From Phycisphaerae bacterium (GTDB lineage Bacteria; Planctomycetota; Phycisphaerae; UBA1845; PWPN01), in the NCBI GenBank assembly GCA_018003015.1, contig JAGNEZ010000005.1, positions 1 through 64,000 of the forward strand: 64,000 nt of DNA, in the 5' to 3' direction. Shown one piece after another: positions 1-64,000 of this stretch (positions are counted from its first letter, which is position 1; every line of letters begins with the position of its first letter). Below the pieces are notes generated by a model, which was not told where the DNA came from, made no database searches, and saw only the letters and a program-made list of their open reading frames with translations. A program made the position numbers and the translations under genes.

Positions 1-2
1 CC

Positions 3-77
3 GCCGCCGGATTCGCCAGCACCAACCTCCCCATCCCCTGGCTCGCCAACAAACGACTGGCCTTTACGTTCGGTTGA
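3..77 (+). CDS. possible C-terminal tail of an upstream protein (partial)
   Basis: Frame 3 is open from the window edge to a TGA at 75-77 and encodes about 24 residues (ending NKRLAFTFG). If real it is the end of a gene that converges with, and overlaps by 14 bases, the response-regulator gene on the other strand. The fragment is too short to assign a family, and an open stretch of this length is expected by chance in GC-rich DNA. Confidence 0.22.
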   Translation, partial: AAGFASTNLPIPWLANKRLAFTFG

Positions 78-735
78 AAAACACCAAAATGTTAGTTGGC
101 AGAAGGTCCGTGGGAATCAAGGCTAGAAGGGCAATCGCTTCGGCGACACTCGATACCCGTCGCCCGATGCCAAAGAAGGAGGAGTTAACCAGCTTGAGGA
201 GTTTCGCGGACATGGCCATGTCCCGGCCGATGATCCGCCCCACGGTCTGGGCGTCTGAGCACTCGGCGTTGGCGGCCTGGGTGATCTCGAGGTAAAGCGT
301 CGGCAGACTGGGCAGCGTCTGGCAGCCGCCCACAATGTCCCGCAACCGTTCGTTACCGGCGAAGCCCTGGGCGGCACACGCCCGGGCGACAGCATCGATC
401 AGCCTGTCGGCCTCGATCGGCTTCGAGAGAAACCGATGGGCGAGATTGACGGCCTTCCGCGTGCCCTCCTCGCCTGGATGACCGGAAAGGACGATCCGAG
501 CCATCCGCGGGTAGCCCTGAACAACCCGCTCCAGAAGGGCCGCGCCGTCCATGCCCGCCATCCTCATGGCCGTCACAATGACGTCGTGGGGGGCGGCAGC
601 CAGCTTGGCCAATGCCTCCTCCCCGCTGGCCGCGAAGGACATGTCCCAGGCATCACGCTGCTTGCGCAGGAGCCTCTGCAGCCCGGCGATCGCGTGGGGG
701 TCATCGTCAACGAACAACACTCTCGTCTTGTTCAT
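64..735 (-). CDS. response regulator with truncated HDOD domain; degenerate receiver
   Basis: The protein has 223 residues. Residues 1-120 form a CheY-like receiver (VLFVDDDP start, LSGH and SKP motifs) of the RR-HDOD type common in planctomycetes and deltaproteobacteria. Residues 130-205 begin an HDOD domain (LPSLPTLYLEI; AMSAKLLKLVNSSFFG), which normally needs about 200 residues, but the match fades after AIALLA and the protein ends 18 residues later. The phospho-acceptor position is Ala56 (TAMRMAGMDG, where the family has D-x-R-M-P-G-M-D-G), so it should not be phosphorylated. The ATG overlaps the TGA of the upstream histidine kinase (ATGA), so the two are translationally coupled. It may be a phosphorylation-independent adaptor or a decaying gene. 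Confidence 0.8.
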   Translation of the reverse strand: MNKTRVLFVDDDPHAIAGLQRLLRKQRDAWDMSFAASGEEALAKLAAAPHDVIVTAMRMAGMDGAALLERVVQGYPRMARIVLSGHPGEEGTRKAVNLAHRFLSKPIEADRLIDAVARACAAQGFAGNERLRDIVGGCQTLPSLPTLYLEITQAANAECSDAQTVGRIIGRDMAMSAKLLKLVNSSFFGIGRRVSSVAEAIALLALIPTDLLPTNILVFFNRT

Positions 736-2579
736 TTCTGATCCCCCTGGATCCTGGCGGCAGCCGTGATTCGGTTAGGCACGCGGATGATGAAAATGGT
801 ACCGATGCCAACCTGCGACTCGAAGGTGAGGGAGCCACCGTGTTTCTGGACGACGATCTGGTGGGCGATGCTCAGGCCCTGCCCCGTCCCCTTGCCGACT
901 TCCTTCGTGGTGAAGAACGGCTCATAGATCTTGTGCCGGATCTCCTCCGGAATACCCGTTCCCGTGTCCGCAATCGAGATCTCCACCGACTCGTCCAAGG
1001 GCCGCGTCCGAACCGTGATCTTGCCTCGCTGCCTGGTGTCCCCGATGGCATGGGCGGCGTTCACCAGGATGTTCAAAAACACCTGGTTGAGCTCGCTGGC
1101 GCAACATTCAACCGGCGGCAACTCGCCGAAGTCGGTTTCGACGTCGGCCACGTACTTGTACTCGTTGCGGGCGATGGTCAAAGTGCTTTCCAGGGCATGG
1201 TTGATGTCCACGGCGGATACTTCTCCGCGATCGATATGCGAGAAGTCCTTCATCGCCCTGACAATGTGGCTGACGCGACGTACGCCATCCAGGCTCTGAG
1301 AAATGGCCTTCGGCGTATCCTCGATGATGTAATCGACATCATGCTCGCGCTCGGCCTCCTCGACCGCCCGAACGGCCTCCGGCGTCACCGTCCCGGCCTT
1401 GACCATCTGAACCAGTTCGCGATACCGACTCTCAACCGCGACCAGATCCTCAAAGGCCGAGGACAACGCCTGGAGATTATCACCAATGTACTGGATCGGT
1501 GTATTGATCTCGTGAGCGATCCCGGCGGCCAGCTGGCCGACCGACGCCAGCTTCTCCTGCTGGAGCAGCTGACGCTCGGCATCGAGCAGAGACTGACTCC
1601 GCTCCTCAACCAGACGCGCCAGGCTCTCTCGAGAGGTCTCCGCTTGGTCCTCGTGCCGCCCCCGCCCGCCGACCTGTCTGGAGGATGCCAGGCGACCCAG
1701 CAGCCAGAATACGCCCGCGCCCCATCCCCCACCGACCACAACGGCCCAGGCCGCCCCGTGGGTCAGCGCTGCTTCCCCACGCCGGTACGCGTCCCTCGGC
1801 GTTTCAACCTCGAGCGTGATCGCCGGACGGCCATGGACATCCCGAAGGCAGACCGAGCCAACCCACGTTCCCCCATCGATCCGCCTGACCTGAAAGTCAT
1901 CCCCGCCAGAAACCGGCCACCCCGCGGTCCCAGCCTGAAACCCCCCTTCCGCCGGCCGACAAACGTGAAGCTCCAGCATCGTCGCGGCCGCCAGCTCCCG
2001 AACCAGCCGGCCGTCCAGAAATCGTCCCAGCAGCAAGGTGCCGCGCGACGGCTTTCCGGCGTCACCAGACACGATGGGATGCCCGGCCGCAAGCATTGCA
2101 CCCTCGGGCAGCAGCAGGAGCCCGCTCGCGCCATGGCCATCCTCACTTCGCAGCAAGGGCGAGTCCGGGGTCAGGAGGGACAACAGACTCTCCGGCATGG
2201 CCGTCCCCCGTCTGGCATCAGGCGGCCAACCCTCCGCATAGACGATGCCTCCGGAGGCATGGCGATAGACCACCGCGTTCAACTCGATGTCCGTGAACAG
2301 GCCGTGACTCAACAGGTTGGAGTCAACGTATGCCCGGTTGCGATCCTCAATGAATCGACCGGTCTCGTCCAAACGTGCCCACGCCTTTGCCCTGGCGGCC
2401 AGACGGTCGAGCACACTCCGGACAGCGACGGCCGCCCGTTCGACGTTGCGGCGAGCCTCCGCCTCCTCCACATTCCGGAGACCGACCATCGCCAGCCGGG
2501 CAGATACGGCGTAGGTAGAGAGCACCCCCACCACCAGCGTAATGCACAAGAGAACCAATGATCTCCAGCGCGGACTCAC
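732..2579 (-). CDS. membrane sensor histidine kinase with CHASE4-like periplasmic domain
   Basis: The protein has 615 residues. TM helix at about 7-27, an extracytoplasmic region resembling CHASE4 (ARLDETGRFIEDRNRAYVDS, about residues 68-87), a second TM at about 270-297, then a charged coiled-coil linker (315-345). The phosphorylatable H-box is GIAHEINTPIQYIG with His356. The ATPase domain follows, with an N-box (NILVNAAHAI), G1 (DTGTGIPEE) and G2 (GKGTGQGLSI). Such kinases autophosphorylate and pass phosphate to a receiver; here the coupled partner lacks the acceptor Asp, so the true target is probably encoded elsewhere. The periplasmic ligand is unknown. Confidence 0.9.
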   Translation of the reverse strand: MSPRWRSLVLLCITLVVGVLSTYAVSARLAMVGLRNVEEAEARRNVERAAVAVRSVLDRLAARAKAWARLDETGRFIEDRNRAYVDSNLLSHGLFTDIELNAVVYRHASGGIVYAEGWPPDARRGTAMPESLLSLLTPDSPLLRSEDGHGASGLLLLPEGAMLAAGHPIVSGDAGKPSRGTLLLGRFLDGRLVRELAAATMLELHVCRPAEGGFQAGTAGWPVSGGDDFQVRRIDGGTWVGSVCLRDVHGRPAITLEVETPRDAYRRGEAALTHGAAWAVVVGGGWGAGVFWLLGRLASSRQVGGRGRHEDQAETSRESLARLVEERSQSLLDAERQLLQQEKLASVGQLAAGIAHEINTPIQYIGDNLQALSSAFEDLVAVESRYRELVQMVKAGTVTPEAVRAVEEAEREHDVDYIIEDTPKAISQSLDGVRRVSHIVRAMKDFSHIDRGEVSAVDINHALESTLTIARNEYKYVADVETDFGELPPVECCASELNQVFLNILVNAAHAIGDTRQRGKITVRTRPLDESVEISIADTGTGIPEEIRHKIYEPFFTTKEVGKGTGQGLSIAHQIVVQKHGGSLTFESQVGIGTIFIIRVPNRITAAARIQGDQK

Positions 2580-3021
2580 TGTGCCTTGTCTTCCTTCTAC
2601 TTATCCCCTGCACGCATGGATGAGCCACGCGACGGGGAATTCCGGACCACGGTCTCACCAAACCCCTCCGCTGACGGAGGCCGCGAGATGCGGATGACGC
2701 CGGTGAGCGACCGGCTCCGCAACGATCATGCCGCTCCGCAATCTGCTTTTCGACAATAGCTCCAGTGGCGTTTAGCGCCGTTGGCGGATTCCTCGGTGTC
2801 TCTCTGAGCCCACGATTACACCCTGGACAGAGCGTCTTCCCCGCCGACTGAGCAGCCCGGCAACAGGACAATATCGGAACAACGAGGATCGATAGGCCGA
2901 CCGCCGTTATCGGTCGCCAGCGTCCAGACAAGAGGGCCGATCCCCAAGCCACGCTTGGGATCGACCCGGCAGGTTATCGGGATGCGCCCGAACCTGATTC
3001 AGAGCAACCGGCCGCTGCCGG
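2580..3021. other. 442-bp intergenic region, no gene recognised
   Basis: This region holds the upstream sequence of the histidine kinase gene and the downstream end of the sugar operon, both on the minus strand. A GC-rich imperfect hairpin lies at 2939-2962 (GATCCC and GGGATC arms around AAGCCACGCTT); with no T-tract it is only a weak terminator candidate. A minus-strand open frame entering here from 2952 has a hydrophobic start but runs into the kinase in another frame and looks spurious. Confidence 0.5.
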
Positions 3022-4062
3022 CTACTTGTCGAAGTTCGAATCGAACGCAATGGCCGACGGAGAGAAGTCCATCCGCCGGACAAAAGCGGCTGCCTCGGCT
3101 GCGCCGTGCTCGCGATCCATGCCGCTGTCCTCCCACTCGACCGAGAGCGGCCCGTCGTAGCCAATCTCGTTCAGCGCCCGAATGATCGCCTCGAAGTCAA
3201 TCGAGCCGCGGCCCAGCGAGCGGAAATCCCAGAACCGGTCGGGATGGCCGAAGCCCAAATGCCCCCCGAACACGCCCGCCCGCGTCGGCGTCTTCGACCA
3301 GTAGACGTCCTTCATGTGCACGTGGAAGATGCGGTCGCGGAAGCGGCGGATGAACTCGACGTAGTCCACACCCTGATAGCCGAAGTGGCTCGGGTCGTAG
3401 TTGAAGCCGAAGCGCTTGTGCGCCCCGATCGCCTCCAGGGCTCGCTCGGCCGACGCAATGTCAAAAGCGATCTCGGTCGGGTGCACCTCCAGGGCGAAGT
3501 ACACGTCCTCGTCCTCGAACACGTCCATGATCGGCCGCCACCGCTTGGCGAAGTCCTTGAAACCGGCCTCGATCTGCCCGGGCTGAACCGGCGGGAAAGA
3601 GTACAACAGATGCCAGATGCTGCTGCCGGTGAACCCGTTTACCACCACACGCTTGAGCAGCTTCTTCACCGCGGCCGGCGCAGCATCGAAGAACTTGCGG
3701 GCCGCCCGAGCGGTGTTCATCATCTCGGTCGCAGCCCGCTGGCGCACCGCTTCCGGCTTGCCGTCACCCCACACGTGGGCCGGCAGAACGGCCTTGTGCC
3801 GCTCGTCGATCAGGTCGCACACCCCCTGCCCGGCCAGGTGATTACTGATCGACAGACTCACCAGCCCATACTTCTCCATGTGCTTCCACTTCTTCTTGCA
3901 GTACTCCTTGTCCGCGAGGGCTTGCGGCACGTTGAAGATCTCGCCCCAGCAGGCAAGCTCCAGACCCTCGTACCCGAAGGCCTTGGCCTTCTTGCACAGG
4001 TCGTCAAACTTCAGATCCGCCCACTGCCCGGTACACAAGGTGAGTGTCCTGGCCATCGTCAT
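3022..4062 (-). CDS. sugar phosphate isomerase/epimerase (xylose-isomerase-like TIM barrel)
   Basis: The protein has 346 residues of the AP-endonuclease-2 / xylose-isomerase-like superfamily, a TIM barrel with a divalent metal. Candidate metal ligands are the Glu and His in FALEVHPTE, Asp and His in NYDPSHFGY, His in FHVHMKD and Glu in SVEWEDSGM. Relatives include hydroxypyruvate isomerase, IolE/IolI and ketose 3-epimerases, so the substrate cannot be told. A strong AAGGAGG lies just upstream; the ATG at 4062 or the one two codons later (4056) could start, the latter with better spacing. It is the last gene of a minus-strand run with an aldolase, a PfkB kinase and an amidohydrolase, which suggests the isomerisation step of one pathway. 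Confidence 0.88.
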
Positions 4063-4096
4063 GAACCTCCTTCTGTCCTCGATGAACTGTGGCGCC

Positions 4097-4900
4097 CTAT
4101 CTCAATCCCACCGCGGCCATCGCCTCGGCGGCGCTCCTGCCATCGTGTACGACCATCTTGACCGCCCGAACCACGTCCACCACGCGTTCGTGGCCCCACA
4201 CGTTCCGACCTACGGTCACCCCGCGGGCACCCGCCGCAACCACGTCGGCGAACATCGTCAGGGCCGCGGCCAGCGTGTCCGTCTTCGGCCCACCGGCGGC
4301 CACGACCGGCACGGTGCATTCGGCCACTATCTCCGCGTACGCCTTGACATCGTTGCAGTACGGAACCTTGATCACATCCGTGCCGCACTCCAACGCGCAG
4401 CGCACCGCCCAGGCGATATCCTCGGGGGCAAACGAGACCCGCGGACCATCGCGGAACACGCGCGGATAGATGTGCGTGATCACTGGAAGGTCGAAGCGGG
4501 CGGCCGCCCGAACACAATCAACCACCATCCGCAGGTGCTGGCCCTCGGTCGAACCGCGAACGAAGACCGCCACCGCAATGGCGTCCGCCCCGAGCAGGAC
4601 CGCATCCTCCGGCTCGGCGAACCGCTCGCAAGCCGAATCGTCCACCCGACCAATCGTGCTCTGCAGAATCCACGGCACCCGGCCGGCATATGGCTCCCAG
4701 GCCGAGGTCGCAATACCACGGTGCATGGTGACCGCATCGGGAGCACCCTCCACGATCGCGGCCAGCGTCCGCCGGACCCGCCGCAGACCCTCCGGGATCC
4801 CTTCGCCGTAGCCGATGAAATGATCCACCGCCATCGAGCACAGCCGCCCCGAAGGGTGTGAAAACAAACGGTTCAGCCTGATCCTCTTGCCGATACCCAT
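4097..4900 (-). CDS. class I aldolase, DhnA/LsrF/DeoC-like family
   Basis: The protein has 267 residues, the normal length for the DhnA-type class I aldolases (LsrF, archaeal fructose-bisphosphate aldolase, AroA', YihT/LacD-like relatives). The Schiff-base lysine is in [12 protein letters not shown]; the phosphate-binding part follows with [11 protein letters not shown] and [13 protein letters not shown]. An N-terminal [10 protein letters not shown] segment matches the beta-1 strand of the family. It probably cleaves a phosphorylated ketose, or a related compound, made by the kinase encoded 3 bases upstream. The spacing implies co-transcription and probable translational coupling. The exact substrate is not visible. 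Confidence 0.86.
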
Positions 4901-4903
4901 AAT

Positions 4904-5836
4904 CTAACCTCTGTCGCCAGGACCCGCATCATATCGCTTCAGGAACTCCTCGACCACGGCTCGCGTAGGAATCCCCACCTGCCCGCCCGGCTGCATCGCC
5001 TTCAACGCCGCCACCGCGGAGGCAAATCGCACCCGCTCGGCACGTTCCATCCCTCGAGCAAGCGCGGAAGCATACCCACCGTGGAACACGTCGCCACAAC
5101 CGGTGGTGTCAACCACTTCGACCTTGAACGCGGGCTGGTGTTGCGGTTCGCTCTCACCCTTGGCCAGGTACCAGCACCCCGCCGCTCCGCAGGTGACGAT
5201 CGCCGTGTCACAGCCCGACTGCCACAACTTGCAGACCGCTGCCGCCGGATCCCGCTCGCCCGTGATCCGGGCCGCAAAATCGTGGGACACGATCGGATGG
5301 TTGACCAGGGCCAGCAACTCCGCGAAACGCGGTGAGTCGTCCCGCTCGAGATCGGCCACGACCGGAATCCCGTACACCCGGGCGAGCTTCGCCCCGCGAA
5401 TCGAGCCGGCGATGCCGACATGATCGGTGAACAACACCCGAGCCGAACGAATCACGTCCTCCGCCGGACCGGAAGCGTCCGCACCAACAACACCGGTGTT
5501 GTCGAAGAAGATGTTCCGCGTACCCGTGCTTTCATCCACCAGGATTATCGAATGATACGGCCGGGCGGCGGCGCGATGAACCACGTAACGGGTGTCGACA
5601 CCCGCCCGCTGCAGTCGTTCGATCACAAAACGTGAGAGATCATCGTCCCCCAGAGCCGCGGCATACGCGCAGCTCGAGCCCATTCGCGCCGCGGCAACCA
5701 TGGCCGTCGCGGTCAGACCACCACACTGCCGATCGCGCCGGCTGACCGCCATCTTGGCATCGGCCGGCGGATAGTACGGAAGGTAGAGAAGATCATCGAC
5801 CGCGGCACATCCCAGGCCGAGCACATCGATTGCCAT
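4904..5836 (-). CDS. PfkB-family carbohydrate kinase, YihV-like
   Basis: The protein has 310 residues when started at MAIDVLGLG, which has a GAGGGAG ribosome site about 10 bases upstream; the longer frame adds a basic, non-conserved leader. PfkB signature 1 is near CGGLTATAMVAAARMG. Signature 2 is VVDTTGCGDVFHGG, with the catalytic Asp kept and GAGD changed to GCGD. The C-terminal stretch (HQPAFKV, FASAVAALKAMQPGGQVGIP) resembles what I remember of E. coli YihV, the 6-deoxy-6-sulfofructose kinase, more than ribokinase or KdgK. It would phosphorylate a ketose-like sugar for the neighbouring class I aldolase, a pairing also seen in sulfoglycolysis, but the substrate is inferred only. Confidence 0.88.
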   Translation of the reverse strand: MAIDVLGLGCAAVDDLLYLPYYPPADAKMAVSRRDRQCGGLTATAMVAAARMGSSCAYAAALGDDDLSRFVIERLQRAGVDTRYVVHRAAARPYHSIILVDESTGTRNIFFDNTGVVGADASGPAEDVIRSARVLFTDHVGIAGSIRGAKLARVYGIPVVADLERDDSPRFAELLALVNHPIVSHDFAARITGERDPAAAVCKLWQSGCDTAIVTCGAAGCWYLAKGESEPQHQPAFKVEVVDTTGCGDVFHGGYASALARGMERAERVRFASAVAALKAMQPGGQVGIPTRAVVEEFLKRYDAGPGDRG

Positions 5837-5978
5837 GTGGATCCGTTCTCCCTCACCCCTCCAGACCCGCCCGCGCGGGCGGGAGAATGCCGAGCAACGC
5901 CCCCTCGACGGTTTCGACCGATCACTGCCCCCGCACGCCCGACGACGACTCCGGCCGAGCCGCGCCGTCACCGGCCGA

Positions 5979-7319
5979 TCAAGCTCGCTCCACCATGCCC
6001 AACAGCGTCTGAGGTGTCTGGTACAGGATCGCCCGGGCTACGTCAACGGCCTCGACCGAAGTGTACTGACCCCGCTCCACCATCCGGGCCAGGGTCCGAG
6101 CCAAAAGCTTGCGCACCAGCCAAGCCTTACCGTACGCCCACTCCACGCAGTAGGCATCGGAGAAGAAACCGATCTGCCTGTTGACCGGCAGCATCTCGAG
6201 ACGCTCGGCCATGACCTGCCGGATCGTGTCCGGGAAGAAGTTGTGCCACCAATAGCCGCACAGACTCAGGTTGGGCAACCCGCGGGCCAGCGTGCACATC
6301 GATTGATTCGCATGCCGGTTTGACAAGAAGCACTGAAAATGCAGCTTCGGATGACGGCTGATCATCTCGCCCACCTGGGCGATCGTCCGCTGCGATAACC
6401 GGCTGCCGGTCTCGAAGGGGAGCGGCTCGGCCCCGAAGCTGAACTGGAATACGATGCGTTTACCGCACCGCTCCAGGCGATTCAGGAAGGCCTCGTTGAT
6501 GTAGGACGCGTAGACGTCGCGTTCGGCCGCACCGGCCTGACCGCGAACGGCGAGGGCTTGCACCATCTCGGCATCACTGACCGGCCGGTAGTCGATATCG
6601 GTCGAGAGATGGGTGGCGGTGGAGAGAACGCGGTCGTACGGAATCGCGGCCATGTAGTGATCCAGGGCCGCGTGAGCATCATCCAGCGTCCGAACGGTCC
6701 GTTCGGGCAGGAGTCGCGATCCGCCCCCGATTGGCGCCGGGGTCTCCGGCGTCCTGCCCCAGCATCGTTCCAGTTCCCACAAGGCGGTGTCAAACTCGCC
6801 CCACTGGCAGCGGGTGAAGAAGCCCCACTCCAGGGCGTACTGGAGACGGCTGTCATCCTGGCCCTCTCCGCGCCGAGCCAGTTCGGTGCACGATCGCTGG
6901 ATGTGGGCGCGATCCAGAATGCCGTGGTGCCAGGCCCGATCATGGGCCCGCTCGCGAATCAGGGCATCAACCTGCCGCCAGTTGTCGGCGGTGACCGGCT
7001 CGCGCCATCGGTACAGGTCCGCCAGGATGGTCCGCATCAGCCAATAGCAACTCGTGTTGCGGATCTGCGGCAGATAGGCCACGGCCTGCTCGATGCGGGC
7101 GCGAGCTTCTTCATCCGTCGGTCGCCCGGGGTACTGGGCGAGCCGCGATCCAGCCGGGCAGCCGGCGGCGTACAAGTCGCTGATCACCATGTGGTAAAGC
7201 AGAATGTCGTGCAGCCCCCTCGCTCCGAGCTGCCCGCCCACCAGGTGGGTGTGGACGTCGAACAACGGCACCTCGGCCAGACCCTCTTCAAGCTTCTTCA
7301 CGATCTCCACGGTATGCAT
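5979..7319 (-). CDS. amidohydrolase-superfamily protein, uronate isomerase (UxaC)-like
   Basis: The protein has 446 residues from the ATG at 7319, which follows GGAGAG at 8-base spacing; a longer frame starting at 7379 has no such signal. The metal-binding start LFDVHTHLVGG fits the amidohydrolase TIM barrel. The C-terminal half (NLSLCGYWWHNFFPDTIRQV; IGFFSDAYCVEWAYGK) carries the WW and late Asp features of glucuronate/galacturonate isomerases. It is close in length to UxaC (about 470) but divergent. It sits between the DUF1080 protein and the PfkB kinase, so an isomerase or hydrolase role on a sugar acid is plausible. No signal peptide is visible, so it is probably cytoplasmic. Confidence 0.8.
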   Translation of the reverse strand: MHTVEIVKKLEEGLAEVPLFDVHTHLVGGQLGARGLHDILLYHMVISDLYAAGCPAGSRLAQYPGRPTDEEARARIEQAVAYLPQIRNTSCYWLMRTILADLYRWREPVTADNWRQVDALIRERAHDRAWHHGILDRAHIQRSCTELARRGEGQDDSRLQYALEWGFFTRCQWGEFDTALWELERCWGRTPETPAPIGGGSRLLPERTVRTLDDAHAALDHYMAAIPYDRVLSTATHLSTDIDYRPVSDAEMVQALAVRGQAGAAERDVYASYINEAFLNRLERCGKRIVFQFSFGAEPLPFETGSRLSQRTIAQVGEMISRHPKLHFQCFLSNRHANQSMCTLARGLPNLSLCGYWWHNFFPDTIRQVMAERLEMLPVNRQIGFFSDAYCVEWAYGKAWLVRKLLARTLARMVERGQYTSVEAVDVARAILYQTPQTLLGMVERA

Positions 7320-7403
7320 GCCGTTGACTCTCCGTCCGCAGGGCACCGGCGGCCCGCACTTAACCATCCCTGCATCCACACGCCGCCGGCCGGGGCGCCC
7401 ATC

Positions 7404-8792
7404 CTATTCCGACTTGCCGGAACCCCTCTCCGCGTGGAGCGGGAGCAGCTTGATGTTCTTGTACCAGCACGGGCTGCCGTGGTCCTGCAAGCCGATGTAC
7501 CCGGTCCGCGGGAACTTGGCGTAGGCGATCTCGGTGAACTTGTGAGTCGAACCGTCCGGCCGCTTGCCCGGCTCGGTAAACTCGTCGAGGTTCATGCGCG
7601 TGACCTGCTGGCCGTTCAACTCGACCTCGATGATGTGGCGATCGCAGGTCACGACGATGTGGTTCCACGCCCCGGCCGGCCGCATCGCGTTCCTCTTCGG
7701 CTTGGCCAGATCGTAGATCGCCCCGGTGTCGTGGTAGCCGGAGCCCGTTGTGTCGTCGATCGCCACTTCAAGACCGTTGAAGCCGACGTCCCAGCCCGGC
7801 TTGGGCTCGAGCGAGAAGACCCGCGTGAAGATCCCACTGTTGCAGCCCTTGGCGATCTTGAAGTCCATCGACCACGCAAAGTCAGTCCATGGCTTCTCGT
7901 GAATCACCATGTACCCGCCGCACTTGTGCGGATTGATGCATCCATTCTCGACCGGCATCTTGCTGGGCTCCCTGCGATCGGTGGTCCAGCCGTTGAGCGT
8001 CTTCCCATCGAAGAGCAGCTGCCAACCAGCCCTCTTCTCCTCTGGCGTCAGGACATTGTCCGGCACGCCGAGGTTCTTTACGCGAATGTTGCGATAGCGA
8101 ACGAACTGCCGGGTAGAATTCCCGCCTCCGTGGACCTGCAGGGCGATGCTGCCCTGGTCGGGCAGCCGCTTCTGCTTGTCCTTCCACGCCATGGTCTTGA
8201 CGCCGTTGATCCAGGTGAAAATGGTCGGCGGGTTGCCGGTGATGCGGGCCCGCAACTCGTTCCAGCCCGGTTTCCACAACTCCTTCCACTGCTCCGCCGT
8301 AAACGGGCAGGGAAAGGCCGTGTGGTCGACAATCTCGATGTCCCGGGGCGTACCGAGCGTTCGGAAGTTCAGGGCCCCGAAGCCGCCGATCCCCTCGCCG
8401 TAGACGCCCATCAGGCTGCCGCGGTTGTGATAGTCAATCATCGCCTGGTAGCACCGACCATCCTCCGTGCTCCGCAGGAACAGCCCGCTGTCTGGACCAT
8501 AGTCGTTGTTCATTTCCAGGGCGACCTCGAAGTCACGGTACTGAGCGTCGGTGATGACGATGCCGCCGTTGCCGGGCTTGTCCTGACTGCCCTGAATGGC
8601 TCCGCCCTGCACAACCCACCGCCCACCGGTGCCATGACCCGTCCGCGTGCTCACATGCCAGCCGTCCAACGTCTTGCCGTCGAAGATCGGCACGAAACCC
8701 TCTTCCGCGGCCAGAGCACGCTCTGCCTCCGTCGACAGCCCGATTCCGCAAACCGCGAGCAAGACCAGTGTCCAAAGGCCGTTCCGCTTCAT
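7404..8792 (-). CDS. secreted protein with two DUF1080 (3-keto-disaccharide hydrolase-like) domains
   Basis: The protein has 462 residues. A signal peptide covers about residues 1-29 (MKRNGLWTLVLLAVCGIGL, cleavage near ALAAEEG). Two concanavalin-like DUF1080 repeats follow, each opening with the family signature: FDGKTLDGWHV near residue 37 and FDGKTLNGWTTD near residue 263. Both carry SGLFLR / SGIFTR and the late GYIGLQDHG or ALQVHGGG motifs. Members of this family hydrolyse 3-keto-glycosides in some Bacteroidetes and planctomycetes. Divergent promoters separate it from a Tat Gfo/Idh oxidoreductase, the enzyme type that makes 3-keto sugars, which supports that role here. Confidence 0.9.
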   Translation of the reverse strand: MKRNGLWTLVLLAVCGIGLSTEAERALAAEEGFVPIFDGKTLDGWHVSTRTGHGTGGRWVVQGGAIQGSQDKPGNGGIVITDAQYRDFEVALEMNNDYGPDSGLFLRSTEDGRCYQAMIDYHNRGSLMGVYGEGIGGFGALNFRTLGTPRDIEIVDHTAFPCPFTAEQWKELWKPGWNELRARITGNPPTIFTWINGVKTMAWKDKQKRLPDQGSIALQVHGGGNSTRQFVRYRNIRVKNLGVPDNVLTPEEKRAGWQLLFDGKTLNGWTTDRREPSKMPVENGCINPHKCGGYMVIHEKPWTDFAWSMDFKIAKGCNSGIFTRVFSLEPKPGWDVGFNGLEVAIDDTTGSGYHDTGAIYDLAKPKRNAMRPAGAWNHIVVTCDRHIIEVELNGQQVTRMNLDEFTEPGKRPDGSTHKFTEIAYAKFPRTGYIGLQDHGSPCWYKNIKLLPLHAERGSGKSE

Positions 8793-8898
8793 GGTTCACC
8801 TCGACTCTTGCCGACTGGGCGGACACGCCCGGTTAAGAAAGGCCACCAGATCAAGCCCCAAAGGTCGTACCTTTGCCGCGCCAACGCGTTGCCTGTGC

Positions 8899-8927
8899 TT
8901 TTAACACGACATCGGGGGCAGCGTCAA
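8899..8927 (-). promoter_or_regulatory. candidate sigma-70 promoter for the DUF1080 gene
   Basis: Read on the minus strand, TTGACG (8922-8927) is followed after 17 bases by TTAAAA (8899-8904), or TAAAAG with 18. Transcription would start about 100 bases before the DUF1080 start codon. The -35 box is very good and the -10 box fair. Confidence 0.5.
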
Positions 8928-8957
8928 CAACCACCAAAAGAGGTAATAGTCTCTTTC

Positions 8958-8986
8958 TTGACTGCTCGAGACGGACTGGTCATAAT
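8958..8986 (+). promoter_or_regulatory. sigma-70 promoter for the Gfo/Idh-ThuA operon
   Basis: TTGACT at 8958-8963 and CATAAT at 8981-8986 are separated by exactly 17 bases; both boxes match the consensus at five of six positions. The start would lie about 65 bases before the ATG at 9059. Its -35 box lies only some 30 bases from that of the minus-strand promoter, so one regulator could control both directions. Confidence 0.65.
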
Positions 8987-9058
8987 TCGTATCGTCCCGT
9001 TGAGGGGGCCGACACCCCCCACGGGCCCCGACCATCACCACGGAGGGCACGACCCGAC

Positions 9059-10378
9059 ATGGCACCCTACACCCCAATCAACCGCCGCAGATTCCTCAAG
9101 GGCGCCGGCCAGGCGGCGGCCGCCAGCATCGCCCTGCCCTACTGGATACCGTCGTCGGCACTGGGCGAGGCCGATCAGGCTGCACCGAGCAACCGGCTGG
9201 TCGTCGGCTGCATCGGAACCGGCGGGCAGGGCCGCTACGACATGAACGGCTTCCTCGCCTCCGCCGACGCCCAGGTAGTGGCCGTCTGCGACGTGAAACG
9301 CGAGGCCCGCGACGCAGCCCGCGACCAGGTCAACAACCACTACAAGACACAAGACTGCAAGGCCTACGACGATTTCCGCGAGCTGCTCGCCCACGACGAC
9401 ATCGACGTCGTCCAGATAGCCAGTACCGACCAGTGGCACGTTCTCCACGCCCTGGCGGCCGTCCGGGCGGGCAAACACGTCTACGTCGAGAAGCCCCTCG
9501 GCATGAGCATCGAGGAGCTGAAGGTCCTGCGCGCGGATTGCCATCGCTACGAGCGGGTCTTCCAGTTCGGTACCCAGCAGCGGTCCAGCCCCCAGTTCCG
9601 CCAGGCCTGTGAACTGGTTCTCAACGGCCGCATCGGCAAGCTCCAGACCATCAAGGTCTCCGCCCCGGCTGGCGCCAACGAACGAACCGGCGAGCGCGGC
9701 TACGCCGCGGCCCCCGTGCCCGATGGCTTCGACTACGACATGTGGCTCGGACCGGCCCCCTGGACTCCCTACACACCCAAGCGAACCGTCAGCCCGTACT
9801 GGTTCCACATCAGCGACTACTCGCTGGGCTACATCGCCGGGTGGGGCATTCATCACATCGACATCGCCCAGTGGGGCAGCGGCATGGAACTGACCGGGCC
9901 CGTTGAGATCGAAGGCTCGGGTCTGTTCCCCGGCCACGACGGCCTCTGCGACAATCCGCTCAACTGGGATGTGGACTACCTCTACCCCAACGGCGTTCGC
10001 GTCCACTTCACCAGCGACGGGCGACAGAACCGACACGGCATCCTCTTCGAGGGCAGCGAGGGCTGGATCTACGTCAACCGCGAGGTCATCGACGCCAATC
10101 CCAAGAGCCTGCTCGGAGAGAGGACCAAGGCCGACGGCATCCATTTGCCGGTCAGCAGCCAGCACCAGCAGAACCTGCTGGACGCGATCAAGAACGGCCG
10201 GCAGCCCGTCTGCCCGATCGATGTAGCCGTCCGCTCCGACACCGTCTGCCATCTGAGCCACATTGCCCTGCACCTGGGCCGTAAGCTTCGCTGGGATCCG
10301 GTTAAAGAGGAGTTCATCGACGACCCGGCGGCCAATGCCCGCTTGCAGCGATCCATGCGGGCACCGTGGCACCTGTAA
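9059..10378 (+). CDS. Tat-exported Gfo/Idh/MocA-family oxidoreductase
   Basis: The protein has 439 residues from the ATG at 9059, preceded by GGAGGG. The open frame extends 62 codons further but through low-complexity sequence. The N-terminus INRRRFLKGAGQAAAASIAL is a classical twin-arginine signal. The Rossmann motif is VGCIGTGGQGRYD; the family catalytic lysine is in VYVEKPLGM; the C-terminal half holds a histidine-rich block (GWGIHHIDIAQWG). These enzymes oxidise or epimerise sugars with tightly bound NAD(P); exported ones are abundant in planctomycetes. It is followed after 17 bases by a ThuA-like gene and divergent from a DUF1080 gene, a known trio in 3-keto-glycoside metabolism. Confidence 0.92.
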   Translation: MAPYTPINRRRFLKGAGQAAAASIALPYWIPSSALGEADQAAPSNRLVVGCIGTGGQGRYDMNGFLASADAQVVAVCDVKREARDAARDQVNNHYKTQDCKAYDDFRELLAHDDIDVVQIASTDQWHVLHALAAVRAGKHVYVEKPLGMSIEELKVLRADCHRYERVFQFGTQQRSSPQFRQACELVLNGRIGKLQTIKVSAPAGANERTGERGYAAAPVPDGFDYDMWLGPAPWTPYTPKRTVSPYWFHISDYSLGYIAGWGIHHIDIAQWGSGMELTGPVEIEGSGLFPGHDGLCDNPLNWDVDYLYPNGVRVHFTSDGRQNRHGILFEGSEGWIYVNREVIDANPKSLLGERTKADGIHLPVSSQHQQNLLDAIKNGRQPVCPIDVAVRSDTVCHLSHIALHLGRKLRWDPVKEEFIDDPAANARLQRSMRAPWHL

Positions 10379-10395
10379 TCTGGAGGTGAGGGACC

Positions 10396-11850
10396 ATGCC
10401 GATCAACGTGCTCATCCTGACCGGGGCCAACAACCACGACTGGCAGGCAACCACGCCGGTCATCAAGCAGATCTTCGAGGGCCACGCCCGCTTCGCCGTC
10501 GTGGAGGTGATCACCGATCCGGCCAGGTGCGATGCCGCCACCTTCGCCCAGTGCGATATCGTGGTCAGCAACTGGTCGGCCTATCCGGCCATGAACGGCC
10601 ATCAGTGGGGAGCGGCCGCCGAGAAGGCCTTCGTGGACTTCATCAAGAGCGGGCATGGTTTCGTCGCCATCCACGCGGCCAGCGCGACCTCCCAGGATTG
10701 GCCCGAGTTCCAGCAGCTTCTCGGCCTGACCTGGGGTCTCGACAAGACCGCCCACGGTGCCTACCACCCTTTCAAGGTCGCGATCGAGAACCATGACCAC
10801 CCGGTCACCAAGGGCATGCCCGACTTCTGGATCACCGACGAGCTGTGGCACAACATGGTCAACCTCTCCGGCCAGCCGATCCCCACGCTGTGCAAGGCGT
10901 GGTCTGAGCCGGAGTTCGGCGGCACCGGCAAGTTCGAGCCGGTCCTCGTTCCGACACAACTTGGCACCGGGCGCGGGCTGAACCTCGTTCTCGGCCACGA
11001 CGCGGCAGCCATGCAGAACCTCGCTTGGCAAACGCTGCTGCTCCGCGGCACCGAATGGGCGGCCACCGGCCAGGTCACCCTGCCCATCCCCGAGAATTGG
11101 CCGGGCTCGTCCGCCGAGGCCGTCGTCACCGGTGTCGATCCGGACGCGGCCATCAAGGCGGTCCTCGAATTCGAGTTCGGCCAAGACCGCCAGCCGCTCT
11201 ACATCGTCGAGCAACTGGTCAACGCCTCGACCGCCCACAACCACGAGGCTGCCATTGCCGCGCGCAAGCAGCTCGCGGCCAAGCTCGCCGCCGCTCTCGA
11301 AGCGTGCAAGACGCCGCAAGCCAAGAGCTTGCTCTGCAAGCAGCTGGCAATGATCGGCGGTCCCGACGAGGCCAAGAACCTCCCGCCACTCCTGGGGCAG
11401 GAGGATACCGCCGACATGGCCCGCTTCGCGCTCGAACGGATCCCCGGTGAAGCGGCGTCGCATTCGCTCCGCTCATCGATGAGCAAGCTCAGCGGCAAGC
11501 CGGCCATCGGTGTGGTCAACTCGATGGGCAAGCGCGCTGAGCCCGAGGCGCTCAAAGAACTGATCCCGCTCCTGAGCAGCAGCGGTCCGGCCATCGTCGA
11601 AGCAGCTGCCGCCGCACTGGGCAAGATCGGCAGCCAGGAAGCGGCCGAGGCCCTGGGAGCGATTGTGCCCAAGGTCCCCAAGCAGATCCGGCCGTCGGTC
11701 GCCGACGCCCTCCTCCGCTGCGCCGACAAGCTTGCCGCCGCGGGCAACAAGGACGCGGCCGAGAAGATCTACCGGCTCTTCGACACCGATACCGAACTCA
11801 GAGGCCCGCGCCTGGCCGCCCGGGCCGGACGGGTCGCACTGAGGAGGTAG
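10396..11850 (+). CDS. ThuA-like domain fused to HEAT repeats
   Basis: The protein has 484 residues. Residues 1-225 form a ThuA-like glutamine-amidotransferase-fold domain (LILTGANNHDWQATTP; GFVAIHAASA; ELWHNMVNL; LVLGHDAAAM). Residues 260-484 are helical, with alanine-rich HEAT/PBS-type repeats (EALKELIPLLSSSGPAIVEA; AAAALGKIGSQEAAEALGAI). ThuA proteins are linked to trehalose and other disaccharide use through 3-keto intermediates. There is no obvious signal peptide although its partner is Tat-exported. GGAGGTGAGG precedes the ATG. The fusion to a repeat scaffold suggests docking to another protein; see the second Gfo/Idh-HEAT pair at 35754. Confidence 0.85.
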   Translation: MPINVLILTGANNHDWQATTPVIKQIFEGHARFAVVEVITDPARCDAATFAQCDIVVSNWSAYPAMNGHQWGAAAEKAFVDFIKSGHGFVAIHAASATSQDWPEFQQLLGLTWGLDKTAHGAYHPFKVAIENHDHPVTKGMPDFWITDELWHNMVNLSGQPIPTLCKAWSEPEFGGTGKFEPVLVPTQLGTGRGLNLVLGHDAAAMQNLAWQTLLLRGTEWAATGQVTLPIPENWPGSSAEAVVTGVDPDAAIKAVLEFEFGQDRQPLYIVEQLVNASTAHNHEAAIAARKQLAAKLAAALEACKTPQAKSLLCKQLAMIGGPDEAKNLPPLLGQEDTADMARFALERIPGEAASHSLRSSMSKLSGKPAIGVVNSMGKRAEPEALKELIPLLSSSGPAIVEAAAAALGKIGSQEAAEALGAIVPKVPKQIRPSVADALLRCADKLAAAGNKDAAEKIYRLFDTDTELRGPRLAARAGRVALRR

Positions 11851-11882
11851 GCTCGCCTCAGTCGTTACTCGCTTCGCGGCCT

Positions 11883-12779
11883 TCATGGGCGTTTCGTTTT
11901 CATCACCAGATCCACCGCGTCCTCGAGATCGCGCATCGGCGTCTTGAGTGTCGTTTGCGCGAGGGTGTTATCCAAGGACACATCCCTCGGCCGAGCGACA
12001 CGGCCGGGGATCGTACTCGGATCGTTGGGCACGATCAGATCGGGTGAGAAGCCGACGTGTGCCGCGATCCGCCGGGCCATATCCACCCGCGGCACGACCT
12101 CGTTGCCCGCGAGGTGGATGCGGCCCGGGAACTCGTTGCCCGCCAATTCCAGCAGCGCCCGACCGGCCGTCACCACATCTACCGGCGTGCGAATCTCCGC
12201 CTGCGGCACGCCCACCTGCTTGCCTTCGTTCAACGCGGCCAGCATCTTCGGCAGAAACGTATTGCCCCGCCCGAAGAACGGCAGCCCCATCACGATCGCC
12301 AGCCGGCCGATCGCCCAGTTCGCGGCTGTCTCGACCACCGCCGTCTCGGCCTCCAGCTTCGTCTGGCCGTAGTAGTTCACCGGCCCGGGTGCATCGTCCT
12401 CGCGATAGCCGCCCTTCTCGCCGTCGAAGATCGTATCCGTCGAGACGTGTACGAGCCGCACGCCGTCATCCCGACATAGCTCGGCCATGAGCCGTGCCGT
12501 ATCGACGTTCACTCGCCGGGCCTCGTCCTGATGATTCTGGCAGTATTCGATATCCGCGATGGCCGCCGAGTGAATGACCGCGTCCGGCCGCGCCTCGTGG
12601 AACGCTCGCGTGACCTGCCCGGCATCGAGCAGATCCAGCCGGTGCCAGACCAGCCCTTCCCGTCGGATCGGTGCCTCACGGCCGGAGAACGCATGAACCT
12701 CCCACGCGTCCCCCGCCTGGCAGACGATACTCCCCCCGACGAAGCCCGATGCACCTGTCACGATCAGACGTCGCTTCAT
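11883..12779 (-). CDS. RmlD-like NAD(P)-dependent sugar reductase/epimerase
   Basis: The protein has 298 residues of the extended short-chain dehydrogenase family, RmlD substrate-binding type. The start MKRRLIVTGASGFVGG at 12779 has GAGAAGG upstream and gives the G-x-x-G-x-x-G nucleotide site at once. Other motifs are AAIADIEYCQ, VHVSTDTIFDGEKGG and the catalytic YGQTKLEAE (Tyr-x-x-x-Lys). RmlD makes dTDP-L-rhamnose, but no other rml gene is nearby, so it may act on another sugar nucleotide or in the adjacent catabolic region. It ends 33 bases from the convergent ThuA-HEAT gene. Confidence 0.85.
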   Translation of the reverse strand: MKRRLIVTGASGFVGGSIVCQAGDAWEVHAFSGREAPIRREGLVWHRLDLLDAGQVTRAFHEARPDAVIHSAAIADIEYCQNHQDEARRVNVDTARLMAELCRDDGVRLVHVSTDTIFDGEKGGYREDDAPGPVNYYGQTKLEAETAVVETAANWAIGRLAIVMGLPFFGRGNTFLPKMLAALNEGKQVGVPQAEIRTPVDVVTAGRALLELAGNEFPGRIHLAGNEVVPRVDMARRIAAHVGFSPDLIVPNDPSTIPGRVARPRDVSLDNTLAQTTLKTPMRDLEDAVDLVMKTKRP

Positions 12780-12809
12780 ACCTGACCTTCTCACCGGCCT
12801 TGGGCGGTC

Positions 12810-14105
12810 CTATTTTCGCAGCCTGGCCGCCATGAGGAGGTTGGCGGCCCACGGAGACAGGATTGCCCCCAGGACGAATACCCCGAACAGAAGGCTGCTC
12901 ACGGCCTTCACGAGTGCCTGCACCTCGGCGGTTGCCGTGGTGTGGGCGACGACCCCATCGAGGCCGAGCGAGGCGAAACCGCAGAAGGCCATGGCGGCGG
13001 TGAGCGACGCCATCGTCCGGCGCGGCCAGCCCGGAGGGCAGCTGAAGGTCCCGGCGAGGGGGATGATCAGCAAGCCGCACACGAGTGCGGCGTAGGCCAT
13101 CCATGAGCTGCGGAGCCACACGGCGGCGCCGAGGGCCAAAGCGGTTCCCAGCACACACGCTCCTATCCAGTTAGAAGCACGGACCTCCTCGGGGCTCAGT
13201 ACCATTCGCCCGAAGCGATTCAGACGCAGGAGCAGATTGAACAGCGGGTTGGCGACCCAGGACAGAAAGACGAAGGCCAGGTAGAGCAGGAGGAAGGGCA
13301 GAATGAACGGAGCCCAACCGGGATGATGCCTGGCGAAGCTGCTCAGCATGCGGAAGGCGACGTAGGCGCCGATGATGAGGCCCCACCGCACCCCGGGGCT
13401 GAGGGCGCTCATCCACAGGAAGTAGCGGAGCATGAGCCCGTAGACGATGTTCTTGGCCCGCAGGGACGCGACGATGCCTTGCCGAGCCCACTCGTTCTCG
13501 GGGTCGAGCCGGAGGGCCTCGCGGAAGTGCTCGAGGGCCTTGGCCGGTTGATGCTGATAGAGGAGATTCCAGCCGAGGTTGGCGTGGGTGACGGACTCTT
13601 CCGGCTCGTCGGCCAGGGCGGCATGGAGTGCCGCGTGGGCTTCCTGCTTGCGACCCATCCGCGTCAGGGCGATGGCCCGGATGTTGGCGCACTGGGTGTT
13701 GCCCGGATCGATGGCCATGCCCTGTTCGGCGGCCTGGAGGGCGGCCGGCCATTGGCGCTGCTGGAAGAGGATGTTTGCCCGGAGGGCGTGGTACGGAGCC
13801 TCCTGCGGGTCGAGCCGGATGGCTTCCTCGATGGCGCGTCCGGCCTCGTCGAGGCGATTGCGGTCGTGCAGCACGACGGCCATGGCGTAGTGCGAGAAGG
13901 ACGCGTCCGGGGCGGAACCGATGGCGGCCCGGGCGGACTCCGTGGCCTCCTTGTACCTCTCTGTGCCCGCCAGGCAGATGGCGAGCATGGCGTGCCCCCA
14001 GCCGTCGTCCGGATCTTCGGCGAGCCCCTGGCGGAGTTCGGGTTCGGCGAGGTCAAACCGCGATTGGCCGATCAAGGCGCTGGCTCGTGCGAAGTGGATG
14101 TTCAT
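12810..14105 (-). CDS. TPR protein with C-terminal membrane segments
   Basis: The protein has 431 residues. The N-terminal 230 or so residues are tetratricopeptide repeats (FDLAEPELRQGLAEDPDDGW; NRLDEAGRAIEEAIRLDPQEA; PAKALEHFREALRLDPENEW). The C-terminal 190 residues hold about six hydrophobic helices (LIIGAYVAFRML; FILPFLLLYLAFVFLSWVA; AALVCGLLIIPLAG; LLFGVFVLGAIL). The ATG at 14105 overlaps the TGA of the AAA+ gene (ATGA), so the pair is coupled and the products probably meet at the membrane. The arrangement looks like a membrane receptor or anchor for the ATPase. I know no characterised homologue. Confidence 0.82.
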   Translation of the reverse strand: MNIHFARASALIGQSRFDLAEPELRQGLAEDPDDGWGHAMLAICLAGTERYKEATESARAAIGSAPDASFSHYAMAVVLHDRNRLDEAGRAIEEAIRLDPQEAPYHALRANILFQQRQWPAALQAAEQGMAIDPGNTQCANIRAIALTRMGRKQEAHAALHAALADEPEESVTHANLGWNLLYQHQPAKALEHFREALRLDPENEWARQGIVASLRAKNIVYGLMLRYFLWMSALSPGVRWGLIIGAYVAFRMLSSFARHHPGWAPFILPFLLLYLAFVFLSWVANPLFNLLLRLNRFGRMVLSPEEVRASNWIGACVLGTALALGAAVWLRSSWMAYAALVCGLLIIPLAGTFSCPPGWPRRTMASLTAAMAFCGFASLGLDGVVAHTTATAEVQALVKAVSSLLFGVFVLGAILSPWAANLLMAARLRK

Positions 14106-15448
14106 GTCAGCCTGAGGTACTTGAGGACGTCGTCGTAGAGACCGCCCTGATTGGCGTAGACCGCATAATTCCGGGCCGTCGAGAACCACTCGCGGGTGGA
14201 CGGCTGCACCTTCTTTGCCCCGGTGGCCAGGTCCTTGGTGGTCAGTGGCGAGGGCGTGCCGGCCTTCATCGCCTCGCGGAGCTTGTCCTCGATGGCCATG
14301 TCGACCACGGCCTTGAGGTCGGCTCCGGAGAAGTTCTCGGTCGCCTTGGCCAGCTTATCATAGTCCAGGTCGCTGAGCGGCTTACCCCGGCAGAGGATTC
14401 GCAGCACCGCCGCCCGGGCGGTTGTGTCGGGTGGGGGAATGAAGAGGATGCGGTCGAACCGCCCCGGTCGCCGGAACGCTGAGTCGAGATGCCAAGGGGC
14501 ATTGGTGGCGGCGAGGATGAGCACGCCATCGTTGGAGGCCTTGGCCCCGTCGAGTTCGGCGAGGAACTGGTTGACGACCTGCCGCCCGGCGCTGCCTCGC
14601 AAGTCGCTGCGGCTGGCTCCGAGGGCGTCCACCTCGTCGAAGAAGAGCACGCACGGCCGATTGCCGCGGGCCTGCTCGAAGACCTGGTGCAGGTTGCGCT
14701 CGCTGTTGCCCAGCCACATGTCGAGCACGTCGTTGATCCCGACGACGAGGAAGCCGGCCTTGATTTCGCCAGCTGTTGCCCGAGCCAAGTGGGTCTTGCC
14801 ACACCCGGGTGGGCCGTACATAAGAATACCCCCGCCGATCGGTTTGCCGTAGGCCTCATACAGTTCGCGATGGGTCAGCGGGTGGATGATCTTGAGGCGG
14901 ATTTCCTCCTTGACCGATTCCATTCCGCCGACGTCGGCAAAGGTGATCTTGGGCCGCTCCATCTGGAGATCGGGGCCGGGGGTCGAATCGCCGCCGATCC
15001 CCATACGGATGCGTCCGTTGTCGACTTCGTCCTCCGGTTCGCTGCCCACGCCGAGCCGTTCGGCGAGTTCCTCATTGGCCGCACCGGGATCGGCCTCGAT
15101 GGCTCGTTTGTATTGACGGACTGCTCGTTCCGCGTTGCCCTCCTGGAGCAGGAGCCGGGCGTGCAGGACGTAGATCGCCGCCGGGGTATCCGGGCGTTTC
15201 AGGAATTCCTCGACGATGACCAAGGCGTGGCTCTGCTTGCCCGCCTGGTAGAACGCCTGGGCCAGCCCGACCTTGAGCTCGCGGGCGTCGGCCGCCTGGG
15301 CCAGTCCTGCCCGGAAGACCTCGATGGCTTCTTCTGCTCGTCCGACGCGGAGCAGCAAATCACCGAGATGCCGCCGGAGGGCGAGGTTGTCCGGGGACGC
15401 CTCGAGGGCGGCGCGAAGGGCCTGGATGGCATCGTTTCCATGGAGCAT
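14102..15448 (-). CDS. AAA+ ATPase with N-terminal TPRs
   Basis: The protein has 448 residues. Residues 1-135 are TPR-like repeats (DNLALRRHLGDLLLRVGRAE; NAERAVRQYKRAIEADPGAA). A linker leads to one classical AAA domain: ITFADVGGMESVKEEIR (168-184), Walker A GPPGCGKT (212-219), Walker B VLFFDEVDAL (267-276), sensor 1 ATNAPW, arginine-finger region FRRPGRFD (325-332) and a C-terminal lid with FSGADLKAVVD. It belongs with the Cdc48/FtsH/katanin-like AAA proteins but has one ring domain and no protease. It is coupled to a TPR membrane protein, which suggests a remodelling or unfolding machine acting at the membrane; clients are unknown. Confidence 0.88.
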   Translation of the reverse strand: MLHGNDAIQALRAALEASPDNLALRRHLGDLLLRVGRAEEAIEVFRAGLAQAADARELKVGLAQAFYQAGKQSHALVIVEEFLKRPDTPAAIYVLHARLLLQEGNAERAVRQYKRAIEADPGAANEELAERLGVGSEPEDEVDNGRIRMGIGGDSTPGPDLQMERPKITFADVGGMESVKEEIRLKIIHPLTHRELYEAYGKPIGGGILMYGPPGCGKTHLARATAGEIKAGFLVVGINDVLDMWLGNSERNLHQVFEQARGNRPCVLFFDEVDALGASRSDLRGSAGRQVVNQFLAELDGAKASNDGVLILAATNAPWHLDSAFRRPGRFDRILFIPPPDTTARAAVLRILCRGKPLSDLDYDKLAKATENFSGADLKAVVDMAIEDKLREAMKAGTPSPLTTKDLATGAKKVQPSTREWFSTARNYAVYANQGGLYDDVLKYLRLT

Positions 15449-15744
15449 AGGTGTTCGAGCCTACCGGCCCCCCCTGCTCAGGTCAACGCGTTGCCGGCCT
15501 GGGGAAGCTCGGGGGCGTGGGCCGAACGGGACCGCGCCGGTGCCTCTTGGGCGTCGTCCAGGCGGAACGGGTGGCGTGTTTTTAGGCATTCGCGATTCCG
15601 GTGGCGTTCGTCGCGGCAGGTGAGCACGTCTTCTAGGTCAAACGAACCCATTGGTCCGACGCGGGAACCGCGTTTTCAGGGCTACCGACCGGTCTCGACG
15701 TCCGATGGTGCACACATCGCAGCGCCAAACGAAGCCAATTGCGC

Positions 15745-15771
15745 GGTCAGCGGTCGGCAGTCGGCGGTTGC
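15745..15771. repeat. degenerate heptamer run
   Basis: Three to four tandem seven-base units, GGTCAGC, GGTCGGC, AGTCGGC and a decayed GGTTGCC, stand in non-coding DNA. A related CAGTGGTCAGC piece occurs at 16071-16081. The function is unknown. Confidence 0.4.
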
Positions 15772-16115
15772 CGCTCAGTCCCCGGGCGGTCAAGCAAAGA
15801 AGCTCCCTTGGCGGGTCTTCCGTTGTTCGGACGAGCGCTTGATGTCGCCGATCGCGGCTGGTGTCCGTGATACGCACGCCGGTTCTGGTCACGCTGGCTG
15901 TCGTGTCCGGCAGGCACGCACCAGGGATGAGCTGACAGCTGGCTGTTGGCCGGAGAGGGGGCGGGAGAAGCTATCGAGATTTCAAAGAGCTGGGAGGCGA
16001 ACCGAGGGGATCGTCCTCTACACTCATATCACTTGTCCCATCCCGGGCGTGGAAAAGCAGCCGTGAGCGATCAGTGGTCAGCAAGAGGAACGGATGGAAC
16101 CTCACGGCGTTTGAA

Positions 16116-16138
16116 ATAAACGGACCTGTCCCGTTTAT
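16116..16138. repeat. REP-like imperfect palindrome
   Basis: Perfect 8-base arms ATAAACGG (16116-16123) and CCGTTTAT (16131-16138) flank a 7-base loop ACCTGTC. The core GGACCTGTCCC resembles palindromes I have seen associated with REP-type (RAYT) elements in environmental genomes; that link is from memory. Only one copy was noticed here. Confidence 0.5.
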
Positions 16139-16651
16139 CCGGGCCCAGCGAAAGGGTCTACACTCCGCCGGCGCCTCAAAAACAGCAGCAGTGCCGTTCC
16201 ATCCTGATACCTTTCTTGTTCGACGATCGTCAGCAATTCTCTTAGCTGGGCCGGGCCGGCGTTCTTAAGCAGGCTCATCGTGTCAACCTGGGGCGGGGGC
16301 CTTTGCTGCCCTGATGAGGGCGCGGGGCTCGGTTGGCCCGAAGCTGGACGGCAGCATCTTGACATTGGTTCGGGGCGCGGTGTACAAGAGAGTGGAACGG
16401 GGATGGGCGTGGGGCGGCAGATGCCCCCGCCGTCATATCTGAATGGTCCTGTGTCGGGAGGGCGCGAAGGAGCAACGGCGATCAACCGAGGCAGATGTCC
16501 GGGGGCAGGGTGCACGTTGACCCGCCTGTGGACGGCCTAGCGCCGGATGACCCTCTGCCTTGTTCACGCCCGCAACCGTCATCGGATTGAGCAGGTTTGA
16601 GAATCTATTAGGGTTTTTTGGTACCATCCACGAGAATGGAAGGAGAGCCTC

Positions 16652-19600
16652 ATGTATCCCGAGGATTCAGGACAGCGGACCGGTGTGGGCCTTGTCATGC
16701 GGATTGTCGTCGGCCTACTGCTGACGTCCACCTTCGCCGCCCAGGGCGCGCCGCTGATCACGTCCGTGACGGATGTTGCGGGCAATCCGCCCTTGATGAA
16801 CTATGGCGGCATCTACGGGTCGCAGCGTGAGAACGACAGCGGCTATCCCAACGCCACTCCGCCGGTGGCTCCGGCCATCCTATACTTCGGCGATCGTGTG
16901 TTCTGCATGACCGACCGGACGCACCAGTACGTGGCCCCGCGGTTTGAGGCGACCAGCGGCGTGCTGGGCGGGGATGCTCTGGGAGTCATTCCGCCCTACC
17001 TGGTTGGCGGCGAGTACGTTTCTACCCGGAATGACAACAAGAACGTTGCCGGTTTCCAGATTTCGGTCACGGTCGGCGCGGACGTCACCGCGTACCTGCT
17101 CATCGACAATCGGAATGGTGACACCAACAACGGTAATCCGCCCACGCTCGGGAACGGCACCATGGACTGGGTGGCTGCCGACGGGTGGACTCAGGCGGAT
17201 ACCGGTCTCTCCCCCAACATGCCGGACGGCTCGCGGCAGCCCGACTTCGTCGGCATCGACGAGGGAAGCAACCTCAATCCTGATCCCCCCAACACGGGCG
17301 CGGACTTCAACAACCGTCTGACGCTCACCACCAACCTGACTGGAGCCCCGGACAATTACTTCACCGTCTACAAGCAGGAGTTCAACGCCGGGGCGACGAT
17401 CGTGTTGAAGGAAGGCGACCTGGTGAACAGCAACAACGTGCACGGCATGGTAGTCGTCCCGAGACCCAGGGTCGTACCCGTCTGCGGTTTGCTGGTCGGC
17501 CCCGGGAACGTCTCGGCGCAGACCGCCGCGGGGGGCGCCGATCCAGTCGACTCGGTGGTCACCGTCCGGGCGTTCGGTGACGGCCCGGTTTCCTATCAGG
17601 CCCAGGAACTCGATGCCGACCAGAACGTCGCTAACGTTCCGTGGATGTCGCTGAGCAAGACCTTGGGCGGGCCAGTGGCCCCCCTGGGCAGCGACACGCT
17701 GTCGATCATTTACAGCATTACCGGCTTGAAGGTCGGAGTCTACAAGGCTTACGTCCGGATAACCGACACGTGCGACCCGACCCGGACATATCTGAGCGAA
17801 GTGACTCTTAGGATCCTTCCTGCGGACAGTGTCATCATTGGGATTTCGGAGTCCGGCGGCGATGGCGCAGGCTGGCCGGGTGCGCCCACCTCGCAGCGCG
17901 AGAATGACTACGGTTATCCCACCGCGGTGCCGCCGATTTCCGGGGCCATCGTGCCCTTCGATGCCAGCGCGCCGGGCGCACGGGTGTTCGCCTTCACCGA
18001 CCGCACGCACCAGTACGTCAGCGCTCGCTACGTCGAGGGAAGTGGCGTGCTGGCCACGGGCGGCGGCAATGTCGCTCCGGGCATACCGCCCTACCTGGTC
18101 GGCGGAGAGTATGTCTCGACCCGCAACAACAACCGCGACAACGCCGCCTTCAAGCTCAACGTCACCATCAATCCGAACCTGACCCGCGGCGTCTGGGCGT
18201 ATCTGCTGCTGGACAACCGACTTGGGCCTTCGGGCAACCAATCCAACGCCGACCCGCCGGTTCTGGGGAACGGCCTGATGGACTGGGTCGCGACTGACGG
18301 ATGGGCCCAGTACAGCACCGGGATGTTCCCGAACGGACAGCCCGACTATGTGGGTATCGACGAGGGAGGGACGCCGGGAAGCTGGAACGATCGCGCGGTG
18401 AATGCTGGCGGCCTTGATCAGTACCCCACCCAGTTCTACACCGTCTATCGGAAGGGTTTTGCCGGCGGCGAGATCATCCCCCTTCAACAGCAGAACGGTG
18501 GCGGCATCAACATGTACGGTCTGGTGGTGGTTCCGAGGATCCCGTGCCAGCTCAGCGTTCCGGGCAGTGTCAGCGCCACCGGGCTGCAGGATGGGGCCAA
18601 CCCGACCAATGTCATTGTGTCCATCAAGAACACCAGTGACGATCCGGTGGGTGTTTCCTACACGGTCGCCGAATTGGACGAGAACCAGAATGGTGCAGAC
18701 GTACCCTGGCTGGCCATCAGCAAGCTCGGCGGAGGGCCGATTGCCCAGGGCGCGACGGACACGCTGACACTCAGCTTTAATACGGCGGGCATGCTGATGG
18801 GCGACTACGTGGCTCATCTGCGGTTCACCAACGATTGCCCCGAACCGAAATCCAAGTTCATGAGAGTCGTCCTGACCATCCAACCGCCGGACCTGCGACT
18901 CCCGCAGCGGATGGCTCCCAACGGGATGTACGTCCAGCAGGTTGGCTCCATGACCTGGGACCAGGCCCGGGTGCACTACAACGCCAACATCAAGGGCAAT
19001 CTGCCGACCTTCCAGGGTGTTCCCGGTGACTGGACCGTCCCGGCGGACCGGTACATCGGCACGATCATTGGCAGTCACGCCGATATGTGGCTGCCGGGAA
19101 CCGACTCCGACGGGATCAGCTCCCTGGACGGCGCGAATCTGGGAGCCCTTCTGGGCACGGTCGAGGACACGTTCAAGTGGCTTGACGGCACCGCCGTCCC
19201 CACCGGTGACGTCAGCGTCGGCGGCCCGTGGAACACGGGCGAGCCCAACGACTACAACCTGGGCGTTCCCGGCGAGGATGCCATGGAGATCTACGCCAGT
19301 GGTTTGTGGAACGACAACGTCGTCGGGACGACGCTCGACCCGGCTCAGGGAGGTGGGGCTCGCCCGTACTACCTCCTGTACGACGGTGTGGATCTGAGCG
19401 CCCAGGGCAAGTTCAGAGTCATGTACCGGCCTGGCACGACCGCCAACCTGACCGAGGCGATCAATCTGCTCAATGGTCCGGCCGTCCTGGGGGATGCCAA
19501 GGGCCAGTACTACGCGATCAGCTTCGGCGACCCCGGCACAGGAGGGGGTGGGACCGGGAGCGGCGGCGCCTGGCGCGACTGGCCGAAGGCCCCCTGGCCG

Positions 19601-20272
19601 ACGGATGATCCGGTGGTGGCCAACAATGACGACGATAATTTCGTGAGCCGATCGACCGGCATCCTGATTGTTCCGGAGGCGGGGCAGTACACTTTTGTCG
19701 TCGCCCACGATGACGATTGCCTGTTCACCGTCGGCACTCAGCAGGCCGTCGGCGGGCCGTGCGATGGCTCCCAGCCGGTCTGCTCTCAGACCACGCTGGG
19801 GGGAGCAACGGCGAACGCCGTGGTGGTGACGTTTGCCCAGGCTGGTGAGTACCCGATGGAGCTGATCCAGAGAGAAGGTACTGGAGCATCTTACCTCCAG
19901 CTGTTCGCCGCTCAGGGCGACCGCACGGACGAGTTCAACAAGGGCTACCGTCAGGTCTTCCGTCTGGTTGGTGATGTGCTCGGCGGCGGCCTCGCGGTCA
20001 AGACGATCCCGGATGTGTGCGGTGTGGTGTTCGCCGATCGGGACCATGACGGGGATGTGGACCAGGTCGATTTCGGCCAGTTCCAGGCTTGCTTCAGCGG
20101 TAGTCTTGCCGCTCCAACCGACTGCAACTGCTTCGATCGGGACGGCTCCGACGCCTCGGGTGATGGTGACGTGGATGTGATGGACCTCCTGGCGTTCATG
20201 AATTGTTACACCGGTCCGGCGGTCGCTTGGTCGCAAGCGACGAATCCTGACTGCATCCCCGAGCGTCCATAG
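16652..20272 (+). CDS. large secreted modular protein: duplicated beta domain, C-type-lectin-like, PA14-like, dockerin-like tail
   Basis: The protein has 1206 residues; GGAAGGAGAG lies upstream of the ATG. The signal peptide is near residues 15-33. Two homologous units of about 290 residues follow (around 40-380 and 405-740), both with SQREND-GYP, FTDRTHQYV / MTDRTHQYV, PPYLVGGEYVSTRN, MDWVA-DGW and a shared VVVPR end. Residues about 770-900 look C-type-lectin-like (FKWLDGT, PWNTGEPNDYN, GLWNDN). Residues about 960-1110 resemble a PA14/anthrax-type domain (TGILIVPEAGQYTFVVAHDD). The C-terminus carries two Ca-binding loops (DRDHDGDVDQVDF, DASGDGDVDVMDL) of the dockerin/EF-hand type. It is probably a surface or secreted carbohydrate-binding protein. 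It stands alone, with its own hairpin after the stop. Confidence 0.85.
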   Translation: MYPEDSGQRTGVGLVMRIVVGLLLTSTFAAQGAPLITSVTDVAGNPPLMNYGGIYGSQRENDSGYPNATPPVAPAILYFGDRVFCMTDRTHQYVAPRFEATSGVLGGDALGVIPPYLVGGEYVSTRNDNKNVAGFQISVTVGADVTAYLLIDNRNGDTNNGNPPTLGNGTMDWVAADGWTQADTGLSPNMPDGSRQPDFVGIDEGSNLNPDPPNTGADFNNRLTLTTNLTGAPDNYFTVYKQEFNAGATIVLKEGDLVNSNNVHGMVVVPRPRVVPVCGLLVGPGNVSAQTAAGGADPVDSVVTVRAFGDGPVSYQAQELDADQNVANVPWMSLSKTLGGPVAPLGSDTLSIIYSITGLKVGVYKAYVRITDTCDPTRTYLSEVTLRILPADSVIIGISESGGDGAGWPGAPTSQRENDYGYPTAVPPISGAIVPFDASAPGARVFAFTDRTHQYVSARYVEGSGVLATGGGNVAPGIPPYLVGGEYVSTRNNNRDNAAFKLNVTINPNLTRGVWAYLLLDNRLGPSGNQSNADPPVLGNGLMDWVATDGWAQYSTGMFPNGQPDYVGIDEGGTPGSWNDRAVNAGGLDQYPTQFYTVYRKGFAGGEIIPLQQQNGGGINMYGLVVVPRIPCQLSVPGSVSATGLQDGANPTNVIVSIKNTSDDPVGVSYTVAELDENQNGADVPWLAISKLGGGPIAQGATDTLTLSFNTAGMLMGDYVAHLRFTNDCPEPKSKFMRVVLTIQPPDLRLPQRMAPNGMYVQQVGSMTWDQARVHYNANIKGNLPTFQGVPGDWTVPADRYIGTIIGSHADMWLPGTDSDGISSLDGANLGALLGTVEDTFKWLDGTAVPTGDVSVGGPWNTGEPNDYNLGVPGEDAMEIYASGLWNDNVVGTTLDPAQGGGARPYYLLYDGVDLSAQGKFRVMYRPGTTANLTEAINLLNGPAVLGDAKGQYYAISFGDPGTGGGGTGSGGAWRDWPKAPWPTDDPVVANNDDDNFVSRSTGILIVPEAGQYTFVVAHDDDCLFTVGTQQAVGGPCDGSQPVCSQTTLGGATANAVVVTFAQAGEYPMELIQREGTGASYLQLFAAQGDRTDEFNKGYRQVFRLVGDVLGGGLAVKTIPDVCGVVFADRDHDGDVDQVDFGQFQACFSGSLAAPTDCNCFDRDGSDASGDGDVDVMDLLAFMNCYTGPAVAWSQATNPDCIPERP

Positions 20273-20279
20273 GCTATTC

Positions 20280-20331
20280 GAGGTGTGCAGGGGGGGCGGC
20301 GCGCGTAGCCGCCTCCCTGCTCGCACACCTC
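20280..20331 (+). terminator. long stem-loop after the 1206-residue protein gene
   Basis: GAGGTGTGC (20280-20288) pairs perfectly with GCACACCTC (20323-20331), and inner GGCGGC/GCCGCC and GGG/CCC segments extend the stem. It begins eight bases after the stop codon. No T-run follows, so it may block 3' decay or act with Rho rather than as a classical intrinsic terminator. Confidence 0.6.
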
Positions 20332-20530
20332 TCTGACGCTGCAACCACCTGCGGAAGCCCCCCCCCACCTTCGAACCGAACTTCGCTGAACCCGAGGCAG
20401 TGAGTGGTTACGGACCGTCGCCCGAGAAGCCCCTCCCGAATCGGATGGCACCCCGATCCGAAGGTGAACCCTTGCTCCACCAAGTCCACAGGAGTCATCT
20501 GCGGAATCGCTGGCGGGGGGTGGGGCGGGC

Positions 20531-20559
20531 TTGCAATGCGGAACGCGAAGCCTTATAGT
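20531..20559 (+). promoter_or_regulatory. sigma-70 promoter of rpsO
   Basis: TTGCAA (20531-20536) and TATAGT (20554-20559) are separated by exactly 17 bases. The predicted start near 20566 gives a leader of about 100 bases before the rpsO ATG, and there is no competing gene. Confidence 0.7.
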
Positions 20560-20609
20560 ACCGAACGAAGAATGGAAAGAGTGTAAGGGAAATGTTAGGT
20601 TTGGCATCG

Positions 20610-20627
20610 GCCGGAGCGGACTCCGGC
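20610..20627 (+). promoter_or_regulatory. rpsO leader hairpin, candidate S15 autoregulation site
   Basis: A perfect seven-base stem, GCCGGAG and CTCCGGC, closes a CGGA tetraloop in the predicted rpsO leader, 40 bases before the start codon. In several bacteria S15 represses its own mRNA through leader structures that differ between lineages. A role here is inferred from position only. Confidence 0.45.
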
Positions 20628-20667
20628 GGGTGGACCTGAACCGTAACGGAAGGTGCTGCAGGCAGTT

Positions 20668-20937
20668 ATGGCGATCACGGCTGAACAGAAGCGGGAATTG
20701 GTCGGAACGCACCGGACCCATGAGAAGGACACCGGATCGCCCGAAGTCCAGATTGCCTTGTTGACGCAGCGGATCAACCAATTGACCGAGCATCTCAAGA
20801 CGCACAAGAAGGATGAGTCTTCGCGGCGTGGACTGCTGATGATGGTTGGTCACCGGAATGGTCTGCTGAAGTACCTGGCGGCCACCGACCGCCAGCGGTA
20901 TCTGAGCTTGATTGCCCGTCTCGGCCTGCGCAAGTAG
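20668..20937 (+). CDS. rpsO: 30S ribosomal protein S15
   Basis: The protein has 89 residues, the standard S15 length, starting [12 protein letters not shown] at 20668. The family motifs are [37 protein letters not shown] and [11 protein letters not shown]15 binds the central domain of 16S rRNA early in 30S assembly. A GGAAGG lies some 14 bases before the ATG, a long spacing that fits regulation by leader folding. rpsO followed by pnp is a widely conserved pair. Confidence 0.98.
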
Positions 20938-21172
20938 CCTGCTCTGGCACGCATCCTCCGGCCACTCTGGTTCCTATCGAAGCGCTCCGGGCCAATCCCC
21001 AGGCACTGGGTGCTTCAAGTTCCGGCTGCCTGATGAGCAACGACACAAGACGCCCTGCATCCGGCGACCGACGAGGTTGCTCACCTACCTGGCGTTTCTC
21101 TCTTCACTCGTTTTCGAGCTTACAGTTGAGGTTATGGTTATTCAAGTAGGACAGTGGTTAAGGCGGTATTGA

Positions 21173-23284
21173 ATGGAAACAATCAGAGTTGAAACAGAGG
21201 TTGGTGGCCGCAAGCTCGTCCTGGAGACGGGCAAGATCGCCAAGCAAGCTGACGGCGCGGTGATGGTCAGCTACGGAGACAGTGTAGTTCTGGGCACGGC
21301 GGTTCGTGCCGCTCCCCGGGAGGGGATCGACTTTTTCCCGCTGACGGTGGATTACCGGGAGAAGGCGTATGCTGCGGGCAAGTTTCCCGGGGGTTTCTTC
21401 AAGCGGGAGGGACGGCCGACGAGCAAGGAAATCCTGACGATGCGGATGATTGACCGGCCGATCCGCCCGTTGTTTCCTGAAGGTTTCATGGACGAGATCC
21501 AGATTCAGTGTTTTGTGTTGGCGGCCGATCCGACGCTGGATTCGGACATTTCGGCGATTGTGTCGGGTTCGGCGGCTCTGTCGCTGAGTTCGGCTCCGTT
21601 TGAAGGTCCGATTGGTGCGGTTCGCGTGGGTCGGGTGGAGGGGCAGCTGATCATCAACCCGACGTATGCGCAGCTTGAGGTTTCCGACCTGGACATGATT
21701 CTGGCCGGTCACAAGGACGCGGTGAACATGATCGAGGTGGGTGCCCGGGAGATCAGTGAGGAGGTTGCGGCGGAGGCGATCGCTTTTGGTTACGAGTCGA
21801 TCAAGGCGATCTGTGCGGCGATTGCGGAGTTACGGGGGAAGGCGGGCAAGGAGCGGGCCTGGGTGCCGCCGGAGCCGAACAGGGAGTTGGCCCGGCTGGT
21901 GCGTGAGAAGACGTACGATGAGTGTGTCAAGCGGCGTCAGATTGTCGGGAAGCTGGAGCGGCAGGCGGCGATGAAGGAGTTGTACGATTCGGTGATGGAC
22001 GAGTTGTCGCCGAAGGACGTGGAGAAGCCGCCGTTTGAGCGGAATGCGGTGTTCGATGCGTTGCAGAAGATTGAGGAGGAAGTGATCACCAATCTGGTGC
22101 TGACGACGGGTCGGCGGACGGACGGGCGTGGACCGACGGATCTGCGGGAGATCAGTGGCGAGGTGGGTTTGTTGCCGCGGACTCACGGTTCGGCCCTGTT
22201 CACGCGTGGTGAGACACAGGCGATTGTGGTGACGACCCTGGGTACTGCGCGGGACGAGCAGATCATTGACGGGCTGGCGGAGGAGTATCGGCGCAAGTTC
22301 ATGCTGCACTACAACTTCCCGCCGTTCTGCGTGGGCGAGGCCCGGCGGATCAGTGGTCCCGGTCGCCGGGAGATTGGGCATGGTGCTTTGGCGGAGCGGT
22401 CGTTGGAGGCGGTGCTTCCGAATGTCGAGCAGTTTCCGTACACGATCCGGGTGGTCAGCGAGATCACCGAATCGAACGGTTCCAGCTCGATGGCGAGTGT
22501 CTGCGGGGGCACGCTGGCGTTGATGGATGCGGGGGTACCGATTTCCCAGCCGGTCGCGGGCATTTCGATCGGCAGTTTTCACAACGATGAGAAGCGGATG
22601 TTGGTGACGGACATCATTGGGGAGGAGGACCACTTTGGGGACATGGATTTCAAGGTTGCGGGGACGCAGCGGGGCATTACGGGAATTCAGTTGGACTTGA
22701 AGGAGCGGGGAATTTCTCAGGAGACGATCGTAGCCGTACTGGCCCAGGCCAAGGCTGCCCGGATCCAGATACTGCGGAAGATGCTGGCGGTGCTTTCGCG
22801 TCCCCGGAAAGAAATCAGCCGGTACGCACCGCGGATCTTGACGATGAAGATCAATCCTGAGAAAATCGGGGCGGTCATCGGGCCGGGCGGCAAGGGTATC
22901 CGGGGCATCGAGGGAACGACCGGTGCCACGATCGATATCGAGGACGATGGCAGTGTGACCATTTCTTGTTTGGAGATGGAAGGCGCCCTCAAAGCACGAG
23001 AGATGATCGAACTGATCACGGAGGGTGTCAAAGTCGGGACGATCTGCACTGGGCGAGTGACCAGCGTGAAGGATTTCGGTGCGTTTATTGAAGTTGCACC
23101 GGGACAAGACGGGCTGTGCCATATCAGCGAACTGTCGGACGGGTTTGTCAAGTCGGTGAATGAAGTTTGCCGTGTCGGCGACCAAGTGCGTGTCAAGGTC
23201 ATCGCCGTCGACGATCAGGGACGGATCAAGTTAAGCCGCAAGGTTCTGCTCCTTGAGGAAGCGGCCGAGGCGAAGAAACAGTAG
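21173..23284 (+). CDS. pnp: polyribonucleotide nucleotidyltransferase (PNPase)
   Basis: The protein has 703 residues, full length. The first RNase PH domain (METIRVETEVGGRKLVLETG; YREKAYAAGKFPGGFFKREG) is followed by the helical PNPase domain and the second, catalytic RNase PH domain (GRGPTDLREISGEVGLLPRT; HGSALFTRGETQ; GDMDFKVAGTQRGITGIQLD). Then come a KH domain (IGAVIGPGGKGIRGIE, around 560) and an S1 domain (GTICTGRVTSVKDFGAFIEV, around 620). It degrades RNA 3' to 5' with phosphate and contributes to mRNA turnover. It follows rpsO after 235 bases in which I see no clear terminator, so read-through is likely. Codon use drifts to G/T-rich third positions compared with neighbours. Confidence 0.98.
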   Translation: METIRVETEVGGRKLVLETGKIAKQADGAVMVSYGDSVVLGTAVRAAPREGIDFFPLTVDYREKAYAAGKFPGGFFKREGRPTSKEILTMRMIDRPIRPLFPEGFMDEIQIQCFVLAADPTLDSDISAIVSGSAALSLSSAPFEGPIGAVRVGRVEGQLIINPTYAQLEVSDLDMILAGHKDAVNMIEVGAREISEEVAAEAIAFGYESIKAICAAIAELRGKAGKERAWVPPEPNRELARLVREKTYDECVKRRQIVGKLERQAAMKELYDSVMDELSPKDVEKPPFERNAVFDALQKIEEEVITNLVLTTGRRTDGRGPTDLREISGEVGLLPRTHGSALFTRGETQAIVVTTLGTARDEQIIDGLAEEYRRKFMLHYNFPPFCVGEARRISGPGRREIGHGALAERSLEAVLPNVEQFPYTIRVVSEITESNGSSSMASVCGGTLALMDAGVPISQPVAGISIGSFHNDEKRMLVTDIIGEEDHFGDMDFKVAGTQRGITGIQLDLKERGISQETIVAVLAQAKAARIQILRKMLAVLSRPRKEISRYAPRILTMKINPEKIGAVIGPGGKGIRGIEGTTGATIDIEDDGSVTISCLEMEGALKAREMIELITEGVKVGTICTGRVTSVKDFGAFIEVAPGQDGLCHISELSDGFVKSVNEVCRVGDQVRVKVIAVDDQGRIKLSRKVLLLEEAAEAKKQ

Positions 23285-23326
23285 CGCACGAAGCCCACCT
23301 GTGCCGGCGCGGCGGAGGAGTCTGCC

Positions 23327-23557
23327 ATGGACGTCGGTACGGTGAAATGGTTCGACAGCAAGAAGGGCTTTGGTTTCATCAAGGGCCACGAGGAAGGGCA
23401 CGACATTTTCGTGCACTACTCCAGCATTGAAGGCGACGGTTTCCGCAGCCTGAAGAATGGTGAGCCGGTCGAGTACGAGTTGATCGAGTCCGCCAAGGGT
23501 CTCCAAGCCCAGCATGTTCGACCGCGGAAGGGCATCGCCTCGACCGTGGCGTCGTAA
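23327..23557 (+). CDS. cold-shock domain protein (CspA family)
   Basis: The protein has 76 residues forming one OB-fold cold-shock domain with RNP1 (KKGFGFIKG) and RNP2 (DIFVHYSSI). GGAGGAG stands six bases before the ATG. Such proteins bind single-stranded RNA and melt structure. It lies 42 bases after pnp, and a joint transcript with this RNA-degradation gene would make functional sense. The tail PRKGIASTVAS is slightly longer than in E. coli CspA. Confidence 0.95.
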   Translation: MDVGTVKWFDSKKGFGFIKGHEEGHDIFVHYSSIEGDGFRSLKNGEPVEYELIESAKGLQAQHVRPRKGIASTVAS

Positions 23558-23684
23558 GCGGGGGCGGGTGTTATCGGCGGATGGGATGTCCGGGGTGTTC
23601 CGGGCCTTCGAGCCTGCGGGACCGTTGTGGGTCTCTTCGGCGATCAGCGGCGATGTGGCGGGCGTACACGCGTTCACCGGGCAC

Positions 23685-23713
23685 TTAACCTTTAACCTCG
23701 TTTGTTTTAAGAT
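23685..23713 (+). promoter_or_regulatory. possible promoter of the NtrC-type regulator
   Basis: TTAACC (23685-23690) and TAAGAT (23708-23713) lie 17 bases apart in an AT-rich island 64 bases before the chosen ATG. Each box matches the consensus at four of six positions. Confidence 0.35.
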
Positions 23714-23776
23714 GATTTCACTTCTGCGCGGGGTCCGAGGTTTGCGCGGAAGGTGGGTTATGTTTGGCAGGTTCGT

Positions 23777-25144
23777 ATGGGTGACACGGCTTTCATCCTG
23801 ATTGTGGAGGACGATGGCGGGCACGCGGAAGCCTTGGCCAACGGGCTGCGTGAGCAAGGGCACGCCTGCCGTGTGGTCCAATCGGCGGCTGAGGCCTTGG
23901 AAAGCCTGCACAGCCGGCAGCCCGACGTCATCCTGGCCGAGAAGCAGCTTGTTCAGGCGGAAGGCAACGGCAGCGTGTTGCGGGAATCCGAGCGGCTGGC
24001 CCCGGACGCGGAGATCATTCTCATGGCCCCGGAGGAGGAGGCTCACGTTTCCGGGGGCGAGATCCATGGAGGCCAGAACCGGGTATTCCAGGTTGTGGCC
24101 AAGCCGGTGTCGTTCGAGGACATTCAGGGCGTGATTCACCGGGCCGCGGAGTTGGCCAAGCGGCACCGTGCTGATCGAGCCCTGAAGGAGCAGGCTGAGC
24201 GCCGCTTCGAGTTTGAGGGCATTGTCACGGGCAACAGCCACATGATGCGGATCATCCGCATGATCCAGCGGGTTGCCAACAGCAAGCTGACCGTGTTGAT
24301 TCTGGGGGAGTCCGGCACTGGCAAGGAGCTTGTCGCCCAGGCGATTCACCGTCACTCTCCGCGTACCCGGAAGCCCTACCGGGCGATCAACTGTGCGGGC
24401 CTCAACGAGAACCTGCTGGAGAGCCAGCTTTTCGGGCACGTGAAAGGTGCTTTTACGGGAGCGGTCAGTGATCACAAGGGGCTGTTTGAGGTCGTGGATG
24501 GAGGGACGCTGTTTCTGGACGAAGTGGGCGACATGCCCATTCCCATGCAGGCGAAGCTGCTGAGGACGCTGGAGAACGGCGAGATTCTGCCGGTGGGTGG
24601 CAACGAGATACGCCGGGTGGATGTCCGGGTGGTGGCCGCCACTCGGCGTGACATTCGCGAGATGGTGGAGAAGCACACCTTCCGGGACGATCTGTTCTAC
24701 CGGCTGAACCAGGCGGTGATTCGGGTTCCCCCGCTTCGGGAGCGGCGTGACGATATTCCGTTGCTGATCGAGCATTTTCTGAACGATGCGGCCAAGGTTC
24801 ACGACAAGCCGGCGATTTCGATCTCGCCTGAGGTTGTCCGCAAGCTGACCGGGTCCCAGTGGCCGGGCAACATTCGCGAGCTCCGGAGTGTCATTGACCA
24901 GATGGTGGTGCTAGCGGAGGGGCCGGGAATCACGGTTGACGATCTGCCGGAGCACATTCGTGGCAGTACGGACATTGTCCTGGCGGCGCTGCCGGGCACG
25001 ACGGGGCTGACCATGGAGCAGATGGAGAAGCTGCACATTGCCAGTACGCTGAAGCTCACGGGCGGGAACCGGGAGAAGACGGCGAAGATCTTGGGCATCG
25101 GGGCCCGGACCCTGTACCGCAAGCTGCGCGAGTATGGTCTGTGA
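23777..25144 (+). CDS. sigma-54-dependent transcriptional activator with phosphomimetic-like receiver
   Basis: The protein has 455 residues from ATG 23777; a GTG at 23753 is possible but has no ribosome site. Residues 1-120 form a receiver (FILIVEDDGG; VVAKPVS) in which the acceptor Asp is Glu55 (PDVILAEKQL) and the switch Thr/Ser is lost (EIILMAPEEE). The AAA+ domain is complete: Walker A GESGTGKE, the sigma-54 contact loop GAFTGA, Walker B TLFLDEVGDM, and RDDLFYRLN. A Fis-type HTH ends the protein (TGGNREKTAKILGIGARTLY). It should open sigma-54 promoters without phosphorylation. No kinase gene is adjacent, in keeping with that. Confidence 0.92.
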   Translation: MGDTAFILIVEDDGGHAEALANGLREQGHACRVVQSAAEALESLHSRQPDVILAEKQLVQAEGNGSVLRESERLAPDAEIILMAPEEEAHVSGGEIHGGQNRVFQVVAKPVSFEDIQGVIHRAAELAKRHRADRALKEQAERRFEFEGIVTGNSHMMRIIRMIQRVANSKLTVLILGESGTGKELVAQAIHRHSPRTRKPYRAINCAGLNENLLESQLFGHVKGAFTGAVSDHKGLFEVVDGGTLFLDEVGDMPIPMQAKLLRTLENGEILPVGGNEIRRVDVRVVAATRRDIREMVEKHTFRDDLFYRLNQAVIRVPPLRERRDDIPLLIEHFLNDAAKVHDKPAISISPEVVRKLTGSQWPGNIRELRSVIDQMVVLAEGPGITVDDLPEHIRGSTDIVLAALPGTTGLTMEQMEKLHIASTLKLTGGNREKTAKILGIGARTLYRKLREYGL

Positions 25145-25199
25145 GGCGTGGGGAGTGATGATGACCGGGCGGTGGGGTGTCCGGTGCCATTAGGTTAGG

Positions 25200-25388
25200 T
25201 CAGCGGCGGCCGCCAAAGGACTCCCAGTGAATCACCTGGTCCAGCGTCCGTTTCTGGGGGGAAGGCATGTCGACGGGGTATCCGAGGGCGATGAGGGAGA
25301 CGAGCCGCATCTTGTCGGGAGCGCCGACCAGCTTGATGATTTCGTCCGCGTAGGGTTTCTTGTCGCCGGCGACCCAGCAGGAACAATG
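25200..25388 (-). pseudogene. nitroreductase-family C-terminal remnant
   Basis: A minus-strand frame of 62 codons with no start encodes a good nitroreductase C-terminus: CSCWVAGDKKPYADEIIKLV, then LVSLIALGYPVDMP and a VIHWESFGG end. Upstream of residue 1 the similarity stops, and the next codons (NHQANCPRTFPQNH) look unlike the family, so the FMN-binding N-terminal two thirds are missing. It is a 5'-truncated relic, probably left by a deletion between the sigma-54 activator and the CBM48 gene. Confidence 0.72.
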
Positions 25389-25502
25389 GTTTTGCGGGAA
25401 GGTCCGCGGGCAGTTGGCTTGGTGGTTAGGCGTTTCGGTTTCCCGTTTCGGCTCAGAAGCGGAGGGCGTTCTCCTGACGGGGCCGAAGGGGAGTTTCGTT
25501 TC

Positions 25503-25874
25503 TCATGCTGCGGGCTGGGCCAGTCTTCGTGACGCGGATGCCGGACGACGCACCTTGCGGGCGGGGGGCTGGCACTGCGGCTTTGGTAAGGAAGCTGGCT
25601 TGGACGTTACCATGACGACGGAGTTCATGCCGTAGGGGCCGTGCTCAAGGCCGAAGGCGGCGTAGTCGAGGAACCACTCTCCGTCGGCGAGGTACTTGAA
25701 TTGGTAGGAACCGTCGGGCAAGGTCAGGCGGCACGTCCAGTCGCCATTCTCAAGGCGAGCCATAGGGAAGCCGGCGGAGCTCCAGCCGTTGAAATCGCCG
25801 ACGAGGAAGACCTGATTAGCCTCCGGCCTGAAGAACCGGAATTCGATTTCTCCTCCTGAGACCTGGCAGACCAT
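25503..25874 (-). CDS. stand-alone CBM48 / AMPK-type glycogen-binding domain protein
   Basis: The protein has 123 residues from the ATG at 25874, which is preceded by a strong AAGGAGG at six bases; a longer frame to 25943 lacks support. Residues 5-90 form an early-set (isoamylase N-terminal/CBM48) domain: EIEFRFFRPEANQVFLVGDF, NGWSSAGFPMARLENGDWTC and GSYQFKYLADGEWFLD. The last 30 residues are a basic Pro/Ala tail. No enzyme domain is attached. It may bind glycogen or act as a regulatory subunit. Small solo CBM48 proteins are known in several phyla but poorly characterised. Confidence 0.85.
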   Translation of the reverse strand: MVCQVSGGEIEFRFFRPEANQVFLVGDFNGWSSAGFPMARLENGDWTCRLTLPDGSYQFKYLADGEWFLDYAAFGLEHGPYGMNSVVMVTSKPASLPKPQCQPPARKVRRPASASRRLAQPAA

Positions 25875-26143
25875 GGGCAACCTCCTTGTCTTTCCCCGCA
25901 CCTGCGCCTCTTCCATTGTAGCGCACGCCTTCGCGTTGGACACTCAGGGGCATCTGGTCAGGCAGGAACGCAAATGAGGAACTTTTGCTGAACCGGTCCC
26001 GACCGGATGCGACCTTGGACCGCAGCACTCTCCCATGGACGCAGCCGGCACGCCGGCGCGCTCGCTCGCCAATCGCACCAATCATACCACATTCTCGGAC
26101 CTGGGGCAAATGAGAAAGGGAGAAACCTTGCACAAAGCGCGGG

Positions 26144-27040
26144 TTATGACCTCTTGAGGAAGCCGATGGTAGATTCCATGATGCGATTGCGGAGGGCTCG
26201 GGTGGTTTCGACCTTGGTCTGTTCCTTCAGGTCTTTCAGATTGGCGAGGCAGTACTGACAGCCCAGCCGTTCGAGGTGAAAAGCGATGTACGCTCGCCAA
26301 TCCGGCTCCAGGGTGGCGAGGAGGTAAGCGCCGATGGTACTGCGTTTCAGGCAGCTGAGCCGCTGGGACTGCCAGATTTCGCTGAGGAGGAGGTCGGGGG
26401 GATCGGAGTCGAAGCCGGACGTGCCGTGCAGGACGCGATCGCGGATGCGACCGAGGCAGCGATGCTTGATGAGGGCCACGTGTTTCTCGTCCAGGCCGAC
26501 CACATCGGCCACGTCCTTGTTGCGGAGCTGGCAGTAGAAGATCATCTCCACGACCTGGAGATCGCGGAAATTGCCCGATTTCTTGTACCCGTCGAGGAGT
26601 TCGCGGAGGGCGGTGGTCAGGAGTTCCCGCTGTTGATGGTGCTGTTCGTCACGGCGGACGTACCAGCTGGCCGTCGCCACGGAGTCGGCCATCTGGATAT
26701 CCGAGCCCTCCTGTGGGTCCCCGGAGTCTCCCTTGAGGACATCTACGAGGAGGCAAGCGTTGTCCTTACGGCCGCGGAAGGCGTCGATGATCTTGTGCCG
26801 GAGGATAGTGAAGAGGAAAGTCTCGAGGCCGGCCTGTCGGCGGTAGTTAGGGAGGGCTTTGAGGAAACTGATGAAGGTATCCTGGACCAGGTCTTCGGCA
26901 TCGGCCGCCTGACGAACTTTCTGGCGCGCGAAGGCCAGGAGCCGGCCCTGGTATCGGTCCACCAGTTCGGACCACCCCTGGGCGGCGCCATGCCGGATCT
27001 GATCCAGCAAGTACTCGTCCGCCTGACTGAGTTCGCTCAT
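26144..27040 (-). CDS. ECF-type RNA polymerase sigma factor with Cys-containing C-terminal extension
   Basis: The protein has 298 residues. Region 2 is LVDRYQGRLLAFARQKVRQA, DAEDLVQDTFISFLKAL and ETFLFTILRHKIIDAFRGRK; region 4 is near MIFYCQLRNKDVADVVGLDE and HVALIKHRCLGRI. An extension of about 85 residues contains HLERLGCQYC, reminiscent of the His-Cys-Cys zinc motif of ZAS anti-sigma factors but with His-x5-Cys spacing. The start at 27040 is chosen; an in-frame GTG at 27061 would overlap the upstream gene by 11 bases. It lies at the end of the kinase/FHA cluster, so Ser/Thr phosphorylation may control it. Confidence 0.85.
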   Translation of the reverse strand: MSELSQADEYLLDQIRHGAAQGWSELVDRYQGRLLAFARQKVRQAADAEDLVQDTFISFLKALPNYRRQAGLETFLFTILRHKIIDAFRGRKDNACLLVDVLKGDSGDPQEGSDIQMADSVATASWYVRRDEQHHQQRELLTTALRELLDGYKKSGNFRDLQVVEMIFYCQLRNKDVADVVGLDEKHVALIKHRCLGRIRDRVLHGTSGFDSDPPDLLLSEIWQSQRLSCLKRSTIGAYLLATLEPDWRAYIAFHLERLGCQYCLANLKDLKEQTKVETTRALRNRIMESTIGFLKRS

Positions 27041-27050
27041 CTCGGGGGCA

Positions 27051-28889
27051 TTATGCCACACACATCAGAATGACCACAACACCAATCACTGCGGCGACAC
27101 CGGCCGCGGTCCGCATCACCCAGACGTAGTAACCCCGGGTTGCCGCGTTCAAGACCAAGTACACGACGAAGATCAGGGCCAGGAGGGCCAGACTGGACTT
27201 GGCGCTTCGGCCCCAGGTCTCCCGCACCTGGTCGACGTGGCGGTAGTACCGATCCGCCAGTTTCTGGAGATGTTCCGGGGGCAGCTTCACCAGGACGGCG
27301 CGACGATAGACCTTGCCGTAAGGGCGTTCGAAGCCCTGGTTGAACTCGGTCTTGACGAGTGAACCGCTCTGCAGTTCGCCGGTGATCTGGTTGCTGAGCC
27401 AGCCCGGTCGCTCGGCGAAGACCGAGACTGGCGTATATCGCCCGGTCCTAGCGATGTAGTCGCGTAAGTGCCGTTCGATGCCTTCGGCGGCCCGCTGGAA
27501 GGCGTCGGCCCGTGCCTGGTCTTCGGTCGGCCACAGTTGATCCGATTCGCCCAGGACCCATGTGCCCGGGCCCTGCTGGGTCCACCGGGTGAAGTCCTCG
27601 GTCCACGGGGCGTTGACGAATCGTGCGGTGCGGACCAGCTCGCCACCCTGGGTGCGCAGGGTCAGTTGAATCTCGCCGACCTCGCTGTTCGCCGACTGCT
27701 CGGGGGGCAGGTCCCTAGTGGTCACGAACCGCATGGTCATGGCGCCCGGTGTGGGTGACGGTGAATCGGCGGGTGCTGAAGCTGTCGCGTGCACCGCATC
27801 CACGGTCACCTGGAGGGGTGTTCCTGGCGGTCGTGACGGCGACCTCACCGACGCGGCCAGGTTGATTTGCTGCGTGATTTGCTGGGTCATGCGGTCCAGG
27901 ATAGCGCCGTTGAGGTCTTCGGACACGGAGAGATGAACGACGCGCAGGGTCTCATTGGGCATGAGTTCGGCGAGGAACTGGTTCAGGGAGTGGCGAGCGA
28001 GGGCCACGGTGGCGGATTGCTTTGACGGGTACAGGTCGGCCTCGAAGGCATGCTGTTCGCTGGGCGTCCACTCTACCGCGGTGGTTTTGGGGCCGTTCAC
28101 ACGGGGGCCATTGGCGGTGATCTGGCTCCTGACCCGCTCGGCCTCCCGGCTGGCCTGCTGCCGCACGGCGGCGGCCTGGGCCCGGACGTCTTCACGAATG
28201 GCGGCCGCGTCTTGGGAGACCTGTTCTCGAAGGGGGGCACCGTCCAGGCCGAGTTCGTCGCGGATACTCTCGACCATGCGGATGCGTTCATGCGAAGTGC
28301 TCGTTCGGAAGGCGAAGACGGCGAAGAAGAGGAGGAGGGGGATACCGGCCACCACTCCGATGACGATTCGCCCGAGCCGGCGTGATCGGATGAAGAGGGC
28401 GACCAGTCCGGCGATGACCGCGAGGAGGATGATCAGAGGGAGAATCATGAGGTTCATGCGGGTACCTCCCACGGTGCTCGTGGGCAGGGAGCGGTGGTTG
28501 AATCCGAAGTGTTCGCCGCCTGGAAACCTGGGCATGTCCGGGCCCGTTGGTGCCACGGGCAGGTGCGGAGTTGCGGGCCGGGGCGGTTCCAGGCTGGGCG
28601 AAACGGGCGCGATCGGATTGTCGGACGGATAGCTGACTCCTTCGATGGTCACGCTCATCGGCCCGAGGGTGGAGCGGACGGTACTGCCCGGCAGGGATGA
28701 GACGTGACTGGCATACGGCACGGCCACGAACCACAGCAGGCCCATGGTTACGGCGGCGACCATGACGACGCCTAGGGCGGTGCGGGCTTTCTGGGGGCCG
28801 ATGACGAGGATGACCGCTCCGACGATCACACCGATCACCAGCAACTCTAGGGCCCCGGGTATTCCGACCGTGCTGAAGCTTGAGGTCAT
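27051..28889 (-). CDS. multi-pass membrane protein of unknown function
   Basis: The protein has 612 residues with no family I recognise. Two N-terminal helices (ELLVIGVIVGAVILVIG; ALGVVMVAAVTMGLLWFVAV), a Pro-rich loop, two more helices (MILPLIILLAVIAGLVALFI; IVIGVVAGIPLLLFFAVF), then an Ala/Arg/Gln-rich coiled coil (REQVSQDAAAIREDVRAQAA), a soluble beta-rich region of about 270 residues, and two C-terminal helices (SSLALLALIFVVYLVLNAAT; AAGVAAVIGVVVILMCV). The N-terminal ATG overlaps the kinase stop (ATGA), so both are made together. It could be a sensor or scaffold for the Ser/Thr kinase. Confidence 0.8.
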   Translation of the reverse strand: MTSSFSTVGIPGALELLVIGVIVGAVILVIGPQKARTALGVVMVAAVTMGLLWFVAVPYASHVSSLPGSTVRSTLGPMSVTIEGVSYPSDNPIAPVSPSLEPPRPATPHLPVAPTGPDMPRFPGGEHFGFNHRSLPTSTVGGTRMNLMILPLIILLAVIAGLVALFIRSRRLGRIVIGVVAGIPLLLFFAVFAFRTSTSHERIRMVESIRDELGLDGAPLREQVSQDAAAIREDVRAQAAAVRQQASREAERVRSQITANGPRVNGPKTTAVEWTPSEQHAFEADLYPSKQSATVALARHSLNQFLAELMPNETLRVVHLSVSEDLNGAILDRMTQQITQQINLAASVRSPSRPPGTPLQVTVDAVHATASAPADSPSPTPGAMTMRFVTTRDLPPEQSANSEVGEIQLTLRTQGGELVRTARFVNAPWTEDFTRWTQQGPGTWVLGESDQLWPTEDQARADAFQRAAEGIERHLRDYIARTGRYTPVSVFAERPGWLSNQITGELQSGSLVKTEFNQGFERPYGKVYRRAVLVKLPPEHLQKLADRYYRHVDQVRETWGRSAKSSLALLALIFVVYLVLNAATRGYYVWVMRTAAGVAAVIGVVVILMCVA

Positions 28890-31800
28890 GAGAGGGCCTC
28901 CTCAGATCGGTCGCCGGGCACGGGGTGGGTTTTGCGCCGGGACTCTGGCCAACCGAGCAGGATCAATCCGGCCAACAGGAGACCGCCGCACATCATCCAA
29001 TCCTGTGCACGGCCCATTTGGCCAAGGGCGGTTTCGATGGCCGGTCCGACGCGTTCGTGGTTGAACATATCCACGATCGGCGGCCAGTTGACTGCTCCCA
29101 TCACATCGGTGAGGGCACGGAAGCAACCGAGAAACGCCGTGTAGGCGAGGATGACCCGGCCGACGTGGGCGGCGCCCGCCCGTCGCCGGGCGATCAGGGT
29201 CAACAGCATGGCGAAGACCATGATGCCGCACGCCACGGCGACGAAGGCTCGCTCCATCAGGTTGGGCCAGCCGGTGTAGTTGCCGAAATCGCGGGTCAGT
29301 TGTGTGGCGAGAGAGGGGTCGGGGAAACCGGCGGCGATCAGTGCGGGCAGATCGATGGCCGCCAGGAAGCTGACGGCCAAGCCAGCGAGGAGCACCAAGC
29401 CACTGATCACGGCCAGGAGTGGATTGGTCAATCCGCGAGGACGGGGGCTGGTCTGCAGACGAGCCGGTTGGGGCAGAGGGGCGAGGCCCGTAGCCAGGGC
29501 CTGCTGCGGCCAGATTTCGGGCGGAACGGGAGCGGCAGGCGCGGCGGGCTCGATGGTGGGCCCCGGCGTCGGGGGTGGTACGGGCGTGGGCGCGTGGGGT
29601 ACAGGATGGGCGGATGCGGGGTACTTGCCGAGCTCATCGAGGCTCTGCCAGGCCAGTAGTCGCAGGCCGTGCCGGTCGGTGAAGCTGCCGGCAATGATCA
29701 TGATGACGTCGATCAGCGTACCGACGCCCAGGAAGCCCAAGGTAAACAGCCAGATCAGTCCCGTGCCGACCTTGCCGACGTAGAAGCGGTGGAGGCCACA
29801 CAGGGGGCAGAAGAAACCGACGCAGGCTAGCAGCAGGGCCCACAAGCGTAGTCGTGCAGAGGCGCCTTGCGCATTGGGCACATAGGGCGGGGTCGCGAGG
29901 GCGACCGCGTTTGCGGAGAGGTTACTGACCGTTCGATCGGGGATGCACGCCAGGACGATGAACAGGATTGAGGGGAAGATGATGAAGCCCAAGCCGATCA
30001 GCATCTCATCGTCGCTCAGACGGCTGATGGATGCTATGAAGCATAAGGAGGTCAGCGCGGTCAAGGCGCACAGCATCAGCAGCACGGGGCGGATGAAGCT
30101 GCTCCAGGCGCTTCGATAGGTGTTCTTCACGGCTCGCACGAGGCAGAAGAGGGCGAACATGCAGGCGCCGAGGCCCGCTGCGACGGCAATGGCCACCTCA
30201 TCGCTGGACAAGCGGGCGATCCCCGCGAAGCAGAACAGCATGAGGCCTGTTCCGCTGAGCAAGGCGAACGCGAGGAGGAACAGTCCCCGTGCCCAACTGG
30301 GGAGCATGTGGGCGCCGTAGCCGGCCGGATGGTGGGGTTGGCCGGCGAGCACTCGTCCGCCGAAGGTGTCGGCTGCCGGAGGGGGCGGAGGAGGGGGCGA
30401 AAGGCGTTTGTCGTGGGTGGCCGGGGCGGGTTGCGGGGCCTGGTGGACGGCTCGGTCGGCAGTTGGGCTCCAAGCCGCCTGACCTGTGGCGGTCGAGGCC
30501 GCGGCGAGGCTATGGTGTGCGGACGGATCGAAGGGGGCCAGGACCTGGCTGACGAGTGCGACGCCGGCCATGATTCCTCCCGCCAAAGTGGCATTGCCGT
30601 CGAGGATCGTGGCCGCGATCCAGGCGATCAGACCGGCCCAGAAGGCGGCTCCGAGGGAGAGTCTTTCCGGCCGACCGGCAGCGACGTGCCGTCGCCAATT
30701 GACCAGGAACAGGGCCACGCCGGTGCTGAGCAGGGTAGCCAGCAGGGTTGTCTGCAGAATCCAGGATGCTGAACTGCGGCTGCCGAACGGGCCCAGGAGG
30801 CCGGTCAGCGGCAGGAGCATGGCCACCACCAGAGGCGCGATGTAGATCAATCGACCGAAGTCTGGACGGTGCCTCTCGCCGGACTTGAGCTGTTTCGTGC
30901 GTAAGACCACGACCACGCCCAAGGCGCCGATAATGACCGGGTTGAAGGCGATGAACCACACCGGGCTTTCGCCCATTCCTGACTTCTGGGCTGCGAAGAG
31001 GCAGGGCATGGTGCACAACAGGCCGGCAACGGCGGCGGTGCCGCCGAAAGCGAGTCGCTGGACGAAGCTGCTTTCCCCGGCCAGCTTGGCGGCAAACTTG
31101 GCCTGGGCCACGATGACCCCGCCTGCGGCGCCCATGATCGCCACGAAAGCGAACAACGGCAGCCAGAGGGGGTTTGCGGAGCCCATCGAGCTGGCGAGGA
31201 TTCCGGAGCCACCGGCCACGATGGCGGCGGTGAGGACGCCGAGCAGGCGGCGTTGATTCCAGTCCAGGGGGTCGCGGGCCGGATCCGCGACCCTCTTTGG
31301 TTGAAGCAAGGGAGTGAGGGGTGGTGGAGGAGGCGGAGGTGTCGGCCGTCCGCTGAGCCGATCGCTGAGGCGGGTGCCGACCTGGGCCATGCGTTCGCCG
31401 AACTGTTCGCCCCACTGCCCCATCCGCCGGCCGAACTCATCCATTCGCCGGCCGAACTCGTCCCAGCCTTCGCCGGTTCCGCCGGCGGGATCTGGGCCCG
31501 GTGCCGGTTGACCCAGACGAGCGCCGGTGTGCTCGGCGGAGGAACCTGGGCCGCCGGCGGTCACCTTCTGGCCGATGCGTTCGGCGACCATGGAGAGGCT
31601 TTCCGGCCGGAAGACCGATACGCTGTTGCGGACATGTTCGGCGCCGAAGACGGCCTCGACCATTTCCTGGGCTGACTGGTAGCGGTCTGTGGGGTTTTTG
31701 GCCATGGCCCTTCGGACCACGGTGGCAAAGGGCTCCTCGATGCCGGTCAAGTCGGGTTCACCGGCGAGGTGCTTCATGAGTACTTCGCCGGGCGAGGCAC

Positions 31801-32425
31801 CCAGATAGGGTGTCTGTCCGGTGAGCATCTCGTAGAGCACGACGCCGAGGGCGTAGATGTCCACGCCGCGGTCGTAGCGACCCTGGCCGATTTCTGGGGC
31901 CATGTAGTGGACGGTACCGACGGTGACGGTCTGGCCGCTGTGCACGCTGGCGCTCATGGCCTTGCTGAGGCCGTAGTCGCCGATCTTGACGTAGCCGTCC
32001 TCGTAGAAGATGTTGCCAGGTTTGAGGTCGCGGTGAACGATGCCCTGGTCGTGCAGGTAGGTAAGGCCCTTGGCGATTTCGCGGAGGAAGAACGCGGCTT
32101 TCTGGGTACCGACGCCGGCCGGGCACTGGTCGATGAGTTCGCGGAGGGAGGGGCCGGAGACGTACTCCATAATGACGAAGGGATCGCCGTCGGCGTTATG
32201 TTTGACGTCGAAGATGGTGATCAGGTGGGGGCTTTTGAGGTTCATGCAGGCGGAGACGCCGCGGAGTTCGATCTGCTCGTAGCCCTGGATGATCTTGAGT
32301 GCGACCTCGCGGCCGCTGTCGCTCAGGGCGTAGTAGACTTCTCCGAAGCCGCCCCGTCCCACCGCCCGCTGGACGGTGTAACCCTCCAGGGGGCGATCGC
32401 CGTGTTTGTAGCGGAATGCTGTCAT
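28886..32425 (-). CDS. membrane Ser/Thr protein kinase with C-terminal TM2 domain
   Basis: The protein has 1179 residues; GGAAG precedes the ATG at 32425. Kinase domain 16-280: glycine loop GRGGFGEV (23-30), Lys44 in VALK, HRDLKPGN (131-138), the metal motif as DYG (150-152) instead of DFG, and YMAPEIGQG. A Gly/Met/Arg-rich linker and a Pro-rich stretch lead to about 14-18 hydrophobic helices in several groups. One is a TM2 domain (near GLHRFYVGKVGTGLIWLFTL, followed by DVIMII). The kinase would face the cytoplasm. TM2 fused to kinases is seen in planctomycetes and some actinobacteria. It is flanked by an FHA protein, whose domain type binds phosphothreonine. Confidence 0.9.
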   Translation of the reverse strand: MTAFRYKHGDRPLEGYTVQRAVGRGGFGEVYYALSDSGREVALKIIQGYEQIELRGVSACMNLKSPHLITIFDVKHNADGDPFVIMEYVSGPSLRELIDQCPAGVGTQKAAFFLREIAKGLTYLHDQGIVHRDLKPGNIFYEDGYVKIGDYGLSKAMSASVHSGQTVTVGTVHYMAPEIGQGRYDRGVDIYALGVVLYEMLTGQTPYLGASPGEVLMKHLAGEPDLTGIEEPFATVVRRAMAKNPTDRYQSAQEMVEAVFGAEHVRNSVSVFRPESLSMVAERIGQKVTAGGPGSSAEHTGARLGQPAPGPDPAGGTGEGWDEFGRRMDEFGRRMGQWGEQFGERMAQVGTRLSDRLSGRPTPPPPPPPLTPLLQPKRVADPARDPLDWNQRRLLGVLTAAIVAGGSGILASSMGSANPLWLPLFAFVAIMGAAGGVIVAQAKFAAKLAGESSFVQRLAFGGTAAVAGLLCTMPCLFAAQKSGMGESPVWFIAFNPVIIGALGVVVVLRTKQLKSGERHRPDFGRLIYIAPLVVAMLLPLTGLLGPFGSRSSASWILQTTLLATLLSTGVALFLVNWRRHVAAGRPERLSLGAAFWAGLIAWIAATILDGNATLAGGIMAGVALVSQVLAPFDPSAHHSLAAASTATGQAAWSPTADRAVHQAPQPAPATHDKRLSPPPPPPPAADTFGGRVLAGQPHHPAGYGAHMLPSWARGLFLLAFALLSGTGLMLFCFAGIARLSSDEVAIAVAAGLGACMFALFCLVRAVKNTYRSAWSSFIRPVLLMLCALTALTSLCFIASISRLSDDEMLIGLGFIIFPSILFIVLACIPDRTVSNLSANAVALATPPYVPNAQGASARLRLWALLLACVGFFCPLCGLHRFYVGKVGTGLIWLFTLGFLGVGTLIDVIMIIAGSFTDRHGLRLLAWQSLDELGKYPASAHPVPHAPTPVPPPTPGPTIEPAAPAAPVPPEIWPQQALATGLAPLPQPARLQTSPRPRGLTNPLLAVISGLVLLAGLAVSFLAAIDLPALIAAGFPDPSLATQLTRDFGNYTGWPNLMERAFVAVACGIMVFAMLLTLIARRRAGAAHVGRVILAYTAFLGCFRALTDVMGAVNWPPIVDMFNHERVGPAIETALGQMGRAQDWMMCGGLLLAGLILLGWPESRRKTHPVPGDRSEEALS

Positions 32426-32544
32426 CGGTATTCTTCCATCACTTTTCCCACACCGCACACCGCATAGAAGGCGGCCTTATTCCCAACCTCTCGTTTTCGG
32501 AACAACTCTCGTGATCCGCGCGGCCGTGGTTGCGCAGGGCCTAC

Positions 32545-34158
32545 TCACACGGTCGTCACCACGAACGACACGGGGCCGGCGCGGACATTGGCCCCGATCG
32601 GGATGCCCGCGGCGGCATCCACCGGGGTCTCGTTGACCAGCACTTCGGCGTTGCCCTGACAGAGCAGGCGTTCGTCGCGGAGGTGCAGCACCAGGGGCTC
32701 GGGCAGCTGGTCGATACGCACATGAGCGGTGGTTCCCGGGCCAAGCACCAGGGAACGATCCATGAGGATCACCCGCCGAGCGTCGCCGCGTGGCAGGCGA
32801 GCGCCATGCAATTCGATCATAGCGGACGTACTGGCCGCATTCGGGCGTACGAACCGCATCCGGCAGCGAGGCGACAAGGCGATCTGATCGCCGTTGGCCA
32901 GGAGCTTGCGGGTCACTGGTGCATTATTGACCGCGACCGGCCGCTGGGCCACCAGGAAGTAGTCCTCGTCGTTCCGCTCGATGGTGATCACTGGGGCGTC
33001 GGGCTCGGCCATCAGGCCGATGTCTGGTCGCTGGGACGAGCTCACCGGTCCCAGGGTGACGCGGTGGCCGCGAACCACCAGGAAGCCGCCCACGCCGTCC
33101 ACCTGGAGGAGGAACTGGGGCGGCAGTCCGGTGGCCGTTCCGGGTGTTGGCGTGAGCCGGGTCTCTCCCAGGTCGGCACCGCCGGGTCGTTGATGACGCG
33201 GGTTCAGCGGTAGGGCGGCTCTACCGGGCGGTGGTTCCGCGGGCAGCGTACCGGTGGCCACCATGAGCAGGCCCAAGGGTCCGCCGCGGACCTGTTCGAG
33301 CCGCTCGGCGGTCTGCTGGAGCGCGTCCAGGGATGGTCCGATCCAGGCGGCCTCGGGAAGTACGGTGTTCAGGCGTCGCAGCACCTCGGTTGCCCGCCGG
33401 AATTCGCCGCGTTCGATCCGGTCCGCAGCCTGCCGGCATTGGGCCATGACGCCGCGTAGTTCGCTGACCTCGATGGTCTCGCCCATCAGACGGGCCAGGC
33501 GTTCGACCAGGGTGCCAGCCACATCCAGCCGTCCCTGGTGGATGGAGGAGCGGACGAAGCGGAGGACCTCGGCGCTCACCGAGGTGACCAAGCCGTCGAG
33601 TCGGTTATTGGTTGCATGAGCCTGTCGGGCCTCAACCAGGGCGGCCATGGCGGCGTCCCAATCCTGGCGTGTGCGTGCGGCGTCGGCTCGGTCGAGGGCT
33701 GCCTCAGCCCGCGTCCGAGCGGTCGCTGCCTTCTCGCGGAGTGCGGCCACCTTGACTGCGTCCTGGTCCATACCGTCGAGGAGTCCTTCGGCCATTGAAA
33801 GCCGGCCGTTCTCCAAGTGCTGGCGAGCGGCGGCGAGGGCATCCGCCCGGCGATGTTGCTCGCGTTGATCGGCCTGCATCGCCTCGTTGATTGCCGCCCG
33901 GAGTTCCGCGGCCTCATTCAGGTTGCCGCCGAGTTTGCCGGCCTTTTCGCAGTCGGCGAGGGCCTGCTGCCAGCGTGTTTCCGCCAGATGAGCCCGTCCG
34001 CGTTCGATCAAGGCTCGGGTCAGGCGGCCGATCATCTGCTGGCCGCGATAGTGAGCCCGCACGTCATCGGAGCAGGCCAACTGGAAGGCCTCGTCCAGGC
34101 GTCCGTCCTTCAGGGCGGTCTCAGCTTGTCGAATCCGTAGGATAAGCACGGGATCCAC
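32545..34158 (-). CDS. helical-repeat protein with C-terminal FHA-like domains
   Basis: The protein has 537 residues with a GTG start after GAGGCGGA. Residues 1-290 are helical with TPR-like pieces (GRAHLAETRWQQALADCEKA; LENGRLSMAEGLLDGMDQ). After a Pro-rich linker, residues 345-450 and 455-537 look like two FHA-type beta sandwiches (VVRGHRVTLGPVSSSQRPDI, VNNAPVTRKLLANGDQIAL; then MDRSLVLGPGTTAHVRIDQL, VNETPVDAAAGIPIGANVRA). FHA domains read phosphothreonine, which fits the adjacent Ser/Thr kinase. The conserved FHA Arg/Ser/His positions are only partly visible, so the second domain is less sure. Confidence 0.78.
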   Translation of the reverse strand: MDPVLILRIRQAETALKDGRLDEAFQLACSDDVRAHYRGQQMIGRLTRALIERGRAHLAETRWQQALADCEKAGKLGGNLNEAAELRAAINEAMQADQREQHRRADALAAARQHLENGRLSMAEGLLDGMDQDAVKVAALREKAATARTRAEAALDRADAARTRQDWDAAMAALVEARQAHATNNRLDGLVTSVSAEVLRFVRSSIHQGRLDVAGTLVERLARLMGETIEVSELRGVMAQCRQAADRIERGEFRRATEVLRRLNTVLPEAAWIGPSLDALQQTAERLEQVRGGPLGLLMVATGTLPAEPPPGRAALPLNPRHQRPGGADLGETRLTPTPGTATGLPPQFLLQVDGVGGFLVVRGHRVTLGPVSSSQRPDIGLMAEPDAPVITIERNDEDYFLVAQRPVAVNNAPVTRKLLANGDQIALSPRCRMRFVRPNAASTSAMIELHGARLPRGDARRVILMDRSLVLGPGTTAHVRIDQLPEPLVLHLRDERLLCQGNAEVLVNETPVDAAAGIPIGANVRAGPVSFVVTTV

Positions 34159-34212
34159 TCCGCCTCTGGGTCAGTCCATTCAGGAAGACAGTCTCGGCCC
34201 ACATCACGCCTA

Positions 34213-34221
34213 AGTATACCA
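34213..34221 (-). promoter_or_regulatory. extended -10 promoter for the FHA-protein gene
   Basis: On the minus strand the sequence reads TGGTATACT, an extended -10 element (TG-n-TATACT), about 55 bases before the GTG start of the FHA gene. No convincing -35 box is present, which is normal for this promoter class. Confidence 0.45.
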
Positions 34222-34312
34222 CTACGGTGATCGTCTGAATCGTCTGGAAGGATCGCACGGGTCGGCGGCCGCGACCACCGCGACCGCTGGGACCCGTGCC
34301 GCCGCATATGAA

Positions 34313-35194
34313 CTAGTCTGGCGCGCGTTCCGGAACCATGACTACTGCGGCCGAGCCTGCTGCGGGGCGGGTGCTCGGGCAGGACGATTCGACGGTCTTG
34401 ACGGTATCGGCTTTGGTGGCGGGGGCCAGGAACTCGTTGACCTGGTCGATCAGGTCTTTCTCATCGATCACGTCGACCGCGATGGGCTGGACGAACTGGG
34501 CCTGGTGGGCCAGGACTCGCTCGGCGACGTCGAGGCGTTTGCGGATCTGGCCGATGAGCTTCTCGGTTTGAGCCAGCTTGCTGTTGTCGAACTGCACATT
34601 AGAGCCGACTGACGAGGCCTTCACCAGGCGATACTGGCCCTCGAGGCCCTGGATCTGGTCCTGGAGGCGAGCCTTCTGGGCCTTGGTCTTGTCCAGCATC
34701 TGGACGGCGGCCAGAAGCGATTTCTGACGGGTTTCGAGCAGTCGCTGCTTGCCGGCGAGTACGACCTCGGCCTCCTTGGCGCGGTCGAAGGACCGGGCCA
34801 ATTCCTCCTTCACCTGCTGGCGGGAGTAATCGAAGCCGCCCAGTGAGTAGCTGGCCTTCTCCACGCCGAGGGTGTCACGCAGCCGGACGATTCGCGTTTT
34901 CTCCTCAGCGACGGCCTTGCGGCTCTGGTCGATGTCGGATTTCAGGCCGGCGATCTCGACCTCTTCCTGGGCGACGAGACGGACGTTGGCCTGCATCTCC
35001 GGCAGGATGTCGTCCAGGAGATCGCGGGCCCGCTGGAGTTCGAACTCAATGGGCACCGAGTCCTTGACCGCGGTCTGAACCGACTTGGCCGAACTGGACA
35101 AGTAGCTGAACGCGTCGCCGCCGAAGAAAATCCCAGCGACCAAGCACACGCCGGCCACCCCGCACGCTCCGTACTTGACTACCCGCATAATCAT
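34313..35194 (-). CDS. membrane-anchored coiled-coil protein
   Basis: The protein has 293 residues starting MIMRVVKYG at 35194, seven bases after AAGGAG; the longer frame adds six codons. One TM or signal anchor (CGVAGVCLVAGIFFGG, residues 10-27) is followed by about 200 residues of heptad-rich coiled coil (IEFELQRARDLLDDILPEMQ; EEVEIAGLKSDIDQSRKAVA; ELARSFDRAKEAEVVLAGKQ) and a short Pro/Ala tail. No enzymatic motif is present. It resembles small envelope or stress proteins of the phage-shock type in overall form only. It is first in the kinase/FHA/sigma cluster and may be a sensor or substrate. Confidence 0.78.
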   Translation of the reverse strand: MIMRVVKYGACGVAGVCLVAGIFFGGDAFSYLSSSAKSVQTAVKDSVPIEFELQRARDLLDDILPEMQANVRLVAQEEVEIAGLKSDIDQSRKAVAEEKTRIVRLRDTLGVEKASYSLGGFDYSRQQVKEELARSFDRAKEAEVVLAGKQRLLETRQKSLLAAVQMLDKTKAQKARLQDQIQGLEGQYRLVKASSVGSNVQFDNSKLAQTEKLIGQIRKRLDVAERVLAHQAQFVQPIAVDVIDEKDLIDQVNEFLAPATKADTVKTVESSCPSTRPAAGSAAVVMVPERAPD

Positions 35195-35753
35195 CGCAAA
35201 TCTCCTTGCCACAAAAGGTTATGAGTCACCGTTTTCTACGGGCCTATTCTGGGCCACACAGGGATGGTCGATTGGGCGGGATACGTATTTCCGGATTCCT
35301 GCAAGATTGTTGGCCGGTTCTTGCGTCGCGGGCTCTGGGTAGGTCGTTTGGGAGGCGAATGGGACGGGCATTGGGCGGGGCATGGGCGGTGGCGTGACCG
35401 TCAGGGCGGGTCCAAGAGATGTGAGACCGGCGATCAGGGAAGAACGGGGGGGGCGGTTCGGGCTGGGCCGATGTTGTCAAACGACTCGCGCATGGGTTCG
35501 TCTTCGGGGGAGGAGTCGCGGAAGCGGTCTCAGGACGTTCCCACCCCGACTCGTTACCCCGGGATGCGGATTGGCCGCCTGGGCTTTCGTGGTCTCGGGG
35601 TGATTGGCTTCTGGGGCGCGGCGGTGACTTGCGGTCTCGGTGGCCGCGGGTACACTTCGAGGTGACAATCCGCCGCGGGTGAGCTGGGATGGAGTGCTCG
35701 GTCCCATCTGTGGCGCGAAGATGCCTCATGACTCGAAGGGAGAGGTCTTCACG
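35195..35753. other. 559-bp divergent intergenic region
   Basis: This region separates the start of the coiled-coil gene (minus) from a Gfo/Idh gene (plus), so it must hold both promoters. I see no strong sigma-70 pair. The G-rich plus strand gives short open frames without ribosome sites or domains. Nothing else is recognised. Confidence 0.5.
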
Positions 35754-37106
35754 ATGACCAACTGCCGGACCAGGATCGCGCGTCGTACTGTGCTCAAGGC
35801 TATCGGCACTGCCGGAGCCGCGGTCGGGTTCCCTCATTTTGTTCCATCGCACGTACTGGGGGCGGCCGGCCGCGCGGGGGCCAATGACAAGCTGACCTTC
35901 GCCCACATCGGTGTTGGGGGCATGGGCCGCGGTCACCTGTCGGACATGGTTTCGCGTTTGAAGCGTGGTGAAGTGAACATCGCGGCGGTATGCGACGTCG
36001 ATGAGGAGCGGCTGCGCAAGGCTTCGGAGATGGCCGGCAGGCAGGCGGACGTTTATCGCGATTATCGGTACATTCTGGAGCGGAAGGACATTGACGCGGT
36101 GGTCATTGCGACGCCGGATCACTGGCATGCCTTGCAGACGGTGCACGCGGCGGAGTGCGGCAAGCACGTCTACGTGGAGAAGCCTGCGTGCTGCACGATC
36201 GAGGAAGGCAAGGCGATGATCGCGGCGGCGAAGAAGGCCAAGATCGCCGTGCAGGTCGGCTCGCAGGGTCGATCGCAGCCCGAGGCCTACCTTGCCCACC
36301 GTTACCTGGTGAACGGCAACATTGGTCACATCGACCGCGTGGACTGCTATCACTATCCCACGCCAGTGGACGACAAGCCGGTGCCGGACACTGATCCGCC
36401 TGCTGAGCTGGACTACGACCTGTGGCTCGGGCCGATGCGTTGGCGGCCGTACAATGCTCACTGTTGCCACGGCACGTTTCGATGGATGATGGAGTCTGGA
36501 GGGGGTCAGATCCGCGACCGCGGCGCCCACGTGATGAGTTGTGCGATGTGGTGGATGGGCGCGGACGGCAGTGGTCCGGTGAGCGTGGAGGCGACGGGCA
36601 CGGCCCCGACCAAGGGGACGTGGGATGCGGCGGTGGACATGAAAGTCACCTACAGGTTCAAGAATCCGGACTGGATCCTGACCTGGAACCAGCACGAGAA
36701 TGCGATGCCTGCAGCGGAGGAGCGTAAGGGCGGCGAGGCGAAGATTGAGCGGCCGGGCTATGGCGCGGTATACCGTGGTGACAAGGGCACGTTCACCCAC
36801 TGGGGTGGTGACGGGGGCACGTGGGCGGAGCGTAAAGCCCGGGAGTGGAAGCCGCCGGCGGGTGCCAAGGAGGTCTACAGGAGTCCGGGCCACAAGGAGG
36901 ACTGGTTTGAGGGCATCAAGACCGGGAAGAAGACGATCATGAACATCGAGGCCGCGGTTGGCGTGTCCAACCTGTGCGTTCTCGGGAACCTGGCGTTTCT
37001 GCTGGGTCGCAAGATCGAGTGGGACCAGGCGAAGATGGAGATCGTCAACGACGAGCAGGCTCGGCGGATGATGGGCCGGCCGCAGCGGTACCCGTATCAT
37101 CTGTGA
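35754..37106 (+). CDS. Tat-exported Gfo/Idh/MocA-family oxidoreductase (second copy)
   Basis: The protein has 450 residues from the ATG at 35754, preceded by GAAGGGAGAGG. The twin-arginine signal is RIARRTVLKAIGTAGAA. The Rossmann motif is IGVGGMGRGH and the catalytic-lysine motif VYVEKPACC; later motifs include QVGSQGRSQPEA, DYDLWLGPMRWRPYN and RDRGAHVMSC. It shares the overall architecture of the protein at 9059 but is clearly distinct in sequence. It is followed 46 bases later by a small HEAT protein, an arrangement that parallels the first locus. The substrate is unknown. Confidence 0.92.
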   Translation: MTNCRTRIARRTVLKAIGTAGAAVGFPHFVPSHVLGAAGRAGANDKLTFAHIGVGGMGRGHLSDMVSRLKRGEVNIAAVCDVDEERLRKASEMAGRQADVYRDYRYILERKDIDAVVIATPDHWHALQTVHAAECGKHVYVEKPACCTIEEGKAMIAAAKKAKIAVQVGSQGRSQPEAYLAHRYLVNGNIGHIDRVDCYHYPTPVDDKPVPDTDPPAELDYDLWLGPMRWRPYNAHCCHGTFRWMMESGGGQIRDRGAHVMSCAMWWMGADGSGPVSVEATGTAPTKGTWDAAVDMKVTYRFKNPDWILTWNQHENAMPAAEERKGGEAKIERPGYGAVYRGDKGTFTHWGGDGGTWAERKAREWKPPAGAKEVYRSPGHKEDWFEGIKTGKKTIMNIEAAVGVSNLCVLGNLAFLLGRKIEWDQAKMEIVNDEQARRMMGRPQRYPYHL

Positions 37107-37152
37107 TTTGTGGGCGGGCAGGCAAGAAGGGCTTTCGCACGAGGGCGTAGAC

Positions 37153-37647
37153 ATGGCAGAGCAGGCGATTCAACCGGCCGCGATTGGCGAGCTGGCGAAG
37201 AAGCTGGCGGACAAGGACTTCGAGACCGCGCGGGCGGGCAAGCGACAGCTATGGGAGATGGTCCGGCGTGTCGGCCGGCCGGGAAACGAAGAGCAATGCC
37301 GGGCGGTGGCCGGTGCACTGCTGCGGTTGACGGGCAAGGATCAACCGGTCGTTGTCCGCCGCGAGTGCATCTGGATGCTCTCGGAGATCGCCGGGGAGGA
37401 GTGTGTCGACTCCGTTGCGGCGATGCTCAGCGAGGCCGATCTTCGGGAAGACGCCCGGATGGTGCTGGAGCGTTTACCTGGGGACAAGTCTCTAGTCGCC
37501 CTGAAAGCTGGTCTGGCCGCCGCACCGCCGGAGTTCCAAGCGGCGGTGGCCGTGTCACTGCGAATTCGGGGCGTGGAGGTGCCAGGCCTGCCGGACGAGA
37601 AGCTCAAGCCGTGCCGACAGACGAGGGTGAAGGCGGCTGGGGGCTGA
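37153..37647 (+). CDS. small HEAT-repeat protein
   Basis: The protein has 164 residues; GAGGG lies before the ATG. It is alpha-helical with HEAT/PBS-like repeats (FETARAGKRQLWEMVRRVGR; PVVVRRECIWMLSEIAGEEC; CVDSVAAMLSEADLREDARM; EFQAAVAVSLRIRG). No catalytic motif and no signal peptide are seen. It pairs with the upstream Gfo/Idh gene, as the ThuA-HEAT protein does at the other locus. Confidence 0.78.
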   Translation: MAEQAIQPAAIGELAKKLADKDFETARAGKRQLWEMVRRVGRPGNEEQCRAVAGALLRLTGKDQPVVVRRECIWMLSEIAGEECVDSVAAMLSEADLREDARMVLERLPGDKSLVALKAGLAAAPPEFQAAVAVSLRIRGVEVPGLPDEKLKPCRQTRVKAAGG

Positions 37648-37768
37648 GGTGCGGCGGCGACCGTGTGGCTCATCAGGATTGAGGCATTCTCTGGGGACAG
37701 GGACTCCTAGAGCCGGGGGGTGCCGTTTTGGGCCAGGGAGTGGCCTCGGACGGAGGGAAGGCGGCGGT

Positions 37769-37999
37769 TCAGCCGAGGGAGGTAGGTGCTCCGACGCGGA
37801 GCTCGACCAGGGCTTCCCTGATGCCTGCCACGATGGCCTCCTCCATTGACTCCACGAAATCGGTCAGGACGGGGGGGTTTTCGGCCTGGGCTCGCCAGCG
37901 TCCGGACTGGTAGACCAATTGCAGGAGAACGGGTTTGCGGACCACGATGGTATCCTCGACCTGATTGACCTCGACCGGAAGGTTGATGCGGAACTCCAT
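37769..37999 (-). CDS. small conserved-looking protein of unknown function
   Basis: The protein has 76 residues when started MEFRINLPVEVNQVEDTIVV at 37999; the frame can extend 47 codons upstream but through Cys/Arg-rich sequence unlike coding. A beta-rich start (VRKPVLLQLVYQSGRWRAQA) and an acidic helical end (VLTDFVESMEEAIVAGIREA) look like a genuine small domain. Its ribosome site is weak. It is divergent from the HDOD gene. No family is recognised. Confidence 0.55.
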   Translation of the reverse strand: MEFRINLPVEVNQVEDTIVVRKPVLLQLVYQSGRWRAQAENPPVLTDFVESMEEAIVAGIREALVELRVGAPTSLG

Positions 38000-38238
38000 A
38001 TTCTTTCGGTTCCTCAAGGCGGACACGGACAGAACCTGATCACACACCAAGCATCGGCCAAATAACGGGGCGGCTGGGTAAAAAGAAGCTGAACCGCGAC
38101 GATTCGCATCCGATACAGAAAGCGGCCATCGTAGGGGCATCTAAGCCCCGCCTAGTCGCGTCTCATGTACACTGACAATGGCCATGCTGCGTGACGGGTG
38201 AAAAAACGGGGTGAAGGCGTCCTAGGGGAGTCGCGGCT

Positions 38239-39339
38239 GTGGCGTTTTGGGCACGAATATCGGACTGGTGGACGGGGCGAGTAAGCGACGACGGCCCGGT
38301 GGCGATCGAGGCCGGGGGAGGCACGGCCGTGGTCGAGGCCGAACCGGTCGAGGTCATACCGAGTCCCCGCGTGGCGGCGGCGGCGGAGCGTCCTGCGGAG
38401 GAGGGCCCCTGGGGATCCTGCTGGTGGCGGCCGGAAGGCGGGCTGATTGTTCGGGCGCCGCGTCTGGACAAGCCGGTATTGGGTGGGGTGGCGGGTGGAA
38501 TCGAAGCCGGGGTACTGACTGCCCTGGAGCAGGCCCTGGGCGACCCGAACATTGAACTGCCCCACTTGCCGCGTATCCCGCAACAGGTCCTGATGCTCAG
38601 TCGCAGCGAAGCCACGAGCCTGCGGGAGATTGCCCGACTGATTGCCCAGGACCAGGTTTTGTCGGCTGACCTGCTGCGGCGTGCGAACTCTGCGGCGTAC
38701 GGTGGTCTGGCGAAAGTGACGACGGTCGAGAACGCGGTGGTCCGGCTGGGCATGCGTGGCATCCGGGCGTTCATGATCAGCCAGAGTGTCAAGAACGTGA
38801 CCCTGGCTGTCGGCGGGAAGGCCGGGCGTTCACGAGGGGAGTTGCTATGGCGGGAATCGCTGGCCTCGGCCTACGTCATGGCCACGGTGGCGGACACCAT
38901 CAACTCCCAGCCGGAGGATGCTTTCCTGGCCGGCCTGCTGCATGATATCGGCAAGGTTGTGGTGTTGCGATGCTGCTGCGAGGTTCACGCCAAGACGGGC
39001 CAGGCGGTTCCCGACGGGCTGTTCGATTATCTTTGCCAGGAATACCACGAACTGATGGGCGAGATGATTGCCGAACACTGGCAGCTGCCCCCGCAGGTTG
39101 GGGCGGTCATCAAGGATCATCACCGCGAGGAGGGCCTGACGGGCAAGCATGGCACTCAACGGGCGCTGATCCAGTTAGCGGACGCGGTGGTTTCGTTGCT
39201 GGAGTACTCGCCCCGGCTGCCATACGACCTGTTAGGAATGCCGGGCTCCGTCTACCTCGATCTGAGAACGAACCCCCGCTTCCAGGAAACGCTGGTGCTT
39301 CTGCCGGAGATGCTTGACCTGGCGATGAACAGTGACTGA
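38239..39339 (+). CDS. HDOD-domain signalling protein
   Basis: The protein has 366 residues with a GTG start after GGGGAG. After a 100-residue non-conserved N-terminus, the HDOD domain runs from about 105 to 300: LPHLPRIPQQVLMLSRSEAT, LSADLLRRANSAAYGG, VENAVVRLGMRGIRAFMISQ, and the HD remnant AGLLHDIGKVVVL. HDOD proteins are regulatory, often linked to two-component or c-di-GMP signalling, and usually lack phosphodiesterase activity. Its domain is complete, in contrast to the broken HDOD at 64-735. Confidence 0.9.
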   Translation: MAFWARISDWWTGRVSDDGPVAIEAGGGTAVVEAEPVEVIPSPRVAAAAERPAEEGPWGSCWWRPEGGLIVRAPRLDKPVLGGVAGGIEAGVLTALEQALGDPNIELPHLPRIPQQVLMLSRSEATSLREIARLIAQDQVLSADLLRRANSAAYGGLAKVTTVENAVVRLGMRGIRAFMISQSVKNVTLAVGGKAGRSRGELLWRESLASAYVMATVADTINSQPEDAFLAGLLHDIGKVVVLRCCCEVHAKTGQAVPDGLFDYLCQEYHELMGEMIAEHWQLPPQVGAVIKDHHREEGLTGKHGTQRALIQLADAVVSLLEYSPRLPYDLLGMPGSVYLDLRTNPRFQETLVLLPEMLDLAMNSD

Positions 39340-39369
39340 TCGACCTGTGTTCGGATCATCGGCGGCGAC

Positions 39370-40503
39370 TCAGTTGACGTTATCGCAGGCCTTGTCGGCC
39401 GGTATGCCCGGACCGCTGTAGCACGCGGCGAACTTTGCGAAATCGTCCATATCCACGTCGCCGTCACCGTCGTCCGGGGGGTTGAACAGGTGATCGGCAT
39501 TGCTGTCGTCACGGTCTAGGCAGGCACAGGCATCGGGATCGAAGGGGATGCCCGCGGGGCCGGAGAAGCACAACTGCCAGAGGCCGAAGTCCACCTGATC
39601 GACGTCGCTGTCACCATCCAGATCGGCGAAAGGATCGCGGCAGGAGCAGGCCGGAGTGCCGGCGCAGTTGGGATCGGCGCAGTCGGTCAGCCCGTTCCCG
39701 TCGTCGTCGATGTTGTTGTAGCATTGCATTTCGGGCATGGTACGGGCGGAGAAGTCATCCAGATCGACCCAGGACATGTCATTGCTGTTGGTGGTCGGCC
39801 CGTCTTCCTGGGCGACCAGACCGACGCCGCCGGACGGGTAGGGATCCTCCCGGTCGGTACACTGAATCTGCCACTCCTCCGGCTCGGTGGTGCCTTCCAT
39901 CCAGGTACGCGCTCGCACCCGGACTCCGCCGGCCACATCGAAGGCCTGGGCTCGAAGCCACCAGTTCTTGGTCACGTCGTGGTTGGGAATGGTGACCTCG
40001 CCGACGTCCGGGGCCTGGCAGAAGTCCTGGAAGTCAACCGGGATGAGCTTGGTCATGGCCAGGACGCCGGTATTGGTTGGTCCCACCAGGTAGCCCTTGA
40101 ACTGGAGCATGTTGAGGCGTACGCCCATGCCCAGCGTCATCCCCTTGGTGTTGGTGGCGTTGAGCGTCGCGTAGAGGGGATTGTTGGACCATTTGATGAG
40201 CACCTTGGCGTCGGTGTCGGCGAAGATGTCGTCTGGGTCGTACAGGCCACCGATGTCCTCGATAGGCGTGCCGTCGAAGGGGTTGATGTCGCCGGTGACG
40301 AACTTCACGCGGGCAGCGTTGTCCACGTTCAGCGGCGTGAAGCCGGTGAGACCGACGAGATACGCCGCGTAATCGAAGACGTCAAGGTCCTGGAGTGTGC
40401 CGTCGTTGAAATCACGCGTCCAATCGGCGCCGGGGGCCGGCAACGAAAGGCCCAGGATACCCGTCAATACCACTAGCGTACAGGTGTGGTGTTCGAACCG
40501 CAT
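39370..40503 (-). CDS. secreted protein with metal-binding repeat and dockerin-like tail
   Basis: The protein has 377 residues starting at 40503 after AAAGGGAGG. The signal peptide is MRFEHHTCTLVVLTGILGL, with cleavage near APGADW. Residues 25-260 form an unassigned beta-rich domain. Then comes a MopE-like Cys/Asp repeat (YNNIDDDGNGLTDCADPNC), and finally two Ca-binding dockerin/EF-hand-like loops (DLDGDSDVDQVDFGLWQLCF; DGDGDVDMDDFAKF). The tail matches those of the proteins at 16652 and 49279. Whether it binds a cohesin or acts as a surface tag in this phylum is not established. Confidence 0.85.
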   Translation of the reverse strand: MRFEHHTCTLVVLTGILGLSLPAPGADWTRDFNDGTLQDLDVFDYAAYLVGLTGFTPLNVDNAARVKFVTGDINPFDGTPIEDIGGLYDPDDIFADTDAKVLIKWSNNPLYATLNATNTKGMTLGMGVRLNMLQFKGYLVGPTNTGVLAMTKLIPVDFQDFCQAPDVGEVTIPNHDVTKNWWLRAQAFDVAGGVRVRARTWMEGTTEPEEWQIQCTDREDPYPSGGVGLVAQEDGPTTNSNDMSWVDLDDFSARTMPEMQCYNNIDDDGNGLTDCADPNCAGTPACSCRDPFADLDGDSDVDQVDFGLWQLCFSGPAGIPFDPDACACLDRDDSNADHLFNPPDDGDGDVDMDDFAKFAACYSGPGIPADKACDNVN

Positions 40504-40950
40504 GCGACTTCCTCCCTTTCTGCGACGTGTAGGCGACACAGGCCGGCTCGGGGCAAGGCGGAGTTGCTGGTCATCGCGACCGCCCCCGGTGGCGGGCAGA
40601 CAGCCCACCCTGGTCCGCGACCTCAGGTCGGGGCCTGCAGTCTTACCCTAGTCGAATTCTAGAACCGAAAGCTCCTATGGGCAAGAGGAATTCTGCGTTG
40701 GCCGCGTTACGGGCGAGCCTTTCCAAAGCCGAAGGGGCCTCGCCGAGGGGCTTCCTGGGAGTTGCTTGGCGGTTCCTCGGCATGATCAGAAGCATCCCAG
40801 GTCGAGGGTGGGAGGAAAGCTCTCGCCGCACCCTGTGCTCATCTGAGCCGAGGCCGACGGTCAGACCGATCAGGGAGTGCGAAACGCCATGCTCTCCGGC
40901 CTGGATAGCCGCGGGCGGATGCACCTTGATTCTGCCAGCCTGGGCGCGTT

Positions 40951-40971
40951 ATGCTAGACATACGGTAGCAT
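40951..40971. promoter_or_regulatory. operator-like inverted repeat over the -35 region
   Basis: ATGCTA (40951-40956) and TAGCAT (40966-40971) form a 6-9-6 inverted repeat that overlaps the -35 box and spacer of the PEP-CTERM gene promoter. This geometry is typical for a repressor or activator dimer. Confidence 0.45.
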
Positions 40972-40983
40972 GCGGCGTATCAT
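40955..40983 (+). promoter_or_regulatory. sigma-70 promoter of the PEP-CTERM gene
   Basis: TAGACA (40955-40960) and TATCAT (40978-40983) are separated by exactly 17 bases; each matches the consensus at five of six positions. The start near 40990 leaves a leader of about 168 bases. Confidence 0.65.
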
Positions 40984-41106
40984 GTATTGAGTCTACCTTT
41001 CAGGTGTCGAGGGGGGTCTTGGGGCAAAGAAGCTGCCCTGTCACGAGCAAGTCGTTCGTCCGGCCTGGGGCAATGTGCCTCCAGGAACGGTTGTATACCG
41101 AGTGAT

Positions 41107-41128
41107 GTCGGAGCACGAGCACTCCGAC
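41107..41128 (+). promoter_or_regulatory. leader hairpin before the PEP-CTERM gene
   Basis: GTCGGAG (41107-41113) pairs with CTCCGAC (41122-41128) over an eight-base loop, ending 30 bases before the ATG and just upstream of the GGAGGAG ribosome site. Confidence 0.45.
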
Positions 41129-41157
41129 CGACTCCATTCTGCGGGAGGAGAAACGAG

Positions 41158-41865
41158 ATGCTGAGATTCATCACTGCAGTCTGTGCGCTGGCCCTGGTGG
41201 CCGCTCCGGTGGTTGCGCTGGACACGTACTCATTCGTGATCGACCCGGCCAAATCGTCGATCGCGGTCGCGGTGGGTCTTAACCCCCCCGCCACGAGCCC
41301 TCTGACTGGCACGTACAGCCTGAAGCTGGGTACTGCGTCCGGGGCCTACAATACCCGCGACTGGAGCGTGCTTGCCGAACTGGACACGGTCAATGCGGTC
41401 AACACTGCCCCGCTGGCGGTCACGCCCATGCCGGGGGCGACGTACTCCATCGCGGCGGGTGATTTCGGGATCATCGATTTCAACTCGGACAAACTGGCGA
41501 TCCCGTCGACGACCTTGGCGGCGGAGGCGGCCAATGTTTACGCCGGCACCATCAGCACGAACGTCAAGAAGAACATCTGGATGTCTCTGAATGGCGGGAC
41601 GCCGACGCTGGACGATGGCTGGCAGATGTTCCCGGATCCGGGGGCTCCGACCAGTGCGTTCAACAGCCCGTTCACGATCCGGGTGTCGGATGCGGACTGG
41701 CTGGGCGTTGCCGGCCTGGGCGAACTGGAATCGCAGATCCAAGGTGTTGCGTACAAGGGCGGCCTGATCTACACGGTCAACATCTATGGCCGGGTGGTGC
41801 CCGAACCGGCGAGCCTGGGGCTTCTGGCCCTGGCCGGGCTGAGCCTGCTGCGGCGTCGTCGCTAA
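41158..41865 (+). CDS. PEP-CTERM sorted extracellular protein
   Basis: The protein has 235 residues starting MLRFITAVCALALVAAP at 41158, after GGGAGGAG. The signal peptide is cleaved near VVALDTY. The body is rich in beta and Thr/Ser/Ala with no known domain. The C-terminus is a canonical PEP-CTERM sorting signal: VPEPASLGLLALAGLSLL followed by a basic end. Such signals are handled by an exosortase (EpsH/XrtA type), which is not encoded in this window. The gene has its own promoter and an intrinsic terminator. Confidence 0.92.
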   Translation: MLRFITAVCALALVAAPVVALDTYSFVIDPAKSSIAVAVGLNPPATSPLTGTYSLKLGTASGAYNTRDWSVLAELDTVNAVNTAPLAVTPMPGATYSIAAGDFGIIDFNSDKLAIPSTTLAAEAANVYAGTISTNVKKNIWMSLNGGTPTLDDGWQMFPDPGAPTSAFNSPFTIRVSDADWLGVAGLGELESQIQGVAYKGGLIYTVNIYGRVVPEPASLGLLALAGLSLLRRRR

Positions 41866-41942
41866 GAGCATGGTGTCTCGCGCGGATCCTGGTGAGTGAC
41901 TGGGATTCAGCGATCGCATCGACAGGAGGAGGGGGCAGGGAA

Positions 41943-41981
41943 GGCGAACAGCCCGCGCCGAGTGGGCTGTTCGCTTCATTT
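41943..41981 (+). terminator. Rho-independent terminator of the PEP-CTERM gene
   Basis: A perfect 11-base stem, GCGAACAGCCC (41945-41955) and GGGCTGTTCGC (41965-41975), has a nine-base loop and is followed by a T-rich stretch TTCATTTGTT. It is the clearest intrinsic terminator seen in the window. Confidence 0.8.
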
Positions 41982-42013
41982 GTTCCTTGGGGTGTCTGCG
42001 GATACCATCGAGC

Positions 42014-43324
42014 ATGATGCTCGTCGGCGTATTCCTGTTGAACGCGGTCTTGGCCGGGGCGGCGTGTGCTGCCGGCGTTGAGGTTTCCGCCGCGCAGGCT
42101 ACCAGCCGTCCGGTGCGCTCATCGGTGTTCGAGCGGCTGTCGCTGCCACGGCTAGAGCGGTTTGACCGGGACCGGGGGGCGCTGGCGGCCCGGCTCAAGC
42201 GGGTGGTTTCCCCCTACCCGCTGGTCCGCGGCACGTTTCACATGCACAGCCGGCTGTCACACGACAGCAAGGGCACGTCGGCGGAGATCATCGCTGCGGC
42301 CAAGGCGACCGGGACCAAGATCGTCGGCCTCACCGAGCACCCCAGCGAGACGGCCGATGTGATCGCCGAGAACATCAAGGGGTGGCACGAGGGCGTCTTG
42401 TTTCTGGCCGGGATCGAGGAAGCTCATGTCCTGCTCTGGCCGGGGTCCGGGGGCGAGCCGGACCTCAGACTGATCTCGCATCCCGAAGGGGTCCCGAGCC
42501 TGGGCCGATCCAGCTTCGCGGGGATGGAGATCTACAACACCCACAGTGACGCGAAAGACGAACCCATCAAGCGACTGGTCAGTGCCCTGATTCTCAACTT
42601 ACCGGCCATCATGAAGCACCCGGAGGCGGCGTTTGAGTCGTTTCTGGATTACCCGGCCAGCTTCATGGCCCGATACGACCGGTTCACCCTGGAGGCTCCC
42701 TTCTCGGGGGTGGCCGCCAACGACAGCCACCAGAACCAGGGCTTCAGGGTTTTGGCCCTGCCTGAAGGAGGAGTTGAGATCCGGGATGGGGCCGATGAGG
42801 TCATTTGGAGGAACGACGGGGTGGCCGGCAAGGCGCTGCTGGCCGCTCTGGGGCACACGAAGTTGCCGGACCGGCCCACGTCGATCGTCGAATGGCTCCT
42901 GGACCCTTATGAAATCAGCATGCGGCACGTGGGTACTTATCTTCAGATTGGCGAGATCAACGCGCGTGCGGTGCGGAAGGGGCTGAGTGAGGGGCGGATC
43001 GTCCTGGCCTTCGAGAACATCGCCCCGCTGCGGGGTTTTGGTTTCTGGGCCGAGGCCGAAGGGAAGCCGGTGGGGACGATGGGGGACCGCATTGGGCTGG
43101 CCCCAGGATTGCGGCTCCGGGCCGAGTTACCGCTCGAGGCTGAGATCAGGATCATACGCGACGGCGGCTTGTTCTCGAGTCACCTGGCGAGCCAGGTGAG
43201 CCTGGAGAATCCCAAGCCGGGTGTTTACCGTCTGGAAGCGTGGTTGCCCCTGGCCGGCGAGCTCTGGCCCTGGGTGATCACCAATCCGATTTACCTGACC
43301 GACAAACCGCTGAAGGAGAAGTGA
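42014..43324 (+). CDS. secreted PHP-domain metal-dependent phosphoesterase-like protein
   Basis: The protein has 436 residues starting MMLVGVFLLNAVLAGAACAA (signal peptide) at 42014. The PHP domain begins with FHMHSRLSHDSKGT (His-x-His metal ligands), then IVGLTEHPS, GIEEAH, LISHPEG, EIYNTHSDA and GVAANDSHQNQG. PHP proteins hydrolyse phosphoesters with a trinuclear metal site; the exported versions are mostly uncharacterised. The C-terminal 130 residues look like a beta sandwich. It begins the three-gene unit with the PqaA-like and sialidase-like genes. Confidence 0.85.
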   Translation: MMLVGVFLLNAVLAGAACAAGVEVSAAQATSRPVRSSVFERLSLPRLERFDRDRGALAARLKRVVSPYPLVRGTFHMHSRLSHDSKGTSAEIIAAAKATGTKIVGLTEHPSETADVIAENIKGWHEGVLFLAGIEEAHVLLWPGSGGEPDLRLISHPEGVPSLGRSSFAGMEIYNTHSDAKDEPIKRLVSALILNLPAIMKHPEAAFESFLDYPASFMARYDRFTLEAPFSGVAANDSHQNQGFRVLALPEGGVEIRDGADEVIWRNDGVAGKALLAALGHTKLPDRPTSIVEWLLDPYEISMRHVGTYLQIGEINARAVRKGLSEGRIVLAFENIAPLRGFGFWAEAEGKPVGTMGDRIGLAPGLRLRAELPLEAEIRIIRDGGLFSSHLASQVSLENPKPGVYRLEAWLPLAGELWPWVITNPIYLTDKPLKEK

Positions 43325-43325
43325 C

Positions 43326-44642
43326 ATGACTCGAAGGAACACGTGGTGGTTGCCTGCCATGCTGCTCTGCTCTCCGTTGCATGCCGGGCTGGTCGATTAC
43401 GTGACCCGGCCGGACGAGAGCTACACCTGGTCCAAGCTGGAGGACGGCGTCTTCGGCGAGCATGCGAAGTATGCCCAGCTGCTGATGACTTCGCAGACCT
43501 GGCGAGGCATTGCGTGGAAGCACGAGATGGTCGTGATCCGCCCGGACAATGCGGCCAAGGCCACCCAGGCCCTGCTGATCATTGCCGGGGGCAGCTGGAA
43601 GGAGGGGCAAGAGCCGCGGAAGTTCGACAAGAACTCCAAGGAACTGAGGATCGGCCTGGCGATTGCCGCGGGGGCGCGGATGCCTGTGGCCGTGGTACGA
43701 CAGGTTCCTTTCCAGCCGCTGTTTGACAACCTGAGAGAAGACGCCCTGATTTCATACACCTTCAAGGAGTACCTCGCCTCCGGGGAGGCCGACTGGCCGC
43801 TGCTGCTGCCCATGACCAAGTCGGCGGTTCGGGCCATGGACACGGTCCAGGCTTTTGTGGAGAAGGAGTGGCAGATGGGCATCAAGGAGTTCATCGTGAC
43901 CGGGGCGTCGAAGCGCGGCTGGACCACCTGGCTGACCGGGGCGTCGGACAAGCGGGTCAAGGCGATCGCGCCGATGGTGATCGACACGCTGAACATGGCC
44001 GAGCAGATGAAGCTGCAGAGGGCGAGTTTTGGAGGGTACAGCGAGCAGATTCGCGACTACTCGGAGAAGGGTCTGACCGACATGTTCGATACTGAAGCCG
44101 GCCGCAAGCTGCTGGCGATCGTCGACCCGTACGCCTACCGCCGGCAGTTGGGGATGCCCAAGCTGATCCTGCTGGGGACCAATGACCGCTATTGGCCGCT
44201 GGACGCCCTGAATCTCTACTATCCGGCCCTGGAGGGTGAGAAGTACATTCTCTACATTCCCAACAGCGGGCATGGCCTGAACGACTTTGTGCGACTGATC
44301 GCCGACATGTCGGCGTTTGCGCTGAAGGCCTCGGGACGAATGAAGTTTCCCAAGCTGGAATGGGACCTGAAGGAGAGCGACGGCGGGTTGCGGATCACTC
44401 TTCGTTCGGACGTCAAGCCATCGCGGGTCTCCGCCTGGAAGGCCCGGGCCGAGACGCGCGATTTTCGCCAGTCGGTGTGGACGGACGAGGCGGTCGAGGC
44501 CGCGGGCGACGAGTATGTCTACGAATTGCCGCGACCGCAGGCGGGCTTTGCGGCCGCCTTTGGTGAAGTGTTCTACGAAATCGACGGGCGCTCGCTCTAT
44601 CTGTCCACCACTCTTCGGATCATTGGAAAGGACAAGCCGTGA
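43326..44642 (+). CDS. PhoPQ-activated pathogenicity-related (PqaA-like) alpha/beta hydrolase
   Basis: The protein has 438 residues, GGAGAAG before the ATG, and a short signal peptide (WWLPAMLLCSPLHAG). The family start is YVTRPDESYTWSKLE. The serine-nucleophile motif is IVTGASKRGWTTWLTG; an Asp lies in LGTNDRYWPLD and the His in NSGHGLNDFV, giving a Ser-Asp-His triad of the alpha/beta hydrolase type. PqaA itself has no settled substrate. The gene starts one base after the PHP stop and its own stop overlaps the next GTG, so the three are translated together. Confidence 0.9.
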   Translation: MTRRNTWWLPAMLLCSPLHAGLVDYVTRPDESYTWSKLEDGVFGEHAKYAQLLMTSQTWRGIAWKHEMVVIRPDNAAKATQALLIIAGGSWKEGQEPRKFDKNSKELRIGLAIAAGARMPVAVVRQVPFQPLFDNLREDALISYTFKEYLASGEADWPLLLPMTKSAVRAMDTVQAFVEKEWQMGIKEFIVTGASKRGWTTWLTGASDKRVKAIAPMVIDTLNMAEQMKLQRASFGGYSEQIRDYSEKGLTDMFDTEAGRKLLAIVDPYAYRRQLGMPKLILLGTNDRYWPLDALNLYYPALEGEKYILYIPNSGHGLNDFVRLIADMSAFALKASGRMKFPKLEWDLKESDGGLRITLRSDVKPSRVSAWKARAETRDFRQSVWTDEAVEAAGDEYVYELPRPQAGFAAAFGEVFYEIDGRSLYLSTTLRIIGKDKP

Positions 44643-45835
44643 GACACATTCTCTGGGTCCTGCTCTCGGTCACCGGTGCGACGAGTCTGTCATCGATCGC
44701 GAACGGGGAGGACCCGTTCCATCGGGGCGAGCTGGTCTTTCCTCTTCGGGCGGAGCACAACCATGCCCCCGGGCTTGTCGAGTGCGCGAACGGCGACCTG
44801 CTGGCCTCGTGGTATCGCGGCTCGGGCGAGCGGAGTTCGGATGACGTGGTCGTCTACGGGGCCCGACGCCGCCAAGGCGGCGACCCGTGGAGCGAGGCGT
44901 TCCTCATGGCCGACACGCCGGGCTTTCCTGACTGCAACACCGCCATGCACATTGACCGGCGGGGCCGGCTGTGGCTGTTCTGGCCGGTCATTATCGCGAA
45001 TTCCTGGGAGTCGTGCCTCACCCAGTACCGCATCTCCAGCGACTACCTTGGGGAGGGTCCGCCCCGATGGGAATGGCAGGGTCACATCCTGCTGAAGCCG
45101 GAGGGCTTCCGGGAGATCATGACCGAGGCCCTGGAGGCCCGGCTGAAGGCGTCCGGCGCGGCGCTTCCGGACGATGCCCGGACCGGCGTCAAGATCGAGA
45201 CGCTCAAGGCCCGGATTGGCGACAAGCTCTACAGCCGACTGGGCTGGCAACCGCGGTGCAAGCCGACAGTTCTTCCCTCTGGACGGATCCTTCTGCCACT
45301 CTACTCCGACACCTATTCGGCGGGGATCATGGCGGTCAGTGATGACGAAGGAAAGACCTGGCGGGCGAGTCGGCCGCTGGCCGGTTTCGGGAGCATCCAG
45401 CCGACGGTGCTGCGGCGTAATGACGGCACGCTGGTGGCCTACATGCGTGAGAATGGTCCGATCGAGCGGATCCGCGTATCGGAATCCCGGGACGACGGCA
45501 TGACCTGGGGGGCCGTGGGCGCGACCGAACTGCCCAACCCGGGGGCGGGCATTGACGGCGTGCGGCTGGCCAACGGCCGCTGGCTGCTGGTGTACAACGA
45601 CACCACCCGGGATCGCAACAGCCTGGCGGTCTCGCTTTCGGAAGACGAGGGGCGATCCTGGAAATGGACCCGGCACCTGGAACGGCATGCCAGGGGATCC
45701 TACCACTACCCGGCCGTGATTCAGGGCCGTGAGGCCATGATCCACTGCATCTACAGCTACTTCGTTGACGCGGGCAAGAGCATGAAGCATGTGGCGTTCA
45801 ACGAAGCGTGGGTGCGTCAGGGCGACCCCCGATAA
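44639..45835 (+). CDS. secreted sialidase-like (BNR/Asp-box) protein
   Basis: The protein has 398 residues; its GTG overlaps the previous TGA (GTGA). The signal peptide is about residues 1-23. The six-bladed propeller shows three Asp boxes (VSDDEGKTWRA; ESRDDGMTWGA; SEDEGRSWKWT) and a catalytic-like N-terminal part (EHNHAPGLVECANGDLLASW, GFPDCNTAMHIDR). It matches the exo-alpha-sialidase-like family abundant in planctomycetes, many of which act on other sugars. True sialidase activity needs an Arg triad that I cannot confirm by eye. Confidence 0.85.
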   Translation: MRHILWVLLSVTGATSLSSIANGEDPFHRGELVFPLRAEHNHAPGLVECANGDLLASWYRGSGERSSDDVVVYGARRRQGGDPWSEAFLMADTPGFPDCNTAMHIDRRGRLWLFWPVIIANSWESCLTQYRISSDYLGEGPPRWEWQGHILLKPEGFREIMTEALEARLKASGAALPDDARTGVKIETLKARIGDKLYSRLGWQPRCKPTVLPSGRILLPLYSDTYSAGIMAVSDDEGKTWRASRPLAGFGSIQPTVLRRNDGTLVAYMRENGPIERIRVSESRDDGMTWGAVGATELPNPGAGIDGVRLANGRWLLVYNDTTRDRNSLAVSLSEDEGRSWKWTRHLERHARGSYHYPAVIQGREAMIHCIYSYFVDAGKSMKHVAFNEAWVRQGDPR

Positions 45836-45990
45836 TACCGCCCGTCGGGTGATGATCTTCCGCATCGCAGCTCAAGCAGGCCCAGAGGATTTGCCGCGCG
45901 CTTGCCACCTATCGTAAGTTCTCCATGAGAGGGATCGTCGTCCGTTCCGGACGGGCGACGGCTATGGGAACAGGACCGAGGGGAAAGACG

Positions 45991-46470
45991 ATGCACACTC
46001 CGTTCATCGGTGAAATCCTGCAGGAGATGGGTCTGCTTACTGGGCTTCAGGTCGAGGAGATTCTCGCCCACCAGCAGGTGACGCGGCAGAAGTTCGGGCA
46101 GATTGCGGTGCGCTGGGGTCTGGTCAATACCCAGCAGGTCTGGGAAGCCTGGGCGCGCCAGATGACCTCCCGCCGCCAGTTCGTCAAAGTGAACGAAGTT
46201 GGGATTGACACTGCGGCCGTGGAGCGGGTGACGGTTCCGACGGCGAGGAGCCTCGGAGTGGTTCCGCTGCGACTGTGGGGCGATCAACTCGTGGTGGCCG
46301 TTTCGCCGGATTGTTCCCCGAAAGCACTGTGTGACCTTGCGGAAGTCACCGGCTGCCAAGTACATGCTTGCGCCACTTTTCCGGAGGCGATCCGTTATCA
46401 CCTGGACCACCTGGAGGAGGAGCTACGGACCGATTGCGTACGGACGGAGTCCCTGCCGGCCGGTGCCTAG
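45991..46470 (+). CDS. solo MshEN (T2SS GspE N-terminal-like) protein
   Basis: The protein has 159 residues starting MHTPFIGEILQEMGLLTGLQ at 45991 after GAGGGG. It is a complete MshEN/GspE-N domain (VEEILAHQQVTRQKFGQIAV; LVNTQQVWEAWARQMTSRRQ; ERVTVPTARSLGVVPLRLWG; LVVAVSPD) but no ATPase follows. In MshE and some regulators this domain binds cyclic di-GMP. It lies 62 bases before a globin-coupled kinase, so it may add c-di-GMP input to that pathway. The binding motif RLGx8-LVx2G is only partly recognisable, so ligand binding is unsure. Confidence 0.82.
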   Translation: MHTPFIGEILQEMGLLTGLQVEEILAHQQVTRQKFGQIAVRWGLVNTQQVWEAWARQMTSRRQFVKVNEVGIDTAAVERVTVPTARSLGVVPLRLWGDQLVVAVSPDCSPKALCDLAEVTGCQVHACATFPEAIRYHLDHLEEELRTDCVRTESLPAGA

Positions 46471-46532
46471 GGACTGGTCGGCCGGATTGGCTCGAAGTCG
46501 CGAGGCCAGTGCGGCGCCGGTACAATGCGGTG

Positions 46533-47753
46533 ATGACTGCGTTCGCAGAGGATCTCATTCGCCGCCAGATCGAGTTCACCGAAGAGGACGAAGACCATGT
46601 CCACGCGCTGGCCTTGGCGGTGGGACCGGCGCTAGGCGTGATTGTGGATCGGCTCCTGGACCGATTGTTGCGTGACCCTCGGTTTGGCAGTGCTTTCACG
46701 GGCGGCCCGGCCCATTTCGACCGCTTCCGGGAGATGCTTCGGACCTGGGTTGGGGACATGGTAGGCGGTGACTACGGTCCGGACTACTGGATCCGACGAG
46801 CGGAGCTTCACCGTCCCCACCTTCACGCGGGTCTGGCCCAGCAACACATGCCGGTCTGTCTGGAGATCATCCGGCAGGAGGTGGATGCCGCGGTCCGGGC
46901 TTCCGGTTTGGCCGCCGCGGGGCGAAAGCTGGACTCGTTCGCCAAGCTCCTGACCATCGAATGCGTGGCCCTGCTCGACTCGTACAAGCGTGTCTCGGAC
47001 GACCACATTCGCTGGGAGGAGCGGACCATGGCCGAGGAGCGGCTGACCCGCTCCGAACACCTGGCCCAGCTGGGGCGGATGGCCGCTTCGCTGGCCCACG
47101 AGATCCGCAATCCCCTGGCCGGCATCAGCAGCGCGATCGAGGTCATCCGCGACGGCCTGGCGCTGAATGATCCGAGGCGGCACGTCATCCGCGAGGTCAT
47201 CGGGCAGATCACCCGACTGGACACTGCGGTGAAGGACATGCTCGACTATGCCCGTCCCTCGGCCCCCTTGCTGCATCCTTTGGATCTGCCCACCGCCGTG
47301 GAGCACATGCTGGAGGTCATCCGGGGCGCGCCGGCCACGCAGCATGTGGAGGTGGTGATGGTCTGTTCCGAACCGATGCCGGTCATTCTCGCGGACGCGG
47401 GGCAGATCGAGCACCTGGTGATGAACCTGGTTTTCAATGCCGCCCATGCTTCCCGGCGCGGCGGGCGGATTGAAGTGGTCTTTGCGCATGCGGGGGACCG
47501 GGTGGGCATGGCCATCGTCGACCATGGTCAGGGCATGGCTGAGGGCGTTCGACAGCGGGCCTTCGAGCCGTTCTACACGACCAAGGCCAAGGGCACGGGT
47601 CTGGGCCTGGCGATCTGTAAACGGATCGTGGAGGTTCATCAAGGGACGATCTCGCTGGAGAGCACGCCAGACGTCGGGACGCGGGTCACGGTGGAGTTTC
47701 CGGCGGCGCCGCCGGATCGCGCGACCGGAGCGGCGGCGGGGTACGAGGTTTGA
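46533..47753 (+). CDS. globin-coupled sensor histidine kinase
   Basis: The protein has 406 residues from the ATG at 46533; the frame runs 55 codons upstream but overlaps the previous gene. Residues 5-150 form a protoglobin domain: FRDP-type start RLLRDPRFGSAF, WVGDMVGGDYGPDYWIRR and the proximal-His helix AELHRPHLHAGL, with His96 as likely haem ligand. After a linker come the H-box ASLAHEIRNPLAGIS (His189), N-box NLVFNAAHA, DHGQGM and GTGLGLAICK. It would be soluble and sense oxygen, NO or redox through haem. The sigma-54 regulator downstream is its obvious partner. Confidence 0.88.
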   Translation: MTAFAEDLIRRQIEFTEEDEDHVHALALAVGPALGVIVDRLLDRLLRDPRFGSAFTGGPAHFDRFREMLRTWVGDMVGGDYGPDYWIRRAELHRPHLHAGLAQQHMPVCLEIIRQEVDAAVRASGLAAAGRKLDSFAKLLTIECVALLDSYKRVSDDHIRWEERTMAEERLTRSEHLAQLGRMAASLAHEIRNPLAGISSAIEVIRDGLALNDPRRHVIREVIGQITRLDTAVKDMLDYARPSAPLLHPLDLPTAVEHMLEVIRGAPATQHVEVVMVCSEPMPVILADAGQIEHLVMNLVFNAAHASRRGGRIEVVFAHAGDRVGMAIVDHGQGMAEGVRQRAFEPFYTTKAKGTGLGLAICKRIVEVHQGTISLESTPDVGTRVTVEFPAAPPDRATGAAAGYEV

Positions 47754-47867
47754 GAAGAGGCGTTGGTCACGGGTGATGAGTGACCCGCGGCGTAGAAGGG
47801 GTGCGGGCAGGCGACGGGCGGTTGGCCCGGGGTGAAGGCTGGAGTTCCTGGGGGACAGCGAGCGAGC

Positions 47868-49232
47868 ATGTTCGTCAAGCTACTGATCATCGAGGATGAG
47901 AGTCTGATCCGGTGGTCGCTCCGGCAGAAGCTCGAGGAGCGAGGCTATCAGGTTTCGGAGGCCGAGGACGGTGCGGAGGCCGCGGTTCGACTGTCTGAAG
48001 GTCCGTACGATCTGGTTCTTCTGGACCATCGTCTTCCCGACGTTACCGGGCTGGATCTTCTGCGCCGGATCCGGGAGACGAACCAGGATTTGCTGGTCAT
48101 CATGATCACTGCGTACAGCAGGATCGAGGACGCGGTGGAGGCGATCAAGCTTGGGGCCTTCGACTACGTGGCCAAGCCGTTCAACATGGACGAGTTGCTG
48201 CACACGGTGGAGACGGCCCTGGAGACGACCAAGCTGCGCCGCGAGGTGCGGCGGCTGCGGGGGCGGCTCCACCACGAGTACGGCTTCGATCGGATCATTG
48301 GGCAGGATCCGAGCATGCTGGCGCTGTTCGAGGTCATCCGAGACGTGGCCCGCAGCCCGAGTTCCACGGTCTTTCTCCGCGGCGAGACGGGCACGGGCAA
48401 GGACCTGGTGGCCGGGGTGATCCACTACAACTCGGAGCGGGCTCTTGGTCCGTTCATGAACATCACCTGCACGGCCATATCCGAGACGCTTCTGGAGAGC
48501 GAGCTCTTCGGGCACGAGAAAGGAGCGTTCACCGACGCCCGGAGCGAGAAGAAGGGGCTGTTCGAACTGGCCGACGGAGGGACGGTGTTTCTTGACGAGG
48601 TCGGGGACATGCCGCCGCGGCTGCAGGCGAAACTGCTGCATTTCCTAGAGGTCCGCCGGTTTCGGAGGGTTGGTGGAACACAGGAACTCTCGGTGGATGT
48701 TCGGGTCATTGCCGCCACCCACCAGAACCTCGAGAAGGCCATTGCCGAAGGCCGTTTTCGCCGGGACCTCATGTACCGGCTCAATGTGGTACCTGTCTTT
48801 CTACCGCCGCTTCGCGACCGCGGGGACGATGTCCGCCTGCTGGCCCAGAGCCTGGTCGACCAATACTCGCGCGAGTTCAAGAAGTCCGTGAGGCGAATCG
48901 AGGAGGCGGTCATGGACAAGCTGCGGAGGCACAACTGGCCGGGCAATGTCCGCGAGCTGCGCAACGTTATCGAGCGGGCGGTGCTGCTGACCAAGAGCGA
49001 CACGTTGACCGTGAGCGATATCGTGCTGGGTACTGGCGGCCAGGGGGCGGAGGTCGACAGCCTGGCGGAGATCAACCTCCCACCTGCGGGCCTGAATTTC
49101 GAGGAACTCGAGAAGAAGCTGGTCGGCCAAGCTCTGGCTCGCGCCGGCGGCAACCAGAGCCAGGCAGCCAAGCTGCTCGGCCTCTCCCGGGACACGTTCC
49201 GGTATCGGCTGGAGAAGCACGGGTTGCTTTGA
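47868..49232 (+). CDS. NtrC-family sigma-54 response regulator
   Basis: The protein has 454 residues. The receiver (LLIIEDESLIRWSLRQKL; Asp53 in DLVLLDHRLPDVTG; MITAYSR; VAKPFNMDE) is canonical. The AAA+ domain has GETGTGKDLV, the sigma-54 contact loop as GAFTDA (Asp223 instead of Gly) and TVFLDEVGDMPP. The Fis HTH is GGNQSQAAKLLGLSRDTFRY. The Asp variant of the loop is known in natural activators and usually still contacts sigma-54. Coming 115 bases after the globin-coupled kinase, it is likely the output of that haem sensor. Confidence 0.92.
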   Translation: MFVKLLIIEDESLIRWSLRQKLEERGYQVSEAEDGAEAAVRLSEGPYDLVLLDHRLPDVTGLDLLRRIRETNQDLLVIMITAYSRIEDAVEAIKLGAFDYVAKPFNMDELLHTVETALETTKLRREVRRLRGRLHHEYGFDRIIGQDPSMLALFEVIRDVARSPSSTVFLRGETGTGKDLVAGVIHYNSERALGPFMNITCTAISETLLESELFGHEKGAFTDARSEKKGLFELADGGTVFLDEVGDMPPRLQAKLLHFLEVRRFRRVGGTQELSVDVRVIAATHQNLEKAIAEGRFRRDLMYRLNVVPVFLPPLRDRGDDVRLLAQSLVDQYSREFKKSVRRIEEAVMDKLRRHNWPGNVRELRNVIERAVLLTKSDTLTVSDIVLGTGGQGAEVDSLAEINLPPAGLNFEELEKKLVGQALARAGGNQSQAAKLLGLSRDTFRYRLEKHGLL

Positions 49233-49278
49233 GCCTGCACATGCCCGTCCCTTCGGCGAGCGATAGGGAAAGGCCGGG

Positions 49279-50115
49279 TCAATCGTCGCACGCCGGATCG
49301 ACGGCCTCGACGGCGGAGTAGCATCGCTGGAGGAGGCCGAAGTCCTGCTGATCGATGGCGTTGTCTCCGTTGCGATCAAGGCACTTGCAGTCCGGGGCCA
49401 CGGTGTCGCCCAGGGGAATCGCGGGGCCGGTGTAACAGGCGATGAAAGCGTCGAGATCCTGGGCGTCCACGAAGCCGTCGTCGTTGACATCGAAGACCGG
49501 GTCGTGCATGCCGCAGAGCTGGCTGAAGAAGGCGTCATCCAGGAAGGCGGAGCCGCCGTCGACCGGCGGTCCCTGCACTTCGACGAGAACGAGCTGGGCG
49601 AAGGCGGTGCCGGCCGGGGCGGGAGCCGTGCCCAGCCCGAAGCCCAACCATTCATCCCTGGGCGTGGCCTCATCGGCCACCCGGACCTCGTAGACGTTGA
49701 CACCCGCCAGCCAGGTTCCGCCGACCGGTCCCATGACGGCATCGAGGAACTCGATTTTCATGACGCAGAAGTTGCCGGCGCCCATGGGGTCCGAGCTGTC
49801 GTTTCGCGCGTAAACGCGGGCGACCCAGGTCTGACCCTCGGCCGCCGCAAAGACCTGGGTTACACCCGTGCCGCCCCAGATATCCCAGGGGCCGAACATC
49901 TTCAGGACCTGGCCGCCCGAGTAGGGTGTCACACGCTGGGTCACCCACCGGGTACTCGGATCGCCGAACTCGGTCCACTGGGCAACGGGCTGGGCATCGA
50001 GGCCGATGGGCGTCTCGAAGCTGGGGTTGGCGAGCAGATTGCCTGCCCAGGCGTTGCTCGGGCCCATCAGGCCGACGAGAAACACGCCCACACCGGCACA
50101 GAGTCTCTGGAACAT
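49279..50115 (-). CDS. secreted protein with dockerin-like tail (tandem paralog A)
   Basis: The protein has 278 residues starting MFQRLCAGVGVFLVGLMG at 50115, after AAGGAGAG. Signal peptide cleavage is near NAWAGN. Residues 24-200 form a carbohydrate-binding-like jelly-roll domain (NLLANPSFETP, RWVTQRVTPYSGGQVLKMFG, ARNDSSDPMGAGNFCVMKIE). The C-terminus has two Ca-binding loops (DVNDDGFVDAQDLDAF; DRNGDNAIDQQDFGLL). The same globular domain occurs in the next gene upstream with a different tail. Confidence 0.88.
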   Translation of the reverse strand: MFQRLCAGVGVFLVGLMGPSNAWAGNLLANPSFETPIGLDAQPVAQWTEFGDPSTRWVTQRVTPYSGGQVLKMFGPWDIWGGTGVTQVFAAAEGQTWVARVYARNDSSDPMGAGNFCVMKIEFLDAVMGPVGGTWLAGVNVYEVRVADEATPRDEWLGFGLGTAPAPAGTAFAQLVLVEVQGPPVDGGSAFLDDAFFSQLCGMHDPVFDVNDDGFVDAQDLDAFIACYTGPAIPLGDTVAPDCKCLDRNGDNAIDQQDFGLLQRCYSAVEAVDPACDD

Positions 50116-50199
50116 GGAAGGCTCTCCTTCTGGGCGGAGGTTGCCATGGAAGCCCTCCGCGGTGAAGACCCGGCACACACCTGCCACGGCGGACACGCC

Positions 50200-50883
50200 T
50201 CACCCGCGGGGCCGACGCAGGAAGGCAAGGCTGGCGAGAGCCAGCAGCGAGAACGATGCCGGCTCAGGAACGATGCCGAAGGAAGCGTCGTCAAGGAAAA
50301 CCGAGCCGCCGGTGACCGGATCGTTGCCCTGGACCTCGACGAGGACATACTGAGCGACGGCCGTCCCGGCGGGAGCGGTGATCGGGCCGGTGGTGAAGTA
50401 CTGCCAGGTGTTGAGGGGTGACAAGGCGTCCGCCACGCGGACCTCGAACAGATTGACGCCCGTCGCCCACCCGCCGCCGGCCGGCGCGCCGCTCGCGTCG
50501 TAGAACTCGACCTTCATCACGCAGAAGTTGGCGCCCTGCATGGCGTCAATGCTGTCGTTGCGCGAGTAGACTCCGGCCTCCCAGAGCTGGCCTTCGGCAG
50601 CGGGGAAGGCCTGGGTCATCCCGGTGCCGGCCCACTGGCTCCAAGGGCCGAACATCTTGAGGGACTGCAGGCCGGAGTTGGCGGGCACACCTCGTGTCAC
50701 CCAGCGGGTCCACGGCTCGCCGAACTCGTTCCAGCCGGTGACACCCGTCTGGTCTCCGGCCGCCGCATCCGGAGCCTCAAAGCCGGGGTTGGCCAGCAGG
50801 TTCGCCGCCACGGCCGATCCGACGGGCGAGAGCAGGGCAAACATGGCTGCAAGCGAGATGCCAACCGTGATCCTGCTGAACAT
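50200..50883 (-). CDS. PEP-CTERM secreted protein (tandem paralog B)
   Basis: The protein has 227 residues starting MFSRITVGISLAAMFALL at 50883, after GGAAAGGAG. Signal peptide cleavage is near AVAANL. The mature domain (NLLANPGFEAPDA, RWVTRGVPANSGLQSLKMFG, SRNDSIDAMQGANFCVMKVE, FEVRVAD, VQGNDPVTGGSVFLDDASFG) is plainly homologous to the neighbour. It ends in a PEP-CTERM signal (IVPEPASFSLLALASLAFL, then arginines). Only 84 bases separate the two genes. It was probably formed by tandem duplication followed by a tail exchange. Confidence 0.9.
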   Translation of the reverse strand: MFSRITVGISLAAMFALLSPVGSAVAANLLANPGFEAPDAAAGDQTGVTGWNEFGEPWTRWVTRGVPANSGLQSLKMFGPWSQWAGTGMTQAFPAAEGQLWEAGVYSRNDSIDAMQGANFCVMKVEFYDASGAPAGGGWATGVNLFEVRVADALSPLNTWQYFTTGPITAPAGTAVAQYVLVEVQGNDPVTGGSVFLDDASFGIVPEPASFSLLALASLAFLRRPRG

Positions 50884-51346
50884 GATTCGCTCCTTTCCTT
50901 CAACATGCACTGAGGTCGGCGAGTCTCACTCCGGTGAGAAACGCATCTGACCCCGGTTCAGTCGCGCTGGGCAGCGATCCGGTGGGTGAGGCGGGAACCT
51001 GATGGCAATCGTGAGAACATGCTCCTTGAGCGATACCGCCCTCCACTGCCGGGGCGCCATTCTACCACGTGCGTCCTTCGCGCAGAAGGCCAGGGTCCGA
51101 GAAAGCAGGGGTGGGCGAGGACAGGAAGAGAGTCGGGGCGGCGGGGTCACGCCCGGCCTCGGGCCCACTTCTCTGAAGGCAAAGCCGGCGCGTACGCTGG
51201 AGCCGCCCACCCTTGGTTGGGAGAGCTGGTGATCAGCGCTCGGCGGTCGGTCGGGTGGAGCCGAGAGGAAGCCGGCCGACCGGCCCGGACGCTGAGCCCA
51301 AGGGAGCGGAGGCGCAAGAATCATCCTGACACCTTTTGTGTTTGCC
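50884..51346. other. intergenic region, no gene recognised
   Basis: This is the upstream region of paralog B on the minus strand. A small hairpin TCTCAC-TCCG-GTGAGA lies at 50925-50940. The rest is GC-rich with short frames lacking ribosome sites. No other feature is recognised. Confidence 0.45.
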
Positions 51347-51375
51347 TTGACGAGGGGCTTCTGGTAGGTGATAAT
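51347..51375 (+). promoter_or_regulatory. near-consensus sigma-70 promoter
   Basis: TTGACG (51347-51352) and GATAAT (51370-51375) lie exactly 17 bases apart; both boxes match the consensus at five of six. It is one of the strongest promoters in the window. It points at a 100-base non-coding stretch and then the broken beta-helix gene. Confidence 0.7.
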
Positions 51376-51381
51376 CGGCTT

Positions 51382-51485
51382 GCTTCTGAGAATCAGGCTA
51401 AAGCTGCGGATGGGGAATGTGGTAGCGACTCGCCGAAACCTGATGTTGTCTCAAGCTGGACCGTCAGGTCTAACTTTTTTCTTCA
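51382..51485 (+). ncRNA. possible small RNA or leader ending in a T-run
   Basis: Transcription from the promoter at 51347 would begin near 51382. About 80 bases later a short hairpin GACC-GTCA-GGTC (51459-51470), or a longer ACCTGA/TCAGGT pairing (51438-51469), is followed by TAACTTTTTTCTTC, resembling a weak intrinsic terminator. It could be an independent small RNA or the attenuated leader of the downstream pseudogene. Confidence 0.35.
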
Positions 51486-51552
51486 CAGATAGATACGTTC
51501 TTCCTGGGGATTCTGCGAACGGGTTGGTTCTTGGCCAGGAGGTGGTCCGAGC

Positions 51553-52259
51553 ATGAGGCCACGAGCCTGGAGTCTGAGGTCTTCCCGATACTCGTCGTCG
51601 CCCTCATGGTGGGGACATGGCCGGCTGCCGGCAGCGTCCAGGTTGTTTGTTACGTGGATGACGACGCATCTCTGGGTGGCGATGGCAAGGCTTGGGTGAC
51701 GGCGTACAGGGATCTGCAGGACGCGTTGGCGGCAGCCCGCGTCTCGGCGGGCTCGGTCCGCGAGATCTGGGTTGCGGCGGGCACCTACCGCCCCGATCTG
51801 GGTGCCGCCGTCTCCAGTGGGTCTTCCACCACCACGCTGCTCAGTGACTGTCGGTTCGCGCAGCATCCCAACGGCGTCGTGAGTCAGGATGCCGGAAGCC
51901 TGACCATGACCCGGTGCCGGTTCGAGGACAACTCCGGTTCGGGGTAATACACGGTCAGCCTGTACGGGTGCCATGCGGTGATGGCGGAATGCGCCTTCAC
52001 GCGGAACGGCTCCAAGGGCGCGGTGGTAACCCGTCCCGAGTGCGTCACTGCCCACTTGGATGACGACGGCGACGTTGACATCAGTGACCTGTTCATCTTT
52101 CGCCGGTGCATGACCGGGGAGGGAATACCCGGTGATCCGCATTGTGCCGAGCAAGCACCGCGCCCCGCGGGCTCCGCGGTTCGACCGAGCCGGGAGCCGC
52201 GGCCCCGACGAGCGGGCCGCTCGGGAAGACTTGCCGCGAACGGCCGCGGCCGCTCATGA
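51553..52259 (+). pseudogene. broken secreted beta-helix (choice-of-anchor type) protein with dockerin-like tail
   Basis: AGGAGG precedes an ATG at 51553, but the reading frame of the body is a different one, so a frameshift lies within the signal peptide (ILVVALMVGTWPAAG). The body has the planctomycete parallel-beta-helix start (CYVDDDASLGGDGKAWVTAY, LQDALAAARVSAGSVREIWV, AAGTYRPD), then jumps to late beta-helix repeats (DCRFAQHPNGVVSQDAGSLT; CAFTRNGSKGA) and a dockerin-like DDDGDVDISDLFIF. An in-frame TAA stands at 51945-51947. Intact relatives run to 400 residues or more, so an internal deletion is also likely. The last 35 or so codons run into unrelated sequence. Confidence 0.75.
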
Positions 52260-52524
52260 TTCACGACCTGGGCGACCCGGCGCCGATGTGTGCTCGCCGA
52301 GGCGGGAGAGGTTTCGGGACCACCATTTCTGACCCGGCCAGGGACCTGGACAGGAGAGCGGCCTTGCCGTATGTTATTTGTCCCCCCGGGCAAGAGCACT
52401 CCGGTGACTCCCGCGTGGCATAGCCGTGGTTAGGCCGGCGAACGTCCGGTATCGCGCGGAGTGCCGCTGCGGGCCGGCCGAGGTCACCCACAGAAGGGCC
52501 GAACAGGGAGAGGACAGACGAACA

Positions 52525-54339
52525 GTGAAGCGGACCGAGATTCGGAACATTGCGATCATTGCCCACGTGGACCATGGCAAGACCACGCTGGTGGACCAAA
52601 TGCTCCGCCAGTGCGGGCAGTTTCGCGAGGCCCAGCTCAAGGGCGAGCGGATTCTGGACTCCAACGATCTGGAGCGGGAACGGGGCATCACCATTCTGGC
52701 CAAGAACATTGCCATCCAGTACAAGGGCACGAAGATCAACCTCATCGACACGCCGGGCCATGCGGACTTCGGTGGCGAGGTCGAGCGGGTGCTCAAGATG
52801 GCTGACGGGGCCCTGCTGCTTGTCGATGCGTTCGAAGGGCCCATGCCGCAGACCCGGTTCGTGCTCCGCAAGGCGTTCGAGTACGGGCTCCGGCCGATGG
52901 TGGTGATCAACAAGATGGACCGCAAGGACGCCCGCCCGGCCGAAGTGCTGGACGAGGTTCTGGATCTGTTTATCGAACTGACCAATGATGACCGGGCCAT
53001 CGATTTTCCGGTGATCTACGCGTCGGCGACGATGGGGTGGGCCTCGCTGGACGCCAAGAAGCACTCCAAGGACATCTTCCCCCTGTTCGAGGCGATTCTG
53101 CAGCACGTGCCGGTACCCGAGGTGGATCCGGCCGCCCCGGTGCAGATGCTGGTCACCACTCTGGACTACAACGATTATGTAGGGCGGATCGGCATCGGGC
53201 GAGTGTACAGCGGCACGCTCGAGTCCGGGCAGCAGATCGCCCTGATCCACCGCGACGGCACGATCGCGAACGAGCAGGTTGCCGAGCTGTACCTCTTCGA
53301 CGGACTGGGACGAAGGAAAGTGGACGAGGTGGCGGCGGGTGACATCTGCGCGGTGGTGGGAATCCAGTCGGTGGACATCGGCACTACGCTGGCCGACCCG
53401 GAGGACCCGATTCCGCTTGCGATCATCCGCATCGATGAGCCCACGCTGCACATGACCTTCCGGGTGAATGACTCGCCGTTTTCGGGCCGGTCGGGCAAGT
53501 TCCTGACCAGCCGGCACCTCCGCGACCGGTTGGAGAAGGAGCTGGAACACAACGTGGCCCTGCGGGTGGAGCCGGGCCTGACGCCGGAGGAGTTCCACGT
53601 CAGCGGGCGTGGCATGCTCCACCTGTCGGTGCTGATCGAGAACATGCGCCGCGAGGGGTACGAGGTGGCGGTGGGCAAGCCCAAGGTCATTTACCGGGAG
53701 TGGAACGGCAAGAAGACCGAGCCGATCGAGCTCTGTACCATCGACGTTCCGGCCCAGCATGTCGGGTCGGTGATGGAGCTGCTCGGTGGCCGGCGGGGCA
53801 TCTGCACCAAGATGGACACGCGTGGCGAGTACACGCACATGGAGTTCACCGTGCCGGCCCGCGGGCTGATCGGGGTGCGAAACCGACTGCTGAACGCGAC
53901 CAACGGCACGGCCATCATGTACCACAACTTCTACGAGTACGAGTACCTGCGAGGCAGCATTCCCGGCCGGGCCAACGGCGTACTCATCGCCAGTGAAGCC
54001 GGGCAGGTGACGGCGTACGCCCTCGAGGGACTGGGCGACCGCGGCGTCATGTTCGTCCGCCCGACCGAGCCGGTCTACGAGGGACAGATTGTCGGAGAGC
54101 ACTGCAAGGACAACGACATCGTGGTCAACGTTTGCCGGGCGAAGAAGATGACCAACATCCGGGCGGCCTCGGCGGACAAGACGGTGGTGCTCAAGGCTCC
54201 TCGCGACCTGACGCTGGAGATGGCTCTGGAGTTCATCGAGGACGACGAGCTGGTCGAGGCGACTCCGGACGCGATCAGGCTGCACAAGCGCATTCTCGAT
54301 GAGACGGACCGCAAGCGGGCCAGCCGGGCGGGGGTGTGA
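52525..54339 (+). CDS. typA: TypA/BipA translational GTPase
   Basis: The protein has 604 residues with a GTG start (VKRTEIRNIAIIAHVDHG) after GGGAGAGG. G1 is AHVDHGKTTL, switch region RERGITILAKN, G3 DTPGHADFGGE, G4 NKMDR and G5 SATMGW. Domains II, III (VGRIGIGRVYSGTLESGQQI) and the EF-G-like V follow, with the BipA-specific C-terminal domain (GQVTAYALEGLGDRGVMFVR). It binds the ribosome in a GTP-dependent way and helps 50S assembly and stress adaptation. Length and motifs are all normal. Confidence 0.97.
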   Translation: MKRTEIRNIAIIAHVDHGKTTLVDQMLRQCGQFREAQLKGERILDSNDLERERGITILAKNIAIQYKGTKINLIDTPGHADFGGEVERVLKMADGALLLVDAFEGPMPQTRFVLRKAFEYGLRPMVVINKMDRKDARPAEVLDEVLDLFIELTNDDRAIDFPVIYASATMGWASLDAKKHSKDIFPLFEAILQHVPVPEVDPAAPVQMLVTTLDYNDYVGRIGIGRVYSGTLESGQQIALIHRDGTIANEQVAELYLFDGLGRRKVDEVAAGDICAVVGIQSVDIGTTLADPEDPIPLAIIRIDEPTLHMTFRVNDSPFSGRSGKFLTSRHLRDRLEKELEHNVALRVEPGLTPEEFHVSGRGMLHLSVLIENMRREGYEVAVGKPKVIYREWNGKKTEPIELCTIDVPAQHVGSVMELLGGRRGICTKMDTRGEYTHMEFTVPARGLIGVRNRLLNATNGTAIMYHNFYEYEYLRGSIPGRANGVLIASEAGQVTAYALEGLGDRGVMFVRPTEPVYEGQIVGEHCKDNDIVVNVCRAKKMTNIRAASADKTVVLKAPRDLTLEMALEFIEDDELVEATPDAIRLHKRILDETDRKRASRAGV

Positions 54340-54383
54340 CGTTCCGGGCCTGCGGGCGAGCTACAGTCCCGGGAGGCTGACGG

Positions 54384-54404
54384 ACCCGGGATTCGAAGCC
54401 GGGT
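54384..54404. terminator. hairpin between convergent genes
   Basis: ACCCGG (54384-54389) and CCGGGT (54399-54404) close a nine-base loop, GATTCGAAG, between typA (plus) and the cysteine-cluster gene (minus). There is no T-run, so it is a weak bidirectional terminator candidate. Confidence 0.4.
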
Positions 54405-54415
54405 GGCGGGCAGGT

Positions 54416-55150
54416 TCAGACGGCGAAGGCCTCAAAGGCGTAAGCTTCGGCCAGCGGCGAGCCACGGCGCAGGAACTCGACGACCACGCCCGGCGTGTTC
54501 AGGCCGATGTGGAGGGCATGAACGAGTTCGACTGGCGTGCTCTCGAGACCGACCTTTGCCGCGGCACCCATCAGGCCGGCGTGGATGGCCCGGTGAATCA
54601 TGAGTTGATGCGGGTAGGCAAGCACCGAACCCTCCGGACGCTGGCAATACGAAAAGTCCATGCTGTTGCACGCCCGGCAGCTCTGAGGGCGGTCATCGTA
54701 GACGGTGCACTTGTCGTGCACGAGCAGCGGGCAGGCCACGCCCGCAGCGGTGCGCTCCGGGTCGCTCATCGTCCGGATGCGCGACCACGTCTCGCGGATG
54801 CGAACCTTGAGCTCCGCGATATCCGGACGAGACTTGAGCACGACCAGCAGCTGCACGATCTCGGACGGGGCGGCACTGACTGCAAACCGATGACAGCAGA
54901 GGGCACAGCCAGCCCGGCAGACGATGGACTTGACCGGAGGATCCTGGGCCTGAAACAGGCGCAGCAAGGTCTCGGCCCGCAGGAAACCCTCCCGGACCGT
55001 CTCCTGAACCACGGGGAGACTGATCCCCTTCCGATCGAACAGGGCGACGTCGGCCGCCTCCTTGGCTTCGACGAACGGCCGATACACCGCCTCCAGGTCT
55101 CGCTCTGTGGACATGTCCCGTATATCGACCATGAACGAGGGCGAGTTCAT
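54416..55150 (-). CDS. YkgJ-type cysteine cluster protein
   Basis: The protein has 244 residues from ATG 55150; ATG 55132 is also possible, and the longer frame to 55390 would overlap the GH127 gene. The CxxxCxxCC cluster is CRAGCALCCHRF (around residue 80), followed by CPLLVHDKC, YDDRPQSCRACNS and a further Cys in SYCQRPEG, typical of the UPF0153/YkgJ family. The Cys set probably binds zinc or an iron-sulfur cluster. The function is unknown. It lies between typA and a GH127 gene and is divergent from the latter. Confidence 0.82.
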   Translation of the reverse strand: MNSPSFMVDIRDMSTERDLEAVYRPFVEAKEAADVALFDRKGISLPVVQETVREGFLRAETLLRLFQAQDPPVKSIVCRAGCALCCHRFAVSAAPSEIVQLLVVLKSRPDIAELKVRIRETWSRIRTMSDPERTAAGVACPLLVHDKCTVYDDRPQSCRACNSMDFSYCQRPEGSVLAYPHQLMIHRAIHAGLMGAAAKVGLESTPVELVHALHIGLNTPGVVVEFLRRGSPLAEAYAFEAFAV

Positions 55151-55276
55151 CGAGACAGACAATGCGGCGGGTCCGCCGCCTGCCCGAAGGGTGACCTCGT
55201 TGACGCCCCGGGCCCATCGGGTACGCTGGCCTCGCGCTCGGGGCAGAGAACGGCAGGTTTGAGGGGAGGTGTCACC

Positions 55277-57754
55277 ATGGTTTGCAGCGTCGGCGGCGTT
55301 CTGGTCTGGCTCGGGTCGCTTCTGGCGGGCAGCATGCCAGCCCATGCGGAGAAGGCCGGGCCGATGATGGAAGTGGTGCGCGGAGCTCACTTCGAGTTCG
55401 GCGGCGTGGTGGGCGACAGGATCGAGGCCAATCTGCGGCAGTGGCTGCTGATCGCCCCGGACGCCAACCCGGGCATGACGGAGATGTTCCGGGTGCGCGA
55501 CCGCCGGCCGGTGCCGGAGCTCGTGCCATGGGCGGGCGAGTTCGTGGGCAAGTACCTGCTTTCCGCGATCCAGGCCCGGCGGATGACCCGGGCGCAGGAG
55601 TTGGATCGCCTGGTACGGCGGATCGTCGATGAGCTAATTGCCGCTCAGGACAGCGACGGCTACCTGGGCCCGTTTCGGAGAAGCGAGCGACTGCTGGGCC
55701 AGTGGGACCTGTGGGGCCACTATCACCTCATGCTGGCCCTGCTGATGTACCACCAGGACAGCGGTTACCCGCCGGCCATGGATGCGGCCTGCAAGGCGGC
55801 CGACCTGGTCTGCAGCACGTACCTCGACACCGGCCGGCGCATCTTCGACGCCGGTTCGCACGAAATGAACATGGCGGTGATCCACAGCCTCGGCCAGCTG
55901 TACCGGGCCACGGGGCGTGAGCCGTATCTGCGAATGATGCGGCACATCGAGGAGGACTGGCAGAGAGCGGGCGATTACCTGCGAACCGGCCTTGCGGGGG
56001 CCAAGTTCTATCTCACCCCGCGGCCGCGATGGGAGTCGCTGCACGATCTTCAGGGATTGGTGGAACTCCACCTGATCACCGGGCAACCGGAATACCGCCA
56101 AGCTTTTCTGCACCACTGGCGGAGCATTGCCCGCTACGACCGCCACAACAATGGCGCGTTCAGCACCGGAGAAGGCGCGGTCGGCAACCCGTATCGAGCG
56201 GGGGCCATCGAGACCTGTTGCACGGTGGCGTGGATGGCCATCACGCTTGACGCTCTTGCCCTGACGGGGGATCCGGCGGTGGCTGACGAGCTTGAATGGT
56301 CGCTGTTCAACGCCATGCTCGGCGCCCAGCATCCCACCGGCCGATGGTGGACCTACGACACTCCCATGGACGGGTTTCGATCCGCTTCAGCCCATGCGAT
56401 CGTGTTCCAGGCCCGGGCAGGAACACCGGAGTTGAACTGCTGCTCGGTGAACGGACCGCGGAGCCTGGGGATGACCTCGGAGTGGGCGGTGATGCTTGAC
56501 AAGCAGGGACCGGTCCTCAATTACTATGGGCCGTGCAGGGTCACCCTGCGGGACGTGGCGGAGACGTCGCTGACGTTGACCGAGGAGACGCGGTATCCGG
56601 CCGAGGCACAGGTCAGAATCGCGGTCGATCCCGCCCGGCCAGCCACCTTTGCCCTCCGGTTGCGCATTCCCGGATGGTCGAAACGCACGTTGCTCAGCGT
56701 CAACGGCAGGGAGATTGAGGGCGTTCGCGCGGGCAGCTACGCGGCAGTCACACGGGAATGGAAGGCGGGTGACACGATCGATCTCGCACTGGACATGAGC
56801 CCGCGATACTGGCGCGGCGAAGCGGAGAAAGCGGGCATGGCATCGATCTTTCGGGGCCCCCTTCTGCTGGCGTGCGATCAGCACTTCAACAGCTTCGACC
56901 CCGATGCGGCACCGGTCGTCGATCTGGAGAAACTGAGCCTGAGACCGGTCGCCGTCACCGACCGGTTTCCTCCGATCGTGCTGTTCGACCAGCCAGCCGC
57001 CGACGGCACCCTGATCCGTTTGTGCGACTACGCCACCGCCGGTGCCCACGGCACCCATTACCGCTCGTGGCTTCCGGCCACAAACGCCCGGCCGACGGAG
57101 CCCTTCCTCAAGCAGGACTGCCTCGTTTTGGCCGAGGGTGAGGAGCGTATCATCATCGACGCCGCTCTGGACGGCAGCGGCGAACCGAGACGCGGGTGTC
57201 TCCTGGACGCGACCGGCATCCAACCGGCGTCCGACCGTGTCGACCGGGCTTCGGGGGCGGTCGAGTTGGATGGACGCTCGAGCCGGTTGCGATACGAGCT
57301 CCCCTGCTTTCCCGAGGAGGGTTACACGATCTGTGTCTGGGTCTACCTGAACGAGTACTCGGCCAAGGCATACCAACAGGTCTTCAGCGCCTGGACGGGC
57401 GGAGGAGATGATCCTCTGCGACTCTCGGTGATGGGCGAAGCGGTGTGCGCACGGATCGAAGCACAGCGGACCTACTCAACCGCGGCGGTTCCGATCGCAA
57501 AGCGGCAGTGGATCCACCTGGCGGTGTCGAAATCGGGAGGCAAGCTGGATCTGTACGTCAATGGCGAGAAGAAGGCCTCCGCGGAAGTCCCCGCCAAGGT
57601 GACCTCTCGTTCGCGGTGCGTTGCACTGGGAGCCAATCCGCTGTTCGCCGGGGACGAGTACTTCAGTGGACGGCTGGACGGCTTTGCGTTCTACGCCCGC
57701 CCGCTGTCGAGCGAGCAGATTGAGCAGCATCTCCGGATCGATGGCCTGCGGTGA
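55277..57754 (+). CDS. GH127-like glycoside hydrolase with C-terminal LamG domain
   Basis: The protein has 825 residues from the ATG at 55277, after GAGGGGAGG; a longer open frame upstream is antisense to the YkgJ gene. The signal peptide is about residues 1-23. The alpha/alpha-barrel of the GH127 family (beta-L-arabinofuranosidase, DUF1680) spans about 25-600. The zinc/nucleophile set is complete: Glu312 and Cys314 in IETCCTVAW, Cys388 and Cys389 in LNCCSVNGPR, at the spacing known from HypBA1 (338, 340, 417, 418). A LamG/concanavalin-like domain covers about 650-820 (VELDGRSSRLRYELPCFPEE; KLDLYVNGEKKAS; SGRLDGFAFYARPL). It probably acts outside the cytoplasm on arabinose-containing or related glycans. 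Confidence 0.9.
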   Translation: MVCSVGGVLVWLGSLLAGSMPAHAEKAGPMMEVVRGAHFEFGGVVGDRIEANLRQWLLIAPDANPGMTEMFRVRDRRPVPELVPWAGEFVGKYLLSAIQARRMTRAQELDRLVRRIVDELIAAQDSDGYLGPFRRSERLLGQWDLWGHYHLMLALLMYHQDSGYPPAMDAACKAADLVCSTYLDTGRRIFDAGSHEMNMAVIHSLGQLYRATGREPYLRMMRHIEEDWQRAGDYLRTGLAGAKFYLTPRPRWESLHDLQGLVELHLITGQPEYRQAFLHHWRSIARYDRHNNGAFSTGEGAVGNPYRAGAIETCCTVAWMAITLDALALTGDPAVADELEWSLFNAMLGAQHPTGRWWTYDTPMDGFRSASAHAIVFQARAGTPELNCCSVNGPRSLGMTSEWAVMLDKQGPVLNYYGPCRVTLRDVAETSLTLTEETRYPAEAQVRIAVDPARPATFALRLRIPGWSKRTLLSVNGREIEGVRAGSYAAVTREWKAGDTIDLALDMSPRYWRGEAEKAGMASIFRGPLLLACDQHFNSFDPDAAPVVDLEKLSLRPVAVTDRFPPIVLFDQPAADGTLIRLCDYATAGAHGTHYRSWLPATNARPTEPFLKQDCLVLAEGEERIIIDAALDGSGEPRRGCLLDATGIQPASDRVDRASGAVELDGRSSRLRYELPCFPEEGYTICVWVYLNEYSAKAYQQVFSAWTGGGDDPLRLSVMGEAVCARIEAQRTYSTAAVPIAKRQWIHLAVSKSGGKLDLYVNGEKKASAEVPAKVTSRSRCVALGANPLFAGDEYFSGRLDGFAFYARPLSSEQIEQHLRIDGLR

Positions 57755-58066
57755 GTCTGGCCTCGTCGCAACCGCCGCGGCCGCGGGGTCCGGCCGCCCC
57801 CACGTGGACGAGCAGGGCGAGGAAGCCGCGGCTTGAGGGCGTTGTGGAGGAACCACCACTGCGGGTGCCCGCGGAGCGAGATGGGAGTCGGCGGCACCTG
57901 TCGCCAGCCCCAAAACCCAGTCCTTGGGCCCTTGCATTTGCCCGCCCCGGTGTTATCTTGCAGTCGCGAGGCATGCGATCCGCATCTGTGCCGCGAAGGT
58001 CACGGAATAGCGCAAGGGTGCGACTCGATCGGGTGGATGTGGTCGTAAGTCCTTGGCAGACAAAGC
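57755..58066. other. intergenic region before tRNA-Leu
   Basis: The region is GC-rich with no gene recognised. It contains the tRNA promoter candidate at 57932-57959. A plus frame crossing it into the tRNA has no ribosome site. Confidence 0.45.
57932..57959 (+). promoter_or_regulatory. possible tRNA-Leu promoter
   Basis: TTGCAT (57932-57937) and TATCTT (57954-57959) lie 16 bases apart, about 108 bases before the tRNA. Each box matches four of six positions. Confidence 0.35.
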
Positions 58067-58150
58067 GCCGAAGTGGCGGAATTGGCAGACGCGCGGGATT
58101 CAAAATCCCGTCCTGGCAACAGGGTGAGGGTTCGATTCCCTCCTTCGGCA
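58067..58150 (+). tRNA. tRNA-Leu (anticodon CAA)
   Basis: Acceptor arms GCCGAAG (58067-58073) and CTTCGGC (58143-58149) pair fully, with discriminator A at 58150. The anticodon loop TTCAAAA between GGGA/TCCC arms gives CAA, decoding UUG. The long variable arm is that of a class II tRNA, and the T-arm reads GAGGGTTCGATTCCCTC. CCA is not encoded. Confidence 0.97.
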
Positions 58151-58645
58151 GTCTTTCCTAACCTATCCGCCGAATTCCACCTACCCAGGATGACATTGAG
58201 CGTTTGAGGGACAGCCGCTGGATTGGTGAGCATGGCTTCGTTGGCTTTCGTCTTTGGGCCGTTGCGAAGCGATCCGTTGAGCCACGGGGAGATGAAGCCG
58301 GTTATGGGACGAGGAATCTGCGGCGTCGCGTTGTGCTTTGCCACAAAGCCGGAGGGTCCCTATCACGTTTTACCGAAGCAGCTAAAACGCCCCACCCACC
58401 GAGACGATGTAAAGACGGGCTGGTTGAGTTGCCGGGGACGGCAACCGGTTCGATTGGAGAGCGATCTGGCATGGGGCATTGCGGCCCACGGCGTCGCCCT
58501 CGGGTGCAGGTAGCACCTCGGCTCCGTTTTGGGCACGAACGGCAAGCAGGCACAGAGTGCACGGCGTGAGCAGATGCGGACAGTGGTGGGAGTCGGATCT
58601 GAATCGGGCTGATCACCGTCGCCCCGCTCATGGAGATGGGCACGA
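58151..58645. other. 495-bp region after tRNA-Leu, no gene recognised
   Basis: Open frames exist on both strands, including one with fairly coding-like composition on the minus strand (starting near 58344), but it runs into the tRNA and shows no domain. I treat the region as non-coding or a gene relic. It ends in the leader of the RsbU-like gene. Confidence 0.4.
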
Positions 58646-59917
58646 ATGGGTGGAGCATCGCAGGTACCAGTGACGCTGCCGACAGAGCGGGAGACGGCCC
58701 ATTTCTGCGGCATCGGGCAGCCCGAAGCGGTGGTGACCGCCGCCCGGCCCAATCCCCGAGCTCCCGCCAGTTCGATCCTTGTGGCCGAGGACGACCCCGA
58801 TAACCAAGCCCTGATCCAGCTCCTGCTGCAGCGCGCCGGGTACCGGGTCACGCTGGCCTCCGACGGCGACGAAGTGTTCGGTCTGCTGGAGTCGTGCCGG
58901 CCTGAGTTACTGTTGTTGGACTGCCAGATGCCGCGGATGGACGGGGCGGAGGTGTGTGCCCGCCTCAAGCAGGACCCCTACTGGGCGGATGTGCCGGTGA
59001 TCTTCCTGTCGATGTTCTCGGACCCCCGGGACAAGGTTCGCGGATTTGAGGCCGGCGGCGCGGACTACGTGACCAAGCCGATCGAGGAGCTGGAGCTTCT
59101 CGCCCGGATTCGCAACCAGCTGGAGCTGGCCCGCAACCGTCAGACGCTCAAGAAGAAGGTATCGATTTACGAAGCCCTCACCCAGGAGCAGATGGCTCGG
59201 CTGGACGAGATTCGCACTGGCCAGGAATCGCTGCTCACTTCGCCGTGGGCGTTCCCGGAACTGAAAGCGGCGGTGCGGTTCACACCGGCCCACGAGGCGG
59301 GCGGTGACTTCTATGAGATCACCCGTTTTGAGGACGGGGAGTTTGGATTCCTGGTCACCGACGTGGCCGGACACGACTTGAGCGTGCCCTTCATCACCGG
59401 CGCGTTGAAGGCCTTGTCGGTCACCTTTCTGAAGGACGGTCTTAGTCCGACTGACACGATGACGATGCTCAATGCCAGCCTTTGTGCCTTTCTGACCGAG
59501 GAGCGGTACGTCACCGGATGCTATGCGAAGTACTCGCGGGAGCGCAGGGAGGTGGAACTTATCAACGCCGGGCATCCACCAGCTCTGTTCCAGAGCACGG
59601 AGCGGAAGTGTGAGTTCGTGAATCTCTCCGGAGACGCCCTGGGCTTGCTCGAGTGCGTCCGGTTCGAGACGCGAACGCTCCAGGTTCAGCCGGGGGACCG
59701 GCTCTTCCTCTACAGCGATGGCTTGATCGAGGGGTACCGCGATGCGCTCGGTCGGCGCGGGCGTCCGACGTGGGGCATGAAGCAGATGCAGCGTTGTGTC
59801 GAGAGTCTTCGGTCCAAGAACATCACCGAGACCGTCGATGCGATTGTGGATGAACTCCTGAATGAGACTGGAGGCATGGTCGAGGACGACATCCTGGTCC
59901 TAGGGGTAGAGTTTTGA
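58646..59917 (+). CDS. receiver-PP2C phosphatase (RsbU/SpoIIE-like)
   Basis: The protein has 423 residues. The receiver at about 43-165 is canonical ([45 protein letters not shown]). A coiled-coil linker ([17 protein letters not shown]) leads to a PP2C-type SpoIIE phosphatase domain, about 220-423, with Asp ligands in [26 protein letters not shown] and YSDGLIEGY, and [10 protein letters not shown]. Phosphorylation would turn on dephosphorylation of the STAS protein encoded two genes on, releasing it to bind the RsbW-like kinase. The ribosome site is weak. Confidence 0.93.
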
Positions 59918-59955
59918 GAACGAGCATGGCCGCTCGGCCCTGACGAGGGCGCAAC

Positions 59956-60408
59956 ATGTTTGAGACGACGCAAAACGAAGGCAAGTTCCACCTGCGGATG
60001 TCCGCCACGTTGGAGAACATCGACCGGGCGGACGAGGCCTTAGTCGAGTTTCTGAAGAGCCGCGATGCCCCGGTGGACCTGTTCGCGGTGCGGATCCTGT
60101 TGAGGGAGGGGATGCTCAACGCCGTGGTTCACGGCAGCGGGCAGGATCCGGATCTGCCGGTGACGATGGACGTCGAGCTGGACGCCGAGGGCGTCGGACT
60201 GACGATCGAGGACACCGGGCCGGGCTTCATCTGGCAGAACCGATCTGCGAGTTTTGACCTGATGGGAGACGGGGGGCGGGGTATTCCGCTGATGCAGATG
60301 TACGCATCGCGGATGGCCTTCAATGACTCCGGGAACAAAGTGTCGTTCTGGCGCAAGTACCGCGAGGCGGAGGTGTGCCAGGGCGCGACTCATGGAGAAT
60401 GCCAATGA
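59956..60408 (+). CDS. RsbW/SpoIIAB-like anti-sigma serine kinase
   Basis: The protein has 150 residues of the GHKL ATPase type: N-box REGMLNAVVHGSG, G1 EDTGPGF and G2 GDGGRGIPLMQM. GAGGG precedes the ATG. Such proteins phosphorylate their STAS antagonist and hold a sigma factor or other partner. Its stop overlaps the ATG of the STAS gene (ATGA), so the two are made together. No sigma factor gene is adjacent, so the target may be another output. Confidence 0.92.
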   Translation: MFETTQNEGKFHLRMSATLENIDRADEALVEFLKSRDAPVDLFAVRILLREGMLNAVVHGSGQDPDLPVTMDVELDAEGVGLTIEDTGPGFIWQNRSASFDLMGDGGRGIPLMQMYASRMAFNDSGNKVSFWRKYREAEVCQGATHGECQ

Positions 60409-60713
60409 CACAGACAGGCGCGACAGCGGAAGCGTTCGTGGTCAAACCCGGGCGCGACATCGTCATTTCCTACGTGGAGACGTTCCGAAGGGAATTGCTC
60501 AGTCTCATCGACCAGGGCCATCTGAACCTGGTGATCGATCTGGACGGGGTGAGCATGATTGACTCCAAGGGACTGGCCATTTTCATGCTCTGCTACAAGA
60601 GCCTTTCCGCCAAGGGTGGGAAGCTGACCGTACTCACCAGCGATCAGGATCTGCGTTACCTCTTCAAGGTCATGCGTATGGATGAGATGTTCACCGTGAC
60701 CGACAACCTCTAA
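60405..60713 (+). CDS. STAS-domain anti-sigma factor antagonist (RsbV/SpoIIAA-like)
   Basis: The protein has 102 residues starting MTQTGATAEAF at 60405. The phospho-site motif is GVSMIDSKGLAIF with Ser54, as in SpoIIAA (DSSGL). The rest fits a STAS fold (LVIDLDG; KGGKLTVLTSDQDLRYLFKV). Phosphorylation by the RsbW-like protein and dephosphorylation by the RsbU-like one form a closed switch; all three are encoded in a row. CheA begins about 50 bases downstream. Confidence 0.93.
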   Translation: MTQTGATAEAFVVKPGRDIVISYVETFRRELLSLIDQGHLNLVIDLDGVSMIDSKGLAIFMLCYKSLSAKGGKLTVLTSDQDLRYLFKVMRMDEMFTVTDNL

Positions 60714-60762
60714 CCAGCGCCTTCACCAACCGATCGGACGGTCAAACGTCAGGAGCGTCATG

Positions 60763-63700
60763 ATGTCAATGAGCAACAACGAAGTCGTCGCGGAGTTCAT
60801 CGTCGAATCGCAGGAGCACCTTGCAGACATCGAGAACCAGCTTCTGGCGATTGAAGCCGGCGGCGCGGCCATCGACCTCGAACTCGTCAACACGGTGTTC
60901 CGCTCGATCCACTCCATCAAGGGGGCTTCGGGCTTCCTGGGCTTCACCGCCATCGGCGAGCTGTCACACAGCATGGAGAACGTGCTGAACCTGATGCGGG
61001 GCAAGGAGCTGGTCCCGACATCGGAGACCATCGACGTGCTGCTGAAGGCGGCGGACGTGCTCCGCGGCATGATCAACGTGGCGGAACAGTCGAACGGCAC
61101 TGACGTCTCCGCGCACGTGACGGCCCTCAAGCGGATCATCGAAGGCGGAACAACCCCCGCGGTCCAGACGAGCATGAAACAGACCACGGAGATTCCGGGA
61201 CCCGGCGGCATCGTTCTGCGGGTGACCGAACACGTCCTGGCAACCCAGCGGACCATCGGCCACCGGCTGTACCTGGTCAGCATCGACCTGATCTCGGAGG
61301 TGGAGGCCAAGGGCATGACCCCTCTGGCCTGGGTCAAAGGACTACTCAGTTTCGCCGAGCTGCTCGACTCGCGCCTGGACCTGGTCGACGGCGGTGGGCT
61401 CGACTCAGAACTGCCCGGAGCCATGCGGTTCGTGGCCCTGATCGGAACGGTCCTGGAAGACCCGGAAATCGTGGCCACGGCCTGCAAGGTGCCCGTGACG
61501 CAGGTCCAACCGGCCCATATCGACCAGGCTGCGCCGGCCCCGGCGACCGCCCCCCATCCCCCCGCCACCGTCGGTCCGGACGCGACGCGTACCGCCGCGG
61601 CCGACACCGCCGCGACTCCAGTGTCCCCGGCGTCCGCCCCCGTCGAGCCGGCCGACGCCGCAGCGGCCCCGCCCATTCACGAGGAGGTCCCGTCACCGGT
61701 GCACCAGGAGCCGGCGGCTGCGGCTCCCACGGCCAGCATGAGTGGTTCGACCACAGGGCCGGGCACTGCGGCGACCAGTGCCGGCGGGACTGAGACCAGC
61801 ATTCGCGTATCCGTCGGGCTGCTCGACCATCTGATGAACTTGGCCGGCGAACTGGTTCTGGGGCGCAACCAGCTCCTGCAAATGATTGCCACTAAGGACC
61901 AGAGCGGCCTGGAATCGGTGGGCGGCCGGCTCAATCAGGTCACCAGCGAGCTGCAGGAAGCGATCATGCAGACCCGCATGCAGCCGATCGGCTCGGTGTT
62001 CAGCAAGTTTCCGCGCGTGGTACGAGACCTGAGCAGCAAGCTTGGCAAGCAGTGCGAGCTGGTTGTGGAAGGCAAGGATGTGGAGCTCGACAAGTCGATC
62101 ATCGAGGCCATTGGCGATCCACTCACCCACCTGATCCGCAATTCGGTGGATCACGGGATCGAGCGGCCGGGAACCCGCACCGCCAAGGGCAAGAAGGCCT
62201 CGGGCACGGTGGTGCTGCGGGCCTTTCACCAGGCGGGGAAGGTCAATATCACCATCACCGACGACGGAACGGGGATTGACGCCGAGAAACTCAAGGCCAA
62301 GGCGATCGAGAAGGGTCTGATCACGACCAGCGCCGCCCGGGAAATGAGCGAACGGGATGCGATTCGGCTCATTTTCCACCCTGGCTTCTCCATGGCCGAG
62401 AAGGTCACCGACGTCAGCGGGCGCGGGGTGGGCATGGACGTCGTCAAGACCAACATCCAGAAGGCCGGGGGAACGGTCGACGTCGAGACCCAGGTCGGGG
62501 CCGGCACCACGATCAGCATCAAATTGCCGCTCACTCTGGCGATCATCCCATCGTTGATCGTGCGCTGCGGGGAGGAGCGCTACGCCATCCCGCAGGTCAA
62601 CATCAGCGAGCTGGTGCGGATCAAGGCGACGGAAGCGGCCTCGAAGATCGAACGTGTCAGCGGTGCGGAAGTGCTGCGGCTTCGAGGCAACCTGTTGCCG
62701 CTCGTCCGACTCAGCAAAGCCCTGGAGATTCAGTCGAAACGACTGGATCCGCTGCCGGCCACGCTGGAGGACAACCTGCGCGAGAACCTTGCGGACCGCA
62801 GAAGCGGCCGGGCCGCGCCGCCGGAGATCGAGGAGCATCGATCCGGTGCCGACCGGCGTACGGATACCGCGGCCGGCGCCCTGAACATCATCGTGGTGGA
62901 GACCGGGCACCTGCGTTACGGCATGATCGTGGACGGTCTGCACGATTCGGAGGAGATCGTGGTGAAGCCGCTGGGCTCGCACCTCAAGGGCACCCCGTGC
63001 CTGGCGGGAGCGACGATCCTGGGCGATGGGCGGGTAGCCCTGATTCTGGACATCGCCGGCATCGCGTCCCACTGTCAGTTGGCCGTACCTGAAACCGAGG
63101 ATGACGCCGAGGCGACCGAACAAGGGGCGAGTGGCTCGGGCGAGACGCATACCCTGCTATTGTTCACCAACGAGCCGAGCGAGCAGTTCGGCGTTCCGAT
63201 GGGCCTCATCGCCCGGATCGAGCGCATTCGCACATCGCAGATCGACAGCGTCGGCGGCCAGGACATTCTGCAGTACCGCGGCAGCTCGCTGCCGCTGCTC
63301 AGCCTGGATCAACACATCAAGGCCAAGCCTCGAGCGCAGCAGGACACGGTCTACGTGGTGGTTTTCCGGGCCGCGAAACAGGAGATCGGCCTGATCGCGC
63401 CGAATCTGGTCGACATCCGCGAGGTCGACGCCGAGGTGGACACGATCACGTTCCACCAGCCGGGCGTGATGGGCTCTATGGTCATCGACGGCAAGGCCAC
63501 ACGGCTGGTGGACCTGTTCGAGCTGGCCCGCACGGCGCATCCCGACTGGTTCACGGGCCAGACCGCATCTGACCAGGGCTTGAAGATCAAGCCCCGGCTG
63601 CTGCTGGCCGAAGACTCCGCCTTCTTCCGCAACCAGCTCAATGGATTCCTGACCGACGAGGGCTTTGAGGTCGTCGCCTGCGAGGATGGTCAGGTGGCCT

Positions 63701-64000
63701 GGGACAAGCTCCAGTCGGCTGACGAGCCTTTCAGTGCGGTCGTCACCGACATCGAGATGCCCAACATGGACGGGTACAACCTGACCCACCACATCAAGCA
63801 GAGCCCGCTCTACAGCCATCTGCCGGTCATCGCGGTCACCTCACTGGGCGGCCAGGAGGACATGCGCCGGGGCAAGGAAGTCGGTGTGGATGAATACCAG
63901 GTCAAGCTGGACCGCGACCAGTTGATCGCGGCCGTCCGCAGACTGTTGAAGGCAACGAATCCGACCCGGGGCCCGTCCCAGGAGACCACCCCGTCCCAGA
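60763..64000 (+). CDS. cheA: hybrid chemotaxis-type kinase CheA with two CheW domains and a receiver (partial, 3' end outside window)
   Basis: At least 1079 residues run open to the window end. The start at 60763 follows AGGAG at seven bases; 60760 is also possible. HPt domain with His50 in FRSIHSIKGASGF; a divergent 130-residue region; an Ala/Pro-rich linker (about 245-340); dimerisation and ATPase (LAGELVLGRNQLLQ, LIRNSVDHGIE, DDGTGID, GRGVGMDV); a CheW-like domain; a second CheW-like domain (TNEPSEQFGVPMGLIARIER); and a C-terminal receiver (LLLAEDSAFF, VTDIEMPNMDG). It probably controls a non-flagellar or gene-regulatory output together with the partner switch. Confidence 0.93.
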   Translation, partial: MSMSNNEVVAEFIVESQEHLADIENQLLAIEAGGAAIDLELVNTVFRSIHSIKGASGFLGFTAIGELSHSMENVLNLMRGKELVPTSETIDVLLKAADVLRGMINVAEQSNGTDVSAHVTALKRIIEGGTTPAVQTSMKQTTEIPGPGGIVLRVTEHVLATQRTIGHRLYLVSIDLISEVEAKGMTPLAWVKGLLSFAELLDSRLDLVDGGGLDSELPGAMRFVALIGTVLEDPEIVATACKVPVTQVQPAHIDQAAPAPATAPHPPATVGPDATRTAAADTAATPVSPASAPVEPADAAAAPPIHEEVPSPVHQEPAAAAPTASMSGSTTGPGTAATSAGGTETSIRVSVGLLDHLMNLAGELVLGRNQLLQMIATKDQSGLESVGGRLNQVTSELQEAIMQTRMQPIGSVFSKFPRVVRDLSSKLGKQCELVVEGKDVELDKSIIEAIGDPLTHLIRNSVDHGIERPGTRTAKGKKASGTVVLRAFHQAGKVNITITDDGTGIDAEKLKAKAIEKGLITTSAAREMSERDAIRLIFHPGFSMAEKVTDVSGRGVGMDVVKTNIQKAGGTVDVETQVGAGTTISIKLPLTLAIIPSLIVRCGEERYAIPQVNISELVRIKATEAASKIERVSGAEVLRLRGNLLPLVRLSKALEIQSKRLDPLPATLEDNLRENLADRRSGRAAPPEIEEHRSGADRRTDTAAGALNIIVVETGHLRYGMIVDGLHDSEEIVVKPLGSHLKGTPCLAGATILGDGRVALILDIAGIASHCQLAVPETEDDAEATEQGASGSGETHTLLLFTNEPSEQFGVPMGLIARIERIRTSQIDSVGGQDILQYRGSSLPLLSLDQHIKAKPRAQQDTVYVVVFRAAKQEIGLIAPNLVDIREVDAEVDTITFHQPGVMGSMVIDGKATRLVDLFELARTAHPDWFTGQTASDQGLKIKPRLLLAEDSAFFRNQLNGFLTDEGFEVVACEDGQVAWDKLQSADEPFSAVVTDIEMPNMDGYNLTHHIKQSPLYSHLPVIAVTSLGGQEDMRRGKEVGVDEYQVKLDRDQLIAAVRRLLKATNPTRGPSQETTPSQ

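Follow-up and report, generated by a model that had tools for sequence, protein, structure and literature searches.

PEP-CTERM has been described as a module appended to protein bodies whose homologues lack the tail (Haft 2006, PMC1569441). That system comprises a PEP motif, a hydrophobic stretch and a basic end on proteins with a signal peptide, together with many targets per genome and an exosortase, and all of these features recur in the genome considered here. What sets the present case apart is that the tail is paired with dockerin tails; in the open-access literature searched, no paper was found that treats PEP-CTERM and dockerin together with a planctomycete or an exosortase. One body family can also carry alternative C-terminal signals, namely GlyGly-CTERM, LPXTG and PEP-CTERM (Haft 2011, PMC3237569). 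The likeness lies in the different C-terminal signals on one body family. However, in those cases all signals are of the motif-TM-basic form and were compared between species, whereas here the PEP-CTERM tail alternates with a Ca-loop module in neighboring genes of one genome, and does so repeatedly.

The other related systems are those of dockerins and cohesins, including the cohesin-dockerin "planctosome" proposed for freshwater Planctomycetes (PMC6461901). They share with the present case a C-terminal two-repeat Ca-loop module on secreted proteins and the occurrence of cohesin-dockerin proteins in Planctomycetes. The present tails differ in having conserved cysteines, in being very many against one protein with two cohesins, and in being mixed with PEP-CTERM paralogues. 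The role of the abundant dockerin-like tails of planctomycetes, which occur with almost no cohesins, is the puzzle behind this finding.

Two neighboring genes with a common secreted domain

The DNA analyzed (hereafter the window) is a stretch of 64,000 nucleotides at the start of contig JAGNEZ010000005.1 of a Phycisphaerae bacterium, whose assembly amounts to 6.86 Mb. Two genes, B and A, lie on its minus strand, B first and A 84 bases downstream, with the following features.

50200-50883, minus strand: gene B, 227 aa, with signal peptide, likely CBM4/9/16-like domain and PEP-CTERM tail (open reading frame, SD-like site, orthologue in G361)
50278-50805, minus strand: shared body domain of gene B, residues 27-202, 57% identical to gene A
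50203-50271, minus strand: predicted PEP-CTERM tail of B, with VPEP motif, hydrophobic stretch and RRPRG (PF07589, 22.3 bits in the genome scan, above the cut-off)
50116-50199, minus strand: spacer of 84 bases separating the co-directional genes B and A, operon-like
49279-50115, minus strand: gene A, 278 aa, with signal peptide, B-type domain and cysteine-rich dockerin tail (open reading frame, SD-like site, orthologue in G361)
49525-50043, minus strand: shared body domain of gene A, residues 25-197, 57% identical to gene B
49282-49524, minus strand: predicted dockerin tail of A, residues 198-278 (PF00404, 23.2 bits; own model A3, E 8.5e-21; dN/dS 0.07)
49456-49491, minus strand: first Ca-type loop of the A tail, DVNDDGFVDAQD, from the sequence
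49342-49377, minus strand: second Ca-type loop of the A tail, DRNGDNAIDQQD, from the sequence

By eye, an SD-like AGAAGGAG or AAAGGAG can be recognized upstream of each ATG (50115 in A and 50883 in B), as can an N-terminal signal peptide on both proteins. A sigma-54 promoter upstream of B was considered and rejected, because the -24/-12 pattern is no commoner than chance in the window. Convergent with gene A, a histidine kinase and a sigma-54-type response regulator are encoded on the plus strand (46368-49232); their top NCBIfam matches are AtoS/AtoC, models of PEP-CTERM regulators score lower, and all of these matches are below their own cut-offs.

The first-pass annotation had described two neighbors with a common secreted domain, one ending in two dockerin-like Ca loops and the other in a PEP-CTERM signal, and both genes bear out this description. 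It had further held that low identity on alignment would indicate family-level resemblance rather than recent duplication. By BLASTP, A and B are identical at 115 of 202 positions (57%, E 3e-69) in an alignment that spans the signal peptide to the domain end and stops at FLDDA-(F/S)-F, the final residues ahead of either tail. Recent duplication is ruled out by a dS of about 1.1 between A and B, which is near saturation and compares with about 0.15 between each gene and its sister-species orthologue. Because of this dS and a nucleotide identity of 64%, the duplication is taken to be old. The pair is present, with identical order and tails, in the sister species of the same genus (G361), where the orthologue of B has 97% protein identity over 202 aa, so a chimeric assembly is unlikely. 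The nearest named record carrying the pair is Planctomycetota bin RA.bin145, of the same genus. Relative to the sister species, dN/dS is 0.10 and 0.12 for the domains of the pair and 0.07 for the dockerin tail of A, as low as for its domain (0.10); the PEP tail of B, measured over 25 codons only, is less constrained (0.43). The pair and both tails are under purifying selection in the genus, and the tail swap is old.

The shared domain, about 175 aa in length, is likely a CBM4/9/16-like jelly roll and probably binds glycans, as judged from its homologues. The A and B bodies themselves have no match in Pfam or NCBIfam, CBM_4_9 (PF02018) included. Among 47 homologues of the domain collected from the class, nine match CBM_4_9, and a profile of the 47 matches the PDB CBM chains 2zex and 2zew (E about 7e-5), which belong to an S-layer-associated endoglucanase. 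Likeness to CBM families 4, 9 and 16 therefore consists in this profile similarity, in the NLLxNPxFE start and in relatives in which the domain is fused to GH16 with a dockerin; unlike members of those families, A and B fall below the Pfam model, and any carbohydrate ligand is putative. AlphaFold gave a pLDDT of 34.5 for A, from a shallow alignment of four sequences, and 51.8 for the A tail alone.

The two tails and their alternation

The tail of A scores 23.2 bits against Pfam Dockerin_1 (PF00404; cut-off 22.9) and contains, by eye, two complete DxNxDxxxDxxD loops. Its profile matches in the PDB include the dockerins 2vn5 and 6kgc, with EF-hands scoring equally or better. By its two Ca-loop repeats and the profile match it is classed as a type I dockerin, for which cohesin binding is predicted. 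Many tails go undetected with Pfam Dockerin_1, which gave 97 matches in the genome. A model built from the genome's own tails gave 176, some of them partial, and 120 matches in a relative of the same family from another genus (G343). The alignment underlying this model comprises 14 tails of the genome and shows five invariant cysteines, with which five of the six cysteines in the A tail align. The cysteine-dockerin tail is strictly C-terminal in 115 of the 123 open reading frames extracted.

At the C-terminus of B, IVPEPASFSLLALASLAFLRRPRG, the PEP motif, the hydrophobic stretch and the basic cluster are all present. Against Pfam PEP-CTERM (PF07589), this tail reaches 18.3 bits in the protein scan, below the cut-off of 20.7, and 22.3 bits in the genome scan. 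The genome contains 62 PEP-CTERM matches and two exosortases (PF09721, 205 and 177 bits; TIGR02602, 149 and 134 bits, cut-off 105.55). On the tail features and the exosortases of the genome, B is classed as a predicted PEP-CTERM/exosortase target, which would be cleaved and attached to the surface.

When tail-stripped bodies (62 PEP and 127 dockerin) were compared all against all, it became apparent that the pair is one of many. The dockerin bodies were incompletely sampled, a second batch having been picked partly for nearness to PEP genes. Twelve of the 62 PEP-CTERM proteins have a homologous dockerin-tailed neighbor within 7 kb, whereas 10,000 shuffles of the PEP identities, which test the adjacency of relatives and not the choice of tail, gave 0.32 such proteins on average and never more than 4. 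Relatives exist for 31 of the PEP proteins, and for 24 of these the best one is dockerin-tailed. The homologous neighbor pairs comprise 16 mixed (at 12 loci), nine dockerin-dockerin and two PEP-PEP pairs, a mixed share that is not clearly beyond random labels; the strongest 16 links involving a PEP protein are all mixed. The two genes are on the same strand in 15 of the 16 mixed pairs, identities reach 76% (contig C74), 74% (C2) and 66% (C16), and in most pairs the match extends to the final residues ahead of the PEP tail. Four loci are co-directional dockerin/PEP/dockerin triplets (C57, C63, C37 and C78). Dockerin partners are often multi-domain, and at five loci the partner has two body copies against one in the PEP protein. 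By single linkage, both tails are found in 15 body families of this genome. In G343, a PEP protein and a dockerin protein that are 70% identical are adjacent, and a second locus is weaker; in another family of the order (G101), at one locus, a PEP-tailed copy of the A/B domain lies beside dockerin-tailed ones.

Among distant homologues, the domain occurs with each of the two tails, or in a fusion with GH16 and a dockerin. In other families, PEP-CTERM tails predominate among short stand-alone homologues and dockerins among large ones. The domain tree has at least five changes between tails among clearly typed rows, and groups A and B, with moderate support, with the PEP-tailed proteins of G332 and G243. 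Because A and B join these PEP-tailed proteins, A probably gained its dockerin; a change from PEP to dockerin on the A branch is the likelier direction, at forks that are moderately supported. The first-pass annotation had spoken of direct evidence for exchange of C-terminal tags. Alternation is supported by these comparisons and widened to 15 body families, 12 adjacent loci, another genus and another family; as to mechanism the wording was too strong, since duplication followed by tail replacement is what the sequences point to indirectly.

Receptors and the display of the paralogues

The arrangement suggests that one protein may be displayed in two ways, either of which can stand in for the other. 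In the explanation that we favor, and hold as a whole with moderate confidence, A and B arose by an old tandem duplication, and their secreted, probably glycan-binding domain is displayed through two attachment routes. B, with a PEP-CTERM tail that is likely ancestral, would be cleaved by an exosortase and become attached to the outer surface or to exopolysaccharide. In A, a cysteine-rich dockerin tail would have taken the place of the PEP-CTERM tail at the domain boundary, and through it the protein may be held non-covalently and Ca-dependently by a dockerin receptor. The pair would be one case of a genome-wide habit, in which PEP-CTERM proteins stand beside same-strand, often two-copy dockerin paralogues. 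This explanation starts from what is observed, namely the body homology, both tails and their conservation, the recurrence and the exosortases; glycan binding, the processing of the tails and the final place of each protein are predictions. It is weakened by a dockerin receptor that is nearly missing, the less constrained PEP tail of B, the moderate support in the tree, A and B bodies outside the CBM model and the pLDDT of 34.

The receptor question turns on the cohesins. Only one protein of the genome has them, a 2099-aa S8 protease on contig C63 (L185:653-6949, minus strand) that also contains TIG. It has two cohesins and two dockerins; the final dockerin belongs to the bulk type of the genome. 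A four-cohesin model revealed no hidden cohesin among the open reading frames extracted, and cohesin was undetected in 23 of the 31 genomes searched (this one included), among them the dockerin-rich G101. The only cohesin of G343 is in a short secreted protein of 185 aa that carries a PEP-CTERM tail (L329:1342-1896, minus strand); the cohesin scores 29.1 bits, above the cut-off, and the tail 20.1 bits in the protein scan, just under the cut-off, and 21.6 in the genome scan, over it. This protein is a possible exosortase-anchored dockerin receptor. In G245, the C-terminus that follows the cohesin is hydrophobic and TM-like.

The nearly missing receptor gives some weight to another reading, which we consider doubtful yet worth keeping in view: the dockerin tail may itself be a sorting signal, read by an export or anchoring machinery other than cohesins, so that two C-terminal codes would run in parallel. 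The strictly C-terminal position in 115 of 123 reading frames, the single sequence model that covers very different bodies, the extra conserved cysteines and the many genomes with cohesin undetected, G101 included, fit this reading. However, the Ca loops of both repeats follow the pattern seen in ordinary dockerins. A small number of cohesin proteins are also present, one of them with a PEP-CTERM tail, and the Pfam model could overlook cohesins that have diverged.

That the tails direct their proteins to different places, as first hinted, is plausible. The cohesin protein of G343, itself PEP-CTERM-tailed, would even allow both tails to lead to one surface instead. Exosortase-anchored cohesins could exist and capture dockerin-tailed paralogues; because cohesins are scarce, such capture is unlikely as a general rule. 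We regard as unlikely the corresponding linked arrangement, in which the exosortase would fix PEP-CTERM proteins, some bearing cohesins like that of L329, and dockerin paralogues would dock on this layer or an equivalent. If it held, each family would have a fixed copy with one domain and, encoded next door, an exchangeable copy that often has two.

Classical docking, with dockerin-tailed proteins assembled on a cohesin scaffold as in a cellulosome or the proposed planctosome of freshwater Planctomycetes (PMC6461901), is decidedly improbable: the S8 protease with its two cohesins and two dockerins would be the candidate, but its two cohesins face 176 tail matches and sit on a protease bearing the same tail, and most relatives have no detectable cohesin. 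Least probable, and very unlikely in our view, is that the tails are loosely used modules with no difference in sorting, the mixed pairs being leftovers of tandem duplication and domain shuffling. The pair counts (16, nine and two, not clearly beyond random labels) and the often multi-domain dockerin partners agree with this, but the purifying selection on the A tail, the strongest 16 PEP-involving links, all mixed, and the recurrence in other genera argue against it. For the two attachment routes that we favor, sibling pairs differing mainly in the tail are natural controls, in which body, genome and locus are all the same; they allow a direct test of the role of each tail, and of whether PEP-CTERM and dockerin serve one surface or two.

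Tail variants and further tails

Of 115 tails, 42 belong to a dockerin subtype in which CxC precedes the second loop. It is found on contigs C74, C57, C84, C37, C63, C22 and others, and is overrepresented among bodies that are also seen with PEP-CTERM tails. In this genome, by a post hoc comparison, 21 of 42 such tails against 8 of 73 others have a PEP relative (p 1e-5; p 0.02 in a held-out part). Plain adjacency to PEP genes was not replicated in G343 (6 of 14 against 4 of 16, p 0.44), and the link between the subtype and PEP neighbors, which is post hoc and replicated only in part, is retained as a lead only. In the window, a 1206-aa open reading frame (16652-20272, plus strand) has a CxC-type dockerin tail, and its body has relatives among the PEP-CTERM proteins of contigs C43 (37%) and C33 (35%).

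Within 39370-41865, a PEP-CTERM protein (40987-41865, plus strand) lies beside a partial cysteine-dockerin match (39502-39630, minus strand), with no body homology detected between the two. At 51531-52259 (plus strand), what remains of a secreted protein of the beta-helix type lies in one frame and includes half of a cysteine-dockerin tail, DDDGDVDISDLFIFRRCMTGEGIPGDPHC; it is probably a decayed gene, because there is an in-frame stop near 51945. In genome G282, a protein with apparently two A/B-type domains (L221:2978-4564, plus strand) ends in another two-repeat tail (DFNxNGVFPEDQDVIDFFDVLAGGTPATC, twice) that has no Pfam match. In genome G072, GH16 and an A/B-type domain are followed by a dockerin and then directly by PEP-CTERM, so that both tails are on one protein (L236:2050-3609, plus strand).
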